Assembly (NCBI RefSeq): GCF_013374995.1
Contig: NZ_CP056030.1
Span: 5,798,501-5,862,500, forward strand
Source: Pseudomonas eucalypticola
GTDB lineage: Bacteria; Pseudomonadota; Gammaproteobacteria; Pseudomonadales; Pseudomonadaceae
Length of the DNA: 64,000 nucleotides
Direction: 5' to 3'
Positions 1 to 64,000 of this stretch are shown here, one piece after another (within the stretch, counting starts at the first letter, position 1; every line of letters begins with the position of its first letter). The position numbers and the translations under genes are program-made. The notes beneath the pieces are model-generated. The model was not told the DNA's origin. It saw only the letters and a list, made by a program, of their open reading frames with translations, and did no database searches.

Positions 1-1
1 C

Positions 2-220
2 CAGGTGATCGGCTACATCGGCACCACTGGCCTGTCCACCGGGCCGCATGTGCACTATGAGTTCCAGGTCAATGGCGTGCATGTCGACCCGCTGGGGCAG
101 AAGCTACCAATGGCCGACCCTATCGCCCGCAATGAAAAAGCACGCTTCATGCAGATAGCCCAGCCGTTGATGGCGCAAATGGACCAGGAGAAATCCACCA
201 TGGTCGCGAGCAAGAAGTAA
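2..220 (+). CDS. M23-family peptidoglycan endopeptidase, C-terminal fragment
   Basis: Only the last 72 codons are inside the window; the frame is already open at base 2. The fragment holds the C-terminal part of a LytM/M23 metallopeptidase domain: a glycine-rich strand (GYIGTTGLSTG) followed by the zinc-site motif GPHVHYEF, whose HxH supplies catalytic and metal-binding histidines, then the usual NGVHVDPL strand. After the domain there is a short charged tail ending in a TAA at 218-220. M23 enzymes cut peptide cross-links in the periplasm during wall growth. The stop lies 3 nt before anmK, so the two are probably co-transcribed, which fits a wall-turnover pairing. The N-terminal part (signal peptide, LysM or coiled coil) cannot be seen. 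Confidence 0.88.
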   Translation, partial: QVIGYIGTTGLSTGPHVHYEFQVNGVHVDPLGQKLPMADPIARNEKARFMQIAQPLMAQMDQEKSTMVASKK

Positions 221-1315
<1,095 letters not shown>

Positions 1316-1328
1316 ACCCTGAATAGCA

Positions 1329-1354
1329 GAACGCCGCGCAATTGCGCGGCGTTC
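1329..1354. terminator. Bidirectional hairpin between anmK and erpA
   Basis: A perfect 11-bp inverted repeat (GAACGCCGCGC / GCGCGGCGTTC) with an AATT loop sits between the convergent stops of anmK and erpA. It has no long T-run on either side, so it is a likely but not textbook shared terminator. Confidence 0.6.
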
Positions 1355-1375
1355 CGTGGCCCAGCATCCCGAGGT

Positions 1376-1726
1376 TCAGATCGAAAACGACTGACCGCAA
1401 CCGCAGGTCGTGGATGCGTTAGGGTTGTTGATCACGAAACGTGACCCCTCCAGGCCTTCCTGGTAGTCCACCTCGGCGCCTGCCAGGTACTGGAAGCTCA
1501 TTGGGTCAACCACCAGGCTGACGCCCTCGCGCTCGACGATGGTGTCGTCGTCGGCCACGTCTTCATCGAAGGTAAAACCGTACTGGAAGCCCGAGCAACC
1601 GCCACCGGTCACGAAAACCCGCAGTTTCAGACGGTCATTGCCTTCCTCATCGACCAGGGTCTTCACCTTGTGCGCAGCACCATGGGTGAATTGCAAAGCC
1701 GTGGGTGTGAAGGATTCGACGCTCAT
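1376..1726 (-). CDS. erpA: Iron-sulfur cluster insertion protein ErpA
   Basis: A 116-residue A-type Fe-S carrier that delivers clusters to apoproteins, including isoprenoid-pathway enzymes. The three conserved cysteines are visible: C44 in [10 protein letters not shown] and C108/C110 in TTCGCGQSF close to the C-terminus. The ATG at 1724-1726 was chosen because a GGGAGAG Shine-Dalgarno lies just upstream on the reverse strand; the open frame continues upstream but with residues unrelated to the family. It is convergent with anmK and downstream of argC on the same strand, with a strong stem-loop in between, so it probably has its own promoter in the roughly 110-nt gap. Confidence 0.96.
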
Positions 1727-1806
1727 GCTGACTCTCTCCCGGCGTAAGCCGCCATAAAACGTAATGGCGCCATTATCCGCTTGTCCCAGAAAAATGGTCA
1801 ACAATT

Positions 1807-1830
1807 GTGCGCTGGCCGGTGCCAGCGCAC
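1807..1830 (-). terminator. Stem-loop after argC
   Basis: A perfect 10-bp stem (GTGCGCTGGC / GCCAGCGCAC) with a 4-nt loop begins 9 nt beyond the argC stop on the reverse strand. The sequence after it (AATTGTTGACC, then ATTTTT) is only moderately T-rich, so termination is likely but may be incomplete. Confidence 0.5.
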
Positions 1831-1838
1831 TGTTGCGG

Positions 1839-2873
1839 TTACGGCAACATGCCAGCGTGGGCCAGGCCCAGGCGCTCGTCGAGGCCGAACAGGATGTTGA
1901 GGTTCTGCACGGCCTGGCCGGAAGCACCTTTGACCAGGTTGTCGATGACCGACAGCACCACTACCAGGTCGCCACCCTGCGGGCGATGCACGGCGATGCG
2001 GCATACATTGGCACCCCGTACGCTGCGGGTTTCCGGGTGGCTGCCAGCGGGCATGACGTCGACGAACGGCTCATCGGCGTAGCGCTTCTCGAAGAGCGCC
2101 TGCAGGTCGACAGCTTTATCCACCACGGTGGCATAGAGCGTGGAATGGATACCGCGGATCATCGGTGTCAGGTGTGGCACGAAGGTCAAACCCACCTCGC
2201 CGCCAGCGGCGCGGCGCAGGCCCTGGGTAATCTCCGGCAGATGGCGGTGACCCTTGACCGAGTAGGCTTTCATGCTTTCGCCGGCCTCGCAGAACAGCGA
2301 ACCCACGCTGGCACCACGACCGGCGCCACTGACACCGGACTTGCAGTCGGCGATCAGGCGCGAATTGTCGGCCAGGCCGGCTTCCAGCAATGGCAGGAAA
2401 CCCAGTTGGGTGGCGGTAGGGTAGCAACCCGGCACGGCGATCAGGCGCGCGTTGCGGATCTGCTCACGGTTCACTTCAGGCAGCCCGTAGACCGCGTCCT
2501 TGAGCAGTTCCGGCGCGCCGTGCGGCTGGCCGTACCACTTGGCCCACTCATCGGCATCCTGCAGACGGAAGTCGGCCGACAGGTCGATGACCTTGGTGCC
2601 CGCCGCCAGCAGCTCGCCAGCCAGGGAGTGCGCCACACCGTGCGGGGTAGCGAAGAACACCACGTCACAGGCGCCCAGGGTTTTCACATCCGGCACGCTG
2701 AACGCCAGGCCATCGTAGTGGCCGCGCAGGTTGGGGTACATGTCGGCAACCGGCACGCCCGCTTCGGAACGCGAGGTGATGACCGCCACTTCTGCCTGTG
2801 GATGGGTTGCCAACAGACGCAGCAGCTCGACCCCGGTGTAACCCGTGCCGCCGACGATACCGACCTTGACCAT
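1839..2873 (-). CDS. argC: N-acetyl-gamma-glutamyl-phosphate reductase
   Basis: 344 residues, standard for ArgC. It catalyses the NADPH-dependent reduction of N-acetylglutamyl-phosphate to the semialdehyde in arginine synthesis. The N-terminal Rossmann motif [10 protein letters not shown] is at residues 5-14, and the catalytic cysteine C150 is in [12 protein letters not shown]. The start at 2871-2873 puts the Rossmann strand at residue 3; the frame remains open upstream but adds only non-homologous residues. It is divergent from hemJ across about 140 nt and followed by a stem-loop. Confidence 0.96.
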
Positions 2874-3011
2874 ATACCTGCCCCTTTCAACGAACCGACT
2901 AGGAAACCGCTGATAATACGGGCCCAGCGCATGCGCTAACAACCGTTGAGGTGACGTGCGGCGGCCAAGGGCACTACTATCAGGCTACCGTGAACCTGGA
3001 AACCCATAAAA

Positions 3012-3437
3012 ATGCTCTATCTCTGGATCAAAGCCTTTCACATCATCAGCATCGTCTGCTGGTTCGCCGGGCTGTTCTACCTGCCGCGCCTGTTCGTCTA
3101 CCACGCCAGCAGCGAAGACGAAGTCGGCAAACAGCGTTTCATGGTCATGGAGCGCAAGCTCTACCGTGGGATCATGGGCCCTTCGATGGTCGCCACCCTG
3201 GTGTTCGGCGCCTGGCTCGTTTACCTCATCCCCGGCTATCTGACCCAAGGCTGGTTGCACGCGAAACTCGCCTTGGTCGTCCTGCTGATTGGCTACCATC
3301 ATATGTGCGGCGCCCAGGTCAAACGTTTTGCCCGTGGCGAGAACACCCGCTCTCATGTCTTTTATCGCTGGTTCAATGAAGTGCCGGTGCTGTTTTTGCT
3401 GGCTATCGTAATTCTGGTCGTGGTGAAGCCGTTCTAA
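3012..3437 (+). CDS. hemJ: Protoporphyrinogen IX oxidase, HemJ type
   Basis: A 141-residue integral membrane protein of the HemJ (UPF0093) family, which oxidises protoporphyrinogen IX to protoporphyrin IX in heme synthesis in bacteria lacking HemG or HemY. About four hydrophobic segments are visible. Conserved features include the N-terminal KAFHIISIVCWFAGLFYLPR, the MERKLYRGIM segment and LHAKLALVVLL. The family's important histidine (H10) and lysine (in LHAKL) are present. It stands alone, divergent from argC, with the nitronate monooxygenase starting 31 nt downstream. Confidence 0.92.
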   Translation: MLYLWIKAFHIISIVCWFAGLFYLPRLFVYHASSEDEVGKQRFMVMERKLYRGIMGPSMVATLVFGAWLVYLIPGYLTQGWLHAKLALVVLLIGYHHMCGAQVKRFARGENTRSHVFYRWFNEVPVLFLLAIVILVVVKPF

Positions 3438-3468
3438 GGTCAGACAACCACCGAGGCGAAATACGCTT

Positions 3469-4428
3469 ATGTCGCTGCCCACTCTGCTGGACCAACGCTT
3501 GCGCCTGCCCATAGTGGCGGCGCCGATGTTTCTCATTTCTAACCCGCAGCTGGTATTGGCTTGTTGCCGCAATGGCGTGGTGGGCAGTTTTCCGGCGCTG
3601 AACCAGCGCGATAGCGCCGGGTTCAAGGCCTGGCTCGAAGAGATCGAAGCCGGCCTGGCACTGCTCGACAGACCCGCGCCCTACGCCGTCAACCTGATCG
3701 TGCACAACAGCAACCCGCGCCTGGAGGCCGATCTGGCGATCTGCATCGACCACAAGGTGCCCATCGTCATTACCAGCCTGGGCGCGGTAAAGGAAGTCGT
3801 GGACGCCGTGCACAGCTACGGCGGCCTGGTGTTTCATGACGTGACCACCCGCCGCCACGCCGAAAAGGCCGCACAGGCGGGCGTGGACGGTTTGATCGCC
3901 GTGGCGGCCGGCGCCGGTGGCCATGCCGGCACCTGGAGCCCTTTCGCCCTGATCGCCGAAATACGCCAGTTCTTCGACAAAACCCTGCTGTTGGCCGGCA
4001 GCATCACCCACGGCCGGGAGGTGCTCGCTGCACAACTGCTGGGCGCGGACCTGGCCTACCTGGGCACGCGCTTCATCGCCTGCCAGGAAAGCCATGCCCC
4101 CGACGCCTACAAGCAAATGCTGCTGGCTTCCAAGGCCGCTGATATCATCCTTACACCCGCCGTATCGGGGGTGCCGGCCAGTTTCATGCGTAAAAGCCTG
4201 GAGGATGCCGGCTTCGACCTGGCAACCCTGGCGGCAGCCGGTAGTCAGGCCAAGCTCAAACCGATCGATGACGAAGCCAAGGCATGGAAGTCCATCTGGT
4301 CGGCCGGCCAGGGCGTGGGTGAAATCGATGACCTGCCAAGCGCTGATGAACTTATCGCGCGCCTGGACACCGAATACCGCAAGGCACTGGTACTGGCAAA
4401 CCGCCTCCCCGATTACTGGCCACGCTGA
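3469..4428 (+). CDS. Nitronate monooxygenase family flavoprotein
   Basis: A 319-residue FMN-dependent TIM-barrel protein of the 2-nitropropane dioxygenase/nitronate monooxygenase family. Recognisable features are the N-terminal LPIVAAPMFLIS strand, VVGSFPALN, the central AVAAGAGGHAG loop with the catalytic-type histidine (GGHAG), LLAGSITHG, and YLGTRFIACQES, which binds the FMN phosphate. Members oxidise alkyl nitronates such as propionate 3-nitronate, but many pseudomonad paralogues have no assigned substrate, so the physiological role is open. It lies between hemJ and a DUF805 gene; gaps of about 30 nt suggest a loose operon. Confidence 0.88.
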   Translation: MSLPTLLDQRLRLPIVAAPMFLISNPQLVLACCRNGVVGSFPALNQRDSAGFKAWLEEIEAGLALLDRPAPYAVNLIVHNSNPRLEADLAICIDHKVPIVITSLGAVKEVVDAVHSYGGLVFHDVTTRRHAEKAAQAGVDGLIAVAAGAGGHAGTWSPFALIAEIRQFFDKTLLLAGSITHGREVLAAQLLGADLAYLGTRFIACQESHAPDAYKQMLLASKAADIILTPAVSGVPASFMRKSLEDAGFDLATLAAAGSQAKLKPIDDEAKAWKSIWSAGQGVGEIDDLPSADELIARLDTEYRKALVLANRLPDYWPR

Positions 4429-4455
4429 TACCCCACCCCAGACAAGGACGCCCGC

Positions 4456-5244
4456 ATGACCACACTGTTCAAAATCGTCTTCGAAGGCAGCCCGCTGCCT
4501 GGCGTCGACCTGCAAACCGCCAAGGCCAACCTGGCCCAGCTGTTTCGCAGCGACCTGGAGGCGGTGGAAAAACTGTTCACTGGCCACAAGGTGGCACTCA
4601 AGCGCAACCTGTCCCATGACACGGCGCAGAAATACCTCGATGCGCTGCACAAGGCCGGTGTCCAGGCGCGCCTGGAAGAGGAGACGCCGCTGGAGCTGAG
4701 CCTGGAGGAAGTCGAGCCTCTGCCCGAGCCCGCTTACTCACCCTATGCCCCGCCGCAATCGGATATCGCGCCGACCATCGCGGTGTATGGCCCACTCAAG
4801 GTCATGACCATTCAGGGGCGTATTGGCCGGGTGCGGTACCTGGGCTGGTCCATGGCCCTGTTGCTGTGTGCCTGCCTCGCGGCGCTGGTGTGCGTCACCC
4901 TGTTGACCCTCTCCAAGCCGCTGGGCATCGGCGCGGGCGCGATAGCCGTGGCCGCGTTCATGACCATCAACGTGCAGATCGGTGTGCAACGCCTGCATGA
5001 CGCCGGCTGGACCGGGTGGATGTGGCTGCTCAACCTGGTGCCGTTCGTGGGCAGCATCTTTCCCCTGGTGGTGATGGCGGTGCCTGGCAACCCCGGCACC
5101 AACCAATATGGCCCGCCCGCGCCGCCCAACAGCACGGCCGTCAAGGTGCTGGCCTGGCTGTGGGTGGTATTCCTGGTGCTGATGTTCTTCGCCGGTATCA
5201 CCGGCGGCCTGTCCTCGGTAGCCCAGCACTCGGCGGCACTGTAA
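4456..5244 (+). CDS. DUF805 inner-membrane protein with an N-terminal soluble domain
   Basis: 262 residues. Residues 1 to about 80 form a soluble alpha/beta module (FKIVFEGSPLPG, then LFTGHKVALKRNL and a KYLDALHKAGVQARLE helix-strand). A proline-rich linker follows at about 85-110. A DUF805 membrane domain then runs from about 115: the characteristic GRIGRVRYLGW entry, four hydrophobic segments, and the QRLHDAGWTGWMWLLNLVPFVG core. DUF805 function is unknown. The N-terminal segment has a pattern reminiscent of the ribosomal L7/L12 C-terminal or ClpS-like fold, but that is inference. The gene follows the nitronate monooxygenase by 27 nt. Confidence 0.85.
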   Translation: MTTLFKIVFEGSPLPGVDLQTAKANLAQLFRSDLEAVEKLFTGHKVALKRNLSHDTAQKYLDALHKAGVQARLEEETPLELSLEEVEPLPEPAYSPYAPPQSDIAPTIAVYGPLKVMTIQGRIGRVRYLGWSMALLLCACLAALVCVTLLTLSKPLGIGAGAIAVAAFMTINVQIGVQRLHDAGWTGWMWLLNLVPFVGSIFPLVVMAVPGNPGTNQYGPPAPPNSTAVKVLAWLWVVFLVLMFFAGITGGLSSVAQHSAAL

Positions 5245-5292
5245 GCGAACCAGCACAACCGCGCGCCGCACGGTAGACTAGCGCCCATGAAA

Positions 5293-5339
5293 AACGCCCC
5301 TGCGCTGCGCCTCATCGAAGAGGCGGGGTCAGGGGCGTT
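5293..5339. repeat. Branched inverted repeat between the DUF805 gene and the SDR
   Basis: An outer perfect 10-bp stem (AACGCCCCTG / CAGGGGCGTT) encloses an inner 6-bp stem (CGCCTC / GAGGCG). The left arm is preceded by AAAA and the right arm ends 16 nt before the SDR start codon. On the forward strand it lacks a T-run; on the reverse strand it would be a classical terminator, but no reverse gene reads into it. It may attenuate read-through into the SDR. Confidence 0.45.
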
Positions 5340-5354
5340 CGTATGGAGAACCGC

Positions 5355-6128
5355 ATGACCCGTTACGCCATGATCACTGGCGCTTCCAGAGGCCTGGGCC
5401 TGGCATTGGCCGAGGCCCTGGCGCGGCGTGGCCGCAACCTGATATTGGTGGCGCGCCAGCGCGACGCCCTGGAAGCGGTGGCCAGTGAGCTGACCCAACG
5501 CTTCGGCGTCGAGGTGCTGTTCCGCGCCTGCGACCTGAGCGAGCCACTGCGTATTTCCGGGTTCCTGCTGGAACTGGAAGAAAGCGACCGGCATATCGAC
5601 TTGCTGATCAATTGCGCAGGGCTACGCTCCTATGGGCACTTTCTGGCCCAGGACTGGATGCAGGAACAGGACCTGATCGAGGTCAATATCCTTGCCCTGG
5701 CGCGCCTGTGCCATGTGATCGGCAATGCCATGGCGGTGCACGGCGGCGGGCAGATCCTCAATGTCGCGTCGTTGGCGGCGTTCCAGCCAGGCCCGTGGAT
5801 GAGCAACTACGCCGCCAGCAAGGCCTACGTGTTGAGCTTTTCCGAAGGCTTGCGCGAAGAACTGCGCCAGTCGGGGGTGAAAGTCTCGGTACTGTGTCCA
5901 GGCCCTGTGCGCTCGGCGCAGCGGCTGATCGAGCGGCTGGCCAGCAGCCAGCGCGTGCTCAGCCCCGAAGAAGTGGCGTTGTACACTGTGCGTGCGCTGG
6001 CCCGTAACCGCGCAGTCATCGTCCCCGGCCGGCGCAACCGGCTGCTCACCTATGGTGCTCGCCTCGGCTCGCGCTGGCTGGTGCGCAAGGTGGCCGGCGC
6101 CATCAACCTGGCCTACCGCCCACGCTGA
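5355..6128 (+). CDS. Short-chain dehydrogenase/reductase
   Basis: 257 residues of the classical SDR fold. The cofactor motif TGASRGLGLALAE is at about residues 7-19, INCAG follows strand 4, and the active site is N-Ser-Tyr-Lys like: NVASLAAF for the serine and YAASKAYVL for Tyr and Lys. The basic residue after the glycine motif and LVARQ favour NADPH. The ATG at 5355 was preferred over one at 5343 because GGAG lies 6-7 nt before it. Substrate unknown; the C-terminal basic, hydrophobic region resembles SDRs that associate with lipids or membranes. Confidence 0.85.
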   Translation: MTRYAMITGASRGLGLALAEALARRGRNLILVARQRDALEAVASELTQRFGVEVLFRACDLSEPLRISGFLLELEESDRHIDLLINCAGLRSYGHFLAQDWMQEQDLIEVNILALARLCHVIGNAMAVHGGGQILNVASLAAFQPGPWMSNYAASKAYVLSFSEGLREELRQSGVKVSVLCPGPVRSAQRLIERLASSQRVLSPEEVALYTVRALARNRAVIVPGRRNRLLTYGARLGSRWLVRKVAGAINLAYRPR

Positions 6129-6199
6129 GCATTCAGCGCTGGGCGCCGGCCACGGGCGTGGTTACACTCGTGCCCGACGTCAAACATGGAGAAACCGTT

Positions 6200-6538
6200 G
6201 TGGATACTCTGTTCACCAAGATCATCAACAGAGAAATACCCGCCAAGATCATCTACGAAGACGACCAGGTTCTGGCCTTCCACGATATCGCCCCACAGGC
6301 ACCGGTACACTTTCTGGTGATTCCGAAAAAGCCGATCCGCACCCTCAACGACCTCACCGAGGAAGACAAGGGCCTGGCCGGTCACATTCTGTTCACCGCC
6401 CAGCGCCTGGCCAAGGAGCTGGGGTGTGAAGAAGGCTTCCGCGTGGTAATGAACTGCAACGAGCTGGGTGGCCAGACGGTCTACCACATTCACATGCACG
6501 TGCTTGGGCAACGCCAGATGCACTGGCCGCCGGGCTGA
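6200..6538 (+). CDS. HIT-family nucleotide-binding protein, HinT-like
   Basis: 112 residues from a GTG at 6200, which has GGAG 8 nt upstream; an in-frame ATG further upstream would add non-homologous residues. The protein is a compact histidine-triad hydrolase: FHDIAPQAPVHFLVIPK, then GGQTVYHIHMHVLG with the HxHxH catalytic triad, and the HinT-type C-terminus MHWPPG. HinT proteins hydrolyse AMP-lysine and other purine phosphoramidates. It lies between the SDR and coq7 on the same strand. Confidence 0.92.
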   Translation: MDTLFTKIINREIPAKIIYEDDQVLAFHDIAPQAPVHFLVIPKKPIRTLNDLTEEDKGLAGHILFTAQRLAKELGCEEGFRVVMNCNELGGQTVYHIHMHVLGQRQMHWPPG

Positions 6539-6610
6539 TTCAACGCTAGAACCCGCGGTTTCACATTGTTGAGTTAAACTGCAGGCCGTGATTCTATCCG
6601 GAGGTGCCCA

Positions 6611-7258
6611 ATGGCTACCGAACGTCACTACTCTCCCCTCGACCGACTGCTGCTGCAGGCCGACACGGCCATGCGCACGCTGCTGCCTTTCAGCGGCCAG
6701 CCGTCGCGGCCGTCGCCGGCCATCGTCCAGCCGGACCCTACCCTCAGCGAAGACGAGGCCCGCCACGTCGCTGGCCTGATGCGCATCAACCACACCGGTG
6801 AAGTGTGTGCTCAGGCGCTGTACCAGGGCCAGGCCCTGACCGCCAAACTACCCCAGGTGCGCAAGGCCATGGAGCACGCCGCCGAGGAAGAAGTGGACCA
6901 CCTGGCCTGGTGCGAACAGCGCATCCGCCAACTGGGCAGCCACCCCAGCGTGCTCAACCCGCTGTTCTATGGCATGTCCTTTGGCATCGGCGCCGTCGCT
7001 GGCCTGGTCAGCGACCGGGTCAGCCTGGGCTTTGTGGCGGCCACCGAAGACCAGGTGTGCAAGCACCTCAACGAACACCTGGAACAGTTGCCGGCCGAGG
7101 ACGCCAAGTCCCGCGCCATTCTGGAACAGATGCGCATCGATGAGGAGCAACACGCCGAGTCCGCTCTGGACGCTGGCGGTTTCCGCTTCCCGGCACCGGT
7201 GAAATTCGGCATGAGCCTGCTGGCCAAGGTCATGACCAAGAGCACTTACCGGGTCTGA
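6611..7258 (+). CDS. coq7: Ubiquinone hydroxylase, 3-demethoxyubiquinol 3-hydroxylase
   Basis: 215 residues. Coq7 is the di-iron hydroxylase used by pseudomonads in place of UbiF for the penultimate step of ubiquinone synthesis. The six metal ligands of the four-helix bundle can be placed: E64 (NHTGE), E94 and H97 (EEEVDH), E146 (ATEDQV), E178 and H181 (DEEQH). The gene starts 9 nt after a CCGGAGG-type ribosome site and is followed by a strong terminator. Confidence 0.96.
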
Positions 7259-7275
7259 CCCGGTCGCCAGTCACG

Positions 7276-7302
7276 AAAAAGGGACCCGAAGGTCCCTTTT
7301 TT
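7276..7302 (+). terminator. Rho-independent terminator of coq7
   Basis: An 8-bp stem (AAGGGACC / GGTCCCTT) with a CGAA-type loop is followed by a run of T. The A-run before it could also make it work for the convergent OsmC-like gene. Confidence 0.9.
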
Positions 7303-7317
7303 CATGCCCGCGGTGAA

Positions 7318-7740
7318 TCAACCCAGTTCGACGATCTCGTAGTCATGGGTGATTTCCACGCCGGCACGGCCCAGCATGATGGAGGCCGAGCAATATTTTT
7401 CCGCCGACAGTTCCACGGCCCGCTTGACCTGGGCTTCTTTCAGGCCGCGGCCCTTGACCACGAAGTGCAGGTGGATCTTGGTAAAAACCTTGGGGTCCTC
7501 GCTGGCGCGCTCGGCGTCGAGAAAGGCTTCGCAGCTCTCCACCGGTTGGCGCGACTTCTTGAGGATGCTGACCACGTCGAAATTGCTGCAGCCGCCCAGG
7601 CCCAACAGCAGCATCTCCATGGGGCGCACGCCCAGGTTGCGGCCGCCGCTCTCGGGCGGGCCGTCCATCACCACCACATGACCGCTGCCCGATTCACCGA
7701 GAAACATGGCTTCGCCTGCCCACTGGATACGCGCCTTCAT
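7318..7740 (-). CDS. OsmC-family peroxiredoxin-like protein
   Basis: 140 residues. OsmC/Ohr proteins reduce organic hydroperoxides with a pair of cysteines. Here C51 (GLGGCSNFD) and C117 ([10 protein letters not shown]) match the two catalytic positions. The shorter sequence and the YhfA-like layout place it with the general OsmC group rather than Ohr. ATG at 7740 is preferred over the adjacent GTG at 7743 because GGAG is 8 nt from the ATG. It is divergent from vfr and convergent with coq7. Confidence 0.87.
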
Positions 7741-7899
7741 CACCAGGACTCCACTGTAAAAAAGGCCGCCAGCTTAGCACAGCCACTTGCATAAGCCCTG
7801 TAGCCGAGGCGATGGCTGCCGATAAGCTGTTCAGTAAATTCCCTGATACACAAAACGGGGGTCTGATAAGCTGGCGCCAAATCACTGACGCCAAAGCTC

Positions 7900-7919
7900 A
7901 GTGTCCTAAAAATTACACT
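7900..7919. promoter_or_regulatory. Short inverted repeat upstream of vfr
   Basis: AGTGT and ACACT form 5-bp arms separated by 10 nt, about 35 nt before the vfr start. It lies in the OsmC/vfr divergent promoter region. The spacing does not match the CRP/Vfr half-site arrangement (TGTGA-N6-TCACA), so autoregulation is not shown; it is recorded only as a possible operator. Confidence 0.2.
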
Positions 7920-7952
7920 TCGCCGTTGATTGTCTTGCCCCGGGATCCAGCC

Positions 7953-8591
7953 ATGGTTGCTCTCACCCAACCGATACAGAACATCGATAAACTCCTGGCG
8001 CACTGCCAGCGCCGCCGCTATGGCGCCAAGAGCAATATCATCTGCGCCGGCGACCGCTCCGACACCCTCTCGTACATCATCAAGGGGTCGGTGACTATCC
8101 TCATCGAGGATGAAGATGGCCGCGAGATGATCATCGCCTACCTGAATGCCGGGGATTTCTTTGGCGAACTGGGCCTGTTCGATTCGCCCGGCCACGACCA
8201 CGAGCGCAGCGCTTGGGTCCGGGCCAAGACTGAATGCGAAGTGGCCGAGATCAGCTACGCGAAATTCCGCGAAGTGGCGCTGCAACACCCGGAAATCATG
8301 CTCGGCCTGGGGACCCAGATGGCCCAGCGCCTGCGCGATACCACCCGTAAGGTCGGTGACCTGGCCTTCTTCGACGTGACCGGGCGCGTAGCCCGTTGCT
8401 TGCTGGAGCTGTGCAAGCAGCCCGATGCCATGACCCACCCCGATGGCATGCAGATCAAGATCACCCGCCAGGAAATCGGCCGGATCGTTGGTTGCTCGCG
8501 GGAAATGGTCGGGCGGGTGCTCAAGGACCTGGAAGAACGCAACCTGGTCAACGTGAAGGGCAAGACCATGGTGGTCTTCGGTACCCGTTAG
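7953..8591 (+). CDS. vfr: cAMP-binding transcriptional regulator, CRP/Vfr
   Basis: 212 residues, close to CRP length. Residues to about 120 form the cyclic-nucleotide-binding barrel, including FFGELGLFD and the [10 protein letters not shown] phosphate-binding segment. A C-terminal winged helix follows, with the recognition helix in [15 protein letters not shown]. In pseudomonads this protein controls virulence or metabolic genes in response to cAMP. The ATG at 7953 gives the family N-terminus; the frame stays open for 47 codons upstream without homology. Its stop codon overlaps that of the convergent lipoate-ligase-like gene. Confidence 0.95.
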
Positions 8592-9292
8592 TCCTTGCTG
8601 CGAACCTCGGCCAACAACCGCTGATAGGCCTGGGTCAGCCGTTCCACCACCTGGGGCGCGGTGAAACGCTCGTTCAGGGCGATATGGCTGGCAGCCTGGC
8701 AGCGCTGGGGCAGGTTGCAGGCCTGGTTGAAGCGGTTGACCGCTGCCACCATCGGCTCCCGCTCGTTGTCCATCAGCATCGCCCCATGCACCAGCACCAC
8801 CGGCCGGCTGCCACTCAAGCCCTGGCGCCAGCGCTGGGCGGTGCCCACCCATTTGCGGCCGTCGATATTGACGTTATAGCGGCCGTCGCAGAAAGCCCCT
8901 GGCACTTCTCCCAGTGAAGGGTCGCCGCCGAGCTCCGTCACCACGTCGCAAAGGGGTTGGCACAAGCGCTGGTACGCGGTTTCGATACGGTTCTGGTCGC
9001 CTTCGCTGCGCGGTGCCACGTAAACCAGTGCCACGTTGAGGGTCGCTGCCGATTGCGGCACCGGCTCGCCACCGGTTTCGCGCAGCAGTACCGGCCAGCC
9101 GGCTTGCGCCGACACCCCGCAGGCCGCTTCGAAGCCGGGTTGGCGGTTGAGGCGCCGGGGCATGACCAGCGTCTGGTCGGTGGACTGCCAGAACAGCAGC
9201 CCGTCGGGTTGCTCCCCACGGCAGACGGCGGCGAGCAAATCCTGCTCAGCTTGCAGGCCAGCCTGGGTGTCGAGGCGCAGGGGGAAAGCCAT
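8588..9292 (-). CDS. Lipoate-protein ligase A-like protein
   Basis: 234 residues of the biotin/lipoate A/B ligase superfamily. Visible features are [12 protein letters not shown] near residue 45, the [10 protein letters not shown] loop equivalent to the R-R-x-G-G lipoyl-AMP loop, and [14 protein letters not shown] carrying the conserved lysine. It lacks the LplA C-terminal domain, so it could be an octanoyl or lipoyl transferase-like protein; substrate not determined. It is convergent with vfr and overlaps its stop by 4 nt, and it lies beyond trpC on the same strand. Confidence 0.8.
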
Positions 9293-9340
9293 TTCAAAAC
9301 TCCTGTAGCAGCGCCCACAGAGAGGTCAGTGACAGAATTG

Positions 9341-10156
9341 TCAGGCCTGTACGCGTTCCGGGAAGAACAGGCGTTGCAATTCATCGCCCGGATGCTCGGC
9401 GCGCATGAAGGCTTCGCCCACCAGGAACGAATACACTTCGCTGATCTCCATCAGCTCGACGTCGGCCCGGTTGAGAATGCCGCTTTCCGTCACTACCAGG
9501 CGATCACGCGGGATCAGCGGCAACAGGTCGAGGGTGTTTTCCAGGCTGACTTCGAACGTGTGCAGGTTGCGGTTGTTCACCCCCAGCAAGGGCGACTTCA
9601 GGTGCTTGAGCGCGCGCTCCAGCTCCTCGCCATTGTGAACCTCCACCAGCACATCGAGGCCGACGCCGAAGGCGGCCGCTTCCAGCTCGGCCATTTTCAC
9701 GTCGTCCAGCGCGGCAACGATCAGCAGCACACAGTCGGCGCCCAGGGCGCGCGACTCGACGATCTGGTAAGGGTCGACCATGAAGTCCTTGCGGATCACC
9801 GGCAGGCTGCAGGCCGCGCGGGCCTGTTGCAAATAGGCGTCGGCGCCCTGGAAGTAGTCGATATCGGTGAGCACCGACAGGCAAGTCGCCCCGCCCTTCT
9901 CATAGCTCTGGGCAATATCGGCAGGCACGAAGTGCTCACGGATCACGCCCTTGCTGGGCGATGCTTTCTTGATTTCAGCAATGACCGCCGGGTGCTTGGT
10001 CGCCGCCTGGTCGATCAGTGCCTTGGCAAAGCCACGCGGTGCGTCGGCGATGGCTGCCAGGCGCTCCTGCTCGGCAAAGCTGACCCGCTGCAAGCGTTCA
10101 GCGACTTCCTGGGCCTTGCGCGCGAGAATGTTTTCCAGAACCGTGGGCACACTCAT
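9341..10156 (-). CDS. trpC: Indole-3-glycerol phosphate synthase
   Basis: 271 residues, monofunctional TrpC (not fused to TrpF). It converts carboxyphenylamino-deoxyribulose-5-P to indole-3-glycerol-P. Barrel motifs are present: [11 protein letters not shown] (catalytic Lys), [23 protein letters not shown] with the catalytic lysine, [16 protein letters not shown] and TESGI. The ATG overlaps the trpD stop by 4 nt, so translation is coupled. It is the last gene of the contiguous trpEGDC run. Confidence 0.97.
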
Positions 10157-11202
10157 CCTTCATTCTCCTGCTTGAATACGGCGGTAAAGGCACCCAGCTC
10201 CTCGAGCTTTTCGCGGGCAAGCCCAGTGTGCAGCGCGTCGTGGGCCAGTGCCACGCCTTCCTTGAGCGAAGAGGCATGGTCAGCAGCGTACAGTGCGGCG
10301 CCAGCATTGAGGATGATCATTTCTGCGGCTTTCTGGCCGTGCTCGGTCTTGCGTTTGCCCAGGGCATCGCGGATCAACTCCAGCGAGGCCTTCGGGCTTT
10401 CCACGGCCAGACCATAGAGGCTCTGGCTCTTGAGGCCCAGGTCTTCGGGTTCAACCCAATACTCGCTGATCTCACCGTTCTTCAGCTCGGCCACAAAGGT
10501 AGGCGCCGCCAGGCTGAACTCATCCAGGCCGTCCTTGGAGTGCACCACCAGCACGTGCTTGCTGCCCAGGCGGTGCAACACTTCCGCCAACGGCCGGCAC
10601 AAGGCCTGGTTGAACACGCCCACCACCTGATGCTTGACGCCTGCAGGGTTGGTCAGCGGCCCGACCATGTTGAACAGGGTACGCAGACCGAGGTCACGAC
10701 GTGGCCCGGCCGCGTGTTTCATGGCCCCGTGGTGGGCCTGGGCGAACATGAAGCCGATGCCCACGCTGTCGATGCAGCGTGCCACCTGTACGGGTGTCAG
10801 GTTCAGGTACACACCGGCCGCCTCCAGCAGGTCGGCGCTGCCGCTCTTGCCCGACACGGCGCGGTTGCCGTGCTTGGCCACGGTGCAACCTGCCGCAGCG
10901 ATGACGAAGGACGATGCCGTGGAAACGTTGAAGATATTGGCCCCGTCGCCCCCGGTGCCGACGATGTCGACCACCTTGTCCAGGGTATTGAGTTCCACGC
11001 GATCGGCCAGCTCACGCATGACCGACACAGCGCCGACGATTTCGTCGATGCTCTCGCTCTTCATGCGCATGCCCATCAGGAAGGCGCCGATCTGCGCTTC
11101 GGTGCATTGCCCGGTCATGATTTCGCGCATGACATCGCGCATCTCATCCGTGGTCAGGTCCAGCTGACCGACGATGCGGTTCAGCGCGTTCTTGATATCC
11201 AT
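10153..11202 (-). CDS. trpD: Anthranilate phosphoribosyltransferase
   Basis: 349 residues. TrpD transfers the phosphoribosyl group from PRPP to anthranilate. The glycine-rich PRPP loop [14 protein letters not shown], the [19 protein letters not shown] segment and the later GPLTNPAG are clear. It sits between trpG (9 nt upstream) and trpC (4-nt overlap). It is separate from trpG, unlike the enteric TrpGD fusion. Confidence 0.97.
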
Positions 11203-11211
11203 GATGGTTCC

Positions 11212-11811
11212 TTAGGCCTGACGGGTGCCGCCGGTCTGCTTGAGAAAGTTGGCGAACAGCTCGTGGCCCTGCTCGGAAAGAATCGATTCGGGGTGGAACT
11301 GCACCCCTTCGACGTTCAGGGTCTTGTGCCGCAGGCCCATGATCTCGTCCACCGAACCATCATCCTTGGCGGTCCAGGCGGTAATTTCCAGGCACTCGGG
11401 CAACGTCTCGCGCTTGACCACCAGCGAGTGGTAGCGGGTGACGGTCAGTGGGTGGTTGAGCCCTTCGAACACGCCCTGGTCTTCGTGCACCAGGGGGCTG
11501 GTCTTGCCATGCATGGCCACGCGCGCCCGCACTACGTCACCGCCAAACGCCTGGCCGATGGACTGGTGGCCCAGGCACACGCCCAGAATTGGCAGTTTGC
11601 CGGCGAAATGCAGAATGGCGTCGATGGAAACACCCGCCTCGCTGGGCGTGCAGGGGCCAGGGGAAACCACGATACGTTCGGGGTTCATGGCCTCGATATC
11701 GGCGATGGTCACCTCATCGTTGCGCACCACTTTGACGTCCGCACCCAGCTCACCGAGGTACTGCACGACGTTGTAGGTAAAGGAGTCGTAATTGTCGATC
11801 ATCAGCAACAT
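11212..11811 (-). CDS. trpG: Anthranilate synthase glutamine amidotransferase subunit
   Basis: 199 residues. A class I glutamine amidotransferase that gives ammonia to TrpE. The nucleophile C79 lies in [16 protein letters not shown], and the C-terminal VQFHPESIL supplies the His and Glu of the triad. The ATG at 11809-11811 places [14 protein letters not shown] at the start; the open frame upstream overlaps trpE and is not family-like. Only 11 nt separate it from the trpE stop, so both subunits are made from one message here. Confidence 0.96.
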
Positions 11812-11822
11812 GGTGTACTTCC

Positions 11823-13313
11823 TCAGGCGTCGGTCGGGGAGGTTTGTTCGGCCAGCGCCACGGCACGGAACATCGCGCGGCGCTTGTTCAGGGTTTCCTC
11901 CCACTCAAGGGCGGGCACCGAGTCGGCGACGATGCCGGCCCCGGCCTGAACGTGCAGTTCGCCGCCCTTGATCACGGCGGTGCGAATGGCAATCGCCGTG
12001 TCCATGTTGCCGTTCCAGGCAAAGTAGCCGACCGCGCCGCCGTAGACGCCGCGCTTGACCGGCTCCAGTTCGTCGATGATCTCCATGGCGCGGATCTTCG
12101 GCGCGCCCGACAGGGTGCCGGCCGGCAGAATGGCGCGCAGTGCGTCCATGGCCGTCAGCCCGTTTTTGAGCTGGCCGGTGACATTGGACACGATATGCAT
12201 CACGTTGGAGTAACGCTCGATGACCATCTTTTCGGTCAGCTTCACCGAGCCAATCTCCGAAACCCGGCCGGTGTCGTTGCGGCCCAGGTCGATCAGCATC
12301 AGGTGCTCGGCCAGTTCCTTCTTGTCGCTGAGCAGGTCCTGCTCCAGCGCCAGGTCGGCTTCTTCGTTGGCACCGCGCGGGCGGGTACCGGCGATCGGCC
12401 GCACCGTGATTTCGTTGTCCTCGACGCGCACCAGCACCTCCGGCGAACTGCCCACCACGTGGAAATCACCGAAGTTGAAGAAGTACATGTAAGGCGTCGG
12501 GTTGAAGCAGCGCAGGGCCCGGTACAGATCGATGGGCGCTGCCTTGAATTCGATGGACATGCGCTGGGACGGCACCACCTGCATGCAGTCACCGGCCAGG
12601 ATGTACTCCTTGATGGTGTTCACCCCACGTTCGAAGTCTTCCTGGGTGAAGCTGGAGCGGAACGCGGGCTCGGCCGCCGGCGGACGGTCCAGTTCCAGGC
12701 CGCGGCGCGGCGCGATCGGCTGGCGCAGCTTGTCCATCAGCGCATCCAGTTGCGCCTGCCCCAGCTCGTAGGCGTCAGCCTGGGCCGGGTCGGCCAGGAC
12801 GATGGCGTGCATCTTGCCCGCCAGGTTGTCGAACACCACCACGGCATCGGACACCATCAGCAGAATATCCGGCACGCCGATGGGGTCAGGATTGGGGCAC
12901 TTGCCCAGACGTTTCTCGACGTAGCGCACACAATCGTAGCCGAAATAGCCCACAAGGCCGCCATTGAAACGCGGCAGGCCGGGGATGGTCGGTACGTTGT
13001 AGCGGGCCTTGAAGGCCTCGACGAACGCCAGCGGGTCTTCGACGTGGTCGTGGCGCTCCACTTGCGCGCCATCGCGGGTGATCACCACCTGATGCTCGTG
13101 CACGCGCAGCACGGTGCGGCATGGCAGGCCAATGATCGAGTAACGGCCCCATTTTTCGCCGCCCTGCACCGACTCCAGCAGATAGGAGTTGGGCGCGTCG
13201 GCCAGTTTCAGGTAGATCGACAGCGGTGTGTCGAAGTCGGCCAGGGTTTCGCGGGCGAGCGGAATGCGGTTATAGCCGGCAGCGGCCAAGCGCAGGAATT
13301 CTTCACGGATCAT
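11823..13313 (-). CDS. trpE: Anthranilate synthase component I
   Basis: 496 residues. It makes anthranilate from chorismate with TrpG ammonia. The N-terminal LLES tryptophan-feedback motif is at residues 45-48, so end-product inhibition is expected. The C-terminal chorismate-binding domain shows [40 protein letters not shown] and [21 protein letters not shown] ribosome site precedes the ATG. Upstream lies a Trp-rich leader that is also the 3' end of gph. Downstream is trpG, 11 nt away, with nothing inserted between. Confidence 0.97.
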
Positions 13314-13337
13314 GATCAGCCTCGTGGCATGAGGAGC

Positions 13338-13431
13338 AAAAACGGTCAGGTATGCAAACGCGCCGGCAGGGCCGGCCAGGTAAAAGTCAGGCGCGCCAAC
13401 GCCAGCGGGCCAGGGCCTTGATGACTTTCAT
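13338..13431 (-). promoter_or_regulatory. Trp-rich leader and attenuator-like region upstream of trpE
   Basis: On the reverse strand an ATG at 13431 opens a 14-codon peptide, [14 protein letters not shown], with two Trp codons near its end and a TGA at 13387-13389. A Trp codon also immediately precedes the ATG. After the stop come an inverted repeat GCCGGC-CCT-GCCGGC (13362-13376) and a T5 run (13338-13342), then trpE. The sequence CGCGCC at the Trp codons could pair with GGCGCG in the hairpin, as an antiterminator would. Attenuation of trpE has been reported in P. putida. The terminator is not textbook because the T-run is about 20 nt from the stem, and no clear ribosome site precedes the ATG. 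Confidence 0.6.
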
Positions 13432-14202
13432 CCAGAGTTTGCGAGTGACCACCACGATGGAATCTCTGCGAGGGGAAGGTGTACTAGCCCCCAACGTTAT
13501 CTCAGCCGCTGGATCTAAGCAACTGATCAGGTCGCTGAAATGGTCAATGACCATTGCCGGCGACTCTTCGGCAATGGGCCGGCCATGGTTGTAGCCATAA
13601 CTCAGGGCGATGCAGCGCACACCGGCGGCCCTGGCGGCCAACACGTCGTTGCGCGAGTCACCGACGAACAGCGCATCGGCCGGCTCCACGCCGGCCATGC
13701 GCATCACTTGCAGCAGTGCGGCCGGATCGGGCTTCTGCTGGGGCAAGGTGTCACCACCGATGATCCAGCGGAAGAAACGGCCCAGTTTCATTTCATCGAG
13801 CAGCGGCGCGACGAACTGTTCCGGCTTGTTGGTGATCAGCGCCATCTCGACGCCGCGCTTCTGCAGCCACTTGAGGCTCTCGCGCACGCCGGGGTAGACC
13901 TTGGTCAGGGCATGGCCGCCACTGTAGGCATCCATGAACACCGCCAGCGCCTGGTCGGTTTCCACCTCGCCCACGCCGGTATGGTCGAGGCTGCCGGCCA
14001 GGCCTCGGCGCACCAGTACACGCACGCCGTTGCCGACGTAAGTGCGCGCGGCCTCGAGGCCTGCCGGGGCACGGCCGAGCTTGAGCAGCGTAGCGTCCAG
14101 GGCCGCGGCCAGGTCGGGGACGGAGTCGATCAGGGTACCGTCCAGATCGAACATCACCAGCCGTGGCAGCTTGGCCGGAACCCGCTGCTCGAAGCCGCTC
14201 AT
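13387..14202 (-). CDS. gph: Phosphoglycolate phosphatase
   Basis: 271 residues, a HAD-superfamily phosphatase that removes 2-phosphoglycolate. The catalytic motif [11 protein letters not shown] gives the nucleophile D19 and general acid D21. Motif II is ALITNKP, KPDP contains the motif III lysine, and [14 protein letters not shown] is motif IV. The start overlaps the rpe stop by 4 nt. The last 30 or so residues extend past the HAD fold and end in [16 protein letters not shown], with Trp at 257, 267 and 269. This tail is read in the same frame as the putative trpE leader peptide, so the stop is shared. Confidence 0.94.
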
Positions 14203-14873
14203 GAACGGGCCAGCGCCAGTTCGGAGCGCATCTTGTCGATGACTTCCTTGTAGTTGGGGGCGTTGAAGATCGCCGAGCCGGCAACGAAGGTGTCGGCGCC
14301 CGCCTGGGCGACGTCGCGAATGTTGTTCACGTTCACGCCGCCGTCGATTTCCAGGCGAATGTCCAGGCCACTGGCGTCGATCAGCGCGCGGGCTTCGCGC
14401 AGCTTGTCGAGGGTGTGGGGAATGAACTTCTGGCCGCCGAAACCTGGGTTGACGCTCATCAGCAGCACCATGTCGACCTTGTCCATCACGTACTTGAGCA
14501 CGTCCAGGGGCGTGGCCGGGTTGAACACCAGGCCGGCCTTGCAGCCGCTGTCACGGATCAGTTGCAGCGAACGGTCGACGTGCAGGGTGGCTTCGGGGTG
14601 AAACGTGATGAAGCTGGCACCGGCTTCGGCGAAGTCACCGATGATGCGGTCCACGGGGCTGACCATCAGGTGCGCGTCGATGGGCGCAGTAATGCCGTAC
14701 TTGCGCAGCGCGGCGCAGACCATGGGGCCGATGGTCAGGTTGGGCACATAGTGGTTGTCCATGACATCGAAGTGGATGATGTCGGCGCCAGCGGCCAGGA
14801 CATTGTCGACTTCCTCGCCCAGACGGGCGAAATCTGCGGAGAGAATGGACGGAGCAATTGCAAAGGGCTGCAT
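14199..14873 (-). CDS. rpe: Ribulose-phosphate 3-epimerase
   Basis: 224 residues, standard length. It interconverts ribulose-5-P and xylulose-5-P in the pentose phosphate pathway. The beta/alpha-barrel metal-site motifs are present: [55 protein letters not shown] and EIDGGVN. It is the first gene of the reverse run rpe-gph-trpEGDC. The ATGA overlap with gph suggests translational coupling. Confidence 0.97.
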
Positions 14874-14947
14874 GACGCACCTTTCTGGGCTGGAATCACG
14901 GTGGCGCGCATTGTACCTCAGCTTGTCGGCATGGGGGTGGCGAGGTC

Positions 14948-14964
14948 GACCACCAGCGGTGGTC
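14948..14964 (-). terminator. Short stem-loop at the end of the iron alcohol dehydrogenase gene
   Basis: A 7-bp perfect inverted repeat (GACCACC / GGTGGTC) with a 3-nt loop touches the stop codon of the dehydrogenase gene. There is no T-run, so the terminator role is uncertain. Confidence 0.3.
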
Positions 14965-16111
14965 AGTAAGCACTGCGGTAGATCTGCTCGATGTCCCTGG
15001 CGCCGAGCTGGCGCGGGTTGTTGCGCATCAGCCGGTCAATGCCGCACGCCTCGGCGGCCATGGCCGGGATGGCGTCCTCGGGCACGCCGAAGCTGCGCAT
15101 GCCTTTGGGAATCTCGACGGTGGCGCACAACTGCACCATGGCCTCGACCGCCGCCTCGGCCGCCTGCTGGTCCGACAACTGCGCCACCTGTAGCCCCATG
15201 GCCACGGCGATATCGCGGAACCGCTCCAGGCAAGCGATCTTGTTCCAGGCCATGACATACGGCAGCAACAGCGCATTGCTGACCCCATGGGCAATGTTGA
15301 ACCGCCCTCCCAAGGGATAGGCCAGCGCATGCACGGCCCCTACCCCGGCGTTGCCGAACGCCATGCCGGCCATCAGGCTGGCGGTGGCCATGTCTTCGCG
15401 GGCCTGCAGGTTGGAAGGGTTGGCATAGGCCTTGGGCAAAGCCCGCACGATCAGCTTGATGGCCCCCAACGCCAGCGAGTCGGTGATGGGCGAGGCGTTG
15501 ACCGAAATATAGGACTCGATGGCATGCACCAGCGCGTCTACCCCGCTGGCGGCAGTAACGCTGCGCGGGCAGGTCAGGGTCATCTGCGGGCTGACCAGGG
15601 CGACGTCCGGTAACAGGTAGTCACTGACGATACCTTTTTTCAGGTGAGCGGCCTTGTCAGAAAGAATCGCTACGTTGGTCACTTCCGAGCCGGTGCCCGC
15701 CGTGGTGGGAATGGCGATCAAGGGCGGTCCCTTGCGCTCCACGAGGCCCACCCCGAACAGGGCAGCCAACGGCCCGTCGTGCCCGGCATAAGCGGCCACG
15801 CTCTTGGCGATATCGATGGCGCTGCCGCCCCCTACCCCAATCAGCCCGTCATGGCCGCCCTGGCGGTAGGCGCCCATGCAATCCTCAACGATAGCGATCT
15901 CGGGTTCGGGCTGCACGCGGTCGAAAATGCCGTGGCGACGCCCACCCAGTTGCGCCACGGCAAGTGCCACGGTGCCGGACTGCACCAGCACCGCATCGGT
16001 GACAAGCAAAGGGTTGTGCACACCGAGGCGGGACAGTTCGCTGTCCAGTTGCTCGATGGCGCCTGCGCCGGTGAGCAGCTTGTTGGCGATCTTGAAGGCA
16101 GAGAGGGTCAT
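14963..16111 (-). CDS. Iron-containing alcohol dehydrogenase
   Basis: 382 residues of the group III (Fe-ADH/YiaY-like) family. The NAD-binding [15 protein letters not shown] lies at about residues 90-105, [15 protein letters not shown] follows, and metal-ligand segments [14 protein letters not shown] and [20 protein letters not shown] carry the expected Asp and His residues. ATG at 16109-16111 was preferred to an upstream TTG because AAAAGG lies about 9 nt before it. Substrate unknown; small primary alcohols or a catabolic aldehyde are typical. It lies downstream of a polyamine-type transporter on the same strand, with a gap of about 106 nt. Confidence 0.9.
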
Positions 16112-16217
16112 GAATGCGGCCTTTTGGTCGGACAAGGGCTGCTTTCAGACTAGCCGAGGGCGCGGGCCAATGAGGGATCATTGGCCCCGTTGATAGTCGA
16201 CGATCACGAACCAGCGA

Positions 16218-17042
16218 TCAGGCCTGGGCCGTGCGCAACTTCTCGCTGCGCCCGCGCAGCCACTCCAACGTGAGCAACAGCACCACCGAGAAGGCGATCA
16301 GCAAGGTGGCCGCCGCCGCGATGGTGGGGCTGAGGTTTTCACGAATACCGCTGAACATCTGCCGGGGCAAGGTGGCCTGCTCGGGGCCTGCCAGGAACAG
16401 CGTCACCACGACCTCGTCGAACGAGGTCGCGAAGGCGAACAGCGCTCCGCTGATGACCCCCGGCGCGATCAGCGGCAAGGTCACGCGCCGGAACGCGGTC
16501 AGCGGTGAGGCGCCCAGGCTCGCCGCGGCGCGCACCAGGTTGTGGTTGAAGCCCTGGAGGGTCGCCGACACCGTGATGATCACGAAGGGCACGCCCAGCA
16601 CCGCGTGCACCAGAATCAGCGAAGTGAAGCTGTTGCCCAACCCTAGCGGGGCAAAGAACAGGTAACTGGCCACGCCGATGATCACCACTGGCACCACCAT
16701 CGGCGAAATGACCAGGGCCATCACCAGCGACTTGCCGGGGAAATCGCCACGGGTAAGGCCGATGGCGGCCAACGTACCGAAGACCATGGCCAGCACCGTT
16801 GCCGCCGGCGCGACGATGATGCTGTTGGTGAGGGCCCGCATCCACTCCGGCGACGCGAAGAAGTCCTGGTACCAGTGCAGCGAGAAGCCCTGCAACGGGT
16901 ACACCAGAAAACTGCCGGAGTTGAACGACAGCGGAATTATCACCAGCACCGGCAGGATCAGGAACAGCAGGATCAGGCCGCACAGAATGCGCAGGCTGTA
17001 GAACCAGACCCGCTCCACGGGCGACATGTAAGGGCTCAGCAT
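16218..17042 (-). CDS. Polyamine-type ABC transporter permease, PotI/PotC-like
   Basis: 274 residues with six predicted membrane helices. The binding-protein-dependent permease loop is recognisable: RAAASLGASPLTAFRRVTLP and the following APGVISGALFAFATSFDEV, the EAA-type coupling segment to the ATPase. Length and the SFDEVVVTLFL segment match the PotC/PotI subfamily of spermidine and putrescine importers. It ends the operon: ATPase, binding protein, PotH-like, then this gene, with 13 nt from the previous gene. Confidence 0.9.
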   Translation of the reverse strand: MLSPYMSPVERVWFYSLRILCGLILLFLILPVLVIIPLSFNSGSFLVYPLQGFSLHWYQDFFASPEWMRALTNSIIVAPAATVLAMVFGTLAAIGLTRGDFPGKSLVMALVISPMVVPVVIIGVASYLFFAPLGLGNSFTSLILVHAVLGVPFVIITVSATLQGFNHNLVRAAASLGASPLTAFRRVTLPLIAPGVISGALFAFATSFDEVVVTLFLAGPEQATLPRQMFSGIRENLSPTIAAAATLLIAFSVVLLLTLEWLRGRSEKLRTAQA

Positions 17043-17055
17043 TTTCGGAATCTCC

Positions 17056-18303
17056 TCAGCTCAGGCGCAGGCGGCTGGCGCCGACCAGTTTGCTGTACAC
17101 CAGGTACAGCAGCACGGTGGCCAGCAACAGCAGGCCGCCCAGCGCGGTGGCCATGCCCCAGTTGATGCTGGTGTTGGTGTAGAAGGCCACGAAGTAGCTG
17201 ACCATCTGGTCGTTGGGGCTGCCCAGCAATGCCGGGGTGATGTAGTAGCCGATGGCCAGGATGAACACCAGCAGGCAGCCAGCGCCCACGCCCGCATAGG
17301 TCTGCGGGAAGTAGACGCGCCAGAAACTGGCGAACGGGTGGCAACCCAGCGAGATCGCCGCGCGCATATAGGTGGGCGAAATGCCTTTCATCACGCTGTA
17401 GATCGGCAGGATCATGAAGGGCAGCAGAATGTGCACCATGGAGATGTACACGCCAGTGCGGTTGAACACCAGTTCCAGGGGTTTGTCGATGATACCCATG
17501 GCCATCAGCGCACTGTTGATCAGGCCACCCGACTGCAGCAACACGATCCAGGCCGCCACGCGCACCAGGATCGACGTCCAGAACGGCAGCAGCACCATGA
17601 TCATCAGCAAGTTGCTTTGACGTGCCGGCAGATTGGCGAGCAAATACGCCAGCGGGTAGGCCAGCAGCAGGCAGATGACCGTGATCACCAGGCCCATCCA
17701 GAAGGTGCGCGCGAAGATATCCAGGTAAATGGCCTGGTCAGGGGTGGCGGGGGCCACTTCGCCGAGGTCGTCGATACGATGGTCGACGGCCGCGAGCAGG
17801 TAATAGGGGGTGACATTGCTGGTGTTGCGACGGATCGCCTGCCAGTAGGCAGGGTCACCCCAGCGTTCGTCGAGGCTTTGCAGCGCTTCTTTATAGGAGG
17901 CCGGCTCAGGGGTGAAGGGCATCGCGCGGGCGGTTTTCGACAGCAGGCTGCGGTAACCGGCCAGTTCCATGTTCAGGCGTTTGGACAGATCGCCCAGGGT
18001 CTGGTTCTTGCGCGCATCCACCAAATCATCGCTGAGGGCCTTGTACACGGCCTCGTCCGGCAGGCTCTTGCCGTCCCAGGCCTTCACGGCGGCGACGGTA
18101 CGCGGCAGCCCTTCCACCACTTCCGGGTTGCCCACGCTCTTATAGAGCAGCACAGCGATGGGCACCAGGAACACCAGCAGCAGAAACAGCACCAGCGGCG
18201 CGATCAGGGCCTGGGCCTTGAGGCGGTTGAACCGCTCGGCACGGGCCAGGCGCTGTTTCAGGTTAGGGCTGGCGACCTCTTTGAGGGGCACTGCAAGGGC
18301 CAT
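17056..18303 (-). CDS. Polyamine-type ABC transporter permease, PotH/PotB-like with long periplasmic insert
   Basis: 415 residues, about 100 longer than E. coli PotH. TM1 is at about residues 31-55. A hydrophilic, probably periplasmic stretch of about 140 residues (56-195) follows, rich in charged residues and a few aromatic positions. The remaining five helices start near residue 200. The coupling loop AAISLGCHPFASFWRVYFPQ is intact. The insert is the odd feature; it may interact with the binding protein. The gene lies between the binding-protein gene and the PotI-like gene. Confidence 0.88.
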   Translation of the reverse strand: MALAVPLKEVASPNLKQRLARAERFNRLKAQALIAPLVLFLLLVFLVPIAVLLYKSVGNPEVVEGLPRTVAAVKAWDGKSLPDEAVYKALSDDLVDARKNQTLGDLSKRLNMELAGYRSLLSKTARAMPFTPEPASYKEALQSLDERWGDPAYWQAIRRNTSNVTPYYLLAAVDHRIDDLGEVAPATPDQAIYLDIFARTFWMGLVITVICLLLAYPLAYLLANLPARQSNLLMIMVLLPFWTSILVRVAAWIVLLQSGGLINSALMAMGIIDKPLELVFNRTGVYISMVHILLPFMILPIYSVMKGISPTYMRAAISLGCHPFASFWRVYFPQTYAGVGAGCLLVFILAIGYYITPALLGSPNDQMVSYFVAFYTNTSINWGMATALGGLLLLATVLLYLVYSKLVGASRLRLS

Positions 18304-18369
18304 GGTCTACTCCGCGAATCTTTGAACTCAAGGCGCGCCACCGGGGAGTGGCGCGCCGCCTGCATGGGG

Positions 18370-19404
18370 TTACTTGGCAGCCCAGGCGTTGAAGCGCTGT
18401 TCCAGTTGCTCGCCGTTGTCAGCCCAGAAGCCCACGTCGATCTGCACCTGGTTGGCGATGTTTTCCGGGGTGGTGGGCATGTCTTTCAAAATGCCCTTGT
18501 CGAGCAGCGGTACCGCCTGGCTGTTGGCCGGGCCGTAAGCGATGTTCTCGGAGAAAACCTTCTGCTGCTGCGGCTTGACCGAGTAGGCAATGAATTTCTT
18601 CGCTTCCTCGGCATTCTTGGCGCCCTTGGGGATGGCCCAGGCGTCGAAGTCGTACACGCCACCGTTCCACACCACCTTGAGGTTGCTTTCCTTCTGCACG
18701 GCGGCGATGCGGCCGTTGTAGGCCGAGCTCATCACCACGTCACCCGAGGCCAGATACTGCGGCGGCTGAGCGCCGGCTTCCCACCACTGAATGCTGGGCT
18801 TGAGCTCGTCGAGCTTCTTGAAGGCGCGGTCCTGGCCTTCCTTGGTACCCAGCACCTTGTACACATCCTTGGGCGCCACACCGTCGGCCATCAGGGCGAA
18901 TTCCAGGGTGTACTTGGCACCTTTGCGCAGGCCACGCTTGCCCGGAAAGTTCTTCACGTCCCAGAAATCGGCCCAGCTGGTGGGCGCGGTCTTGAGCTTG
19001 TCGGCGTTGTAGGCCAGCACAGTGGACCAGACGAAGAAGCCAACGCCACAGGGCTGAATAGCACCCTTCACGTAGTCGGCTTCATTGCCGAACAGTTTCG
19101 GGTCAAGCTGTTCGAACATGCCCTCGTCACAGCCACGGGCCAGTTCCGGTGATTCCACTTCCACCAGGTCCCAGGACACACTCTTGGTGTCGACCATGGC
19201 TTTGACCTTGGCCATCTCACCGTTGTATTCACCGGCGACGATTTTGCCTTGCCCGGACTTTTCCCACGGCTGGTAGAAGGCTTTCTCCTGGGCCGCCTTG
19301 TTGGCGCCGCCGAAGGAGACCAGGGTCAGGTCGGCCGCCGCCATGGCCTGGCCCGCGCCCATCAGGCCCAGTGCCAGGGCGGTGAACTTCAAGTGCTTGA
19401 GCAT
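18370..19404 (-). CDS. Periplasmic polyamine-type substrate-binding protein
   Basis: 344 residues of the PotD/PotF-like (bacterial SBP family 1/8) group. A signal peptide is visible: basic MLKHLK, a hydrophobic core, then cleavage near GQAMAA-ADLT. The mature start TLVSFGGANKAAQEKAFYQPW is the typical first strand. YNADKLKTAPTSWADFWDVKNFPGKRGLRK matches the conserved domain-1 segment. The specific ligand (putrescine, spermidine or an amino-acid-like cation) cannot be decided from sequence. It is encoded between the ATPase (57 nt upstream) and the two permeases. Confidence 0.9.
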   Translation of the reverse strand: MLKHLKFTALALGLMGAGQAMAAADLTLVSFGGANKAAQEKAFYQPWEKSGQGKIVAGEYNGEMAKVKAMVDTKSVSWDLVEVESPELARGCDEGMFEQLDPKLFGNEADYVKGAIQPCGVGFFVWSTVLAYNADKLKTAPTSWADFWDVKNFPGKRGLRKGAKYTLEFALMADGVAPKDVYKVLGTKEGQDRAFKKLDELKPSIQWWEAGAQPPQYLASGDVVMSSAYNGRIAAVQKESNLKVVWNGGVYDFDAWAIPKGAKNAEEAKKFIAYSVKPQQQKVFSENIAYGPANSQAVPLLDKGILKDMPTTPENIANQVQIDVGFWADNGEQLEQRFNAWAAK

Positions 19405-19460
19405 TTATGCGTCTCTCCACAGTGCAGGGTTGGTGTTGCTTGGGGGCGATTGGCTCGCCT

Positions 19461-20582
19461 CTAGTCGACTAACAACGGGTCCAGCGCACGCGCGTGCTCG
19501 ACCTGCCAGCCGAGCGGTACCACATCGCCCACCGCCAGTGCCGGGTCCAGCTCGGCAATTGGCTGCTTCACGAAGAAGTCCGACTTGCCGCACACTTCCA
19601 GGCGCACCCGCACGTGGTCGCCCAGGTAGATGAATTCGGCAACCCGGCCAGAGAATCGATTACTGCATTGCTCACTGTGGCCATCGAGGAACACCCGCTC
19701 GGGGCGGATCGACAGCGTCACCGGGTCGCCCGGCTCGCCGACGTTCACCGCCAGCGCCTGGATCTTCTCGCCCCGCTCCAGGCCCACCACGCAACGGTCG
19801 CCGTCCTGGGTAATCAGGCGGCCATTGAGCCGGTTGTTTTCGCCAATGAAGTTGGCCACGAAGGTATTGCGCGGTTCCTCGTACAGGGCGCGCGGCGGGG
19901 CGATCTGCTGGATCTCGCCCTGGTGGAACACCGCCACCCGGTCAGACATGGTCAGCGCTTCGCCCTGGTCGTGGGTGACATAGACCACGGTTACGCCCAG
20001 ACGCTGGTGCAGGTGCTTGATTTCCATCTGCATGTGTTCGCGCAGTTGCTTGTCCAGGGCGCCCAGAGGCTCGTCCATCAGCACCAGTTGCGGTTCGAAC
20101 ACCAGCGCCCGGGCCAGCGCTACCCGCTGTTGCTGGCCGCCGGACAGTTGGGCCGGGTAGCGCGCGGCGAATTTGCCCAGTTGCACCATGTCCAGTACTC
20201 GCTTGACCCGTTCGCTGACATCGGTCTTGCTCAGGCCGCGTACGGACAACGGGAACGCCAGGTTTTCCGCCACCGTCATGTGCGGGAACAGCGCGTAGTT
20301 CTGGAACACCATGCCGATATCGCGCTTGTGCGGTGGCACGTTGTTGATCGAGCGCCCGGCCAGCAGTATCTCGCCGGCGGTGGGCGTCTCGAACCCGGCC
20401 AGCATCATGAGGCTGGTGGTCTTGCCGGAGCCGGAGGGGCCGAGCAGGGTCAGGAACTCGCCCTTGCGGATGTCCAGGTTGAGGTCTTTGACGATCAGCA
20501 CTTCACCGTCGTAGCTCTTTTGCACGCCACGAAAGCTGACCAGCACATCGCTCGCCCCAGCGCTTGAATTCACCTCGCTCAT
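19461..20582 (-). CDS. Polyamine-type ABC transporter ATP-binding protein, PotA-like
   Basis: 373 residues. Walker [11 protein letters not shown]-loop [12 protein letters not shown], signature [15 protein letters not shown], Walker [12 protein letters not shown] and the H-loop THDQGEA are all present, so ATPase function is expected. The C-terminal third carries a TOBE-type regulatory domain. The ATG at 20580-20582 is preferred over an upstream GTG since AAAGG lies 7 nt before it. It is the first gene of the four-gene importer operon, with a roughly 250-nt spacer upstream. Confidence 0.93.
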
Positions 20583-20835
20583 ACCCACACCTTTCGATTA
20601 TGACTGCCGTGTGAATAAGCCTAGTGAAGGCTGCAGGCCACGCAAATCGGGGGCCGGGAGAGAATGGCATCAGCCGGATGGAAGGCTGCGGGTAGGGATC
20701 GCCCTACACGGATGGCGGGAATGGATATGTTTTTTCGGCGAGGCCCGAAACCAGGCCCTGCCCCCTGTCGCAATTGGATAAATACTGATCGGGCATGAGC
20801 CCGCCGCCGTGCGAACTGTTCAGCCGGGCGCCGTT

Positions 20836-21465
20836 CTAGACCAGCTTATGCTCCATGGCGTATTTCACCAGCTCAGCCAGGGAAGTAACGTTGAGTTTCT
20901 GCATCAGCCGCGCCTTGTGGGTGCTGATGGTCTTGCTGCTAAGCGCCAGTTGCTGAGCGATGTCATTGACGTTGGCGCCTTGGGCCAGGCGCTCGAATAC
21001 CGAGAATTCGCGCTCCGACAACAGCGAATGCAACGGGCGAGCATCGGTGAGGCCTACTTCGAACACCATGCGGTCGGCCAGGTCCGGGTCGATATAGCGC
21101 CCACCGTTGGCAACGCGCCGGATGGCGGTCAACAGCAGGGCCGGGTCGCTGTCCTTGGTGGCGTAGCCCGCGGCGCCAACCTTCAGCGCCCGGGCGGCCA
21201 TCTGCGCTTCATCGTGCATGGACAGCACCAGGATGGCGGGCGGGTTGTTCAGCGCACGAATCCGCGGGATCGCTTCAAGGCCGTTGACCCCGGGCATGGA
21301 GATATCCAGGAGCACCACTTCGCAGGGCGTGTGCCGCAGGGTTTCCAGCAACTGCTCGCCATTGCTGGCCTCGCCTACCACCAGCAGGTCACGGGCCAGG
21401 CCGATCAACTGCTTGATGCCCTCGCGCACGATGGTGTGGTCTTCCGCTACCAATACCCGTATCAC
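20836..21465 (-). CDS. LuxR/NarL-family response regulator
   Basis: 209 residues. Receiver domain 1-120: acidic pair in VAEDH, phospho-acceptor D54 in VVLLDISMPG, and the K-containing AAGYATKDSDP. A LuxR-type helix-turn-helix at about 145-205 includes LSEREFSVFERLAQG and LSSKTISTHKARLMQKL. Its start overlaps the stop of the sensor kinase by 4 nt, so the pair is co-translated. No target is known; the next gene on the same strand is the polyamine-type importer, a reasonable candidate target but unproven. Confidence 0.93.
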   Translation of the reverse strand: MIRVLVAEDHTIVREGIKQLIGLARDLLVVGEASNGEQLLETLRHTPCEVVLLDISMPGVNGLEAIPRIRALNNPPAILVLSMHDEAQMAARALKVGAAGYATKDSDPALLLTAIRRVANGGRYIDPDLADRMVFEVGLTDARPLHSLLSEREFSVFERLAQGANVNDIAQQLALSSKTISTHKARLMQKLNVTSLAELVKYAMEHKLV

Positions 21466-23867
21466 CGCCCTACCCCCAACACCGAACGCTCATTGACTGG
21501 AACGCGAACCCGCAGGGTTGTGCCCTGGCCCGGCTCGCTGTGCAACTGCAACACCCCGCCGAGCATCAGCACTCGCTCGCGCATGCCCACCAGGCCAAAG
21601 GAGGTGGATGGGCCGGCCCCCACCACGAAACCGTGGCCGTCATCGCTGACACTGAGCACCAGCCAATCTTCATCCACCTCAAGGGCAATGTCGACTGTCT
21701 GCGCCTGGGCGTGGCGCATCACGTTGGTCAACGCTTCCTGGAGAATGCGAAACAGGCCGGTGGCCTTGGCGTCGCTGAGCGCCGGGACAGGCTCGGGCAC
21801 CTGTACCAGGCAGGGTATTCGCGTACGGGCCTCGAAGCGGCGGGCCTGCCATTCAATGGCCGAGCCGATGCCCGCGTCCAGGATCGGCGGCCGCAAGGCC
21901 GTGGCCACATCGCGAACCAGCTGGAACAACTGGGCGATCAGGCGCTTCATGCTATTGAGACGCTCCTGAAGGCCAGGGTCCAACTCCGCGTAGGCCAGCT
22001 CGCACATGGAGGTTTCCAGCTTCAGCACGGTCAGCATCTGCCCCAGTTCATCATGCACTTCCCTGGCAATACGGGCCTTTTCTTCCTCGCGAACGCTTTC
22101 CAGGTGGGCCGACAGCTCGCGCAGTTGGTCCTGGGAGCGTGCCAACGCCAATTCGGCGTGCTTGCTCTCGCTGATGTCCCAGACAATGCCATCCCACACC
22201 CGGCCTTCGCCCAGGCCGCGGGACATGGCTTTGATTTCGACCCAGCGCTCGTGGCCGTCCCGGGTCAGCATCCGGCCCTGCCACGACCAGTCACTGTCGG
22301 TGTCCAGGGCCTGGTCCTGGGTGCGGTGGTAACTGGCGCGGTCTTGGGGCTGCACCAGGTTGCGCAGCCCCATGTCCGGGTGGCGCAGCGCGGCCGGGGA
22401 ATAGCCCACCAGGCTTTCGCTGCCCTCACTGATGTAGGCGAACTCCAACTGGCCGCCGGCCTGCAACCTTTCCAGGCGGAATACCAGGCCGGGCACGTTG
22501 GCGGCGATACCTTGCAAGCGCGCCTCGCTCTCCTGCAGGGCCGCTGTGGCGCGGCGCCGATCGGTCACATCGGTAAGGTACACGACCAGGTACTCGGCAT
22601 CGTGAAAGCGCAGGAAACTGAGGGACACGTCGGCAGGCAGAAAACTGCCATCGGCGCGCAGGCACTGGCTCTCGAAACTCAAGGCCTCGCCTTCGCTGGC
22701 CCGGGCGCGCTTCCACAGGTTCAGCCAGCGGTCCATGTGCAGGCCGGGCTCGAAATCGATCAACGGGCGGTTCAGCACCCCACCAGCCGAGTAACCCAGC
22801 AAACTTTCGGCCGCACGGTTGGCGTAGCGCACGTGGCTGTCCCAGTTCACCCACAGGATCCCCACGGTGCTCTGGTCGATGGAGAACTGGGTGAGGCGCA
22901 AGGCCGCTTCCCCTGCTTGGCGCCGGGCAAGGTCATCGCGGGCCTCCATCAGCCGGCCCTCCAGCCAGTGCTGCTGGCGACGCTGCCAGAACACGATGGC
23001 GATGGCCGACAGCGCCAGCACGGCGAACAGCAGGCTCAGGTTCTGCCAGAAACCGGGGGACTCGGTCAGGCGCGGGTAGCGTGGTTGCAACCAGCGGCCG
23101 TGCAGTTGTTCCAGATCCTTGGCGGGAATGGCCTGCAACGCCGCTTCAATGACCTGGGCGAGGATTGGCCAATCGCGACGCGAGCCTACGCGCAGCAACT
23201 GCGGCAGGCCGATGTCGCCCACTACTACCAGGTCGGCGAAATCGCTTTCCCCCGAGAGGCGCCCCAGTTGCGCTTCATCCACCACGGCATAGCGCGCCTG
23301 CTGGCTCAGCAGCAATTGCAGCGCCTGGCGCTCAAGCGGCACGCCCTGCAGGTTGAGGTTCGAATAGGTGCTGCGCAAGTAATCGGCCACGGGGCTGGGC
23401 ATGCGCACGGCCACCCGGTCTTTACTGTCGAGCTTTTCGAGGTCCACGGCCACGGCGCCGCTGCGCTCGCCCACCACCAATTGCGGAATGCGCATGTAGG
23501 GGTCGGAAAACAGCCACAGGCGCAGGCCGGCCGGGGTCTGAACCAGGCCAGGGGCCATGTCTACCTCGTCGTCGCGCAGGGCGCGCTCCAAGGCCGCCTG
23601 GTCCGGGAAATTGCGCCAGTGCAGGTCCAGTTGCAGACCCTTGGCCAGCCAGTTGATCACCTCGACATTGACCCCCGAGAGCTGCTGCAAGCGCCGGTCG
23701 TACTGGGCGAACGGCGCCTGCAGGACCACGCCCACGCGGATTTCCCGGTGCTGGTCCAGCCACGCCTGCTGTTCAGGGCTCAACGCCACCGGCGCGGCCA
23801 AGGCGATCAAGGGTAGGCACAACCAGCCGATAAGCACCCAGCACAATCGAATCATCGCAGCTCTCAT
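21462..23867 (-). CDS. Sensor histidine kinase with periplasmic solute-binding domain and PAS domains
   Basis: 801 residues. Order: signal peptide (about 1-25); SBP family-3 like periplasmic domain (about 30-265) starting LSPEQQAWLDQHREIRVGVV; membrane helix (about 274-296); PAS (about 325-440); PAS/PAC (about 445-575); HisKA_3 dimerisation helix with phospho-acceptor H605 in REVHDELGQ; HATPase with NVMRHAQA and DDGHGF. It pairs with the overlapping LuxR-type regulator. Several closely spaced start codons exist (23867, 23852); the first ATG is given. The solute-binding sensor suggests detection of an amino acid or related small cation. Confidence 0.9.
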   Translation of the reverse strand: MRAAMIRLCWVLIGWLCLPLIALAAPVALSPEQQAWLDQHREIRVGVVLQAPFAQYDRRLQQLSGVNVEVINWLAKGLQLDLHWRNFPDQAALERALRDDEVDMAPGLVQTPAGLRLWLFSDPYMRIPQLVVGERSGAVAVDLEKLDSKDRVAVRMPSPVADYLRSTYSNLNLQGVPLERQALQLLLSQQARYAVVDEAQLGRLSGESDFADLVVVGDIGLPQLLRVGSRRDWPILAQVIEAALQAIPAKDLEQLHGRWLQPRYPRLTESPGFWQNLSLLFAVLALSAIAIVFWQRRQQHWLEGRLMEARDDLARRQAGEAALRLTQFSIDQSTVGILWVNWDSHVRYANRAAESLLGYSAGGVLNRPLIDFEPGLHMDRWLNLWKRARASEGEALSFESQCLRADGSFLPADVSLSFLRFHDAEYLVVYLTDVTDRRRATAALQESEARLQGIAANVPGLVFRLERLQAGGQLEFAYISEGSESLVGYSPAALRHPDMGLRNLVQPQDRASYHRTQDQALDTDSDWSWQGRMLTRDGHERWVEIKAMSRGLGEGRVWDGIVWDISESKHAELALARSQDQLRELSAHLESVREEEKARIAREVHDELGQMLTVLKLETSMCELAYAELDPGLQERLNSMKRLIAQLFQLVRDVATALRPPILDAGIGSAIEWQARRFEARTRIPCLVQVPEPVPALSDAKATGLFRILQEALTNVMRHAQAQTVDIALEVDEDWLVLSVSDDGHGFVVGAGPSTSFGLVGMRERVLMLGGVLQLHSEPGQGTTLRVRVPVNERSVLGVGR

Positions 23868-23949
23868 CACCCATGACCGACGCTATACGTTTGGCGGTTC
23901 GGGACAAATACCATTAGGCTGCCAGGACCAACCTGGCGTGGAATATCCG

Positions 23950-24930
23950 ATGTCTTCAATCTACCGCACAACGCTGCCAGCGTTCTGCCTATCGCTGATG
24001 TTACCCCTGGCGCTGCCGGCGCTGGCCGACGACGCGGCGCAAAAGCCCGCCACCGACAAAGCGGCCGAGCAACCGAAGGTCGAGCGCCAACCGGTACTCG
24101 AGCGCAGCCAGGAAGACAACCTGGCCCTGGAACGGCAACTGCCGCAGGACGAACAACAGCAATTGCAGGCCGGCAGCGACAGCTTCCTGGGCTTGTGGCG
24201 GCCGGCCAATACCAGCAACCCTGCCGGCGCGGTGGTGATCATACCCGGCACAGGCGAAACGGCTGACTGGCCCAACGCCGTCGGCCCTATTCGCAACAAG
24301 CTGCCGGATGCCAACTGGCACAGCCTGAGCATCAGCCTGCCCGACTTGAGCGCTGATGCCCCGCAACCGCGTGTAGAGGACAAGGCGCCGCCGCCCAAGG
24401 AGGCTGACAGCAAGTCGACGCCGCCAGCCAACCCTTCGGTGGAACAGGCAACCGCCACCGAACCGGACAAACCGCCGGCGCAATCGGCCGAAGAACTGGC
24501 CAAGGCCGACGCCGAGCGCATCTTCGCCCGCATCGACGCGGCGGTGACTTTCGCCCAACAGCAGAAATCCCGCACGGTGGTGCTGCTGGGGCACGGTACG
24601 GGTGCCTATTGGGCAGCCCGTTACCTCAAGGAACGCCCGCAAGCCCACGCCCAGCGCCTGGTGATGGTCGCGCCCATGACGCCGAATAACGCCAGCCAGA
24701 ACCTGCAGGACCTGGCCCCGTCGCTGAAAGTGCCGACCGCCGACATTTTCTACAGTGACACGGCCGCCGCCCAGCAGGCCGCGAAAGCACGGCTGCAGGC
24801 CAGCAAACGCCTGAAGGACACGGGTTACACGCAAATCTCGCTCAATGCACTGCCCGCCGACAAGACGGCAGAACAAGAGCAACTGTTCCGCCGCGTTCGT
24901 GGCTGGCTGAGCCCCAAGCCCGTGGATTGA
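23950..24930 (+). CDS. DUF3530 family protein, secreted alpha/beta-hydrolase-like
   Basis: 326 residues from ATG 23950; the longer open frame upstream overlaps the kinase gene and is not family-like. A signal peptide ends near PALADDAA. Residues about 75-100 hold GAVVIIPGTGETADWP, the first strand of the fold. A Pro/Lys/Glu-rich low-complexity insert at about 135-180 separates it from VVLLGHGTGAYWAARYL, the nucleophile-elbow position, here G-H-G-T-G rather than G-x-S-x-G. The missing serine suggests it may not be a serine hydrolase. Function unknown. It is divergent from the kinase and convergent with djlA. Confidence 0.8.
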   Translation: MSSIYRTTLPAFCLSLMLPLALPALADDAAQKPATDKAAEQPKVERQPVLERSQEDNLALERQLPQDEQQQLQAGSDSFLGLWRPANTSNPAGAVVIIPGTGETADWPNAVGPIRNKLPDANWHSLSISLPDLSADAPQPRVEDKAPPPKEADSKSTPPANPSVEQATATEPDKPPAQSAEELAKADAERIFARIDAAVTFAQQQKSRTVVLLGHGTGAYWAARYLKERPQAHAQRLVMVAPMTPNNASQNLQDLAPSLKVPTADIFYSDTAAAQQAAKARLQASKRLKDTGYTQISLNALPADKTAEQEQLFRRVRGWLSPKPVD

Positions 24931-24950
24931 ACCCGGTGCGCCGGCGGTGA

Positions 24951-24988
24951 GGAAAACCCGCAGCGGACCTGGCCGCTGCCTGTTTTCC
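24951..24988. terminator. Bidirectional terminator between the DUF3530 gene and djlA
   Basis: A nested hairpin: outer arms GGAAAAC / GTTTTCC and inner arms GCAGCGG / CCGCTGC around a 6-nt loop. It lies between convergent stops. A and T stretches in the outer arms give each strand a partial T-tract. Confidence 0.75.
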
Positions 24989-24990
24989 CG

Positions 24991-25758
24991 TCAGCGAAAA
25001 TCCCGACGCTCGCGGATCAGAGCATAGGCGCTGTGCAGCTCGCGGGTGCGCTCGGTGGCTTCGCGCACCTGGGCCGGGGTGGCGCCGCTACCGGCGAGTT
25101 TGTCCGGGTGGTGGCGGCTGAGCAGGCGCCGGTAGGCACGCTTGATCTGCGAAGGCTCGGTGCTCGCCCCCACGCCCAGCAGGCGCATGGCCTCCTGGTA
25201 GGTGCCGCCACTGTTGGCCAGCGGCTTGCGCGCCGGTTCATAGTCCGCTGACAGACTCTGCACCTGCACCGAGGTCCAGCCCAGCCATTTGCCCCACTGC
25301 ACCACTAGCTCACGTTCGCCTCGGCTGGCCTGACCATCGGCCCACACCATGCGCCAACACGCCCGTAGCACGCCTTCGGCCGAATTGGGCTGGCGCGCCA
25401 GGCGCTCCAGGTGATGCTGCAAACGATCGCGCCCGCCCTTGCCGCGGTTGAAGGCGGCGATCGCCACTTTCTGCCGGGCTGTGTCCAGGCCCAGGGCGCG
25501 CATCTCCTGGCGCGCTTGCTGAATGTGGCTTTGCACCACCCGACCGTCACACTTGGCCAGGCGCCCCAGCAACACGAACAATAGCTGGTCATCGCCCAAG
25601 GGCGACTTGCCGCGTACACGGTCCAGCAGTTCGCCCCAGCTATGCAGTTGCAGGCGCCGGTCAAGCGCCTGCCCCAGCAATGCCCCCAACAGTGCCCCCG
25701 GAATATTGGCGATGGCGAAACCAGCGCCCGCCCCAATGAGCGTCCCCGGCCAGAGCAT
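24991..25758 (-). CDS. djlA: DjlA-like co-chaperone with TerB and J domains
   Basis: 255 residues. An N-terminal glycine/alanine-rich hydrophobic segment (about 1-30) resembles the DjlA membrane anchor. A TerB-like helical domain follows (about 55-175: LLGRLAKCDGRV, then MVWADGQASRGE). A C-terminal J domain follows (about 190-255) with RLLSRHHPDKLAG, the HPD motif needed to stimulate DnaK. It starts 1 nt before the murU stop in the same reverse run as murU and amgK. Confidence 0.88.
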   Translation of the reverse strand: MLWPGTLIGAGAGFAIANIPGALLGALLGQALDRRLQLHSWGELLDRVRGKSPLGDDQLLFVLLGRLAKCDGRVVQSHIQQARQEMRALGLDTARQKVAIAAFNRGKGGRDRLQHHLERLARQPNSAEGVLRACWRMVWADGQASRGERELVVQWGKWLGWTSVQVQSLSADYEPARKPLANSGGTYQEAMRLLGVGASTEPSQIKRAYRRLLSRHHPDKLAGSGATPAQVREATERTRELHSAYALIRERRDFR

Positions 25759-25759
25759 C

Positions 25760-27453
<1,694 letters not shown>

Positions 27454-27582
27454 TACAGAGGTCTCCGACGGCGCTAGCCGTCAAGCGGGTCATGCTTTAT
27501 TATCCAGCATCTTTTTCAGACCATCGAGAGGCGTGCGGCCCCACCGCGGGCAGATGGCACGCAGGAAGCCCGGACTAATAAG

Positions 27583-30372
27583 ATGGCATTGAAATCCCCC
27601 GCGTTTCGTAAAAAATTCCCGTTGCTGGTCACCGGCGGTTTGCTGGCGATGCAACCCCTGGCCGTGCCGTTCGCGGTGGCCGCCGAGCAGTATGACTGTA
27701 CTGTCTCCGCGGCGGGAGCCTGGGAGTGCAAACCCAAAGCCCCAGTGGGTGTCCTGCCGCCTCGCCCGGTCCATGACGGCAGCGCTGTCTCGTCGGCGCC
27801 TGAAAGCGCCGACCAGAGCCAGCCCGCCGCAGCGGAAGAGAAGGCCAAGGGCCCCATGCTCGTCACCGAGAGCAAGGGCCGTGGCCTGAAATCCCGCAGT
27901 GCCGACTATAGCCATCTCGACTGGGTACCGCGGGAGAAACTCACCGCCGCCCAACTGGCCGAGACCGGTCCTTACTGCGAAGGCGCCTACGTCGAGCCCA
28001 TCCGGCCCGGCATGGACGACAAGACTTCCAAGAAGGACTCCCCGACCTTCATCGGCGCCAAGGCCTCGCGCTACGACCAGGAGCAGCAGACCGCTACCCT
28101 GGCTGGCGACGTGGTATTGCGCCAGGGCAGCATGCAGGCCGAGTCCGACGAGGCCAGCCTGCACCAGGCCGAGAACCGTGGCGAGCTGACCGGCAACGTC
28201 AAGATCCGCGACCAGGGTGCCCTGATGGTCGGCGACCACGCCGAGATCCAGCTGGACACCGGCGCGGCCCAGGTCGACAACGCCGAATACGTGATGCACA
28301 AGCAGCGTATTCGCGGCAGCGCGCTGTACGCCAAGCGTGGCGAAAACGCCATCATCCGCCTCAAGGATGGTACCTATACCACCTGTGAGCCAGCCAGCAA
28401 CGCTTGGGAAATCAAGGGTAACAACATCACCCTGAACCCGGCGACCGGCTTCGGCACGGCGACCAACGCCACCCTGCGCGTGCATGACATTCCCGTCCTG
28501 TACACGCCGTACATCTACTTCCCGATCGACGACCGTCGTCAGTCCGGCTTCCTGCCGCCGAGCATCGGCAGCGGCAGCAAGACCGGCTTCTCGTTGGTCA
28601 CACCGTACTACTTCAACCTGGCGCCCAACTACGACGCCACGTTGTACCCGCACTACATGAGCAAACGCGGCATGCTCACCGAGGGCGAATTCCGCTACCT
28701 GACGCCGACCAGCGAAGGGCAGTTCGGCGGCGCGTACCTGAGCGACGAAGACGACGAGCGCAGCAAGCAGTCGGATTACTCGAAAGACCGCTACATGATC
28801 AACTGGCAGCACAAGGGCGATCTGGACAAGCGTCTGACCTACAAGGTCGACTACACCAAGATCAGCGACCCTTACTACTTCCAGGATCTGGAAACCAACC
28901 AGATCGGCGTTAAGAACCAGGACTACCTGAATCAGCAGGCTGCTGCGTACTACCGCAGCGACAACTGGACCGCCGGCCTGAACGTGCAGGGCTACCAGCT
29001 GACGACGGTTTCGGACATCACGCCGTATGACCGCCTTCCGCAGATCACCTTCAACGGATCGCTGCCGTATCACCCGGCTGGCCTGGACTTCACCTACCAG
29101 ACCGAAGCGGTACGCTTCCAGCGCAGCCTGCAGAATGGCACCTATACCGATGAAGATGGCAACGTCTCGTCGCGCATCGACAACAACGTTGCTGGCCTGG
29201 CGCGTGCCAACGGCGACCGCCTGACCCTGGCGCCGGCCATGAGCCTTCCTCTGACCGCATCGTGGGGCTACATCAAGCCGTCGGTGAAATTCGTCTACAC
29301 GGATTATCAACTGGACCTGGACAGCCAAGGCAAGAACTCGTTGGTCAACAACGGGCACGAAACCGAGGTCTACCACAGCAACATCGACCGCTCGATCCCG
29401 ATCTACAGCGTGGACAGTGGCCTGTACTTCGACCGCAACACGTCGATGTTCGGCACCAACTATCGCCAGACCCTCGAACCGCGCGCCTACTACCTGTACG
29501 TGCCGTATGAGAATCAAAACGATATCCCGGTCTTCGACTCCGCGGAAAACCAGTTCAGCTACTCGTCCCTGTGGCGCGACAACCGCTTCTCCGGCTATGA
29601 CCGCATCGGCGACGAGAACAAGATCTCGCTCGGCGCGACCACCCGCTGGATTGAAGACAATGGCTTCGAACGCCAGAAGTTCAGCTTCGGTGAAGCGTTC
29701 TACATGCAGGACCGCAAGGTCCAGCTGCCCGGCATCTACTACAAGGACCGCGCCGAGGCGACTGCCAGCCGTTCCCCGTACGCCCTGGAATACGAATACC
29801 ACTTCAACCGCGACTGGCGCTTCAATTCGGACTTCAACTGGGATCCGGACAGCCGCAGCACCCGTTCGGGCAGCGCGATGTTCCACTACCAACCTGAAGA
29901 CAACCCGAACAAGGTGGTCAACTTCGGCTACCGCTATCGCGACGACATCGTTCACTACGATTCGTCCACCGGTAAGTGGGGCTTTGGCGGTGACTACGGC
30001 AACCCTGGCGATCCGAACTACATCAAGGACTACTACAAGATCCAGCAGCATGACTTCTCGATCATGTGGCCAGTGGTCCCGCAGTGGAACGCCATCGCTC
30101 GCTGGCAGTATGACTACAACCGCAACCGTACCCTGGAATCCTTCGCCGGTTTCGAGTACGACAACTGCTGCTGGAAGCTGCGCCTGATCAGCCGCTACTG
30201 GGTTGACTATGACGAGTTCAGCCAGTCGCTGCCGCAGAATGAAAAAGGCGACCACGGTGTCTTCCTGCAAGTCGTGCTCAAAGGGCTCGGCGGCGTAGTG
30301 GGCAATAAAGTCGAGTCTTTCCTCGACAAGGGCATTCAGGGTTATAAAGAACGTGAAGAGCAAGCTTACTAA
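27583..30372 (+). CDS. lptD: LPS-assembly outer-membrane protein LptD
   Basis: 929 residues. The signal peptide ends near [10 protein letters not shown]. The N-terminal cysteines of YDCT and WECK belong to the disulfide set that links to the C-terminal pair in [10 protein letters not shown] pseudomonad-type N-terminal linker leads to the periplasmic OstA/LptA-like jellyroll (about 150-260: [16 protein letters not shown], then [11 protein letters not shown]). A C-terminal 26-strand barrel with aromatic-rich repeats follows. LptD with LptE inserts LPS into the outer leaflet. The 3' end overlaps surA by 20 nt. Confidence 0.96.
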
Positions 30373-31681
30373 TTGTCTGCGCCCCTTGCTGCTGGGCGCA
30401 CTGCTGTTGAGTGGCGCGGTTCACGCCGACGTGCGACCTCTGGACAGCGTTGCCGCGATCGTCGACAACGACGTGATCATGAAGAGCCAACTGGACAAAC
30501 GCGTCCGCGAGGTTCAACAGACCATTGCCAAGCGTGGCGGCACTAACGTGCCCCCTGCCGATGTCCTGGAAAAGCAGGTGCTCGAGCGCCTGATCGTCGA
30601 AAACCTGCAGCTGCAGATCGGCGAGCGCTCCGGCGTTCGCATCACCGACGAAGAGCTGAACCAGGCCATCGGTACCATCGCCCAGCGCAACAACATGAGC
30701 GTGGCGCAGTTCCAGGCAGCCCTGGCGCACGACGGCCTGTCTTATGAGGACGCCCGTGACCAGGTGCGTCGCGAGATGATCATCAGCCGCGTGCGCCAGC
30801 GCCGTGTGGCCGAGCGCATCCAGGTATCGGAGCAGGAAGTGAAGAACTTCCTGGCTTCGGACCTGGGCAAGGCCCAGCTGTCGGAAGAGTTCCACCTGGC
30901 CAACATCCTGGTGGCAACACCGGAAAGCGCCAGTTCTGAAGCCATTCAGGCAGCGGCCCGCAAGGCCGGCGACATCTACACCCGCCTCAAGCAGGGTGCC
31001 GACTTCGGCCAACTGGCCGTAGCCAACTCGGGCAGCGACAACGCCCTGGAAGGCGGCGACATGGGTTGGCGTAAAGCCGCCCAGCTGCCACCGCCGTTCG
31101 ATGCTCAGGTCAGCGCGCTGTCGCTGGGCGACGTCACCGAACCCACCCGCACCCCAGGCGGCTTCATCATCCTGAAGCTGCTGGAAAAACGCGGTGGCGG
31201 TAACGTTACCCGTGACGAAGTGCACGTACGGCACATTCTGCTCAAGCCCAACGAAGTACGCAGTGAAGCCGAAACCAAGGTGCTGGCTGACCGTCTGTAT
31301 GAGCGCATCAAGGGTGGCGAAGACTTCGGCGACCTGGCCAAGAGCTACTCCGAAGACCCGGGTTCGGCCCTCAACGGCGGCGACCTGAACTGGGTCGACC
31401 CGCAGTCGCTGGTACCCGAGTTCCGTCAGGTCATGGCCGACAGCCCGCAGGGCGTCGTCTCCAAGCCGTTCAAGACGCAATTCGGCTGGCACATCCTGGA
31501 AGTACTGGGCCGCCGCGCTACCGACAACACCGAACAGGCACGCGAACAGCAAGCCATGATGGTGCTGCGCAACCGCAAGTACGACGAAGAGCTGCAGAGC
31601 TGGCTGCGCCAGATCCGCGACGAAGCCTACGTCGAGATCAAGCTGCCTGGCGCCGAACAGGCTGCACAGGCCGACCAGTGA
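30353..31681 (+). CDS. surA: Periplasmic chaperone and peptidyl-prolyl isomerase SurA
   Basis: 442 residues from a GTG at 30353 that lies 20 nt inside lptD. The signal peptide is [19 protein letters not shown] with cleavage near VHA-DVRPL. The N-terminal chaperone domain starts [17 protein letters not shown]. Two parvulin PPIase domains are visible: [12 protein letters not shown] and [13 protein letters not shown] (about 175-280), then [13 protein letters not shown] and [16 protein letters not shown] (about 290-390). SurA escorts outer-membrane proteins, including LptD, to the BAM complex, which fits the gene order. Confidence 0.96.
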
Positions 31682-32667
31682 AGCCCCAGCGCTTCGCCCT
31701 GACGCCCGGCGAGCCGGCGGGCATAGGCCCCGACCTGTGCCTTCTGCTCGCCGCGCATCGCCAGCCACACCCCCTGATTGCCATCACCAGCCGTGACCTG
31801 CTCTTAGAGCGGGCCACGCAGCTGGGGGTGGCCGTCACTTTGCTGGCCGTCGACCCCGACGCCCTCCCCGACCAGCCCGCCGATGCCGGCAGCCTTTATG
31901 TGTGGGACACCCCCCTGGGCGCCCCTGTGCAGGCTGGCGTGCTGGACCGCGCCAATGCCGCCTTCGTCCTTGAAACCCTGACCCGCGCGGGCCAGGGCTG
32001 CCTGGACGGGCGCTTTGCCGGGATGATCACTGCCCCCGTGCACAAAGGCGTGATCAACGAGGCGGGCATCGGGTTTTCCGGCCACACCGAATTCCTGGCC
32101 GAGCTGACCCACACCGAACAGGTGGTGATGATGCTCGCCACCCACGGCCTGCGCGTGGCCCTGGTGACCACTCACCTGCCCCTGCGCGCAGTGGCCGACG
32201 CCATCACCGAAGAACGCCTGGAGCGGGTGACCCGCATCCTGCACTCGGATCTCAAGGACAAGTTCGGCATCGCCCGGCCACGGATCCTGGTATGCGGGCT
32301 CAACCCCCATGCCGGTGAAGGTGGCCACCTGGGCCGTGAAGAGATCGAGATCATCGAACCGACACTGGAGCGCCTGCGCAGCGAGGGCATGGACCTTCGC
32401 GGACCGCTGCCAGCCGACACTCTGTTTACCCCCAAATATCTGGAGCACTGCGATGCAGTGCTGGCGATGTACCACGACCAGGGCCTGCCCGTACTCAAGT
32501 ACAAAGGCTTTGGCGCTGCCCTGAACGTTACCCTGGGCCTGCCGATCATCCGTACCTCGGTTGACCACGGCACCGCCCTGGACCTGGCAGGTACCGGCAA
32601 GATCGACACCGGCAGCCTCAAGGTCGCGCTGGACACCGCCTACCAGATGGCCGAGACCCGTATATGA
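31678..32667 (+). CDS. pdxA: 4-hydroxythreonine-4-phosphate dehydrogenase
   Basis: 329 residues from a GTG that overlaps the surA stop (GTGA). It is the NAD-dependent oxidative step of the DXP-dependent pyridoxal-5-P pathway. Diagnostic segments are [12 protein letters not shown] at residues 8-19, [43 protein letters not shown] with metal-binding His, and [16 protein letters not shown]. The stop overlaps rsmA by 4 nt in the usual pdxA-ksgA pairing. Confidence 0.96.
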
Positions 32668-33470
32668 CCGAGCAATACCAACACCGGGCGCGCAAGCGCT
32701 TCGGCCAGAACTTCCTGCACGACGCTGGCGTGATCGACCGCATCCTGCGCTCCATTCATGCCCGCGAAGGCGAGCGCATGCTGGAAATCGGCCCGGGCCA
32801 GGGCGCCCTGACCGAAGGCCTGCTGGGCAGCGGCGCGCAGCTTGACGTGGTCGAGCTGGACAAGGACCTGGTGCCTATCCTGAACCAGCAGTTCGCTGGC
32901 CGTGGCAATTTCCGCCTGCACCAGGGCGATGCGCTGAAGTTCGACTTCAATACCCTGGGCGCCGCGCCTGGCAGCCTGCGCGTGGTCGGCAACCTGCCGT
33001 ACAACATCTCCACGCCGCTGATCTTCCACCTGCTGTCCAACGCCAGCCTGATCCGCGACATGCACTTCATGCTGCAGAAGGAAGTGGTCGAGCGCATGGC
33101 TGCCGGGCCTGGCGGCGGCGACTGGGGCCGCCTGTCGATCATGGTCCAGTACCACTGCCGCGTGGAACACCTGTTCAACGTCGGCCCCGGAGCGTTCAAC
33201 CCGCCGCCCAAGGTCGACTCTGCCATCGTCCGCCTGGTGCCTCACGAAACCCTGCCGCACCCGGCCAAAGACCACAAGCTGCTGGAGCGCATCGTGCGCG
33301 AAGCGTTCAACCAGCGCCGCAAGACCCTGCGCAACACCCTCAAGGCCCTGCTCAGCAGCGAAGAAATCACGGCTGCCGGCGTCGATGGCAGCCTGCGCCC
33401 TGAACAGCTGGACCTGGCCGCTTTCGTGCGCCTGGCCGACAAGCTGTTCGAGCAGAACGGCGCCGCCTGA
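32664..33470 (+). CDS. rsmA: 16S rRNA dimethyladenosine transferase
   Basis: 268 residues (KsgA). It dimethylates two adjacent adenines near the 3' end of 16S rRNA late in 30S maturation. Motifs are [15 protein letters not shown], the SAM loop [18 protein letters not shown], and the catalytic [13 protein letters not shown]. The C-terminal helical domain carries [16 protein letters not shown]. The ATG overlaps pdxA. About 100 nt then separate it from apaG, the longest gap in this operon. Confidence 0.97.
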
Positions 33471-33574
33471 TCCACCTCATCGTGCGCCTTGACTACTGTC
33501 CGGGCGCCCGATGGCCTAAACTGCAAAGACCGGCACCATGATTGCCCCTTCGTTTTTGCAATAAGGCCCCTTGC

Positions 33575-33955
33575 ATGTCCGATCCCCGCTATCAGATCGA
33601 CGTCAGCGTCGTCACCCGCTTTCTCGCCGAACAATCCCAGCCAGAACACCAACGGTTCGCGTTCGCCTACACGGTGACCGTGCATAACAGTGGGCAACTG
33701 CCTGCCAAACTGGTTTCCAGGCACTGGGTCATCACCGACGGTGACGGCAAGGTCGAAGAGGTACGCGGCGCGGGCGTGGTCGGCCAGCAACCCCTGATCG
33801 AGGCGGGAGAAAGCCATACCTACAGCAGCGGCACGGTGATGACGTCCCAGGTGGGCACCATGCAAGGCAGCTACCAGATGGTGGCCGAGGACGGCAAACA
33901 CTTCGACGCTGTCATCGCCCCCTTCCGCCTGGCCGTGCCCGGGGCCCTGCACTGA
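33575..33955 (+). CDS. apaG: ApaG (DUF525) protein
   Basis: 126 residues of an immunoglobulin-like beta fold. The start [17 protein letters not shown] and later [19 protein letters not shown] and [20 protein letters not shown] are typical. Biochemical role unknown; family members bind nucleotides or metal. ATG 33575 was chosen over an in-frame upstream ATG on homology. Its stop shares one base with the apaH start (TGATG), so translation is coupled. Confidence 0.95.
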
Positions 33956-34803
33956 TGGCGGTGTACGCGGTCGGAGACCTGCAGGGCTGCCTGCAACCGC
34001 TCAAGTGCCTGCTGGAGCGCGTTCAATTCAACGCGGAACATGATCGCCTGTGGCTAGTGGGCGACCTGGTCAACCGCGGCCCCGAATCACTGGAAACCCT
34101 TCGCTTTCTCTATCACATGCGTAATTCGCTGGTGTGCGTGCTGGGCAACCATGACCTGCACCTGCTGGCGGCCGGCTGCAATGTGGAACGGCTGAAGAAA
34201 AGCGACACGCTGCGCGAGATCCTCGACGCACCGGATGCGCCCCAGCTACTCGACTGGCTTCGCCAGCAAAAGCTGATGCACTACGACGAACAGCGCAACG
34301 TGGCCCTGGTGCATGCGGGCATCCCGCCGCAATGGTCGCTGAAAAAGGCCCTGCGCTGCGCTGCGGAAGTCGAGCAGGCCTTGCGCGACGATAATCTGTT
34401 CAAGCCGTTCCTGGACGGCATGTACGGCAACGAGCCGGCGAAGTGGAGCAACGGGCTGACCGGCATCGACCGCCTGCGGGTGATCACCAACTATTTCACC
34501 CGCATGCGCTTCTGTACCGCCCAGGGCAAGCTTGAGCTCAAGGGCAAGGAAGGCGCCGACTCCGCGCCGCCAGGCTATGCGCCGTGGTTCAGCTACCCGG
34601 GGCGCAAGACCCGTGAAGTCCGCATCATCTTTGGCCATTGGGCGGCACTGGAGGGACGCTGCAACGCGCCTTGGGTGCACGCCCTGGACACGGGTTGCGT
34701 GTGGGGCGGGTCCATGACCCTGATGAACGTCGACACCGGCGAAAGGTTTGGTTGCGACTGTGACGAGCAAGGCCGCATCCGTGGCTCGATAGCCCAACCC
34801 TGA
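33955..34803 (+). CDS. apaH: Bis(5'-nucleosyl)-tetraphosphatase (symmetrical)
   Basis: 282 residues. ApaH hydrolyses Ap4A to two ADP and removes Np4-type RNA caps. The metallophosphoesterase signature is complete: [26 protein letters not shown], then VHAGIPPQW and FGHWAALEG. Operon position after apaG is the classical apaGH order. The stop is followed by about 190 nt before glpE. Confidence 0.97.
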
Positions 34804-34991
34804 CGCGGTAGAATCGGGCCATCACCAGGCCGCGCCACCTCTTGTAGTGTACGAGCGCTCGGGAACCTGGCACCGCGATCTTTCAGGACTACCGCGGCGC
34901 TCTTTTCCCGAGCTTCGCCCGGTCCCACAATGGGGAGCGTCGCGGCTACAGGGGCCAGTGCAGGCCGTCCATTCTTCTCAGGAGCACCGTC

Positions 34992-35321
34992 ATGACCGAA
35001 TTCAAACGCATCCCGCCACAAACGGCCCATGAACTGCTGGCCAACGGCGCTGCCGTGGTCGACGTGCGCGACGCCCAGACCTTCGCCGCCAGCCATATCC
35101 CCAACGCCCAACACCTGGACAACCATTCGGTGCAGGATTTCATTCGCGCCGCCGACCTCGACAAACCGACCGTAGTGGTGTGCTACCACGGCAACTCCAG
35201 CCAGGGCGCCGCCGCTTATCTGGTCAGCCAGGGCTTCTCGGAGGTCTACAGCCTGGACGGCGGTTTCGAGCTGTGGAAAACCACCTACCCCGAGCAAACC
35301 GCGCAAGGGAGCGTCGAATAA
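34992..35321 (+). CDS. glpE: Thiosulfate sulfurtransferase (single-domain rhodanese)
   Basis: 109 residues, the usual GlpE length. The rhodanese catalytic loop CYHGNSSQG carries the persulfide cysteine C64, preceded by [18 protein letters not shown], the CH2-type motif. It transfers sulfane sulfur from thiosulfate to cyanide or thioredoxin. The start has AGGAGCACC ribosome binding. It has its own spacer after apaH and two hairpins after its stop. Confidence 0.93.
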
Positions 35322-35332
35322 TTTTTTTTCTG

Positions 35333-35385
35333 GCGCCAAGCCCCCGCCCCACGGGGCTTGGCGCGGGCTGACGAACGGTCAGCCC
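35333..35385. repeat. Two adjacent perfect hairpins after glpE
   Basis: The first hairpin has a perfect 12-bp stem (GCGCCAAGCCCC / GGGGCTTGGCGC, 35333-35364). It is immediately followed by a perfect 8-bp stem (GGGCTGAC / GTCAGCCC, 35365-35385). An eight-T run lies before, not after, the first stem on the forward strand, so this is not a standard intrinsic terminator for glpE. It may act as a 3'-end barrier or a processing site. Confidence 0.55.
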
Positions 35386-35427
35386 ATAACATATCGCTCA
35401 TTGCACCTTGAAGTCTGAGATTCCCAA

Positions 35428-35436
35428 CTATCCTTA
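35428..35436 (+). promoter_or_regulatory. Candidate -10 element upstream of prkA
   Basis: CTATCCTTA resembles the extended -10 of stationary-phase (RpoS) promoters; a weak TTGAAG lies 15 nt upstream. The 165-nt 5' leader that follows contains nothing else recognised apart from the GAGGTGAC ribosome site before prkA. RpoS control of the E. coli orthologues yeaGH is known; here it is inference. Confidence 0.25.
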
Positions 35437-35601
35437 GGATCAGGCCATCCAAAACAGGGGAGAGCCGGTACACCGACGCGCGGGTCATCGGTAGCGACTT
35501 TGAGGTGTTCTGGGGGGTATACAGCGGCCGATTGTTTCGGCGGCTGCCAGCATCAACTGATTGATCCGACGTCGGCTCCACGTATCGAGCGAGGTGACGT
35601 C

Positions 35602-37524
35602 ATGAGTATTTTTAGCCACTTCCAACAGCGTTTCGAGTCCACTCGTCAGGAAGAACTCTCGCTGCAGGAGTATCTGGAGCTCTGCAAAAAGGATCGCAGT
35701 GCCTACGCTTCTGCCGCCGAACGCATTCTGATGGCAATCGGGGAGCCGGAATTGCTCGACACGTCGACCAATTCACGGCTGTCACGGATCTTCTCCAACA
35801 AGGTGATCCGCCGTTATCCGGCCTTCGAAGACTTCCACGGCATGGAGGAGTGCATCGACCAGATCGTGTCCTACTTCCGCCATGCCGCCCAGGGTCTGGA
35901 AGAGAAGAAACAGATCCTCTACCTGCTGGGCCCGGTGGGCGGCGGTAAATCGTCCCTCGCCGAAAAGCTCAAGCAACTGATCGAGAAGGTACCGTTCTAC
36001 GCCATCAAAGGCTCGCCGGTGTTCGAATCGCCCCTCGGGCTGTTCAACGCTACCGAGGACGGCGCCATCCTGGAAGAGGACTTCGGCATCCCGCGCCGCT
36101 ACCTCAACACCATCATGTCGCCGTGGGCGACCAAGCGCCTTGCCGAGTTCGGCGGCGACATCAGCCAGTTCCGCGTGGTCAAGCTGTACCCTTCCATCCT
36201 CAACCAGATCGCCGTGGCCAAGACCGAGCCGGGCGACGAGAACAACCAGGACATCTCTGCCCTGGTGGGTAAAGTCGACATCCGCAAGCTCGAGGAATAC
36301 CCACAGAACGACGCCGATGCCTACAGCTACTCGGGCGCGCTGTGCCGGGCCAACCAGGGCCTGATGGAATTCGTCGAGATGTTCAAGGCGCCGATCAAGG
36401 TCCTGCACCCGTTGCTCACCGCCACCCAGGAAGGCAACTACAACAGTACCGAAGGCCTGGGTGCCATTCCCTACTCCGGGATCCTGCTGGCCCACTCCAA
36501 CGAATCGGAATGGCACAGCTTCCGCAACAACAAGAACAACGAAGCGTTCATCGACCGGATCTACATCGTCAAGGTGCCTTACTGCCTGCGCGTCAGCGAC
36601 GAAATCAAGATCTACGACAAGTTGCTGTTCAACAGCTCCCTGTCCAAGGCCCATTGCGCTCCCGACACGCTCAAGATGCTGGCCCAGTTCACCGTGCTCT
36701 CGCGTCTCAAGGAGCCGGAAAACTCCAACATCTACTCGAAGATGCGGGTCTATGACGGCGAAAATCTGAAGGACACCGATCCCAAGGCCAAGTCGATCCA
36801 GGAATACCGCGACAGCGCCGGCGTGGACGAGGGCATGAACGGCCTGTCTACCCGCTTTGCGTTCAAGATCCTGTCCAAGGTGTTCAACTTCGACCCGCAC
36901 GAAATCGCTGCCAACCCGGTGCACCTGCTGTATGTGCTGGAACAGCAGATCGAGCAGGAACAATTCCCCGCCGAGGTGCGCGAACGCTACCTGCGCTACC
37001 TGAAGGAATACCTGGCGCCGCGCTACATCGAGTTCATCGGCAAGGAAATCCAGACCGCGTACCTGGAGTCCTACAGCGAGTACGGACAGAACATCTTCGA
37101 CCGCTATGTGCTGTACGCCGACTTCTGGATTCAGGACCAGGAATACCGCGACCCGGAAACCGGCGAGATCCTCAACCGGGTGGCACTCAACGAAGAACTG
37201 GAGAAAATCGAGAAACCGGCGGGCATCAGCAACCCGAAAGATTTCCGCAACGAAATCGTCAACTTCGTGCTGCGCGCCCGGGCCAACAACAATGGCAAGA
37301 ACCCCACCTGGCTCAGCTACGAGAAGCTGCGGGTGGTCATCGAGAAGAAAATGTTCTCCAACACCGAGGACCTGCTTCCGGTCATCAGCTTCAACGCCAA
37401 GGCCAGCAAAGAGGACCAGCAGAAACACAACGACTTCGTTACGCGAATGGTCGAACGCGGGTACACCGACAAACAGGTACGGCTGCTCTCCGAGTGGTAC
37501 CTGCGGGTCAGAAAGTCGCAGTGA
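35602..37524 (+). CDS. prkA: PrkA-family serine protein kinase, YeaG
   Basis: 640 residues, the expected length. The N-terminal AAA-type PrkA domain holds the P-loop GPVGGGKSS (110-118) and FGIPRRYLNTIMSPWA. The C-terminal part is the PrkA kinase-like domain, including AGVDEGMNGLSTRFAFKIL. The orthologue contributes to stationary-phase, nitrogen-stress and envelope-stress responses; exact substrates are unsettled. A GAGGTGAC site precedes ATG 35602; the frame is open upstream without homology. It heads the conserved prkA-yeaH-spoVR trio. Confidence 0.95.
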   Translation: MSIFSHFQQRFESTRQEELSLQEYLELCKKDRSAYASAAERILMAIGEPELLDTSTNSRLSRIFSNKVIRRYPAFEDFHGMEECIDQIVSYFRHAAQGLEEKKQILYLLGPVGGGKSSLAEKLKQLIEKVPFYAIKGSPVFESPLGLFNATEDGAILEEDFGIPRRYLNTIMSPWATKRLAEFGGDISQFRVVKLYPSILNQIAVAKTEPGDENNQDISALVGKVDIRKLEEYPQNDADAYSYSGALCRANQGLMEFVEMFKAPIKVLHPLLTATQEGNYNSTEGLGAIPYSGILLAHSNESEWHSFRNNKNNEAFIDRIYIVKVPYCLRVSDEIKIYDKLLFNSSLSKAHCAPDTLKMLAQFTVLSRLKEPENSNIYSKMRVYDGENLKDTDPKAKSIQEYRDSAGVDEGMNGLSTRFAFKILSKVFNFDPHEIAANPVHLLYVLEQQIEQEQFPAEVRERYLRYLKEYLAPRYIEFIGKEIQTAYLESYSEYGQNIFDRYVLYADFWIQDQEYRDPETGEILNRVALNEELEKIEKPAGISNPKDFRNEIVNFVLRARANNNGKNPTWLSYEKLRVVIEKKMFSNTEDLLPVISFNAKASKEDQQKHNDFVTRMVERGYTDKQVRLLSEWYLRVRKSQ

Positions 37525-37542
37525 AGCAGCGGTAAGCGGTGA

Positions 37543-37646
37543 GCTGCAAGCGGCAAGCTGTTGGCGCTGGTCGTTGCGACTGCGTCGGCCGCTTGGCTTG
37601 CAGCGCACGGCTTTTGACTTGCGGCTTGCAGCTTAAGGCTTGCAGC
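37543..37646. repeat. GCTGCAAGC/GCTTGCAGC repeat cluster between prkA and yeaH
   Basis: The 136-nt spacer carries one GCTGCAAGC (37543-37551) and three inverse copies GCTTGCAGC (37596-37604, 37624-37632, 37638-37646). Flanking bases extend the first and third into an imperfect arm of about 19 bp, so the transcript could fold into a long hairpin. The element ends right before the yeaH ribosome site. It resembles dispersed small intergenic repeats of pseudomonads. Confidence 0.6.
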
Positions 37647-37660
37647 TGCCCGGAGGGCCT

Positions 37661-38935
37661 ATGAGCTATGTGATCGACCGACGCCTGAATGGCAAGAACA
37701 AGAGCACGGTGAACCGCCAGCGCTTCCTGCGGCGTTACCGTGACCACATCAAGAAGGCGGTGGAGGAGGCAGTCAGCCGCCGCTCCATCACTGACATGGA
37801 ACACGGCGAACAGATCAGCATTCCTGGCCGCGATATCGACGAGCCGGTGCTGCACCATGGCCGCGGCGGCAAACAGACCGTCGTACACCCTGGCAACAAG
37901 GAGTTCACCGCGGGTGAACACATCGCCCGGCCACAAGGGGGCGGTGGCGGCGGCAAAGGGCCTGGCAAGGCGGGCAATTCCGGCGAAGGCATGGACGAGT
38001 TCGTGTTCCAGATCACCCAGGAGGAATTCCTGGAGTTCATGTTCGAAGACCTCGAACTGCCCAACCTGGTCAAGCGCAACCTCAGCGGCACGGACACCTT
38101 CAAGACCGTGCGCGCGGGTATCAGTAACGAGGGCAACCCCTCGCGCATCAACATCATTCGTACCCTGCGCTCAGCCCATGCGCGGCGCATCGCCCTGTCG
38201 GGCAGCAGCCGCGCCAAACTCAAGGAAGCCAAGGCCGAACTTGAGCGCCTGCGCCGGGAAGAACCGGACAACTTCGGCGATATCCAGGAAATGGAGACGG
38301 AAATCGAGCGTCTCAGCGCCCGCATTCATCGCGTCCCCTTCCTCGACACTTTCGACCTCAAATACAACCTGCTGGTCAAGCACCCCAACCCCAGCTCGAA
38401 GGCGGTGATGTTCTGCCTCATGGACGTGTCAGGGTCCATGACCCAGGCCACCAAGGACATCGCCAAGCGCTTCTTCATCCTGTTGTACCTGTTCCTCAAG
38501 CGCAACTACGACAAGATCGAAGTCGTGTTCATTCGCCACCACACCAGTGCCCGCGAAGTCGACGAGGAGGAATTCTTCTACTCCCGCGAAACCGGCGGCA
38601 CCATCGTCTCCAGCGCGTTGAAGCTGATGCAGGAGATCATGGCTGAACGGTATCCCACCAACGAATGGAACATCTACGCCGCCCAGGCCTCGGACGGTGA
38701 CAACTGGAACGACGATTCGCCCATCTGCCGCGAAATCCTGACCAAGCAGATCATGCCGTTCGTCCAGTACTACACCTACGTGGAGATCACTCCACGCGAA
38801 CATCAGGCATTGTGGTTCGAGTACGAGCGCATTGGCGAAGCCTTCGCCGACACGTTCGCCCAGCAGCAGCTGGTGTCGGCCGGGGATATCTACCCGGTCT
38901 TCCGTGAACTCTTCCAGCGCAGGTTAGTGACATGA
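37661..38935 (+). CDS. yeaH: YeaH/DUF444 family protein (VWA-like)
   Basis: 424 residues from ATG 37661, preceded by CGGAGGGCCT. The N-terminal part is basic and contains a [15 protein letters not shown] glycine run. The C-terminal half has a von Willebrand A-like metal-site sequence [13 protein letters not shown] followed by [26 protein letters not shown]. The orthologue is co-transcribed with yeaG in enterics and acts with the PrkA kinase. It overlaps spoVR by 4 nt. Confidence 0.93.
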
Positions 38936-40494
38936 CCGCTAGAGAGCAGAAACGCCAACCCCTGTCCACGGGCTCCGAGTGGACCTTCGAACTGATCCAG
39001 GCCTACGACCGGGAAATCAGCCGGATTGCCGAGCGTTACGCGCTGGATACCTACCCCAACCAGATAGAAGTGATTACCGCCGAACAGATGATGGATGCCT
39101 ACGCCTCGGTGGGGATGCCCCTGGGCTACCATCACTGGTCCTACGGCAAACATTTCTTGAGCACGGAGAAATCCTACACCCGGGGCCAGATGGGCCTGGC
39201 GTACGAGATCGTCATCAACTCCGACCCTTGCATCGCCTACCTGATGGAAGAGAACACCATCTGCATGCAGGCGCTGGTGGTGGCCCACGCCTGCTACGGG
39301 CACAACAGCTTCTTCAAGGGCAACTACCTGTTCCGCACCTGGACCGATGCCAGCTCCATCATCGACTACCTGGTGTTTGCCAAGCAGTACATCATGCAGT
39401 GCGAAGAGCGCCATGGCATCGACGCCGTGGAAGACCTGCTGGACTCCTGCCACGCGCTGATGAACTACGGCGTGGACCGCTACAAGCGCCCCTACCCTAT
39501 CTCCGCCGAAGAGGAACGGCGGCGGCAGAAGGATCGCGAAGAGCACATGCAGAAGCAGATCAACGACCTGTGGCGCACCATCCCCAAGAGCGCCGACAAG
39601 AACAGCGAACGCGACAATGCACGCTTTCCGGCCGAACCCCAGGAGAACATTCTCTACTTCATCGAGAAACACGCGCCGCTGCTGGAGCCCTGGCAGCGTG
39701 AAATCGTGCGCATCGTGCGCAAGATCGCCCAGTACTTCTACCCGCAACGCCAGACCCAGGTGATGAACGAAGGGTGGGCCACGTTCTGGCACTACACCTT
39801 GATGAATGACCTGTACGACGAGGGCCTGGTCACCGACGGCTTCATGATGGAGTTCCTGCAGTCGCACACCAGCGTGGTGTTCCAGCCGGGTTTCGACAGC
39901 CCTTACTACAACGGCATCAACCCCTACGCCCTGGGCTTTGCCATGTACCGCGACATTCGGCGCATGTGCGAAGAACCTACCGAAGAGGATCGCCGCTGGT
40001 TCCCCGAAATTGCTGGCAGCGATTGGCTTTCCACTGTCAAATTCGCCATGACCAGCTTCAAGGATGAAAGCTTCATCCTGCAGTACCTGTCACCCAAGGT
40101 CATCCGCGACCTGAAGCTGTTCAGCATCATGGACGACGACCAGCGCGATGACCTGCTGGTACCGGCCATCCATGACGAAGGTGGCTACCGCATCATCCGC
40201 GAAACCCTGGCCGCCCAGTACAACCTGGGCAACCGTGAACCCAATGTGCAGATCTGGAGCATCGACCGCCGCGGTGATCGCTCGCTGACCCTGCGCCACC
40301 AACAGCACGACCGCAAGCCGCTGGGCGAATCCACTGATGAGGTACTCAAGCACCTGCATCGGCTGTGGGGCTTCGATATCCATCTGGAAACCCTGCAGGG
40401 CGACCAGGTCATGAAGACTCACCACGTCCCCCCAAAGACGGAACACAGCGAAGGTGACTACGGGCGCCTTGACCTCGCTGTTGTTCACCTCTAA
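38932..40494 (+). CDS. SpoVR-family protein (YcgB)
   Basis: 520 residues, close to the family norm of about 510. The family is named for a Bacillus spore-cortex protein, but the Gram-negative role is unknown; it regularly occurs with PrkA and YeaH. Conserved segments are [51 protein letters not shown] and [23 protein letters not shown], rich in His and Glu (HxxxH and NEGWATFWH), which suggest a metal site. It starts inside the yeaH stop. Confidence 0.93.
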
Positions 40495-40557
40495 CCAAGG
40501 CACCGAGCCTCCCTGGGCCATACAGGTTATCCTGTGCGGCCCCAGGAGGTTTTTTTC

Positions 40558-41649
40558 ATGCAGATTTTCAAAGTCGGCGGCGCCGTTCGCGACCGTCTTC
40601 TCGGCCAGGCCGTCACTGATATCGACTGGGTGGTGGTGGGTGCCACCACCGAGCAAATGCACGCGCTGGGCTACCGTCCGGTAGGCGCCGACTTCCCTGT
40701 GTTCCTGCACCCGCGCACTGGTGAGGAATATGCGCTGGCACGTACCGAGCGCAAAAGCGGGCGTGGCTATGGTGGGTTCGTGTTCCATGCCAGTCCCGAC
40801 GTGACCCTGGAAGAAGACCTGGTTCGCCGCGACCTCACCATCAACGCAATGGCCGAGGATGACCACGGTAATGTGGTCGATCCGTACCACGGCCAAGCGG
40901 ACCTCGAAGCTCGGCTATTGCGTCACGTTTCCCCGGCGTTCGCCGAAGATCCCTTGCGGGTGTTACGCGTGGCGCGGTTTGCCGCCCGCTACGCGGGGCT
41001 AGGTTTCAAGGTAGCCTCCGAGACCCTGCTGCTGATGCGCCAGCTCAGTGAGTCCGGTGAACTGCAGGCACTGACACCGGAGCGCAGTTGGAAGGAAATA
41101 TCCCGCGCCCTCATGGAGGAGCAACCTCAGGTATTCATCCAGGTACTGCACGACTGCGGCGCGCTGGAGATATTGATGCCTGAAGTGGCCAGCGGTGGCG
41201 AGCGCCGCCTTTTCGCGCTCCAACAGGCTGCCCGGCACAATCAGCCGCTGACCGTGCGTTGGGCTTGTCTGGTACAGGGGTTGGGCAAGGCCATCAACGA
41301 ACGCTTCAAGGTGCCACGTGACTGCCAGGAGCTGGCGATGCTGGTGGGGCAGCACCAGGGCGACGGCCACGGCGCGCTGGAACTGGCGCCTGAGCGGCTG
41401 CTGGAGTTGCTACAGCGTTTCGACGTATATCGCCGGCCGCAGCGCTTTGAGGAGTTCATCATGGCCTGTGCCATGGCGGCGGGCGAGCAGGGTTATCCAC
41501 AGGGCGACTACCTGCGGGGCGCCGCGGATGCTGCACGCGCGGTGGCGGTGAAACCGCTGGTGGAGGCAGGTTTAACTGGCCAGCAGCTGGGCGAAGCCCT
41601 GAAGGCCGAACGCCTGAAGGCCTTGCAGGCCTTCAAAGCAAAGGCCTGA
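40558..41649 (+). CDS. cca: CCA-adding tRNA nucleotidyltransferase with degenerate HD region
   Basis: 363 residues, shorter than the 412-residue E. coli enzyme. The nucleotidyltransferase head has [13 protein letters not shown] and the metal aspartates D21 and D23 in TDIDWVVVG. The template-like segment [15 protein letters not shown] and [17 protein letters not shown] follow. In the region equivalent to the E. coli HD phosphohydrolase, the sequence is LVQGLGK (238-244), where the enteric enzyme has HDLGK, so the His-Asp pair is absent. CCA addition should be intact but 2',3'-cyclic phosphodiesterase and phosphatase activity lost. CAGGAGG precedes ATG 40558. Confidence 0.94.
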
Positions 41650-41675
41650 AACGCCCCCCCGCTGTGGCGCTTGAG

Positions 41676-42185
41676 TCAAATCCGCGTGAGTTGCACGCCG
41701 CGCCACTGGAACGGCACAGGGGCCAACACCTGGTCGATCTGCGCCTGCGCCCACAGCTCGGCCATGGGCTTGCCCACGCCAGGGTGCACCACGTCAGGCG
41801 CTATCAACGCCAGCGGCCACAGCACGAAGGCATTCTTGAGAATCTCCGCTCGTGGCAACACCAAACCGTCGAAGTTGCCTGCCAGCTCACCGTACATCAG
41901 CACATCGATGTCCAGCGGCAAGCCCTTGCGCTCCGGCGCATAGCGGCCATTGTCGGCCTCGATGAACTTCAGGCGCCGGTCCAGCTCGGTCAACGGCAGG
42001 TCGGTCAGCGCGCTGACCACCAGGTTGTAGAACGGCCCGCTCTTGATACCCACCGGCTGGCTTTCGAACACCGCCGAACAGTGCATGTCGGTCAGAAACC
42101 CGGCGAGGGCATCGAGCCCCGCGCAGAGGTGGGCTTCACGGTCGACGTTACTGCCCAGGCCAAGGTAAATCCGCGTCAGCGACAT
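41676..42185 (-). CDS. folK: 2-amino-4-hydroxy-6-hydroxymethyldihydropteridine pyrophosphokinase
   Basis: 169 residues. It transfers pyrophosphate from ATP to 6-hydroxymethyl-dihydropterin in folate synthesis. Motifs are [14 protein letters not shown] at the N-terminus, [20 protein letters not shown], and the ATP/Mg site [24 protein letters not shown] comes near the end. It overlaps the end of folB by 10 nt and is convergent with cca. Confidence 0.95.
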
Positions 42186-42529
42186 CCGCGCTCGATCTCC
42201 ACGCCAACGCCCTTGGCCGCCGCGACGGCGCCAGGCTTGGTCAATTTCAAGTGCAGCCAGGGAATGTTGAACTCGCCCATCAGCACCTGCGCCAGGCGCT
42301 CGGCAAAGGTTTCCACCAGCTGGAACTGGCTGTCCTGGGCAAATGCCTGGATGCGCGTGGAAACGCTGGCGTAGTCCAGCGCCAGGCTCAGGTCGTCGCC
42401 CGCAGCGGCCGGGCGGTTGTCCCAGGCAAAACTCAGGTCAAGACGCAGGCACTGGCGGATGCCACGCTCCCAGTCATAGGCACCGATCACGGTGTCCACT
42501 TCCAGGCCCTCGATAAACACTCTGTCCAA
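42176..42529 (-). CDS. folB: Dihydroneopterin aldolase/epimerase
   Basis: 117 residues. It cleaves 7,8-dihydroneopterin to 6-hydroxymethyl-dihydropterin and glycolaldehyde, the substrate for the adjoining folK product. [19 protein letters not shown] is the family N-terminus. The [13 protein letters not shown] helix carries the catalytic-type Glu, and LKLTKPGAV contains the catalytic lysine. The start is a TTG at 42529 with GGAG 8 nt upstream; an ATG 24 nt further upstream would add residues without homology. It is divergent from plsY. Confidence 0.92.
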
Positions 42530-42604
42530 GCACTTCTCTCCGCAGCACGACAAGGGCGCAATGCGCCGTTAGAATCAGGGGCGTCCTCGCCCGGAATAGT
42601 TAGC

Positions 42605-43174
42605 ATGTTTTGGTTACTGGCGGTTCTCGCCTACCTGCTCGGCTCGCTGTCCTTCGCCATTGTGCTTAGCCGCGCGACCGGCAACCCCGACCCGCGCATG
42701 AGCGGTTCCGGCAACGCCGGCGCGACCAACATGCTGCGCCTGGCTGGGCGCAAGCTCGCCATCCTCACCCTGCTGGGCGACGTGTGCAAGGGCTTGCTGC
42801 CGGTGCTGGTAGCGCGACTGGCCGGGCTGGACCTGCAGGAACAGGCCTGGGTAGGCCTGAGTGCTGTCATCGGCCACATGTTCCCCCTGTACTTCCGTTT
42901 CCGGGGCGGCAAAGGCGTGGCCACTGCCGCCGGCATGATCCTGGCCCTGTACCCGCCCGCCGCCCTGTTGGCGGTGGCGGCATGGGGACTGACGTTCTAC
43001 CTCACCCGCACCAGCTCCCTGGCCTCGCTGATCGCCACACCCCTGACCCTGCCGTTGCTGGCGTGGCAGGAGCCCCAGGCGCTGCTGCCCATGAGCGTGC
43101 TCACCCTGCTCATCGTCTGGCGCCACCGCGGCAATCTACGCGACCTGTTCGCCGGGCGCGAACGGCATTTCTGA
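42605..43174 (+). CDS. plsY: Acyl-phosphate:glycerol-3-phosphate acyltransferase
   Basis: 189 residues with about five membrane helices. PlsY acylates glycerol-3-P with acyl-phosphate in the first membrane step of phospholipid synthesis. The three conserved cytoplasmic motifs are [31 protein letters not shown] and [10 protein letters not shown] near the C-terminus. It lies in its usual pseudomonad context between folB and tsaD. Confidence 0.96.
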
Positions 43175-43199
43175 AAGCCGCCCATGAGCCGCGCTCAGC

Positions 43200-44225
43200 T
43201 TACAGCGCCGGCAACTGCTCCATTGGCCAGCGGGCCTGCACGGTGATCGCCAGGTCTTCATGCTGGCCTGCGAGCAAGCGCTGGCAGCCGGCGTAGGCGA
43301 TCATCGCGCCATTGTCGGTGCAGAACTGCGGGCGCGCATAGAACACCTTGCCCTTGAATTCGCCCAGCATGCTGTCCAGCGACTCGCGCAGGGCCTTGTT
43401 GGCGCTGACGCCCCCAGCGATGACCAGGCGCTTGAGGCCGGTCTGCTTGAGGGCCCGGCGGCACTTGATGGTCAGCGTGTCGACCACGGCCTGCTGGAAG
43501 GCCAGGGAGATGTCGCAACGGGTCTGATCGGTGTCGTCTCCGGCCGCCTGGCACTGCTGCCAGGTGTTCAGGGCCGAGGTCTTCAGGCCGCTGAAGCTGA
43601 ACGTCAGGCCAGGGCGATCGGTCATGGGCCGCGGAAAGGTGAAACGCCCCGACACGCCCTGGGCGGCCAGGCGCGCGATTTCCGGGCCACCGGGGTAATT
43701 CAGGCCGATCATCTTCGCGGTCTTGTCGAACGCTTCGCCAGCCGCATCATCCAGGGTCTCGCCCAGCAGCTCGTACTGGCCTATGCCGTCGACCCGAACC
43801 AGCTGGGTATGGCCGCCGGACACCAACAAGGCGACGAACGGAAACTCGGGGGGTTGTTCTTCCAGCATGGGTGCCAGAAGATGCCCCTCCATGTGGTGCA
43901 CGCCCAGCGCCGGAATGCCCCAGGCAAACGCCAGCGCCTGGGCGCACGAAGCCCCCACCAGCAGCGCGCCCACCAGGCCGGGACCGGCGGTGTAGGCAAT
44001 GGCGTCGATCTCGGTGGCCACGCAGTCGGCTTCGGCCAGCACCTGACGGATCAAGGGCAGCATGCGCTTGACGTGGTCGCGCGAAGCCAGCTCCGGTACC
44101 ACGCCACCGTAGACGCGGTGCAGGTCGATCTGGCTGAACAGCGCCTCGGCCAACAGGCCGCGTTCGCTGTCATAAAGGGCGACGCCGGTTTCGTCGCAGG
44201 ATGTTTCCAATCCCAGTACTAACAT
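43200..44225 (-). CDS. tsaD: tRNA N6-adenosine threonylcarbamoyltransferase
   Basis: 341 residues. With TsaB and TsaE it transfers threonylcarbamoyl to A37 of ANN-reading tRNAs. ASKHA motifs are [16 protein letters not shown] at the N-terminus, the metal-binding [17 protein letters not shown], and [13 protein letters not shown]. It is convergent with plsY and divergent from rpsU, the arrangement usual in proteobacteria. Confidence 0.97.
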
Positions 44226-44328
44226 GGGTCATGGCCTTGTTGAGGCTGAATTCGAAGGCGCGCATGATAGTCGCCACTTGGTGCCCCGGCCAGCGGTTTT
44301 CGATCAGAGGCTTTGCATTCCGGGCTGC

Positions 44329-44353
44329 TAAGGGTTAACATCCGCAACCCTTA
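44329..44353. promoter_or_regulatory. Inverted repeat in the tsaD-rpsU divergent region
   Basis: TAAGGGTT and AACCCTTA form a perfect 8-bp inverted repeat with a 9-nt loop, followed by AAAAA, in the 202-nt promoter region between tsaD and rpsU. It could be an operator or, for the reverse strand, a structured 5' leader. No LexA-type box was found here. Confidence 0.35.
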
Positions 44354-44427
44354 AAAACCGACGTACTTCAGCGCATGTTTTTTGCCATTGGCACGTCGAT
44401 CCCGGTAATGAATGAAGGTAGCTCTAG

Positions 44428-44643
44428 ATGCCAGCCGTCAAAGTTAAAGAGAACGAACCCTTCGACGTAGCTCTGCGTCGTTTCAAGCGCTCCTGCGAAA
44501 AAGCCGGTGTACTGGCTGAAGTTCGTAGCCGCGAATTTTACGAGAAGCCGACTTCCGAGCGTAAGCGCAAAGCAGCTGCTGCTGTTAAGCGTCACGCCAA
44601 GAAAGTTCAGCGCGAACAGCGCCGCGCCGTTCGTCTGTACTAA
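44428..44643 (+). CDS. rpsU: 30S ribosomal protein S21
   Basis: 71 residues, universal S21 length. Sequence features: [27 protein letters not shown], then a strongly basic C-terminus [22 protein letters not shown]21 binds near the anti-Shine-Dalgarno on the small subunit during initiation. A GAAGG site precedes the ATG. It is the first gene of the rpsU-dnaG-rpoD macromolecular-synthesis operon. Confidence 0.98.
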
Positions 44644-45028
44644 TACAGACTGCGTCGCAAGCTTCTGCCTTGCCCGGCCCACAGCCGGGCTGCCGGCAGT
44701 TGTTGCTGTTGCAAGAGCCGTTGTTGCAACACCCCGTTCAGGTACTGCCCGAACGGATGCCGAGGTTGCCTTGCGCACCGAAGCAAACCTGCCTGAAACG
44801 TCAGAGCTGGCCTCATCGCCAGAGTGCACGTCAGAACTGACGAGCCTTCACGGGCTGCAGACGAGCACACCCCCTTTTTTCCTGTTTCAACGTCCCGCTT
44901 CGATACCAGCCACGGCTGATCGGAAGCGACGCCGTTTCCGACAAACAAACAGGACCGCAAAGGGCAACAGCACCCTCTGCACCCAGTTACACTGCACAGC
45001 AGCTTTCTAGCCAGATGATGAGAGAGCC
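44644..45028 (+). other. 385-nt structured non-coding spacer between rpsU and dnaG
   Basis: No gene is supported here. It contains a series of hairpins: GCCCGGC / GCCGGGC (44672-44690); CCGTTCAGG / CCCGAACGG with one mismatch (44734-44756); CGTCAG / CTGACG (44829-44842), immediately followed by AGCC / GGCT (44843-44856). A TTGCAA repeat also flanks 44710-44729. None has a strong T-run. In the enteric operon this spacer holds a partial terminator and processing sites that give more rpsU than dnaG mRNA; the same role is likely here. Confidence 0.5.
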
Positions 45029-47011
45029 ATGGCCGGGCTGATTCCCCAAAGCTTCATTGACGACCTTCTGAACCGCACCGACATCGTCGATGTGGTGACT
45101 TCGCGCGTGCAAATGAAGAAGGCGGGCAAAAACTACTCTGCCTGCTGCCCGTTCCACAAGGAAAAGACCCCATCGTTCACCGTCAGCCCCGACAAGCAGT
45201 TCTACTACTGCTTTGGCTGCGGCGCTGGGGGCAACGCCCTCGGCTTCATCATGGACCACGACAACCTGGACTTCCCCCAGGCCGTGGAGGAACTGGCCAA
45301 GGCCGCTGGCATGGAAGTGCCGCGCGAGGACAGCGGGCGCGGGCACAAGCCCCGCCAGCCCACCGACTCGCCGCTGTACCCGCTGCTGACGGCCGCGGCC
45401 GAGTTCTACCGCCAGGCGCTCAAGAGCCACCCGTCGCGGCGCGCCGCGGTGGAGTACCTCAAGGGCCGCGGCCTGTCGGGGGAAATTGCCCGGGATTTCG
45501 GCCTGGGCTTCGCCCCGCCCGGCTGGGACAACCTGTACAAGCACCTGGCCAGCGACAGCCTGCAGCAGAAAGTCATGATCGATGCCGGGCTGCTGATCGA
45601 GAACGCCGAGTCCGGGAAGCGCTACGACCGGTTCCGCGACCGGGTGATGTTCCCCATCCGCGACAGCCGCGGCCGGGTGATCGCCTTTGGTGGCCGGGTA
45701 CTGGGCGACGACAAGCCCAAGTACCTGAACTCGCCGGAAACCCCGGTGTTTCACAAGGGCCAGGAACTGTATGGCCTGTTCGAGGCCCGCAAGCACAACC
45801 GCAACCTCGATGAGATCATCGTGGTGGAAGGCTACATGGACGTCATCGCACTGGCCCAGCAAGGCCTACGCAATGCCGTGGCAACCCTGGGCACGGCCAC
45901 CAGCGAGGAACACCTCAAGCGCCTGTTCCGGGTGGTACCCAGCGTGCTGTTCTGCTTCGACGGCGACCAGGCCGGCCGCAATGCCGCCTGGCGCGCCCTG
46001 GAAGCCACGTTGCCCAGCCTGCAGGACGGGCGCAAGGCGCGCTTCCTGTTCCTGCCTGAAGGCGAGGACCCGGACACCTTGGTACGGGCCGAGGGCACCG
46101 ACGCTTTCAAGGCAAGGATCAACCAGCATGCCCAGCCGCTGGCCGACTATTTCTTCCAGCAACTGACGGAAGAAGCCGACCCACGGTCGCTGGAAGGCAA
46201 GGCCCACATGGCCACCCTGGCGGCGCCACTGATCGACAAGGTACCCGGGGCGAACCTGCGTACCCTGATGCGCAATCGCCTCAGCGAGATCACCGGCCTG
46301 AGCGGCGAAGCCGTGCAGCAGCTGGCCAGCAGCGCGCCCGCCGTCGCACAGCCGCAGCCCAGCTATGACCCGGGCTTCGATTACGACTCGGTGCCTGACT
46401 TCACGCCCGACTACAGCGACTTTCACCAGCAACATGCCCCCCAGGAGTTCCAGCCGCAACAGCAGGCCTGGACACCGAACAAGGGCGGCGGCAAGAAGAA
46501 ATGGGACGGCAACAAGGACTGGAAAGGCAAGGGCGGGCGCAATTTCGAGCCGCGGGTGCCACCGCGGGTGCCGACATCGGTGGAACCACCGACCCTCAGT
46601 GCCCTGCGCACCCTGCTGCACCACCCCCAATTGGCGGGAAAGGTCGAGAGCACCAGCCATTTTGCCGACGAAGAACACCTGTACTCACAGCTGCTGGTGG
46701 CCCTGCTCGAAGCCTTGCAGAAGAATCCTAAGCTACGCTCTTTACAGCTGATCGCACGTTGGCACGGCACCGAACAAGGTCGCCTGCTACGCGTGCTGGC
46801 AGAGAAAGAATGGCTGATCGAGGCCGATAACCTTGAACAGCAGTTTTTCGACACCATAACTAGCTTGACCGCTCGCCAACGCGAACGGAGCCTGGAACGT
46901 CTGCTTCTCAAGGCCAGGCAAGGTGAATTGAGCGATGAGGAGAAAAATCAGCTTCTCCAGCTGTTAACTCGCAATGTTCACGCACAAACCCCGACCTCAA
47001 CTGGCGCGTGA
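45029..47011 (+). CDS. dnaG: DNA primase
   Basis: 660 residues. The N-terminal CHC2 zinc ribbon has C40, H43, C61 and C64 (CCPFHKEKTPSF then YYCFGCGAGG). The RNA polymerase core with the TOPRIM domain at about 255-345 has IIVVEGYMDVIAL and CFDGDQAG. A Gln/Pro-rich linker at about 440-520 is longer than in E. coli, and a C-terminal DnaB-interacting helical domain is at about 530-660. It makes RNA primers for lagging-strand synthesis. A promoter for rpoD probably overlaps its 3' end. Confidence 0.97.
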   Translation: MAGLIPQSFIDDLLNRTDIVDVVTSRVQMKKAGKNYSACCPFHKEKTPSFTVSPDKQFYYCFGCGAGGNALGFIMDHDNLDFPQAVEELAKAAGMEVPREDSGRGHKPRQPTDSPLYPLLTAAAEFYRQALKSHPSRRAAVEYLKGRGLSGEIARDFGLGFAPPGWDNLYKHLASDSLQQKVMIDAGLLIENAESGKRYDRFRDRVMFPIRDSRGRVIAFGGRVLGDDKPKYLNSPETPVFHKGQELYGLFEARKHNRNLDEIIVVEGYMDVIALAQQGLRNAVATLGTATSEEHLKRLFRVVPSVLFCFDGDQAGRNAAWRALEATLPSLQDGRKARFLFLPEGEDPDTLVRAEGTDAFKARINQHAQPLADYFFQQLTEEADPRSLEGKAHMATLAAPLIDKVPGANLRTLMRNRLSEITGLSGEAVQQLASSAPAVAQPQPSYDPGFDYDSVPDFTPDYSDFHQQHAPQEFQPQQQAWTPNKGGGKKKWDGNKDWKGKGGRNFEPRVPPRVPTSVEPPTLSALRTLLHHPQLAGKVESTSHFADEEHLYSQLLVALLEALQKNPKLRSLQLIARWHGTEQGRLLRVLAEKEWLIEADNLEQQFFDTITSLTARQRERSLERLLLKARQGELSDEEKNQLLQLLTRNVHAQTPTSTGA

Positions 47012-47025
47012 GGTCCTAGCTCGGG

Positions 47026-47031
47026 TATAAT
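47026..47031 (+). promoter_or_regulatory. Consensus -10 box upstream of rpoD
   Basis: A perfect TATAAT lies in the 67-nt dnaG-rpoD gap, 48 nt before the rpoD start. No good -35 hexamer is seen at 16-18 nt spacing (GGCGCG at 17), so an internal promoter for rpoD is plausible but unconfirmed. Confidence 0.4.
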
Positions 47032-47078
47032 CCTCGGCTTGTTTTTTGCCCGCCAAGACCTTCAGTGGATAGGGTGTT

Positions 47079-48926
<1,848 letters not shown>

Positions 48927-48930
48927 TACC

Positions 48931-48966
48931 AGAACCCCCGGCCCTGCCGGGGGTTCTGCTTTCTGC
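48931..48966 (+). terminator. Terminator of the rpsU-dnaG-rpoD operon
   Basis: A perfect 12-bp stem (AGAACCCCCGGC / GCCGGGGGTTCT) with a 3-nt loop begins 4 nt after the rpoD stop, followed by GCTTTCT, a modest T-tract. Confidence 0.8.
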
Positions 48967-49037
48967 GCCACGCACCGCACACCCTTTCCACCGCCGTCTA
49001 CACTCGACTCATTCCAGGGAATGAAATCGAGGCCCAC

Positions 49038-52000
49038 ATGCGCGTGCTGCTCTTGCTGTTCCTGATGGGCCGGGCAGCCATGGCGGTCGCGCTGCCGCTG
49101 TCGGCCGAAGAGCAGGCCTGGCTGCACGATCACCCTAGCCTGCGTCTGGGGGTGGACGCTTCGTGGCCTCCCTTCGAATTTCGTGACACGGGCGGTGTAT
49201 ACCAGGGCTTGGCGGCGGACTACGTCAGACTGGTGCAGAAAAGCCTGGGGGTCACCCTCAGCCCCGTAGAGCCCGTGAGCTGGAGCGAAACGCTGCAGCA
49301 AGCGCGCCTAGGCCAGGTCGACCTGCTGCCCGGGGTCATGTCGACCCCCGAACGCCAGGCATACCTCGCGTTTACTCGGCCCTATCTGGACTTCCCCATC
49401 GTTATCCTCGCTCGCAAGGACGGCGCCCAACCACGCAACCTCAAGGACCTCTACGGCCTGAAGGTGGCCGTGGTGGAAAACTACGCGCCTCACGAACTAC
49501 TGCGTACCCACCACCCCGACCTCAACCTGGAAGCGCTGCCCAACATCAACTCCGCGCTCGAAGCCTTGGCCACGGGCCAGGCCGACGCGGTGGTCGGCGA
49601 CCTCGCCTCGAGCGTCTGGAGCCTGCGCCAACTCAAGCTCAAAGGCCTTTACGTCAGCGGCGACACCCCCTACCGCTACCAACTGGCGATGGGCGTGCCC
49701 ATCCACGAAAAGATCCTTGCCGATATCATCGACAAAGCCATCGCCGGGCTTGATCCACAGCAGGTCGAGGACATTCAGGAACGCTGGGTTGGCAAAATCG
49801 TCGACCAGCGCACCCTGTGGTATGACTACCTGCTCTACGCCCTGCCAGCATTGCTGCTGATCCTGGCGATACTGGCCGGCGTGATCCGCATCAACCGCCG
49901 GCTCAGCTCGGAGATTTCACGGCGCATCGCCCTGGAACAGGAATTGCGCAGCAGCGAATACCATTATCGAGGCCTGGTGGAGAGCCTTTCGGCCATTGCC
50001 TGGGAGGCCCACCCCACCGACTTCTCCTACAGCTACGTGTCGCCGCACGCCGAAGCGTTGCTGGGCTACCCCCTGGCCCATTGGCTCAAACCGGGCTTCT
50101 GGCGCAGCATCCTGCACCCCGCCGATGCTGCGTGCGCGGACGCGTTCTGTACCGCCGAGACCCTCGCCGGGCGCGACCACGTGGTGGACTACCGCGTAGT
50201 GACCGCAGACCAGCGGGTGATATGGGTACGGGATATCGTCAGCCTGATCCGCCAGGGGCATGTGCCGGTCATGCGCGGCCTGATGATCGACATCAGCGAA
50301 ATAAAACGGACCGAAGAAGCTCTGCGCCAGTCCGAGCAGAAGTTCGCTTCGGTCTTCCGCCAGTTCCCTGACATGCTCATCATTGCCCGCCTCAGCGACG
50401 GCTGCCTGCTGGAGGTGAACCGCGCGTTCGAAGAGCAGACCGGGCTCAATGCCACCGACGTGGTAGGCCGCACTGCCAGCCAACTGACCATTTTCACCAC
50501 CCCGCATGTCGGCGCCGATCTGCTGCTGCGCCTGCAAAGCGGCAGCATCCGCAACCTGGAGATGCCCCTGCGCCGTCACAATGGCCAGACGTTTACCGGC
50601 CTGGTTTCGGCCGAACGGTTCGAACTGGACACCACCCCGGCGCTGGTGGTGGTTGTGCGCGACATCAGTAAACTCAAGGAAACCCAGCAACGCCTGCAGA
50701 CCAGCGAGGAAAAGTTCGCCAAGGCCTTCCACGCGTCCCCTGACGGCATGCTGCTCACCCGCCTGAGCGACGGTATGCTGCTGGAAGTGAATGAAGGGTT
50801 CAGCCGCATCAGCGGTTACACCAGTGGCGTGTCCATCGACCACTCGACCCTGGACCTGGGGCTCTGGGTAGACCTCAACGAACGCAAGCGCCTGCTGGGC
50901 ATGCTGGCACGCGATGGTTTCGTCCGTGATTTCCGTTGCCACATACGCCGCAGCGATGGCGCCATCCGCCTCTGCGAAGTCTCCACCAGCCCCTTGCCCA
51001 TCGCTGGCGACGCCTGCCTGTTGACCATCGCCCGGGACATCACCGACCGCCACATGATGCAGGAAAAACTGCAACTGGCCGCCACGGTGTTCGAAAGCAC
51101 CGCCGAAGGCGTGCTGATCACCGATACCCGCCAACGTATCACCGCGGTCAACCGCGCCTTCAGCGAGATCACTGGCTACAGCGAAGCCGAGGCCGTGGGC
51201 AACACCCCTACCCTATTGGCATCAGGCCAGCACGACAGCGCCTTCTATGCGGCCCTGTGGCACCAGTTGACCGACGAAGGTCATTGGCAGGGCGAAATCC
51301 ATAACCGCCGCAAGAACGGCGAACTGTACCCCTGCTGGCTGACCATCAGCGCCGTGCGCAACACCGAGGCCGCGCTGACGCATTTCGTCGCCGTGTTCGC
51401 CGATATCTCCAGCCTCAAGCACGCCCAGGCGCGCCTGGATTATCAGGCCCACCACGACCCGCTCACGGGCCTGCCGAACCGCACCCTGTTCGAAAGCCGC
51501 CTGCAGGCGTCGCTCAACCGCCAGCATGACGACAATGGCCAGGGCGCGGTGCTGTTCCTGGACCTGGACCGCTTCAAGCACATCAACGACAGCCTGGGCC
51601 ACCCCGTGGGGGACCTGTTGCTGACCGGCATCGCCCAACGCCTCAAAGAGCAGGTGCGCGACATCGACACCGTGGCCCGCCTGGGCGGCGATGAGTTCAT
51701 CATCCTGCTGCCCGGCCTGCACCAGGCCAGCGACGCCGAGCACATCGCCAACAAGCTGCTGGCCTGCTTCAGCGCGCCCTTCCAGGCCGGTGAGCACGAG
51801 TTCTTCACCAGTGCCAGCATTGGCACCAGCCTATACCCCCAGGACGGCACCGACGTCGCCACGCTGATCAAGAACGCCGACGCCGCCATGTACCGCTCCA
51901 AAGCCAAGGGGCGCAACCGGGTGGAGTCCTACACCCGTGACCTCACCGCCCAGGCCAGCGAACGCGTGGCCCTGGAATACGAATTGCGCCGCGCCATCGA

Positions 52001-52772
52001 GCGGGGCGAACTGAGCCTGGCCTACCAGCCCAAGTTCAGCCTGCTGGACCAGCGCCTGGTGGGCGCCGAGGCCCTGGTCCGCTGGGCCCACCCCACGTTT
52101 GGCGACGTAGCGCCCGAGCGCTTCATTCCCCTGGCCGAGGAAAACGGCAGCATCCTGCAACTGGGTGACTGGGTACTGGAAGAGGCATGCCGCCAGCTGC
52201 AAGCCTGGCAGGGGCTGTACGATACCTTCGGCCCTCTGTCGGTCAACCTCGCCGGTGCCCAATTGCGCCAACCCAACCTGCTCAAGCGCATCGAACAACT
52301 ACTGCGCGACTACCGCCTGGCCCCCGGCTACCTGCAACTGGAAATCACCGAAAACTTCATCATGAGCCAGGCAGAAGAAGCGCTGGCGGTATTGCATCAG
52401 CTCAAGGCACTGGGCGTACAACTGGCCATCGACGACTTCGGTACCGGCTACTCCTCGCTCAGCTACCTCAAGCGCCTGCCGCTGGACATCCTCAAGATCG
52501 ACCAGTCATTCGTGCGCGGCCTGCCCGCCGACCCCCACGACGCCGCCATCGTGCGAGCCATCATCGCCCTGGGCCGCAGCATGCAGCTGACGGTCATTGC
52601 CGAGGGCGTGGAAAACGCCGCACAGCAGCAATTCCTGGCAAACGAAGGCTGCGAACAGGTACAGGGTTTCATCTTCAGCCAGCCCCTGCGCCCCGAAGAA
52701 TTCGCCGCAGCGTTTCTTCGTATGCGTGTTTCCGACTTTTCGGATAGCACTGGCGAGAATCCGTCGTTATAA
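49038..52772 (+). CDS. Multidomain sensor with periplasmic SBP, PAS, GGDEF and EAL domains
   Basis: 1244 residues. Order: signal peptide (1-18); SBP family-3 periplasmic domain (about 25-255, LRLGVDASWPPFEF); membrane helix (about 265-285); four PAS/PAC units (about 305-420, 430-545, 555-670, 680-795); GGDEF domain with intact GGDEF (883-887) and an I-site RDID (874-877) exactly five residues before it; EAL domain with EAL (1011-1013), ITEN, DDFGTG (1132-1137) and AEGVEN. Both cyclase and phosphodiesterase residues look intact, so it may make or degrade cyclic di-GMP in response to a periplasmic ligand. It starts after GAGG; the stop lies inside the tRNA promoter. Confidence 0.94.
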   Translation: MRVLLLLFLMGRAAMAVALPLSAEEQAWLHDHPSLRLGVDASWPPFEFRDTGGVYQGLAADYVRLVQKSLGVTLSPVEPVSWSETLQQARLGQVDLLPGVMSTPERQAYLAFTRPYLDFPIVILARKDGAQPRNLKDLYGLKVAVVENYAPHELLRTHHPDLNLEALPNINSALEALATGQADAVVGDLASSVWSLRQLKLKGLYVSGDTPYRYQLAMGVPIHEKILADIIDKAIAGLDPQQVEDIQERWVGKIVDQRTLWYDYLLYALPALLLILAILAGVIRINRRLSSEISRRIALEQELRSSEYHYRGLVESLSAIAWEAHPTDFSYSYVSPHAEALLGYPLAHWLKPGFWRSILHPADAACADAFCTAETLAGRDHVVDYRVVTADQRVIWVRDIVSLIRQGHVPVMRGLMIDISEIKRTEEALRQSEQKFASVFRQFPDMLIIARLSDGCLLEVNRAFEEQTGLNATDVVGRTASQLTIFTTPHVGADLLLRLQSGSIRNLEMPLRRHNGQTFTGLVSAERFELDTTPALVVVVRDISKLKETQQRLQTSEEKFAKAFHASPDGMLLTRLSDGMLLEVNEGFSRISGYTSGVSIDHSTLDLGLWVDLNERKRLLGMLARDGFVRDFRCHIRRSDGAIRLCEVSTSPLPIAGDACLLTIARDITDRHMMQEKLQLAATVFESTAEGVLITDTRQRITAVNRAFSEITGYSEAEAVGNTPTLLASGQHDSAFYAALWHQLTDEGHWQGEIHNRRKNGELYPCWLTISAVRNTEAALTHFVAVFADISSLKHAQARLDYQAHHDPLTGLPNRTLFESRLQASLNRQHDDNGQGAVLFLDLDRFKHINDSLGHPVGDLLLTGIAQRLKEQVRDIDTVARLGGDEFIILLPGLHQASDAEHIANKLLACFSAPFQAGEHEFFTSASIGTSLYPQDGTDVATLIKNADAAMYRSKAKGRNRVESYTRDLTAQASERVALEYELRRAIERGELSLAYQPKFSLLDQRLVGAEALVRWAHPTFGDVAPERFIPLAEENGSILQLGDWVLEEACRQLQAWQGLYDTFGPLSVNLAGAQLRQPNLLKRIEQLLRDYRLAPGYLQLEITENFIMSQAEEALAVLHQLKALGVQLAIDDFGTGYSSLSYLKRLPLDILKIDQSFVRGLPADPHDAAIVRAIIALGRSMQLTVIAEGVENAAQQQFLANEGCEQVQGFIFSQPLRPEEFAAAFLRMRVSDFSDSTGENPSL

Positions 52773-52773
52773 T
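52768..52773 (+). promoter_or_regulatory. -10 box of the tRNA-Ile2 gene
   Basis: TATAAT lies 14 nt before the tRNA 5' end and overlaps the stop codon of the upstream GGDEF/EAL gene. The -35 position (TAGCAC at 17 nt) is weak. Confidence 0.5.
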
Positions 52774-52787
52774 CCGCGACCTACTGG

Positions 52788-52864
<77 letters not shown>

Positions 52865-52870
52865 CCTATG

Positions 52871-52898
52871 AAAAAGCCGCGCGAAAGCGCGGTTTTTT
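52871..52898 (+). terminator. Terminator of the tRNA gene
   Basis: Stem CCGCGC / GCGCGG with a GAAA loop followed by T6 and preceded by A5, so it also suits the convergent epimerase gene. Confidence 0.9.
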
Positions 52899-52936
52899 CG
52901 TTTCTGGCATTCCCGGCGCGCGGGGCATCAAAAACG

Positions 52937-53890
52937 CTATGACCGCCCCTGCCTGAACGCCTGCCCCGTCCGGGTCAACGCCTGCTCCAACGTCAACGGC
53001 GGCACCCACCCCAGCACCCGCCGAGCCTTGCCCGAGTCCACCTGCAAAGACGCACACAAGGTGGTGTACATGCTCTCCCTGCCCAGCAGCTTCGCGCCCC
53101 AGCGCATCAGGCCGTCAGGCACCGGGACCAGGCGTGCCGGGCGGCCCATGCTGGCGGCCAGGTAGCGAACCATCTGCGCGGTGGAGGCGTCTTCGCCGTC
53201 GGAGATCAGGAACAGCTGGTTACCCGCCGCCGGGTGCTGAGTGCAGAGCACGATGAAGTCCGCCAGGTTCTCCAACGCGACCATGCTGCGGCGGTTGTCC
53301 AGGCTGGCGAAGGGCAGTGGCGCGCCGGAGGCGACCAGCTTGAGCAAGCGCGGGAAATTGCGCCGGGCATGGGCGGCGTAGATCAGCGGTGGCCGAATGA
53401 TCACCAGGTCCATGGCCGTCCCCTCCACCAGCGCTCGCAAGCCCTCTTCGGCTTCGAATTTGGATTGGGCGTAGTCGCCGTCGGGAGTCGGTGTCGAGGA
53501 TTCATCGAAAGGGGTGCCGGTAGTGGACGAGCCATTGACTCCCAGCGAACTGATGAAGATAAAACGCCGCACGCACGCCGCCAGTGCCTGCTGCGCCAAG
53601 GCCAGGGTGCCCTGCAGGTTGGTACGGCGGTATTCGGCCAGCGGGTCCGGGCTGCTGTCGGACTGCAGGTTGAGGCGTGCGGCCACATGCACCACGACGT
53701 CGATGCCCTGCAGGGCTGCGGACCAGTCAGTGTCGCCCGAGATATCGCCCACGGCGACCAGGGGTATGGCGCCCTGACGGCTGGTCGACGCGCGGCTGCT
53801 GCCGCGCACGTGTGTATCAGGCTGCGCTGCCAAGGCTTCACAGACAGCCTGGCCGAGGAAGCCGGTGGCTCCCGTGACAAGTACATTCAT
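52937..53890 (-). CDS. NAD-dependent epimerase/dehydratase
   Basis: 317 residues of the extended SDR family. The Rossmann motif GATGFLG is at residues 7-13. VVHVAARLN follows strand 4, FISSLGVNG gives the serine, and YAQSKFEAE gives the Tyr-x3-Lys pair. The C-terminal part resembles UDP-sugar 4-epimerases used for surface polysaccharides in pseudomonads, but the sugar cannot be named. ATG 53890 was chosen so the Rossmann strand begins at residue 2; the open frame upstream adds 20 unrelated residues. It is convergent with the tRNA gene and divergent from cbtB. Confidence 0.85.
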   Translation of the reverse strand: MNVLVTGATGFLGQAVCEALAAQPDTHVRGSSRASTSRQGAIPLVAVGDISGDTDWSAALQGIDVVVHVAARLNLQSDSSPDPLAEYRRTNLQGTLALAQQALAACVRRFIFISSLGVNGSSTTGTPFDESSTPTPDGDYAQSKFEAEEGLRALVEGTAMDLVIIRPPLIYAAHARRNFPRLLKLVASGAPLPFASLDNRRSMVALENLADFIVLCTQHPAAGNQLFLISDGEDASTAQMVRYLAASMGRPARLVPVPDGLMRWGAKLLGRESMYTTLCASLQVDSGKARRVLGWVPPLTLEQALTRTGQAFRQGRS

Positions 53891-53994
53891 GGCGTTCCCG
53901 AGCCTCGCTGGGTGCAGAGTATGCGAGCAGCATAGCCACGCTTTGAGCAATGCTCAGGGTCAGCGGGCAATTGTCACGACGTTCTCCGACCAAA

Positions 53995-54124
53995 CGGTTA
54001 CACTGGCCCGGCTGTATCAATATGTTTCGATGAAAGAAGTCGGTCCAAAACCGACGCGGTCGCGCCACTGTAGTCGGCCTCCAGCCGTAAGCCAGACCTT
54101 TCTTCGACCTGCCCACCGTAACCG
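53995..54124 (+). promoter_or_regulatory. Cobalamin riboswitch upstream of cbtBA
   Basis: The aptamer is closed by CGGTTAC (53995-54001) and GTAACCG (54118-54124). Inside, AAAGAAGTCGGTCCAAAACC and then GCGCCACTGTAG match the conserved core that in B12 riboswitches reads GGGAAnnCGGTGnAAnnCCG and then GCnACTGT. The B12-box equivalent is AAGCCAGACC followed by GACCTGCC. It ends 24 nt before the cbtB start, so it probably controls translation initiation or an early terminator. Repression by adenosylcobalamin is expected. Confidence 0.88.
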
Positions 54125-54148
54125 GGACGCGTAATCCCAGAGGTAATC

Positions 54149-54361
54149 ATGGCCTATAGCACCACTTCACACTCCGATATCTCGATTCCGACCATTCCCC
54201 TGGGCGAGATTCTGCCCTGGGCGATCTTTGGCGGCCTGCTGCTGATGCTGGCGATCTACTTCGTCGGCGCCGAACAAGGCGCCACCGCCCTGTTCAAAGG
54301 CATGTACGTTCACGAGTTCGTGCACGACGGTCGCCACCTGCTGGGTTTCCCCTGCCACTGA
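54149..54361 (+). CDS. cbtB: CbtB family cobalt transporter subunit
   Basis: 70 residues. One hydrophobic helix (about 20-42, PWAIFGGLLLMLAIYFVG) is followed by a short His-rich C-terminus, HEFVHDGRHLLGFPCH, the metal-binding tail that marks the family. CbtB acts with CbtA as a predicted cobalt importer and is typically B12-regulated, in agreement with the riboswitch in front. An AGAGGTAATC site precedes the ATG. cbtA starts 20 nt after its stop. Confidence 0.93.
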   Translation: MAYSTTSHSDISIPTIPLGEILPWAIFGGLLLMLAIYFVGAEQGATALFKGMYVHEFVHDGRHLLGFPCH

Positions 54362-54381
54362 TCGCTCCTTGAGGTGTTCAC

Positions 54382-55110
54382 ATGACTGGTCGTTTACTCG
54401 TCAGGGGCATGCTCGTCGGTCTGATCGCCGGCATCCTGGCTTTTGGCTTTGCCAAGGTGTTCGGTGAGCCCCAGGTTGACCGCGCCATCGCCTTCGAAGC
54501 AAGCATGTCGCACATGCACGGTGATGCCGAAGAACCCGAGCTGGTCAGCCGCGAGGTGCAAAGTACCTTCGGCCTGCTGACTGGCGTGGTGGTGTACAGC
54601 GTTTCCCTGGGTGGCATTTTCGCCCTGGTGTTCGCCTACTCCCTGGGCCGCATTGGCAAGGTTGGCCCGCGCGGCTTGTCGGCCTTGCTGGCCCTGGCTG
54701 CGTTCATGGTGCTGATCCTGGTACCGGAACTCAAATACCCGGCAAACCCGCCTTCGGTGGGCAACCCCGACACCATTGGCCTGCGCACTCAAGTGTATTT
54801 CCTGATGCTGCTGGTCTCGGTGGTCACCGCGGTGATAGCCATCAACGCCGCCCGCAAGCTCGTGGCCAGCCGTGGCCCCTGGGCCGGCGCCATCGCTGGC
54901 GTGGCGCTCTACCTGGTGATCATGGCCGTGGCCGGCTCGCTGTTCCCCGTGATCAACGAGGTTCCGGAGCACTTCTCGGCTGACGTGCTGTGGAAATTCC
55001 GCACCTCGTCGCTGGGTATTCAGGTGGTGCTGTGGACCAGCATCGGCCTGATCTTCGGGCCGGTGGCCGAGCGCCTGTTGAACCCGGCGCCGCGCCGCGT
55101 GCGTGCCTGA
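54382..55110 (+). CDS. cbtA: CbtA family cobalt transporter subunit
   Basis: 242 residues with about six membrane helices. The first helix is LLVRGMLVGLIAGILAFGFAKVFGEP. A His/Met-rich segment SMSHMHGDAEEPE follows, a plausible metal-entry site. Later helices include VNEVPEHFSADVLWKFR before the last two. Predicted cobalt permease, known from genome context and riboswitch control rather than detailed biochemistry. A strong terminator follows. Confidence 0.92.
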   Translation: MTGRLLVRGMLVGLIAGILAFGFAKVFGEPQVDRAIAFEASMSHMHGDAEEPELVSREVQSTFGLLTGVVVYSVSLGGIFALVFAYSLGRIGKVGPRGLSALLALAAFMVLILVPELKYPANPPSVGNPDTIGLRTQVYFLMLLVSVVTAVIAINAARKLVASRGPWAGAIAGVALYLVIMAVAGSLFPVINEVPEHFSADVLWKFRTSSLGIQVVLWTSIGLIFGPVAERLLNPAPRRVRA

Positions 55111-55124
55111 GCCACCCTTGGCCA

Positions 55125-55154
55125 AAAGAACCGCGCCCAGGCGCGGTTTTTTTT
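55125..55154 (+). terminator. Terminator after cbtA
   Basis: An 8-bp stem (AACCGCGC / GCGCGGTT) with a 4-nt loop is followed by a run of eight T. Confidence 0.93.
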
Positions 55155-55302
55155 GGCCGCGCGATGACACCTGCTGACACCATGCCCGGCCCCTGGACAG
55201 TGGGCCGATTAGCTGCCTTAATCGCGCACGACCTGTACCGGTTGCCGAGGTCAGGGCGCATTGCGCGCTGCCCGATCAACCTGCCCACGCGCGAGCCAAC
55301 CC

Positions 55303-55764
55303 GTGACTGACACCCGTACCCTGCCCCTGGATGAAATCGACCGCCAGCTCATCGCCGCCTTGCAGATCAATGCCCGCGAAAGCGTGGCCGTGCTCGCCCG
55401 CCAGCTGGGCATCGCCCGTACCACCGTGACCTCGCGCCTGGCGCGCCTGGAAAAAGCCAAAGTCATCACCGGCTACGGCGTGCGGCTGGGCCAGCGCCTC
55501 GCCGACGGTGGCCTGCAGGCCTATGTGGGCATCACCGTGCAGCCGCGTTCGGGCAAGGAAGTGGTACGCCGCCTCAGCGCGATGGGCCAGGTGCAGCAGT
55601 TGTGCGCGGTCAGCGGCGAGTTCGACTACGTGGCCTGGCTGCGCACCGAGTCACCGGAACAACTGGACCAGTTGCTGGACCAGATCGGTAGCGTCGACGG
55701 GGTGGAGAAAACCACCACCTCTATTATCTTGAGCAGCAAAGTGGACCGCGGCCAGTCATTTTGA
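55303..55764 (+). CDS. Lrp/AsnC-family transcriptional regulator
   Basis: 153 residues from a GTG at 55303 (VTDTRTLPLDEIDRQLIAAL). The N-terminal winged helix has ARQLGIARTTVTSRLARLEKAKVI; the C-terminal RAM ligand-binding domain has VRRLSAMGQVQQLCAVSGEFDYV. Lrp-type regulators sense amino acids. The next genes are davB and davA, so a role in lysine catabolism is likely. The start is not certain; no ATG in this frame fits the family N-terminus better. Confidence 0.88.
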   Translation: MTDTRTLPLDEIDRQLIAALQINARESVAVLARQLGIARTTVTSRLARLEKAKVITGYGVRLGQRLADGGLQAYVGITVQPRSGKEVVRRLSAMGQVQQLCAVSGEFDYVAWLRTESPEQLDQLLDQIGSVDGVEKTTTSIILSSKVDRGQSF

Positions 55765-55865
55765 CGCGAAAGCTCGTCACTCTGCAGCGGTACATGTCAT
55801 TACGACGACACTCTGTGCCTTAATAACGGCAACGGCTCTCCCTAAAATGGCTGGCACCCCTTTCC

Positions 55866-55871
55866 TATACT
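55866..55871 (+). promoter_or_regulatory. Candidate -10 box for davB
   Basis: TATACT lies 37 nt before the davB start. No good -35 is seen (TAAAAT at 17 nt spacing), consistent with an activator-dependent promoter. The rest of the 143-nt Lrp-davB gap shows no clear operator palindrome. Confidence 0.35.
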
Positions 55872-55907
55872 GAAAGCTCCGCTCAGTAGCCGCCCATAAG
55901 GCCCGCC

Positions 55908-57590
55908 ATGACTCAGCACAACCGCCACCCCGCCGACGGCAAGAAGCCCATCACCATTTTCGGCCCGGACTTTCCGTTCGCCTTCGACGACTGGATCGAG
56001 CACCCGGCGGGCCTGGGCATGATTCCCGCGGAAAACCATGGCGCCGAAGTTGCCATCGTGGGCGCGGGTATCGCCGGCCTGGTAGCGGCGTATGAGCTCA
56101 TGAAACTAGGACTCAAACCCGTACTGTACGAAGCCTCGAAGATGGGCGGGCGCCTGCGCTCGCAGGCCTTCGAAGGCACCGACGGTATCGTCGCCGAGCT
56201 GGGCGGCATGCGCTTTCCGGTATCGTCCACGGCGTTCTACCACTACGTGGACAAGCTCGGCCTGGAAACCCGCCCCTTTCCCAACCCGCTGACAGCCGCT
56301 TCCGGCAGCACGGTCATCGACCTGGAAGGCGAGACCTACTACGCCCGCACCCTCAGCGACCTGCCAGCCCTGTTCCAGGAGGTGGCCGACGCCTGGGCCG
56401 ACGCCCTGGAGGCCGGTGCCCAGTTCAGCGAGATCCAGCAGGCCATCCGCGACCGCGACGTGCCGCGCCTGAAGTCGCTGTGGAACACCCTGGTACCGCT
56501 GTGGGACGACCGCACGTTCTACGATTTCGTCGCCACCTCCAAGGCGTTCGCCAAGCTCTCGTTCCACCACCGCGAAGTGTTTGGGCAGGTCGGCTTCGGC
56601 ACCGGCGGTTGGGACTCGGACTTTCCCAACTCGATGCTGGAGATCCTGCGGGTGGTGATGACCAACTGCGACGACCACCAGCACCTGGTCGTCGGGGGTG
56701 TCGGGCAGGTCCCCGAAGGCATCTGGCGCCATGTGCCGGAAAAATGCGCCCACTGGCCTGCCGGTACCAGCCTCAGCTCCCTGCACCATGGCGCGCCCCG
56801 CTCGGGCGTGAAGAAAATTGCCCGCGCCGCCGACGGCCGCTTCGCCGTCACCGACAACTGGGGCGATACCCGCCACTATGCTGCCGTGCTCGCCACCTGC
56901 CAGAGCTGGCTGCTGACCACCCAGATCGAGTGCGAAGAGTCACTGTTTTCGCAAAAAATGTGGATGGCCCTGGACCGTACGCGCTACATGCAGTCCTCGA
57001 AGACCTTCGTGATGGTCGACCGGCCCTTCTGGAAGGACAAGCGCCCCGACAACGGCCGCGATACCTTGAGCATGACCTTGACCGACCGCCTGACCCGCGG
57101 CACCTACCTGTTCGACAATGGCGATGACAAACCCGGGGTCATCTGCCTGTCCTATTCGTGGATGAGCGATGCCCTGAAGATGCTGCCGCACCCAGTGGAA
57201 AAACGCGTGAAGCTGGCCCTGGACGCCCTGAAGAAAATCTACCCGGACGTGGATATCGCTGGCCATATCATCGGTGACCCGATCACCGTGTCGTGGGAAG
57301 CCGACCCGTATTTCCTGGGGGCCTTCAAAGGCGCCCTGCCCGGCCACTACCGCTACAACCAGCGCATGTACGCGCACTTCATGCAACACGACATGCCGGA
57401 CGACCAGCGTGGCATCTTCATTGCTGGCGACGACGTGTCGTGGACCCCGGCCTGGGTCGAGGGCGCCGTGCAAACCTCGCTGAACGCCGTGTGGGGCATC
57501 ATGAAACACTTCGGGGGCCGCTGCCACGCCGAGAACCCAGGCCCCGGGGACGTCTTTCACGAGATTGGCCCCATCGCCCTGGCCGAATAA
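55908..57590 (+). CDS. davB: L-lysine 2-monooxygenase (FAD flavoprotein)
   Basis: 560 residues, the known length of the P. putida enzyme. It oxidatively decarboxylates L-lysine to 5-aminovaleramide with O2. The FAD site VAIVGAGIAGLVAAYELMK is at about residues 48-66, and VLYEASKMGGRLRS is the ADP-ribose segment. ELGGMRFPVSSTAFYHY is the amine-oxidase family motif near residue 95, and IFIAGDDVSWTPAWVEGAVQ is the C-terminal flavin contact. The related Trp 2-monooxygenases share this fold, but pairing with davA 9 nt downstream supports lysine. AAGG precedes the ATG. Confidence 0.94.
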   Translation: MTQHNRHPADGKKPITIFGPDFPFAFDDWIEHPAGLGMIPAENHGAEVAIVGAGIAGLVAAYELMKLGLKPVLYEASKMGGRLRSQAFEGTDGIVAELGGMRFPVSSTAFYHYVDKLGLETRPFPNPLTAASGSTVIDLEGETYYARTLSDLPALFQEVADAWADALEAGAQFSEIQQAIRDRDVPRLKSLWNTLVPLWDDRTFYDFVATSKAFAKLSFHHREVFGQVGFGTGGWDSDFPNSMLEILRVVMTNCDDHQHLVVGGVGQVPEGIWRHVPEKCAHWPAGTSLSSLHHGAPRSGVKKIARAADGRFAVTDNWGDTRHYAAVLATCQSWLLTTQIECEESLFSQKMWMALDRTRYMQSSKTFVMVDRPFWKDKRPDNGRDTLSMTLTDRLTRGTYLFDNGDDKPGVICLSYSWMSDALKMLPHPVEKRVKLALDALKKIYPDVDIAGHIIGDPITVSWEADPYFLGAFKGALPGHYRYNQRMYAHFMQHDMPDDQRGIFIAGDDVSWTPAWVEGAVQTSLNAVWGIMKHFGGRCHAENPGPGDVFHEIGPIALAE

Positions 57591-57599
57591 GGAGCCACC

Positions 57600-58400
57600 A
57601 TGAAAATCGCGCTTTGCCAATGCGAGCCACAACCGCTGGCGGTCGTCGACAACCTGGCGCGCCTGCAAGCCCAGGTGCGCCAGGCCAAGGCCCAGGGCGC
57701 AGCCCTGGTGGTATTTCCGGAGATGTTCCTGACCGGCTACGACATCGGCCCGGATGCCGTACAGCGCCTGGCAGAAACCGCCAACGGCCCGTCTGCCCAC
57801 GTGATCGCCGGCATAGCCGAGGCCCACGACATGGCTATCGCCTACGGCTACCCCGAGCGTGGCGCGGATGGGCAGGTATACAACAGCGCCCAGCTGTTCG
57901 ATGCCCGCGGCATCAGCCTGCTCAACTACCGCAAGACCCACCTGTTCGGCGAACTCGACCATCGCCTGTTCAGCCCGGGGGGCGATGATTTTCCTGTGGT
58001 AGAACTCAATGGCTGGAAGGTCGGGGTGCTGATCTGCTACGACATCGAATTCCCGGAAGCTGCTCGGCGGCTGGCCCTCGGCGGCGCCGAACTGATCCTG
58101 GTACCCACCGCCAATATGCTGCCATTCGAGTTTGTCGCCCAAGTGACGGTACGCAGCCGTGCATTCGAAAACCAGTGCTACCTGGGGTACGCCAATTACT
58201 GCGGCGCTGAAGGCAGCCTGCGCTACTGTGGCTTGAGCAGCATCGTGGGGGCCGATGGCAACGTGCTCGCAATCGCGGGCGCAGAGCCCTCGCTGTTGTT
58301 TGCGCAGCTGTCTCGCAAAGGGCTGGGCACCGTGCGCGCCGCCTACGACTATCTGCGCGATAGGCGCGCCGAACTGTATCGGCCAATTTGCGAAAAATAG
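57600..58400 (+). CDS. davA: 5-aminovaleramide amidohydrolase (delta-aminovaleramidase)
   Basis: 266 residues of the nitrilase superfamily. The catalytic triad is recognisable: Glu in VFPEMFLTGYD, Lys in NYRKTHLFGELDH, and Cys in VGVLICYDIEFPE. It removes ammonia from 5-aminovaleramide to give 5-aminovalerate, the second step of the aminovalerate route of lysine degradation, following DavB. GGAG lies 6 nt before the ATG, and a strong terminator follows. Confidence 0.94.
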   Translation: MKIALCQCEPQPLAVVDNLARLQAQVRQAKAQGAALVVFPEMFLTGYDIGPDAVQRLAETANGPSAHVIAGIAEAHDMAIAYGYPERGADGQVYNSAQLFDARGISLLNYRKTHLFGELDHRLFSPGGDDFPVVELNGWKVGVLICYDIEFPEAARRLALGGAELILVPTANMLPFEFVAQVTVRSRAFENQCYLGYANYCGAEGSLRYCGLSSIVGADGNVLAIAGAEPSLLFAQLSRKGLGTVRAAYDYLRDRRAELYRPICEK

Positions 58401-58419
58401 TCAATATTCCGCCAATGAC

Positions 58420-58450
58420 GAAGCCCTCACTTTGAGGGCTTCATTTTTTT
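58420..58450 (+). terminator. Terminator after davA
   Basis: A perfect 10-bp stem (GAAGCCCTCA / TGAGGGCTTC) with a 3-nt loop is followed by A and seven T. Confidence 0.95.
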
Positions 58451-58695
58451 GGCGTCGGTATTTATTCCGCCCTTCGTCGTAGCGTCTACCCCCCTGAAAC
58501 CCCCGCCGCGTGCCGCCCCCAGCAAATACGGGGGCGCTGTGCCAGTAACGCGGCAAAAATGTGCCAGCGCGCCATAAAACCGTGAAGAAGTGATCCGATC
58601 TGCAGCGTCAACTTTTCAACTTCCTTGTTTTTCAACGGGTTATATAGCTGGAAAGGGTATAAAACGCCTCGCCGCGTTTTTTTTGACAAAAGCGA

Positions 58696-58724
58696 TTGAC
58701 AGCCTGCCGAAGACAGTCGATATA
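58696..58724 (+). promoter_or_regulatory. Candidate promoter of the polysaccharide operon
   Basis: A consensus -35 TTGACA (58696-58701), a 17-nt spacer, then GATATA (58719-58724). Transcription would begin near 58731, about 175 nt before the ops-like element and 320 nt before the first gene. A second TTGACA at 58867-58872 lacks a convincing -10. Confidence 0.5.
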
Positions 58725-58886
58725 TCTCTCTACCCGGCGCCAATAACGGCTGGGTCGAGCCACAACACAGAGTGCGGCCGATTAGCAGTCCGGTAGTAAT
58801 TGATAAAACCTGCCAACACTTACTTTTACTGTTCTGGCTCGATTTTTTATCGGGTCTGTATGGGTTTTGACAGAGTAATTCGCAAT

Positions 58887-58917
58887 TAGCTTGTTACGAC
58901 GAGCGGGCGGTAGCTTT
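58887..58917 (+). promoter_or_regulatory. JUMPstart/ops-like element
   Basis: GGCGGTAGCTT (58906-58916) matches the ops consensus GGCGGTAGCnT at every defined base. Upstream, TAGCTTGTTA (58887-58896) matches TAGCTGTTA of the longer JUMPstart sequence with one inserted base. In enterics, ops pauses RNA polymerase and recruits RfaH, which lets polymerase read through long LPS, capsule and exopolysaccharide operons. Its place in the 5' leader of a wzx-type operon, about 140 nt before the first gene, is the expected one. Confidence 0.75.
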
Positions 58918-59054
58918 GTCCCTCACAAAACACTTTCACATGACCCGAATGGGCCGCCCCCTGCGGTAGCCATGCCGCGAAAAAGTGTGAAGAACAATTA
59001 AGCGTCGATGTCCTGCCTTCGCGACCCTTCCTCAAACGCAGCGAGTTTGTTGCC

Positions 59055-59825
59055 ATGTCGCCACTGATTTCGATTGACGAAAACACCTCCGCCCGCCTGG
59101 TCCATGACATGAACCATCAGGGCTTCGCCACCTTGGAAAACGCCCTCTCAGAGGACGCGCTTGGCAACCTGCGCGCCTATGTCGAAGAGCAGGCCGCCCG
59201 CCACAATAACCAGTACTTCGCCTATCACGGCTACCCGGCGCTGGCCGGCAGCGCCCTGGCGGCATTGGGAAAAACTCCTGAATTCAAGGAGTTGCTGTCG
59301 CGCATGCACAAGCAGGGTAATGGCCACGACGCGCCCAGCGACGAAATTTTTCCAGTGCTGCGTTGTGTGCAGGGCGGCAGCGGGCGCAAGGAGTCCAACG
59401 CCTTTCACTACGACGCCACGGTGCTCACCATGCTGGTGCCGATCTTCACCCCCCAGGAAGGCGAACTACGTGGCGACCTGATTCTGTTCCCCAACCTGCG
59501 TCGCGTACGCCGTTGGGTACTGGTCAACGTGATTGAAAAAGCGCTATTCCAGAATGCACTTTGCAGAAAGTTCCTAAGTGCCTGTATTGATCGAAAATTA
59601 TTAAAGCCTGCAACACTAAGCGTTGTGCCCGGCAACGTCTATTTCTTCTGGGGTTATCGCTCGCTGCATGCCAACCAGCCCTGCGATCCGGCGTTCAGGC
59701 GGGCCACCGCGTTATATCATTACGGCGATCCCCACGCCGGTAGCCTGGTGACTCGCTGGATATTGAAACTCAATCAACGGCGCGCCCGAAAAGTTGTCGC
59801 CCGCACCGACGCCCCCCTTTCCTGA
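59055..59825 (+). CDS. 2-oxoglutarate/Fe(II) dioxygenase-like protein (PhyH-like), function unknown
   Basis: 256 residues. The likely metal triad is H118 and D120 (FHYD) and H205 (SLHANQPC), with R216 (AFRRATALYHYGD) placed where the 2-oxoglutarate-binding arginine sits in this superfamily. Between them are hydrophobic strands TVLTMLVPIF and SVVPGNVYFFWGYRS. It has no membrane helix or signal peptide. As the first gene of a polysaccharide operon it may hydroxylate or otherwise modify a sugar or carrier, but no substrate can be named. Codons 155-190 are clearly AT-richer than the neighbouring genes, a sign of transfer. Confidence 0.6.
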   Translation: MSPLISIDENTSARLVHDMNHQGFATLENALSEDALGNLRAYVEEQAARHNNQYFAYHGYPALAGSALAALGKTPEFKELLSRMHKQGNGHDAPSDEIFPVLRCVQGGSGRKESNAFHYDATVLTMLVPIFTPQEGELRGDLILFPNLRRVRRWVLVNVIEKALFQNALCRKFLSACIDRKLLKPATLSVVPGNVYFFWGYRSLHANQPCDPAFRRATALYHYGDPHAGSLVTRWILKLNQRRARKVVARTDAPLS

Positions 59826-59867
59826 GTACGCCTCGAGGCCCCTGCGGCCATTGCCGGGAGATGCACC

Positions 59868-60977
59868 ATGATCAACGTGACCAAGTCTTATCTGGGCAAC
59901 ATCGACAAGTTCAAGGCGTACGTGGACATGATCTACGCCTCGCACTGGATGACCAACCACGGCCCCCTGTGTTGCGAGCTGGAGGAGCGCCTCAAGGAAC
60001 ACCTGGGGGTACGCAACCTGATCCTCACCAACAACGGCACCCTGGCACTGCAAGTGGCTTACCGGGCATTGGGCCTGAGCGGCAGCGCGGTCACCACCCC
60101 CTTCAGCTTCGTCGCCACCAGCAGCACCTTGCAGTGGGAAGGGATTCGCCCGGTGTTCGCCGATATCGACCCGCGGACCTGGAACATCGACCCCGAGCAG
60201 ATCGAGTCGCGCATCGGCTCCGACACTAGCGCCATCGTTGCCACCCATGTGTTTGGCAACCCCTGCGCCGTGGAACGTATCGAAGCCATCGCCAAGCGTC
60301 GCAACCTCAAGGTCGTCTACGACGGCGCCCATGCCTTTGGTGTGCGCCATGCCGGGCAGTCGGTGTACAACTGGGGCGATGCCAGCACCTTGAGTTTCCA
60401 CGCCACCAAGCTGTTCCACACCATCGAAGGTGGCGCCATCGTGACCCAGGACGATGACCTGGCCCGCGAGGTACGCAAGCTGTGCAATTTCGGCATCACC
60501 GGCGTGGACCGTATCGAAGGGTTGGGCACCAACGCCAAGCTGAATGAATTTTCTTCGGCCATGGGCCTGTGCGTACTGGACGACATCGAGCACATCTTCG
60601 AACAGCGTGCCGAGATGGGTCACTACTACGAGCAGCGCCTGAGCGGCCATTTCGACCTGCAGGGCGTACACGACGGCGACGAAATCAACTACAGCTACTT
60701 CCCGGTGGGCCTGCTCAACCAGGCCGAGGCCCTGGCCGTGCGGGACGCGCTGCAGGAGCAGGACATCAACCCGCGCCGCTATTTCTACCCGTCGCTGGAC
60801 ACCCTGGACTACCTGCAACCCCAGGCCGCCCAACCCCATTCCCGCGGCCTGAGCCAGCGCATCCTGTGCCTGCCCATTTACCCGGGCCTGGCTCGCGACA
60901 TTCAGGACAAGGTCATCGACACCCTGCTGCGCCAGCGCGAGAAGCCCCAGGACACTTCACTCGCGCATGCGGTGTAA
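59868..60977 (+). CDS. DegT/DnrJ/EryC1/StrS-family sugar aminotransferase
   Basis: 369 residues of the PLP-dependent sugar aminotransferase family (WecE/VioA-like). The PLP lysine is K181 in SFHATKLFHTIEGGAI, and the conserved aspartate is D152 in YDGAHAFGV. NNGTLALQVAYRAL is the phosphate-binding segment. It would aminate a nucleotide-linked keto-sugar, often dTDP-4-keto-6-deoxyglucose, giving an amino-deoxy-sugar for the polymer. It starts 42 nt after the oxygenase-like gene and 3 nt before the flippase. Confidence 0.88.
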   Translation: MINVTKSYLGNIDKFKAYVDMIYASHWMTNHGPLCCELEERLKEHLGVRNLILTNNGTLALQVAYRALGLSGSAVTTPFSFVATSSTLQWEGIRPVFADIDPRTWNIDPEQIESRIGSDTSAIVATHVFGNPCAVERIEAIAKRRNLKVVYDGAHAFGVRHAGQSVYNWGDASTLSFHATKLFHTIEGGAIVTQDDDLAREVRKLCNFGITGVDRIEGLGTNAKLNEFSSAMGLCVLDDIEHIFEQRAEMGHYYEQRLSGHFDLQGVHDGDEINYSYFPVGLLNQAEALAVRDALQEQDINPRRYFYPSLDTLDYLQPQAAQPHSRGLSQRILCLPIYPGLARDIQDKVIDTLLRQREKPQDTSLAHAV

Positions 60978-60980
60978 CGC

Positions 60981-62498
60981 ATGAAAAAGCTTTCGGTGGT
61001 TCACAACACCACCATCAGCTACCTGGGGCAGGCCTACACGCTGCTGGTGGGTATTCTGATCATGCCGTTCTACCTCGGTCACCTGGGCGCCGAGGTGTAT
61101 GGCCTGATTGGTTTCTACGCAGTGCTGCAGGCCTGGCTGACACTGCTGGACGCGGGCATGTCGCCGTCGCTGGTGCGCGAGATCGCGCACCACCAGGGCA
61201 GCGCCCGGCAGCTGCGCAAGTCGGGGTGGTTGCTGCGCTCCTTCGAGCTGATTTTCGTGCCCCTGGCGCTGGTGTGCGTGCTGGGGGTGTGGCTGGCCAG
61301 CCCCTGGATCGCCGGGCAATGGCTCAACGCACAGCACCTGGCGCCGCAGACCCTGGCCCACTGTGTAGCCCTGATGGGGGTGATGGTCGCCCTCAGGCTC
61401 TACGCCACCCTGTACAAGAGTGGCCTGCAAGGCCTGGAACTGCATGCCTGGCTCAATGCGGCCAATGTGCTGATCGCCACCCTGCGCTATTTCGGCGGCC
61501 TGGCCCTGGTGGCATGGGTGTCCCAGGACCCGATCGTGTTCTTCCAGTTTCAGGTGGCCGTGGCCTTGCTGGAAACGCTGATCTTCGCTGTGAAGGCCTG
61601 GCGCATGCTGCCGGCGCCCCACTGGTACAGCGGCTTCAATCAGGCCTTGATAAAGCCGGTATTGCCCTTCGCCGCCAGCCTGTCGCTCAGCTCGGTGTTG
61701 TGGATACTGCTGACACAGCTGGACAAGGTGCTGCTGTCCTCGCACCTGACCCTCAAGGACTACGGCTACTTTTCCCTGGTGGCGCTGATCAGCACCGGCA
61801 TCATCATGCTGATCAACCCCCTGGTGCAGACCTTGCTGCCGCGCATGACCGCCCTGATGGCAGAAGGGCGCGATGCCGACATGCGTCGCCTTTACCTGGA
61901 CGCGCACCGCTTCATCGCCACTTTCATCGTGCCACTGTCAGCGGTTATCGCCCTGCATGGTGATGCCCTGGTCTTCGCCTGGAGCGGCGACCGCGCCGCG
62001 GCCCACTGGGTGGGGCCCGTACTGTTCTGGTACGCGCTGGGCAGCGGGATCCTGAGTTTGAGCGGCTTTCAGTTTTACCTCCAATACGCCTATGGCCGCG
62101 TGCACTTGCACCTCTGGTACAGCCTGGCTTCGGCCGTGGTGACCGTTCCAGTGCTGGTGGTGGCCGTGCAGTTCCATGGCGCGCTGGGTGCCGCGATCGC
62201 CTGGTTTGCCCTGCGCCTGGTGTCGTTTGCCTTCTGGCCAGCGTTCATCCACCGCCGCCTGGCACCAGGGCTGCACCGCCAGTGGCTGCACGACGTGCTG
62301 CGCATCAGCCTGATGAGCGCACTGGGGCTGGCAGTGACCCAGCCCCTGGTACAGGCCATGGCCGGCGACAACCGTTTGCAGACCTTCCTGGCCCTGGCCC
62401 TCTGCGGCCTGATCAGCCTGTTGTTGGTCGCCGGCAGCCACCGGCCCTCGCTGCAACGTGTCCTTCTCATCTTCAACCGTGTGAGCGCGCAACGATGA
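60981..62498 (+). CDS. Polysaccharide flippase, Wzx/MATE-like
   Basis: 505 residues with about 12-14 membrane helices and few charged loops. The N-terminus NTTISYLGQAYTLLVGILIMPFYL followed by LGAEVYGLIGFYAVLQAWLTLLDAGM is typical of the polysaccharide-transport (PST) family, which flips undecaprenyl-linked repeat units. Location next to a sugar aminotransferase and a glycosyltransferase supports Wzx. A Wzy polymerase has not yet appeared inside the window. The stop overlaps the glycosyltransferase start by 4 nt (ATGA). Confidence 0.88.
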   Translation: MKKLSVVHNTTISYLGQAYTLLVGILIMPFYLGHLGAEVYGLIGFYAVLQAWLTLLDAGMSPSLVREIAHHQGSARQLRKSGWLLRSFELIFVPLALVCVLGVWLASPWIAGQWLNAQHLAPQTLAHCVALMGVMVALRLYATLYKSGLQGLELHAWLNAANVLIATLRYFGGLALVAWVSQDPIVFFQFQVAVALLETLIFAVKAWRMLPAPHWYSGFNQALIKPVLPFAASLSLSSVLWILLTQLDKVLLSSHLTLKDYGYFSLVALISTGIIMLINPLVQTLLPRMTALMAEGRDADMRRLYLDAHRFIATFIVPLSAVIALHGDALVFAWSGDRAAAHWVGPVLFWYALGSGILSLSGFQFYLQYAYGRVHLHLWYSLASAVVTVPVLVVAVQFHGALGAAIAWFALRLVSFAFWPAFIHRRLAPGLHRQWLHDVLRISLMSALGLAVTQPLVQAMAGDNRLQTFLALALCGLISLLLVAGSHRPSLQRVLLIFNRVSAQR

Positions 62499-63424
62499 AC
62501 AGCAGACCCGAAAGCGACATCATGAAAAACTGGGGCCCGGCACGCGAGCCGCTGCTGAGCATCGTCTGCCCTACCTACAACCACGAACACTTCGTGGCTC
62601 AGACGCTGGACAGCTTCCTGGCCCAGCAGACCGACTTCCCGTTCGAAGTCGTCATCAACGATGACTGCTCCACCGACGGTACCGCGGCCATCGTCGCCGA
62701 CTATGCCCGGCGCTACCCCGGCATCATCCGCCCGCAGTTCCAGAGCGAGAACCAGTACCAGCAAGGCAACCATCCTTGCCCCGGCCTGTTTCGCCTGTCG
62801 CGCGGCAAGTACATCGCGTTCTGCGAAGGCGATGACTACTGGACCGACCCTTTCAAACTGCAAAAGCAGGTCGACTTCCTCGAGCACCACCTGGATTACG
62901 TGATCACTTACCACGACGCCGTGGCGTTCAACGAGCACGGCATGCAGGGGGTGCAGTTGCAGGGCAAGGGCCAGCGCGATGCCACCAGCCTGGAGTTGAT
63001 GCAGGGGCGGCCCATTTCCACCCTCACCACTTGCTTTCGCAACGTGCTGCACGAAATGCCCCGCGAACTGGCGGGCGCGCCACTGACTGACCTGGTGTGG
63101 TGGGCCCTGCTGGGGGCCCACGGCAAGGGCAAGTACCTGGGTGACATCGCGCCCGCGGCCTACCGGGTACACAGCGGCGGCGTGTTCTCCATGCGCTCGG
63201 ACAAGAAGAAGTTGCAGATGACCCTGCACACCTATGGCGCATTGGCCAATTACTACTTTCGCATTGGCAACGTGCCGCTCTACGAGCACTGCCAGGTGCA
63301 GCTGTTCGGCCTGTCGATCTCCGCCATTTCGCCCCTGAAGAAACTGCTGGCCCTGGCCCTGGTGGCCCGCAATGTCAGCGTCAACCTGCTGCGCCGCGCC
63401 ACCTCGTCGACCGCCCGGGGCTGA
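62495..63424 (+). CDS. Family 2 glycosyltransferase
   Basis: 309 residues, GT-A fold. SIVCPTYNHEHFVAQTLDS is the N-terminal nucleotide-binding strand. INDDCSTDGTAAIV and later FCEGDDYWTDPFKLQKQ supply the acidic metal-binding motifs. VHSGGVFSMRSD lies near the end of the catalytic domain, and a C-terminal amphipathic, basic helix suggests membrane association. Donor and acceptor unknown. ATG 62495 gives a 4-nt overlap with the flippase; an alternative ATG is at 62522. Confidence 0.88.
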   Translation: MNSRPESDIMKNWGPAREPLLSIVCPTYNHEHFVAQTLDSFLAQQTDFPFEVVINDDCSTDGTAAIVADYARRYPGIIRPQFQSENQYQQGNHPCPGLFRLSRGKYIAFCEGDDYWTDPFKLQKQVDFLEHHLDYVITYHDAVAFNEHGMQGVQLQGKGQRDATSLELMQGRPISTLTTCFRNVLHEMPRELAGAPLTDLVWWALLGAHGKGKYLGDIAPAAYRVHSGGVFSMRSDKKKLQMTLHTYGALANYYFRIGNVPLYEHCQVQLFGLSISAISPLKKLLALALVARNVSVNLLRRATSSTARG

Positions 63425-63460
63425 GCCGCCCGCCTACCTGAGTATTGAGGATCAATAAAA

Positions 63461-64000
63461 ATGACTGCGATGAACCGCTCCTCCCTTGAGCACTACCAGG
63501 ACACTCAGTTAGACCTGGCGACCCTGTTGCGCACCCTGATCGACCACAAGCGCCTGATCGCGGGCGTGGTAGGCAGCTTCGCGGTGGCGGGCCTGGCTTT
63601 CGCCTTCCTGGCCACGCCCAGCTACCAGGCCAACGTGATGATCCAGATCGAACCCCGGCGAGTGGGGCTGGACAACACGCCCGAGATCAACACCAAGCCC
63701 AACGCCGTGTCCCAGGCGACTGCCGAGATCGAACTGATCCGCTCGCGCGCCGTGCTGGGCCAGGTGGTCAACGAGCTGAACCTGGACGTGGTCCACAAGC
63801 CCAACTACCTGCCGGGCATCGGTGCCTTCATGGCCCGCCACTTCAAGCCTACCGCCAATGAGCCGCTGGCCGCGCCCCTGCTGGGCTTGGACAGCTTTGC
63901 CTGGGGCGGTGAGAAACTGGACGTGTCGACCCTGGAAGTGCCCGAAAGCCTGCTAGGCAAGAAAATGACCCTGGTGGCCGGCGAACACGGCCAATACCGG
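63461..64000 (+). CDS. Wzz/Wzc-type polysaccharide co-polymerase, N-terminal fragment
   Basis: The first 180 residues; the gene continues beyond the window. After a short cytoplasmic start (LDLATLLRTLIDHKRLI) comes a membrane helix (GVVGSFAVAGLAFAFLA) and the Wzz periplasmic segment (SYQANVMIQIEPRRVG), followed by AEIELIRSRAVLGQVVNEL, typical of Wzc/GNVR domains. Length of the extracytoplasmic part and context favour a Wzc-type tyrosine kinase for exopolysaccharide, but the C-terminal kinase is not visible. GAGG lies 12 nt before the ATG, an unusually long distance. Confidence 0.85.
   Translation, partial: MTAMNRSSLEHYQDTQLDLATLLRTLIDHKRLIAGVVGSFAVAGLAFAFLATPSYQANVMIQIEPRRVGLDNTPEINTKPNAVSQATAEIELIRSRAVLGQVVNELNLDVVHKPNYLPGIGAFMARHFKPTANEPLAAPLLGLDSFAWGGEKLDVSTLEVPESLLGKKMTLVAGEHGQYR

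Follow-up and report, generated by a model that had tools for sequence, protein, structure and literature searches.

The DNA analyzed here (the window) is a stretch of 64,000 nucleotides from Pseudomonas eucalypticola, and it ends inside a polysaccharide gene cluster. Fourteen same-strand open reading frames (ORFs) run from 59055 to 76060 in window-frame numbering, the sixth being rfaH, and from the shared strand and the short gaps we infer that they form one transcript. Ahead of them lies a leader with an ops element, an observation of the first-pass annotation that is confirmed here. The features, in order, are these:

58420–58442, + strand: terminator-like hairpin with a T run, between the preceding gene (57600–58400) and the leader
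58696–58724, + strand: promoter-like block TTGACAG-N15-CGATATA, conserved in related leaders
58889–58904, + strand: inverted repeat GCTTGT-TACG-ACGAGC, giving an RNA stem of 6 bp with a 4-nt loop, one base 5' of ops
58906–58916, + strand: ops element GGCGGTAGCTT, the predicted site of RfaH loading
58962–58972, + strand: diverged second ops-like copy TGCGGTAGCCA, aligned with the exact second ops of two relatives (L065, L066)
59055–59825, + strand: gene 1, 256 aa, without a Pfam or NCBIfam match
59868–60977, + strand: gene 2, DegT/DnrJ/EryC1/StrS aminotransferase (PF01041, 284.5 bits)
60981–62498, + strand: gene 3, flippase-like membrane protein of the Wzx type (NCBIfam flippase models, 42.4 and 40.5 bits, below cut-off)
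62522–63424, + strand: gene 4, family 2 glycosyltransferase, GT2 (PF00535, 75 bits)
63461–65671, + strand, running beyond the window end at 64000: gene 5, Wzc-like tyrosine kinase (Wzc_N, GNVR, Wzz)
65730–66233 in window-frame numbering (C1:5864230–5864733; L032:11730–12233), same strand: gene 6, rfaH (TIGR01955)
Genes 7–10, same strand: GT2, GT4-like, polymerase-like and hydrolase-like
Genes 11–14, same strand: GT4-like, GT group 1, WcaJ-like sugar transferase and Wza-like exporter

The names of genes 3, 8, 9, 10 and 11 are tentative, their models being below cut-off, absent or unrun, and genes 8 and 11 lay outside the Pfam scan. On one side the cluster is flanked by what we take to be tryptophan-monooxygenase-like and hydrolase genes (55908–58400), and on the other by what look like pqqF and pqqB (L033 2199–4652, from window-frame 76199). 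The cluster looks inserted between these two gene sets. A plasmid search gave 1244 records, each below 60% identity, and a close plasmid source was therefore rejected.

The ops element and its leader

As the first-pass annotation had stated, the ops consensus is matched exactly, by GGCGGTAGCTT at 58906–58916 on the + strand. This is the sole exact occurrence of GGCGGTAGCNT in the window, and the first gene starts 138 bases downstream. The element thus lies where an ops element is expected, within what would be the transcribed leader of a long operon. The 11-mer by itself is not rare. With up to one mismatch it occurs 7 times in the window (5.1 expected), and its 27 exact occurrences genome-wide show no enrichment over a reversed control pattern (42). 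Because the count is at chance level, the significance of 58906–58916 rests on position and conservation. All but two of the 27 are overlapped by an ORF of at least 80 aa, the exceptions being 58906–58916 and C1:5267978 (L026). The latter precedes an unrelated gene with the look of an oxidoreductase. With 25 matches overlapping ORFs and one ahead of an unrelated gene, none of the other genomic matches is proposed as a trans target.

Upstream of ops, the block at 58696–58724 had been described as a consensus promoter. A strict sigma-70 scan gave no match, including at this site, but the block itself recurs. Of the 69 rfaH loci described below, 57 bear ops, and 31 of these have the block 198–269 nt ahead of the first ops; on the forward strands of the 69 it occurs 32 times in total. 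The 26 ops-bearing loci without it are those of Stutzerimonas, those of P. nitroreducens type and some others. A terminator pattern scan found one site at 58420–58442, against 0.9 in shuffles, and no terminator-like site in the leader after 58442. A further block, GTATGGGTTTTGACA at 58858–58872, lies 16 bases before the stem and carries at most one change across a four-strain leader alignment; it resembles a −35 hexamer without a good −10. In a DNA search with the leader, just 7 of 398 genomes matched, which shows that its sequence is not conserved as a whole.

The stem that ends one base before ops is present in the minimum-energy fold. Its letters vary by group (GCTTGT/ACGAGC, ACTTGT/ACAAGT, ATGCCG/CGGCAT, TCGAC/GTCGA, GGGTCC/GGACCT, TCAGGA/TCCTGG and more), and despite this the 3' arm ends 0–2 bases before ops across groups. 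In L065 both arms have changed and pairing is kept (ACTTGT/ACAAGT). Mean stem scores were 12.3 at first ops sites (n = 66), 11.9 at second sites (n = 36), 13.2 at sites after rfaH (n = 23) and 13.0 at divergent sites (n = 9), against 6.7–7.0 in shuffles. Outside the leader, the 25 ops matches of the same genome averaged 10.1, so the contrast with these is smaller than that with shuffles. Under the scoring rule used, 11 of 195 ops sites had no stem. The 119-nt stretch around both ops sites folded no better than shuffles (z −0.99; 36 of 200 shuffles as good). Hairpin-stabilized pauses use a spacing of about 11–13 bases. Were polymerase to pause at U11 of this element as in E. coli, the stem would end 11–13 bases behind the RNA 3' end, which we offer as a lead; the ops pause of E. 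coli RNA polymerase at U11 is described as distinct from hairpin-stabilized pauses (PMC11001881).

The first-pass annotation had also taken TAGCTTGTTA for the upstream part of a JUMPstart element. By sequence this likeness is weak: the window scored 13.9 bits with the Rfam JUMPstart model RF01707, below its gathering score of 35, and a search with that model found none in the six Pseudomonas loci tried, while E. coli rfb scored 60 bits. We dropped likeness to the JUMPstart upstream half as evidence, since relatives keep the stem and not the letters and the Rfam score falls well short of its threshold. A stem-loop directly before ops, as in JUMPstart, is present here (6 bp, one base away), and on these comparisons the JUMPstart likeness is structural more than sequence-based. 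The stem as such is not new, because E. coli rfb has the same layout of stem and ops (TCTGGT/GCCAGG) and a conserved stem-loop in JUMPstart elements was noted in 2010 (PMC2864571).

ops and rfaH in relatives

Conservation was assessed in 69 RfaH loci, 63 of them titled Pseudomonas or Stutzerimonas. Looking upstream of related clusters for the element, as the earlier reading called for, we found that 57 of the 69 carry an exact ops ahead of rfaH and on its strand, whereas 300 permuted motifs gave a mean of 1.0 and a maximum of 20. At least two exact copies were present in 34 loci (permuted motifs: mean 0.02, maximum 2). On the other strand, ops occurred anywhere in 2 of the 69, with a mean of 2.6 and a maximum of 27 for permuted motifs. 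Several of the 12 loci without an exact upstream ops span too little upstream DNA; L069, L126 and L127 had none within 9 kb of DNA. Three loci, L124, L126 and L127, represent Candidatus Thioglobus and other gammaproteobacterial RfaH proteins of 37–40% identity. None of the three shows an exact ops in the upstream DNA covered, and L124 carries a one-mismatch ops 95 bases before rfaH. Alignment A1 comprised 40 of the 69 loci; L101 and L128 were excluded for a stop in the stretch, and L131 was left out.

The sampled genomes of the genus extend this picture. An RfaH match was found in 137 of 398 genomes (149 matches in all), so that ops and RfaH, introduced in the first-pass annotation as best known from enterics, are common in Pseudomonas too. 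The surroundings of 100 matches were examined and 79 contained ops; 200 permuted motifs gave a mean of 6.3 and a maximum of 41. In 38 regions, which we call layout A, RfaH is at least 59% identical to the protein of the present cluster, and ops lies upstream in 35, mostly 6.4–8.2 kb off and once at 2.5 kb. The remaining 62 regions encode RfaH proteins of 37–50% identity. In 31 of these, ops follows rfaH within 1.5 kb; in 13 it lies 3–5 kb to the other side and on the opposite strand; and 18 lack a nearby ops. His20 is replaced by Asn in all 18 ops-less regions and Arg23 by Gln in 13; the His20 change is also found in 27 of the 31 proteins with ops after rfaH, so His20 alone does not track ops. 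Three loci of the second layout (L202, L215, L230) carry a gyrA RNA motif (RF01740, 72–76 bits) near rfaH and the polysaccharide cluster. Of the 398 genomes, 31 contain the string GGCGGTAGCNTTGCCC, and 21 of the 31 are RfaH-positive. When its free position is T, the string is found in 17 of 137 RfaH-positive genomes and 1 of 261 others, a split chosen after seeing the data, which makes its Fisher value nominal. Among the literature matches listed, no title or abstract describes ops or JUMPstart in Pseudomonas, subscription papers and supplements lying outside the scope of that search.

The leader also bears on tandem sites. A second copy of ops, possibly degenerate, had been suggested 57 nt downstream of the first. 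The copy, TGCGGTAGCCA at 58962–58972, has two mismatches to ops and lies 56 nt downstream, start to start; taken alone it is equalled in 9% of shuffles (P 0.09) and could be chance. Among the four closest strains, whose leaders were aligned, L065 and L066 have an exact ops at the second site, and the present strain and L064 have TGCGGTAGCCA there. The suggestion therefore stands as to degeneracy and is corrected as to spacing. Removing loci that share the same letters around the first ops reduced 108 layout-A loci to 87. A pair of exact ops 56–120 bases apart is present in 48 of the 87, a single one in 24 and none in 15, six of the 15 covering less than 6 kb of upstream DNA. On this alignment and these counts, the tandem second site is real in relatives and has diverged here. 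The single-site loci include eight with TGCGGTAGCTT and four with TGCGGTAGCCA, located 75–121 bases upstream of the exact ops. In L100, L101, L103 and L110, TGCGGTAGCCA stands about 107 bases before the exact ops, in a different lineage and on the opposite side. Since the variant recurs in this way it may be tolerated, rather than a product of decay alone, and is perhaps a working weak site. An RfaH with two ops sites was not found in the literature library searched.

The RfaH encoded in the cluster

If ops recruits an RfaH-type protein, the genome should encode one. Two NusG-domain genes are present, canonical nusG and a single RfaH-family gene, and the NusG paralogue that the earlier reading called for turned out to be encoded by the operon itself, at 1.7 kb beyond the end of the window and 6.8 kb downstream of ops. 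Its product passes the curated NCBIfam model TIGR01955 (159.3 bits, 159.6 in a second scan; cut-off 144.5). It falls below the enterobacterial-type model NF006534 (PRK09014; 107.6 bits, cut-off 124), the UpxY model NF033644 (50.8 bits, cut-off 100) and the LoaP model NF033641 (29.2 bits, cut-off 125).

The four residues that make side-chain contacts with ops in E. coli RfaH (PMC5995543), Lys10, His20, Arg23 and Arg73, are identical in this protein. So are Glu48, Ile93, Phe130 and Arg138, which are described as the autoinhibited interface of RfaH, Arg138 being the salt-bridge partner (PMC7593976, PMC13015549). The HTTT motif of E. coli RfaH reads SWYP here, and the Trp at its second place is invariant in 100 of 100 Pseudomonas RfaH proteins examined. 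AlphaFold2 gave a β-barrel C-terminal domain in the best of five models for the RfaH of the closest relative (40 alignment rows, pLDDT 77.8, pTM 0.56) and again for the protein itself (68 rows, 27 of them enterobacterial RfaH; pLDDT 78.8, pTM 0.57), both without an E. coli control. A fold search with the model of the relative returned RfaH and NusG structures. Conserved ops-contact residues and predicted fold together suggest a protein that keeps ops recognition and may lack autoinhibition.

A probable self-encoded antiterminator

With ops ahead of gene 1 and an RfaH-family gene inside the cluster, the cluster likely aids its own transcription to the end. We put at roughly 0.8 the probability that this is a self-encoded, ops-guided RfaH operon, in which ops is the predicted loading site of the gene-six protein, and the sequence comparisons support the earlier reading of RfaH-type antitermination. 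We propose a model where transcription would start near the conserved block at 58696–58724 and RNA polymerase would pause on ops, perhaps with help from the RNA stem one base upstream. RfaH would read the exposed ops bases through the conserved Lys10, His20, Arg23 and Arg73 and remain on the polymerase, where it would exclude NusG and so Rho, couple ribosomes and carry transcription over some 17 kb, as far as the Wza-like gene. The RfaH product of gene six would load at ops on later transcripts, allowing gene fourteen to be reached. Two serial ops sites in relatives would provide two predicted loading chances, the second of which has diverged in the present strain. If early termination is real, the operon would contain an inbuilt positive loop, because rfaH belongs to this operon and lies 6.8 kb past ops, so that its own full expression would require read-through.

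It is conceivable that the in-operon RfaH is instead constitutively active and loads in cis independently of ops, the leader ops being a pause signal or an unneeded relic. A β-barrel C-terminal domain predicted from two different alignments fits such a protein, as does the preprint account of ops-independent, β-folded RfaH proteins encoded within or beside operons (PMC13015549). However, the preprint proteins are without key ops-binding residues, whereas the present one keeps all four, along with Glu48, Ile93, Phe130 and Arg138; the folding lacked an E. coli control and reached a pTM of only 0.56–0.57; and an element kept in 57 of 69 leaders is unlike a relic. We consider this reading unlikely. 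Far less probable is a leader that works as an RNA element without RfaH, whether an attenuator or a regulator-binding stem-loop. A stem does adjoin most ops sites, and the stem-loop of JUMPstart is conserved (PMC2864571), but the leader has no terminator-like site after 58442, what stays invariant is the DNA 11-mer read by RfaH and not the sequence of the stem, and the element is linked to an RfaH gene. The genomic count, with 27 exact matches to the control's 42, would even suit a chance 11-mer, an idea that is already contradicted by the four-strain leader alignment and by 57 of 69 loci in which place and strand of the element are conserved, and to which we give hardly any credence.

A self-encoded, ops-guided RfaH operon has partial parallels elsewhere. 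With the RfaH–ops/JUMPstart system of E. coli (rfb and others) it shares the exact ops core, a stem-loop adjoining ops, a polysaccharide operon and the four ops-contact residues. In E. coli, however, rfaH is separate and acts in trans, whereas here it is the sixth gene of its target operon; the stem letters differ, the Rfam JUMPstart score is below threshold, HTTT is replaced, and relatives often have two ops. Group CL7 of Shewanella RfaH is encoded within putative exopolysaccharide operons and so, by description, resembles the present gene, but that description includes no ops or tandem ops (PMC7593976). For the polysaccharide EPS273-M of Pseudomonas stutzeri 273, the EPS locus contains an RfaH-domain gene for which an RfaH role was proposed, and deletion of a kinase gene nearly abolished polysaccharide and biofilm formation (PMC5532660). 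Its gene list parallels ours, the homology being inferred from gene names, but the available text of that report mentions ops or JUMPstart 0 times.

About 14% of RfaH homologues are β-folded, preferentially encoded in or next to operons, according to a 2026 preprint whose main text has no mention of Pseudomonas (PMC13015549). Those tested function without ops and miss key ops-binding residues. The present protein resembles these monomorphic forms in gene position, in or next to the target operon, and in its predicted β C-terminal domain, but differs in keeping the ops residues and in having ops in its own leader. UpxY is likewise encoded with the operon it serves (PMC7593976), and UpxY and LoaP are alike in this respect, but the present protein scores far under both family cut-offs, and ops is present here. 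What is added to these systems is an in-operon RfaH, tandem ops in relatives and an RfaH that falls outside the present division into cis and trans.

It is tempting to speculate further, on a view that we hold as doubtful, that a large Pseudomonas family of non-autoinhibited, β-folded RfaH proteins with full ops recognition is encoded deep in its own operons and loaded at two serial hairpin–ops modules. If true, such proteins would supply the evolutionary step still missing between RfaH that acts in cis and RfaH that acts in trans, and positive feedback on elongation would make exopolysaccharide production an all-or-none switch. Tandem ops and an in-operon regulator make several ideas testable: ops reading without autoinhibition, a role for the abutting stem and the all-or-none exopolysaccharide switch. 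In a broader context, ops with RfaH is a widespread Pseudomonas trait in which regulator and target are often linked.
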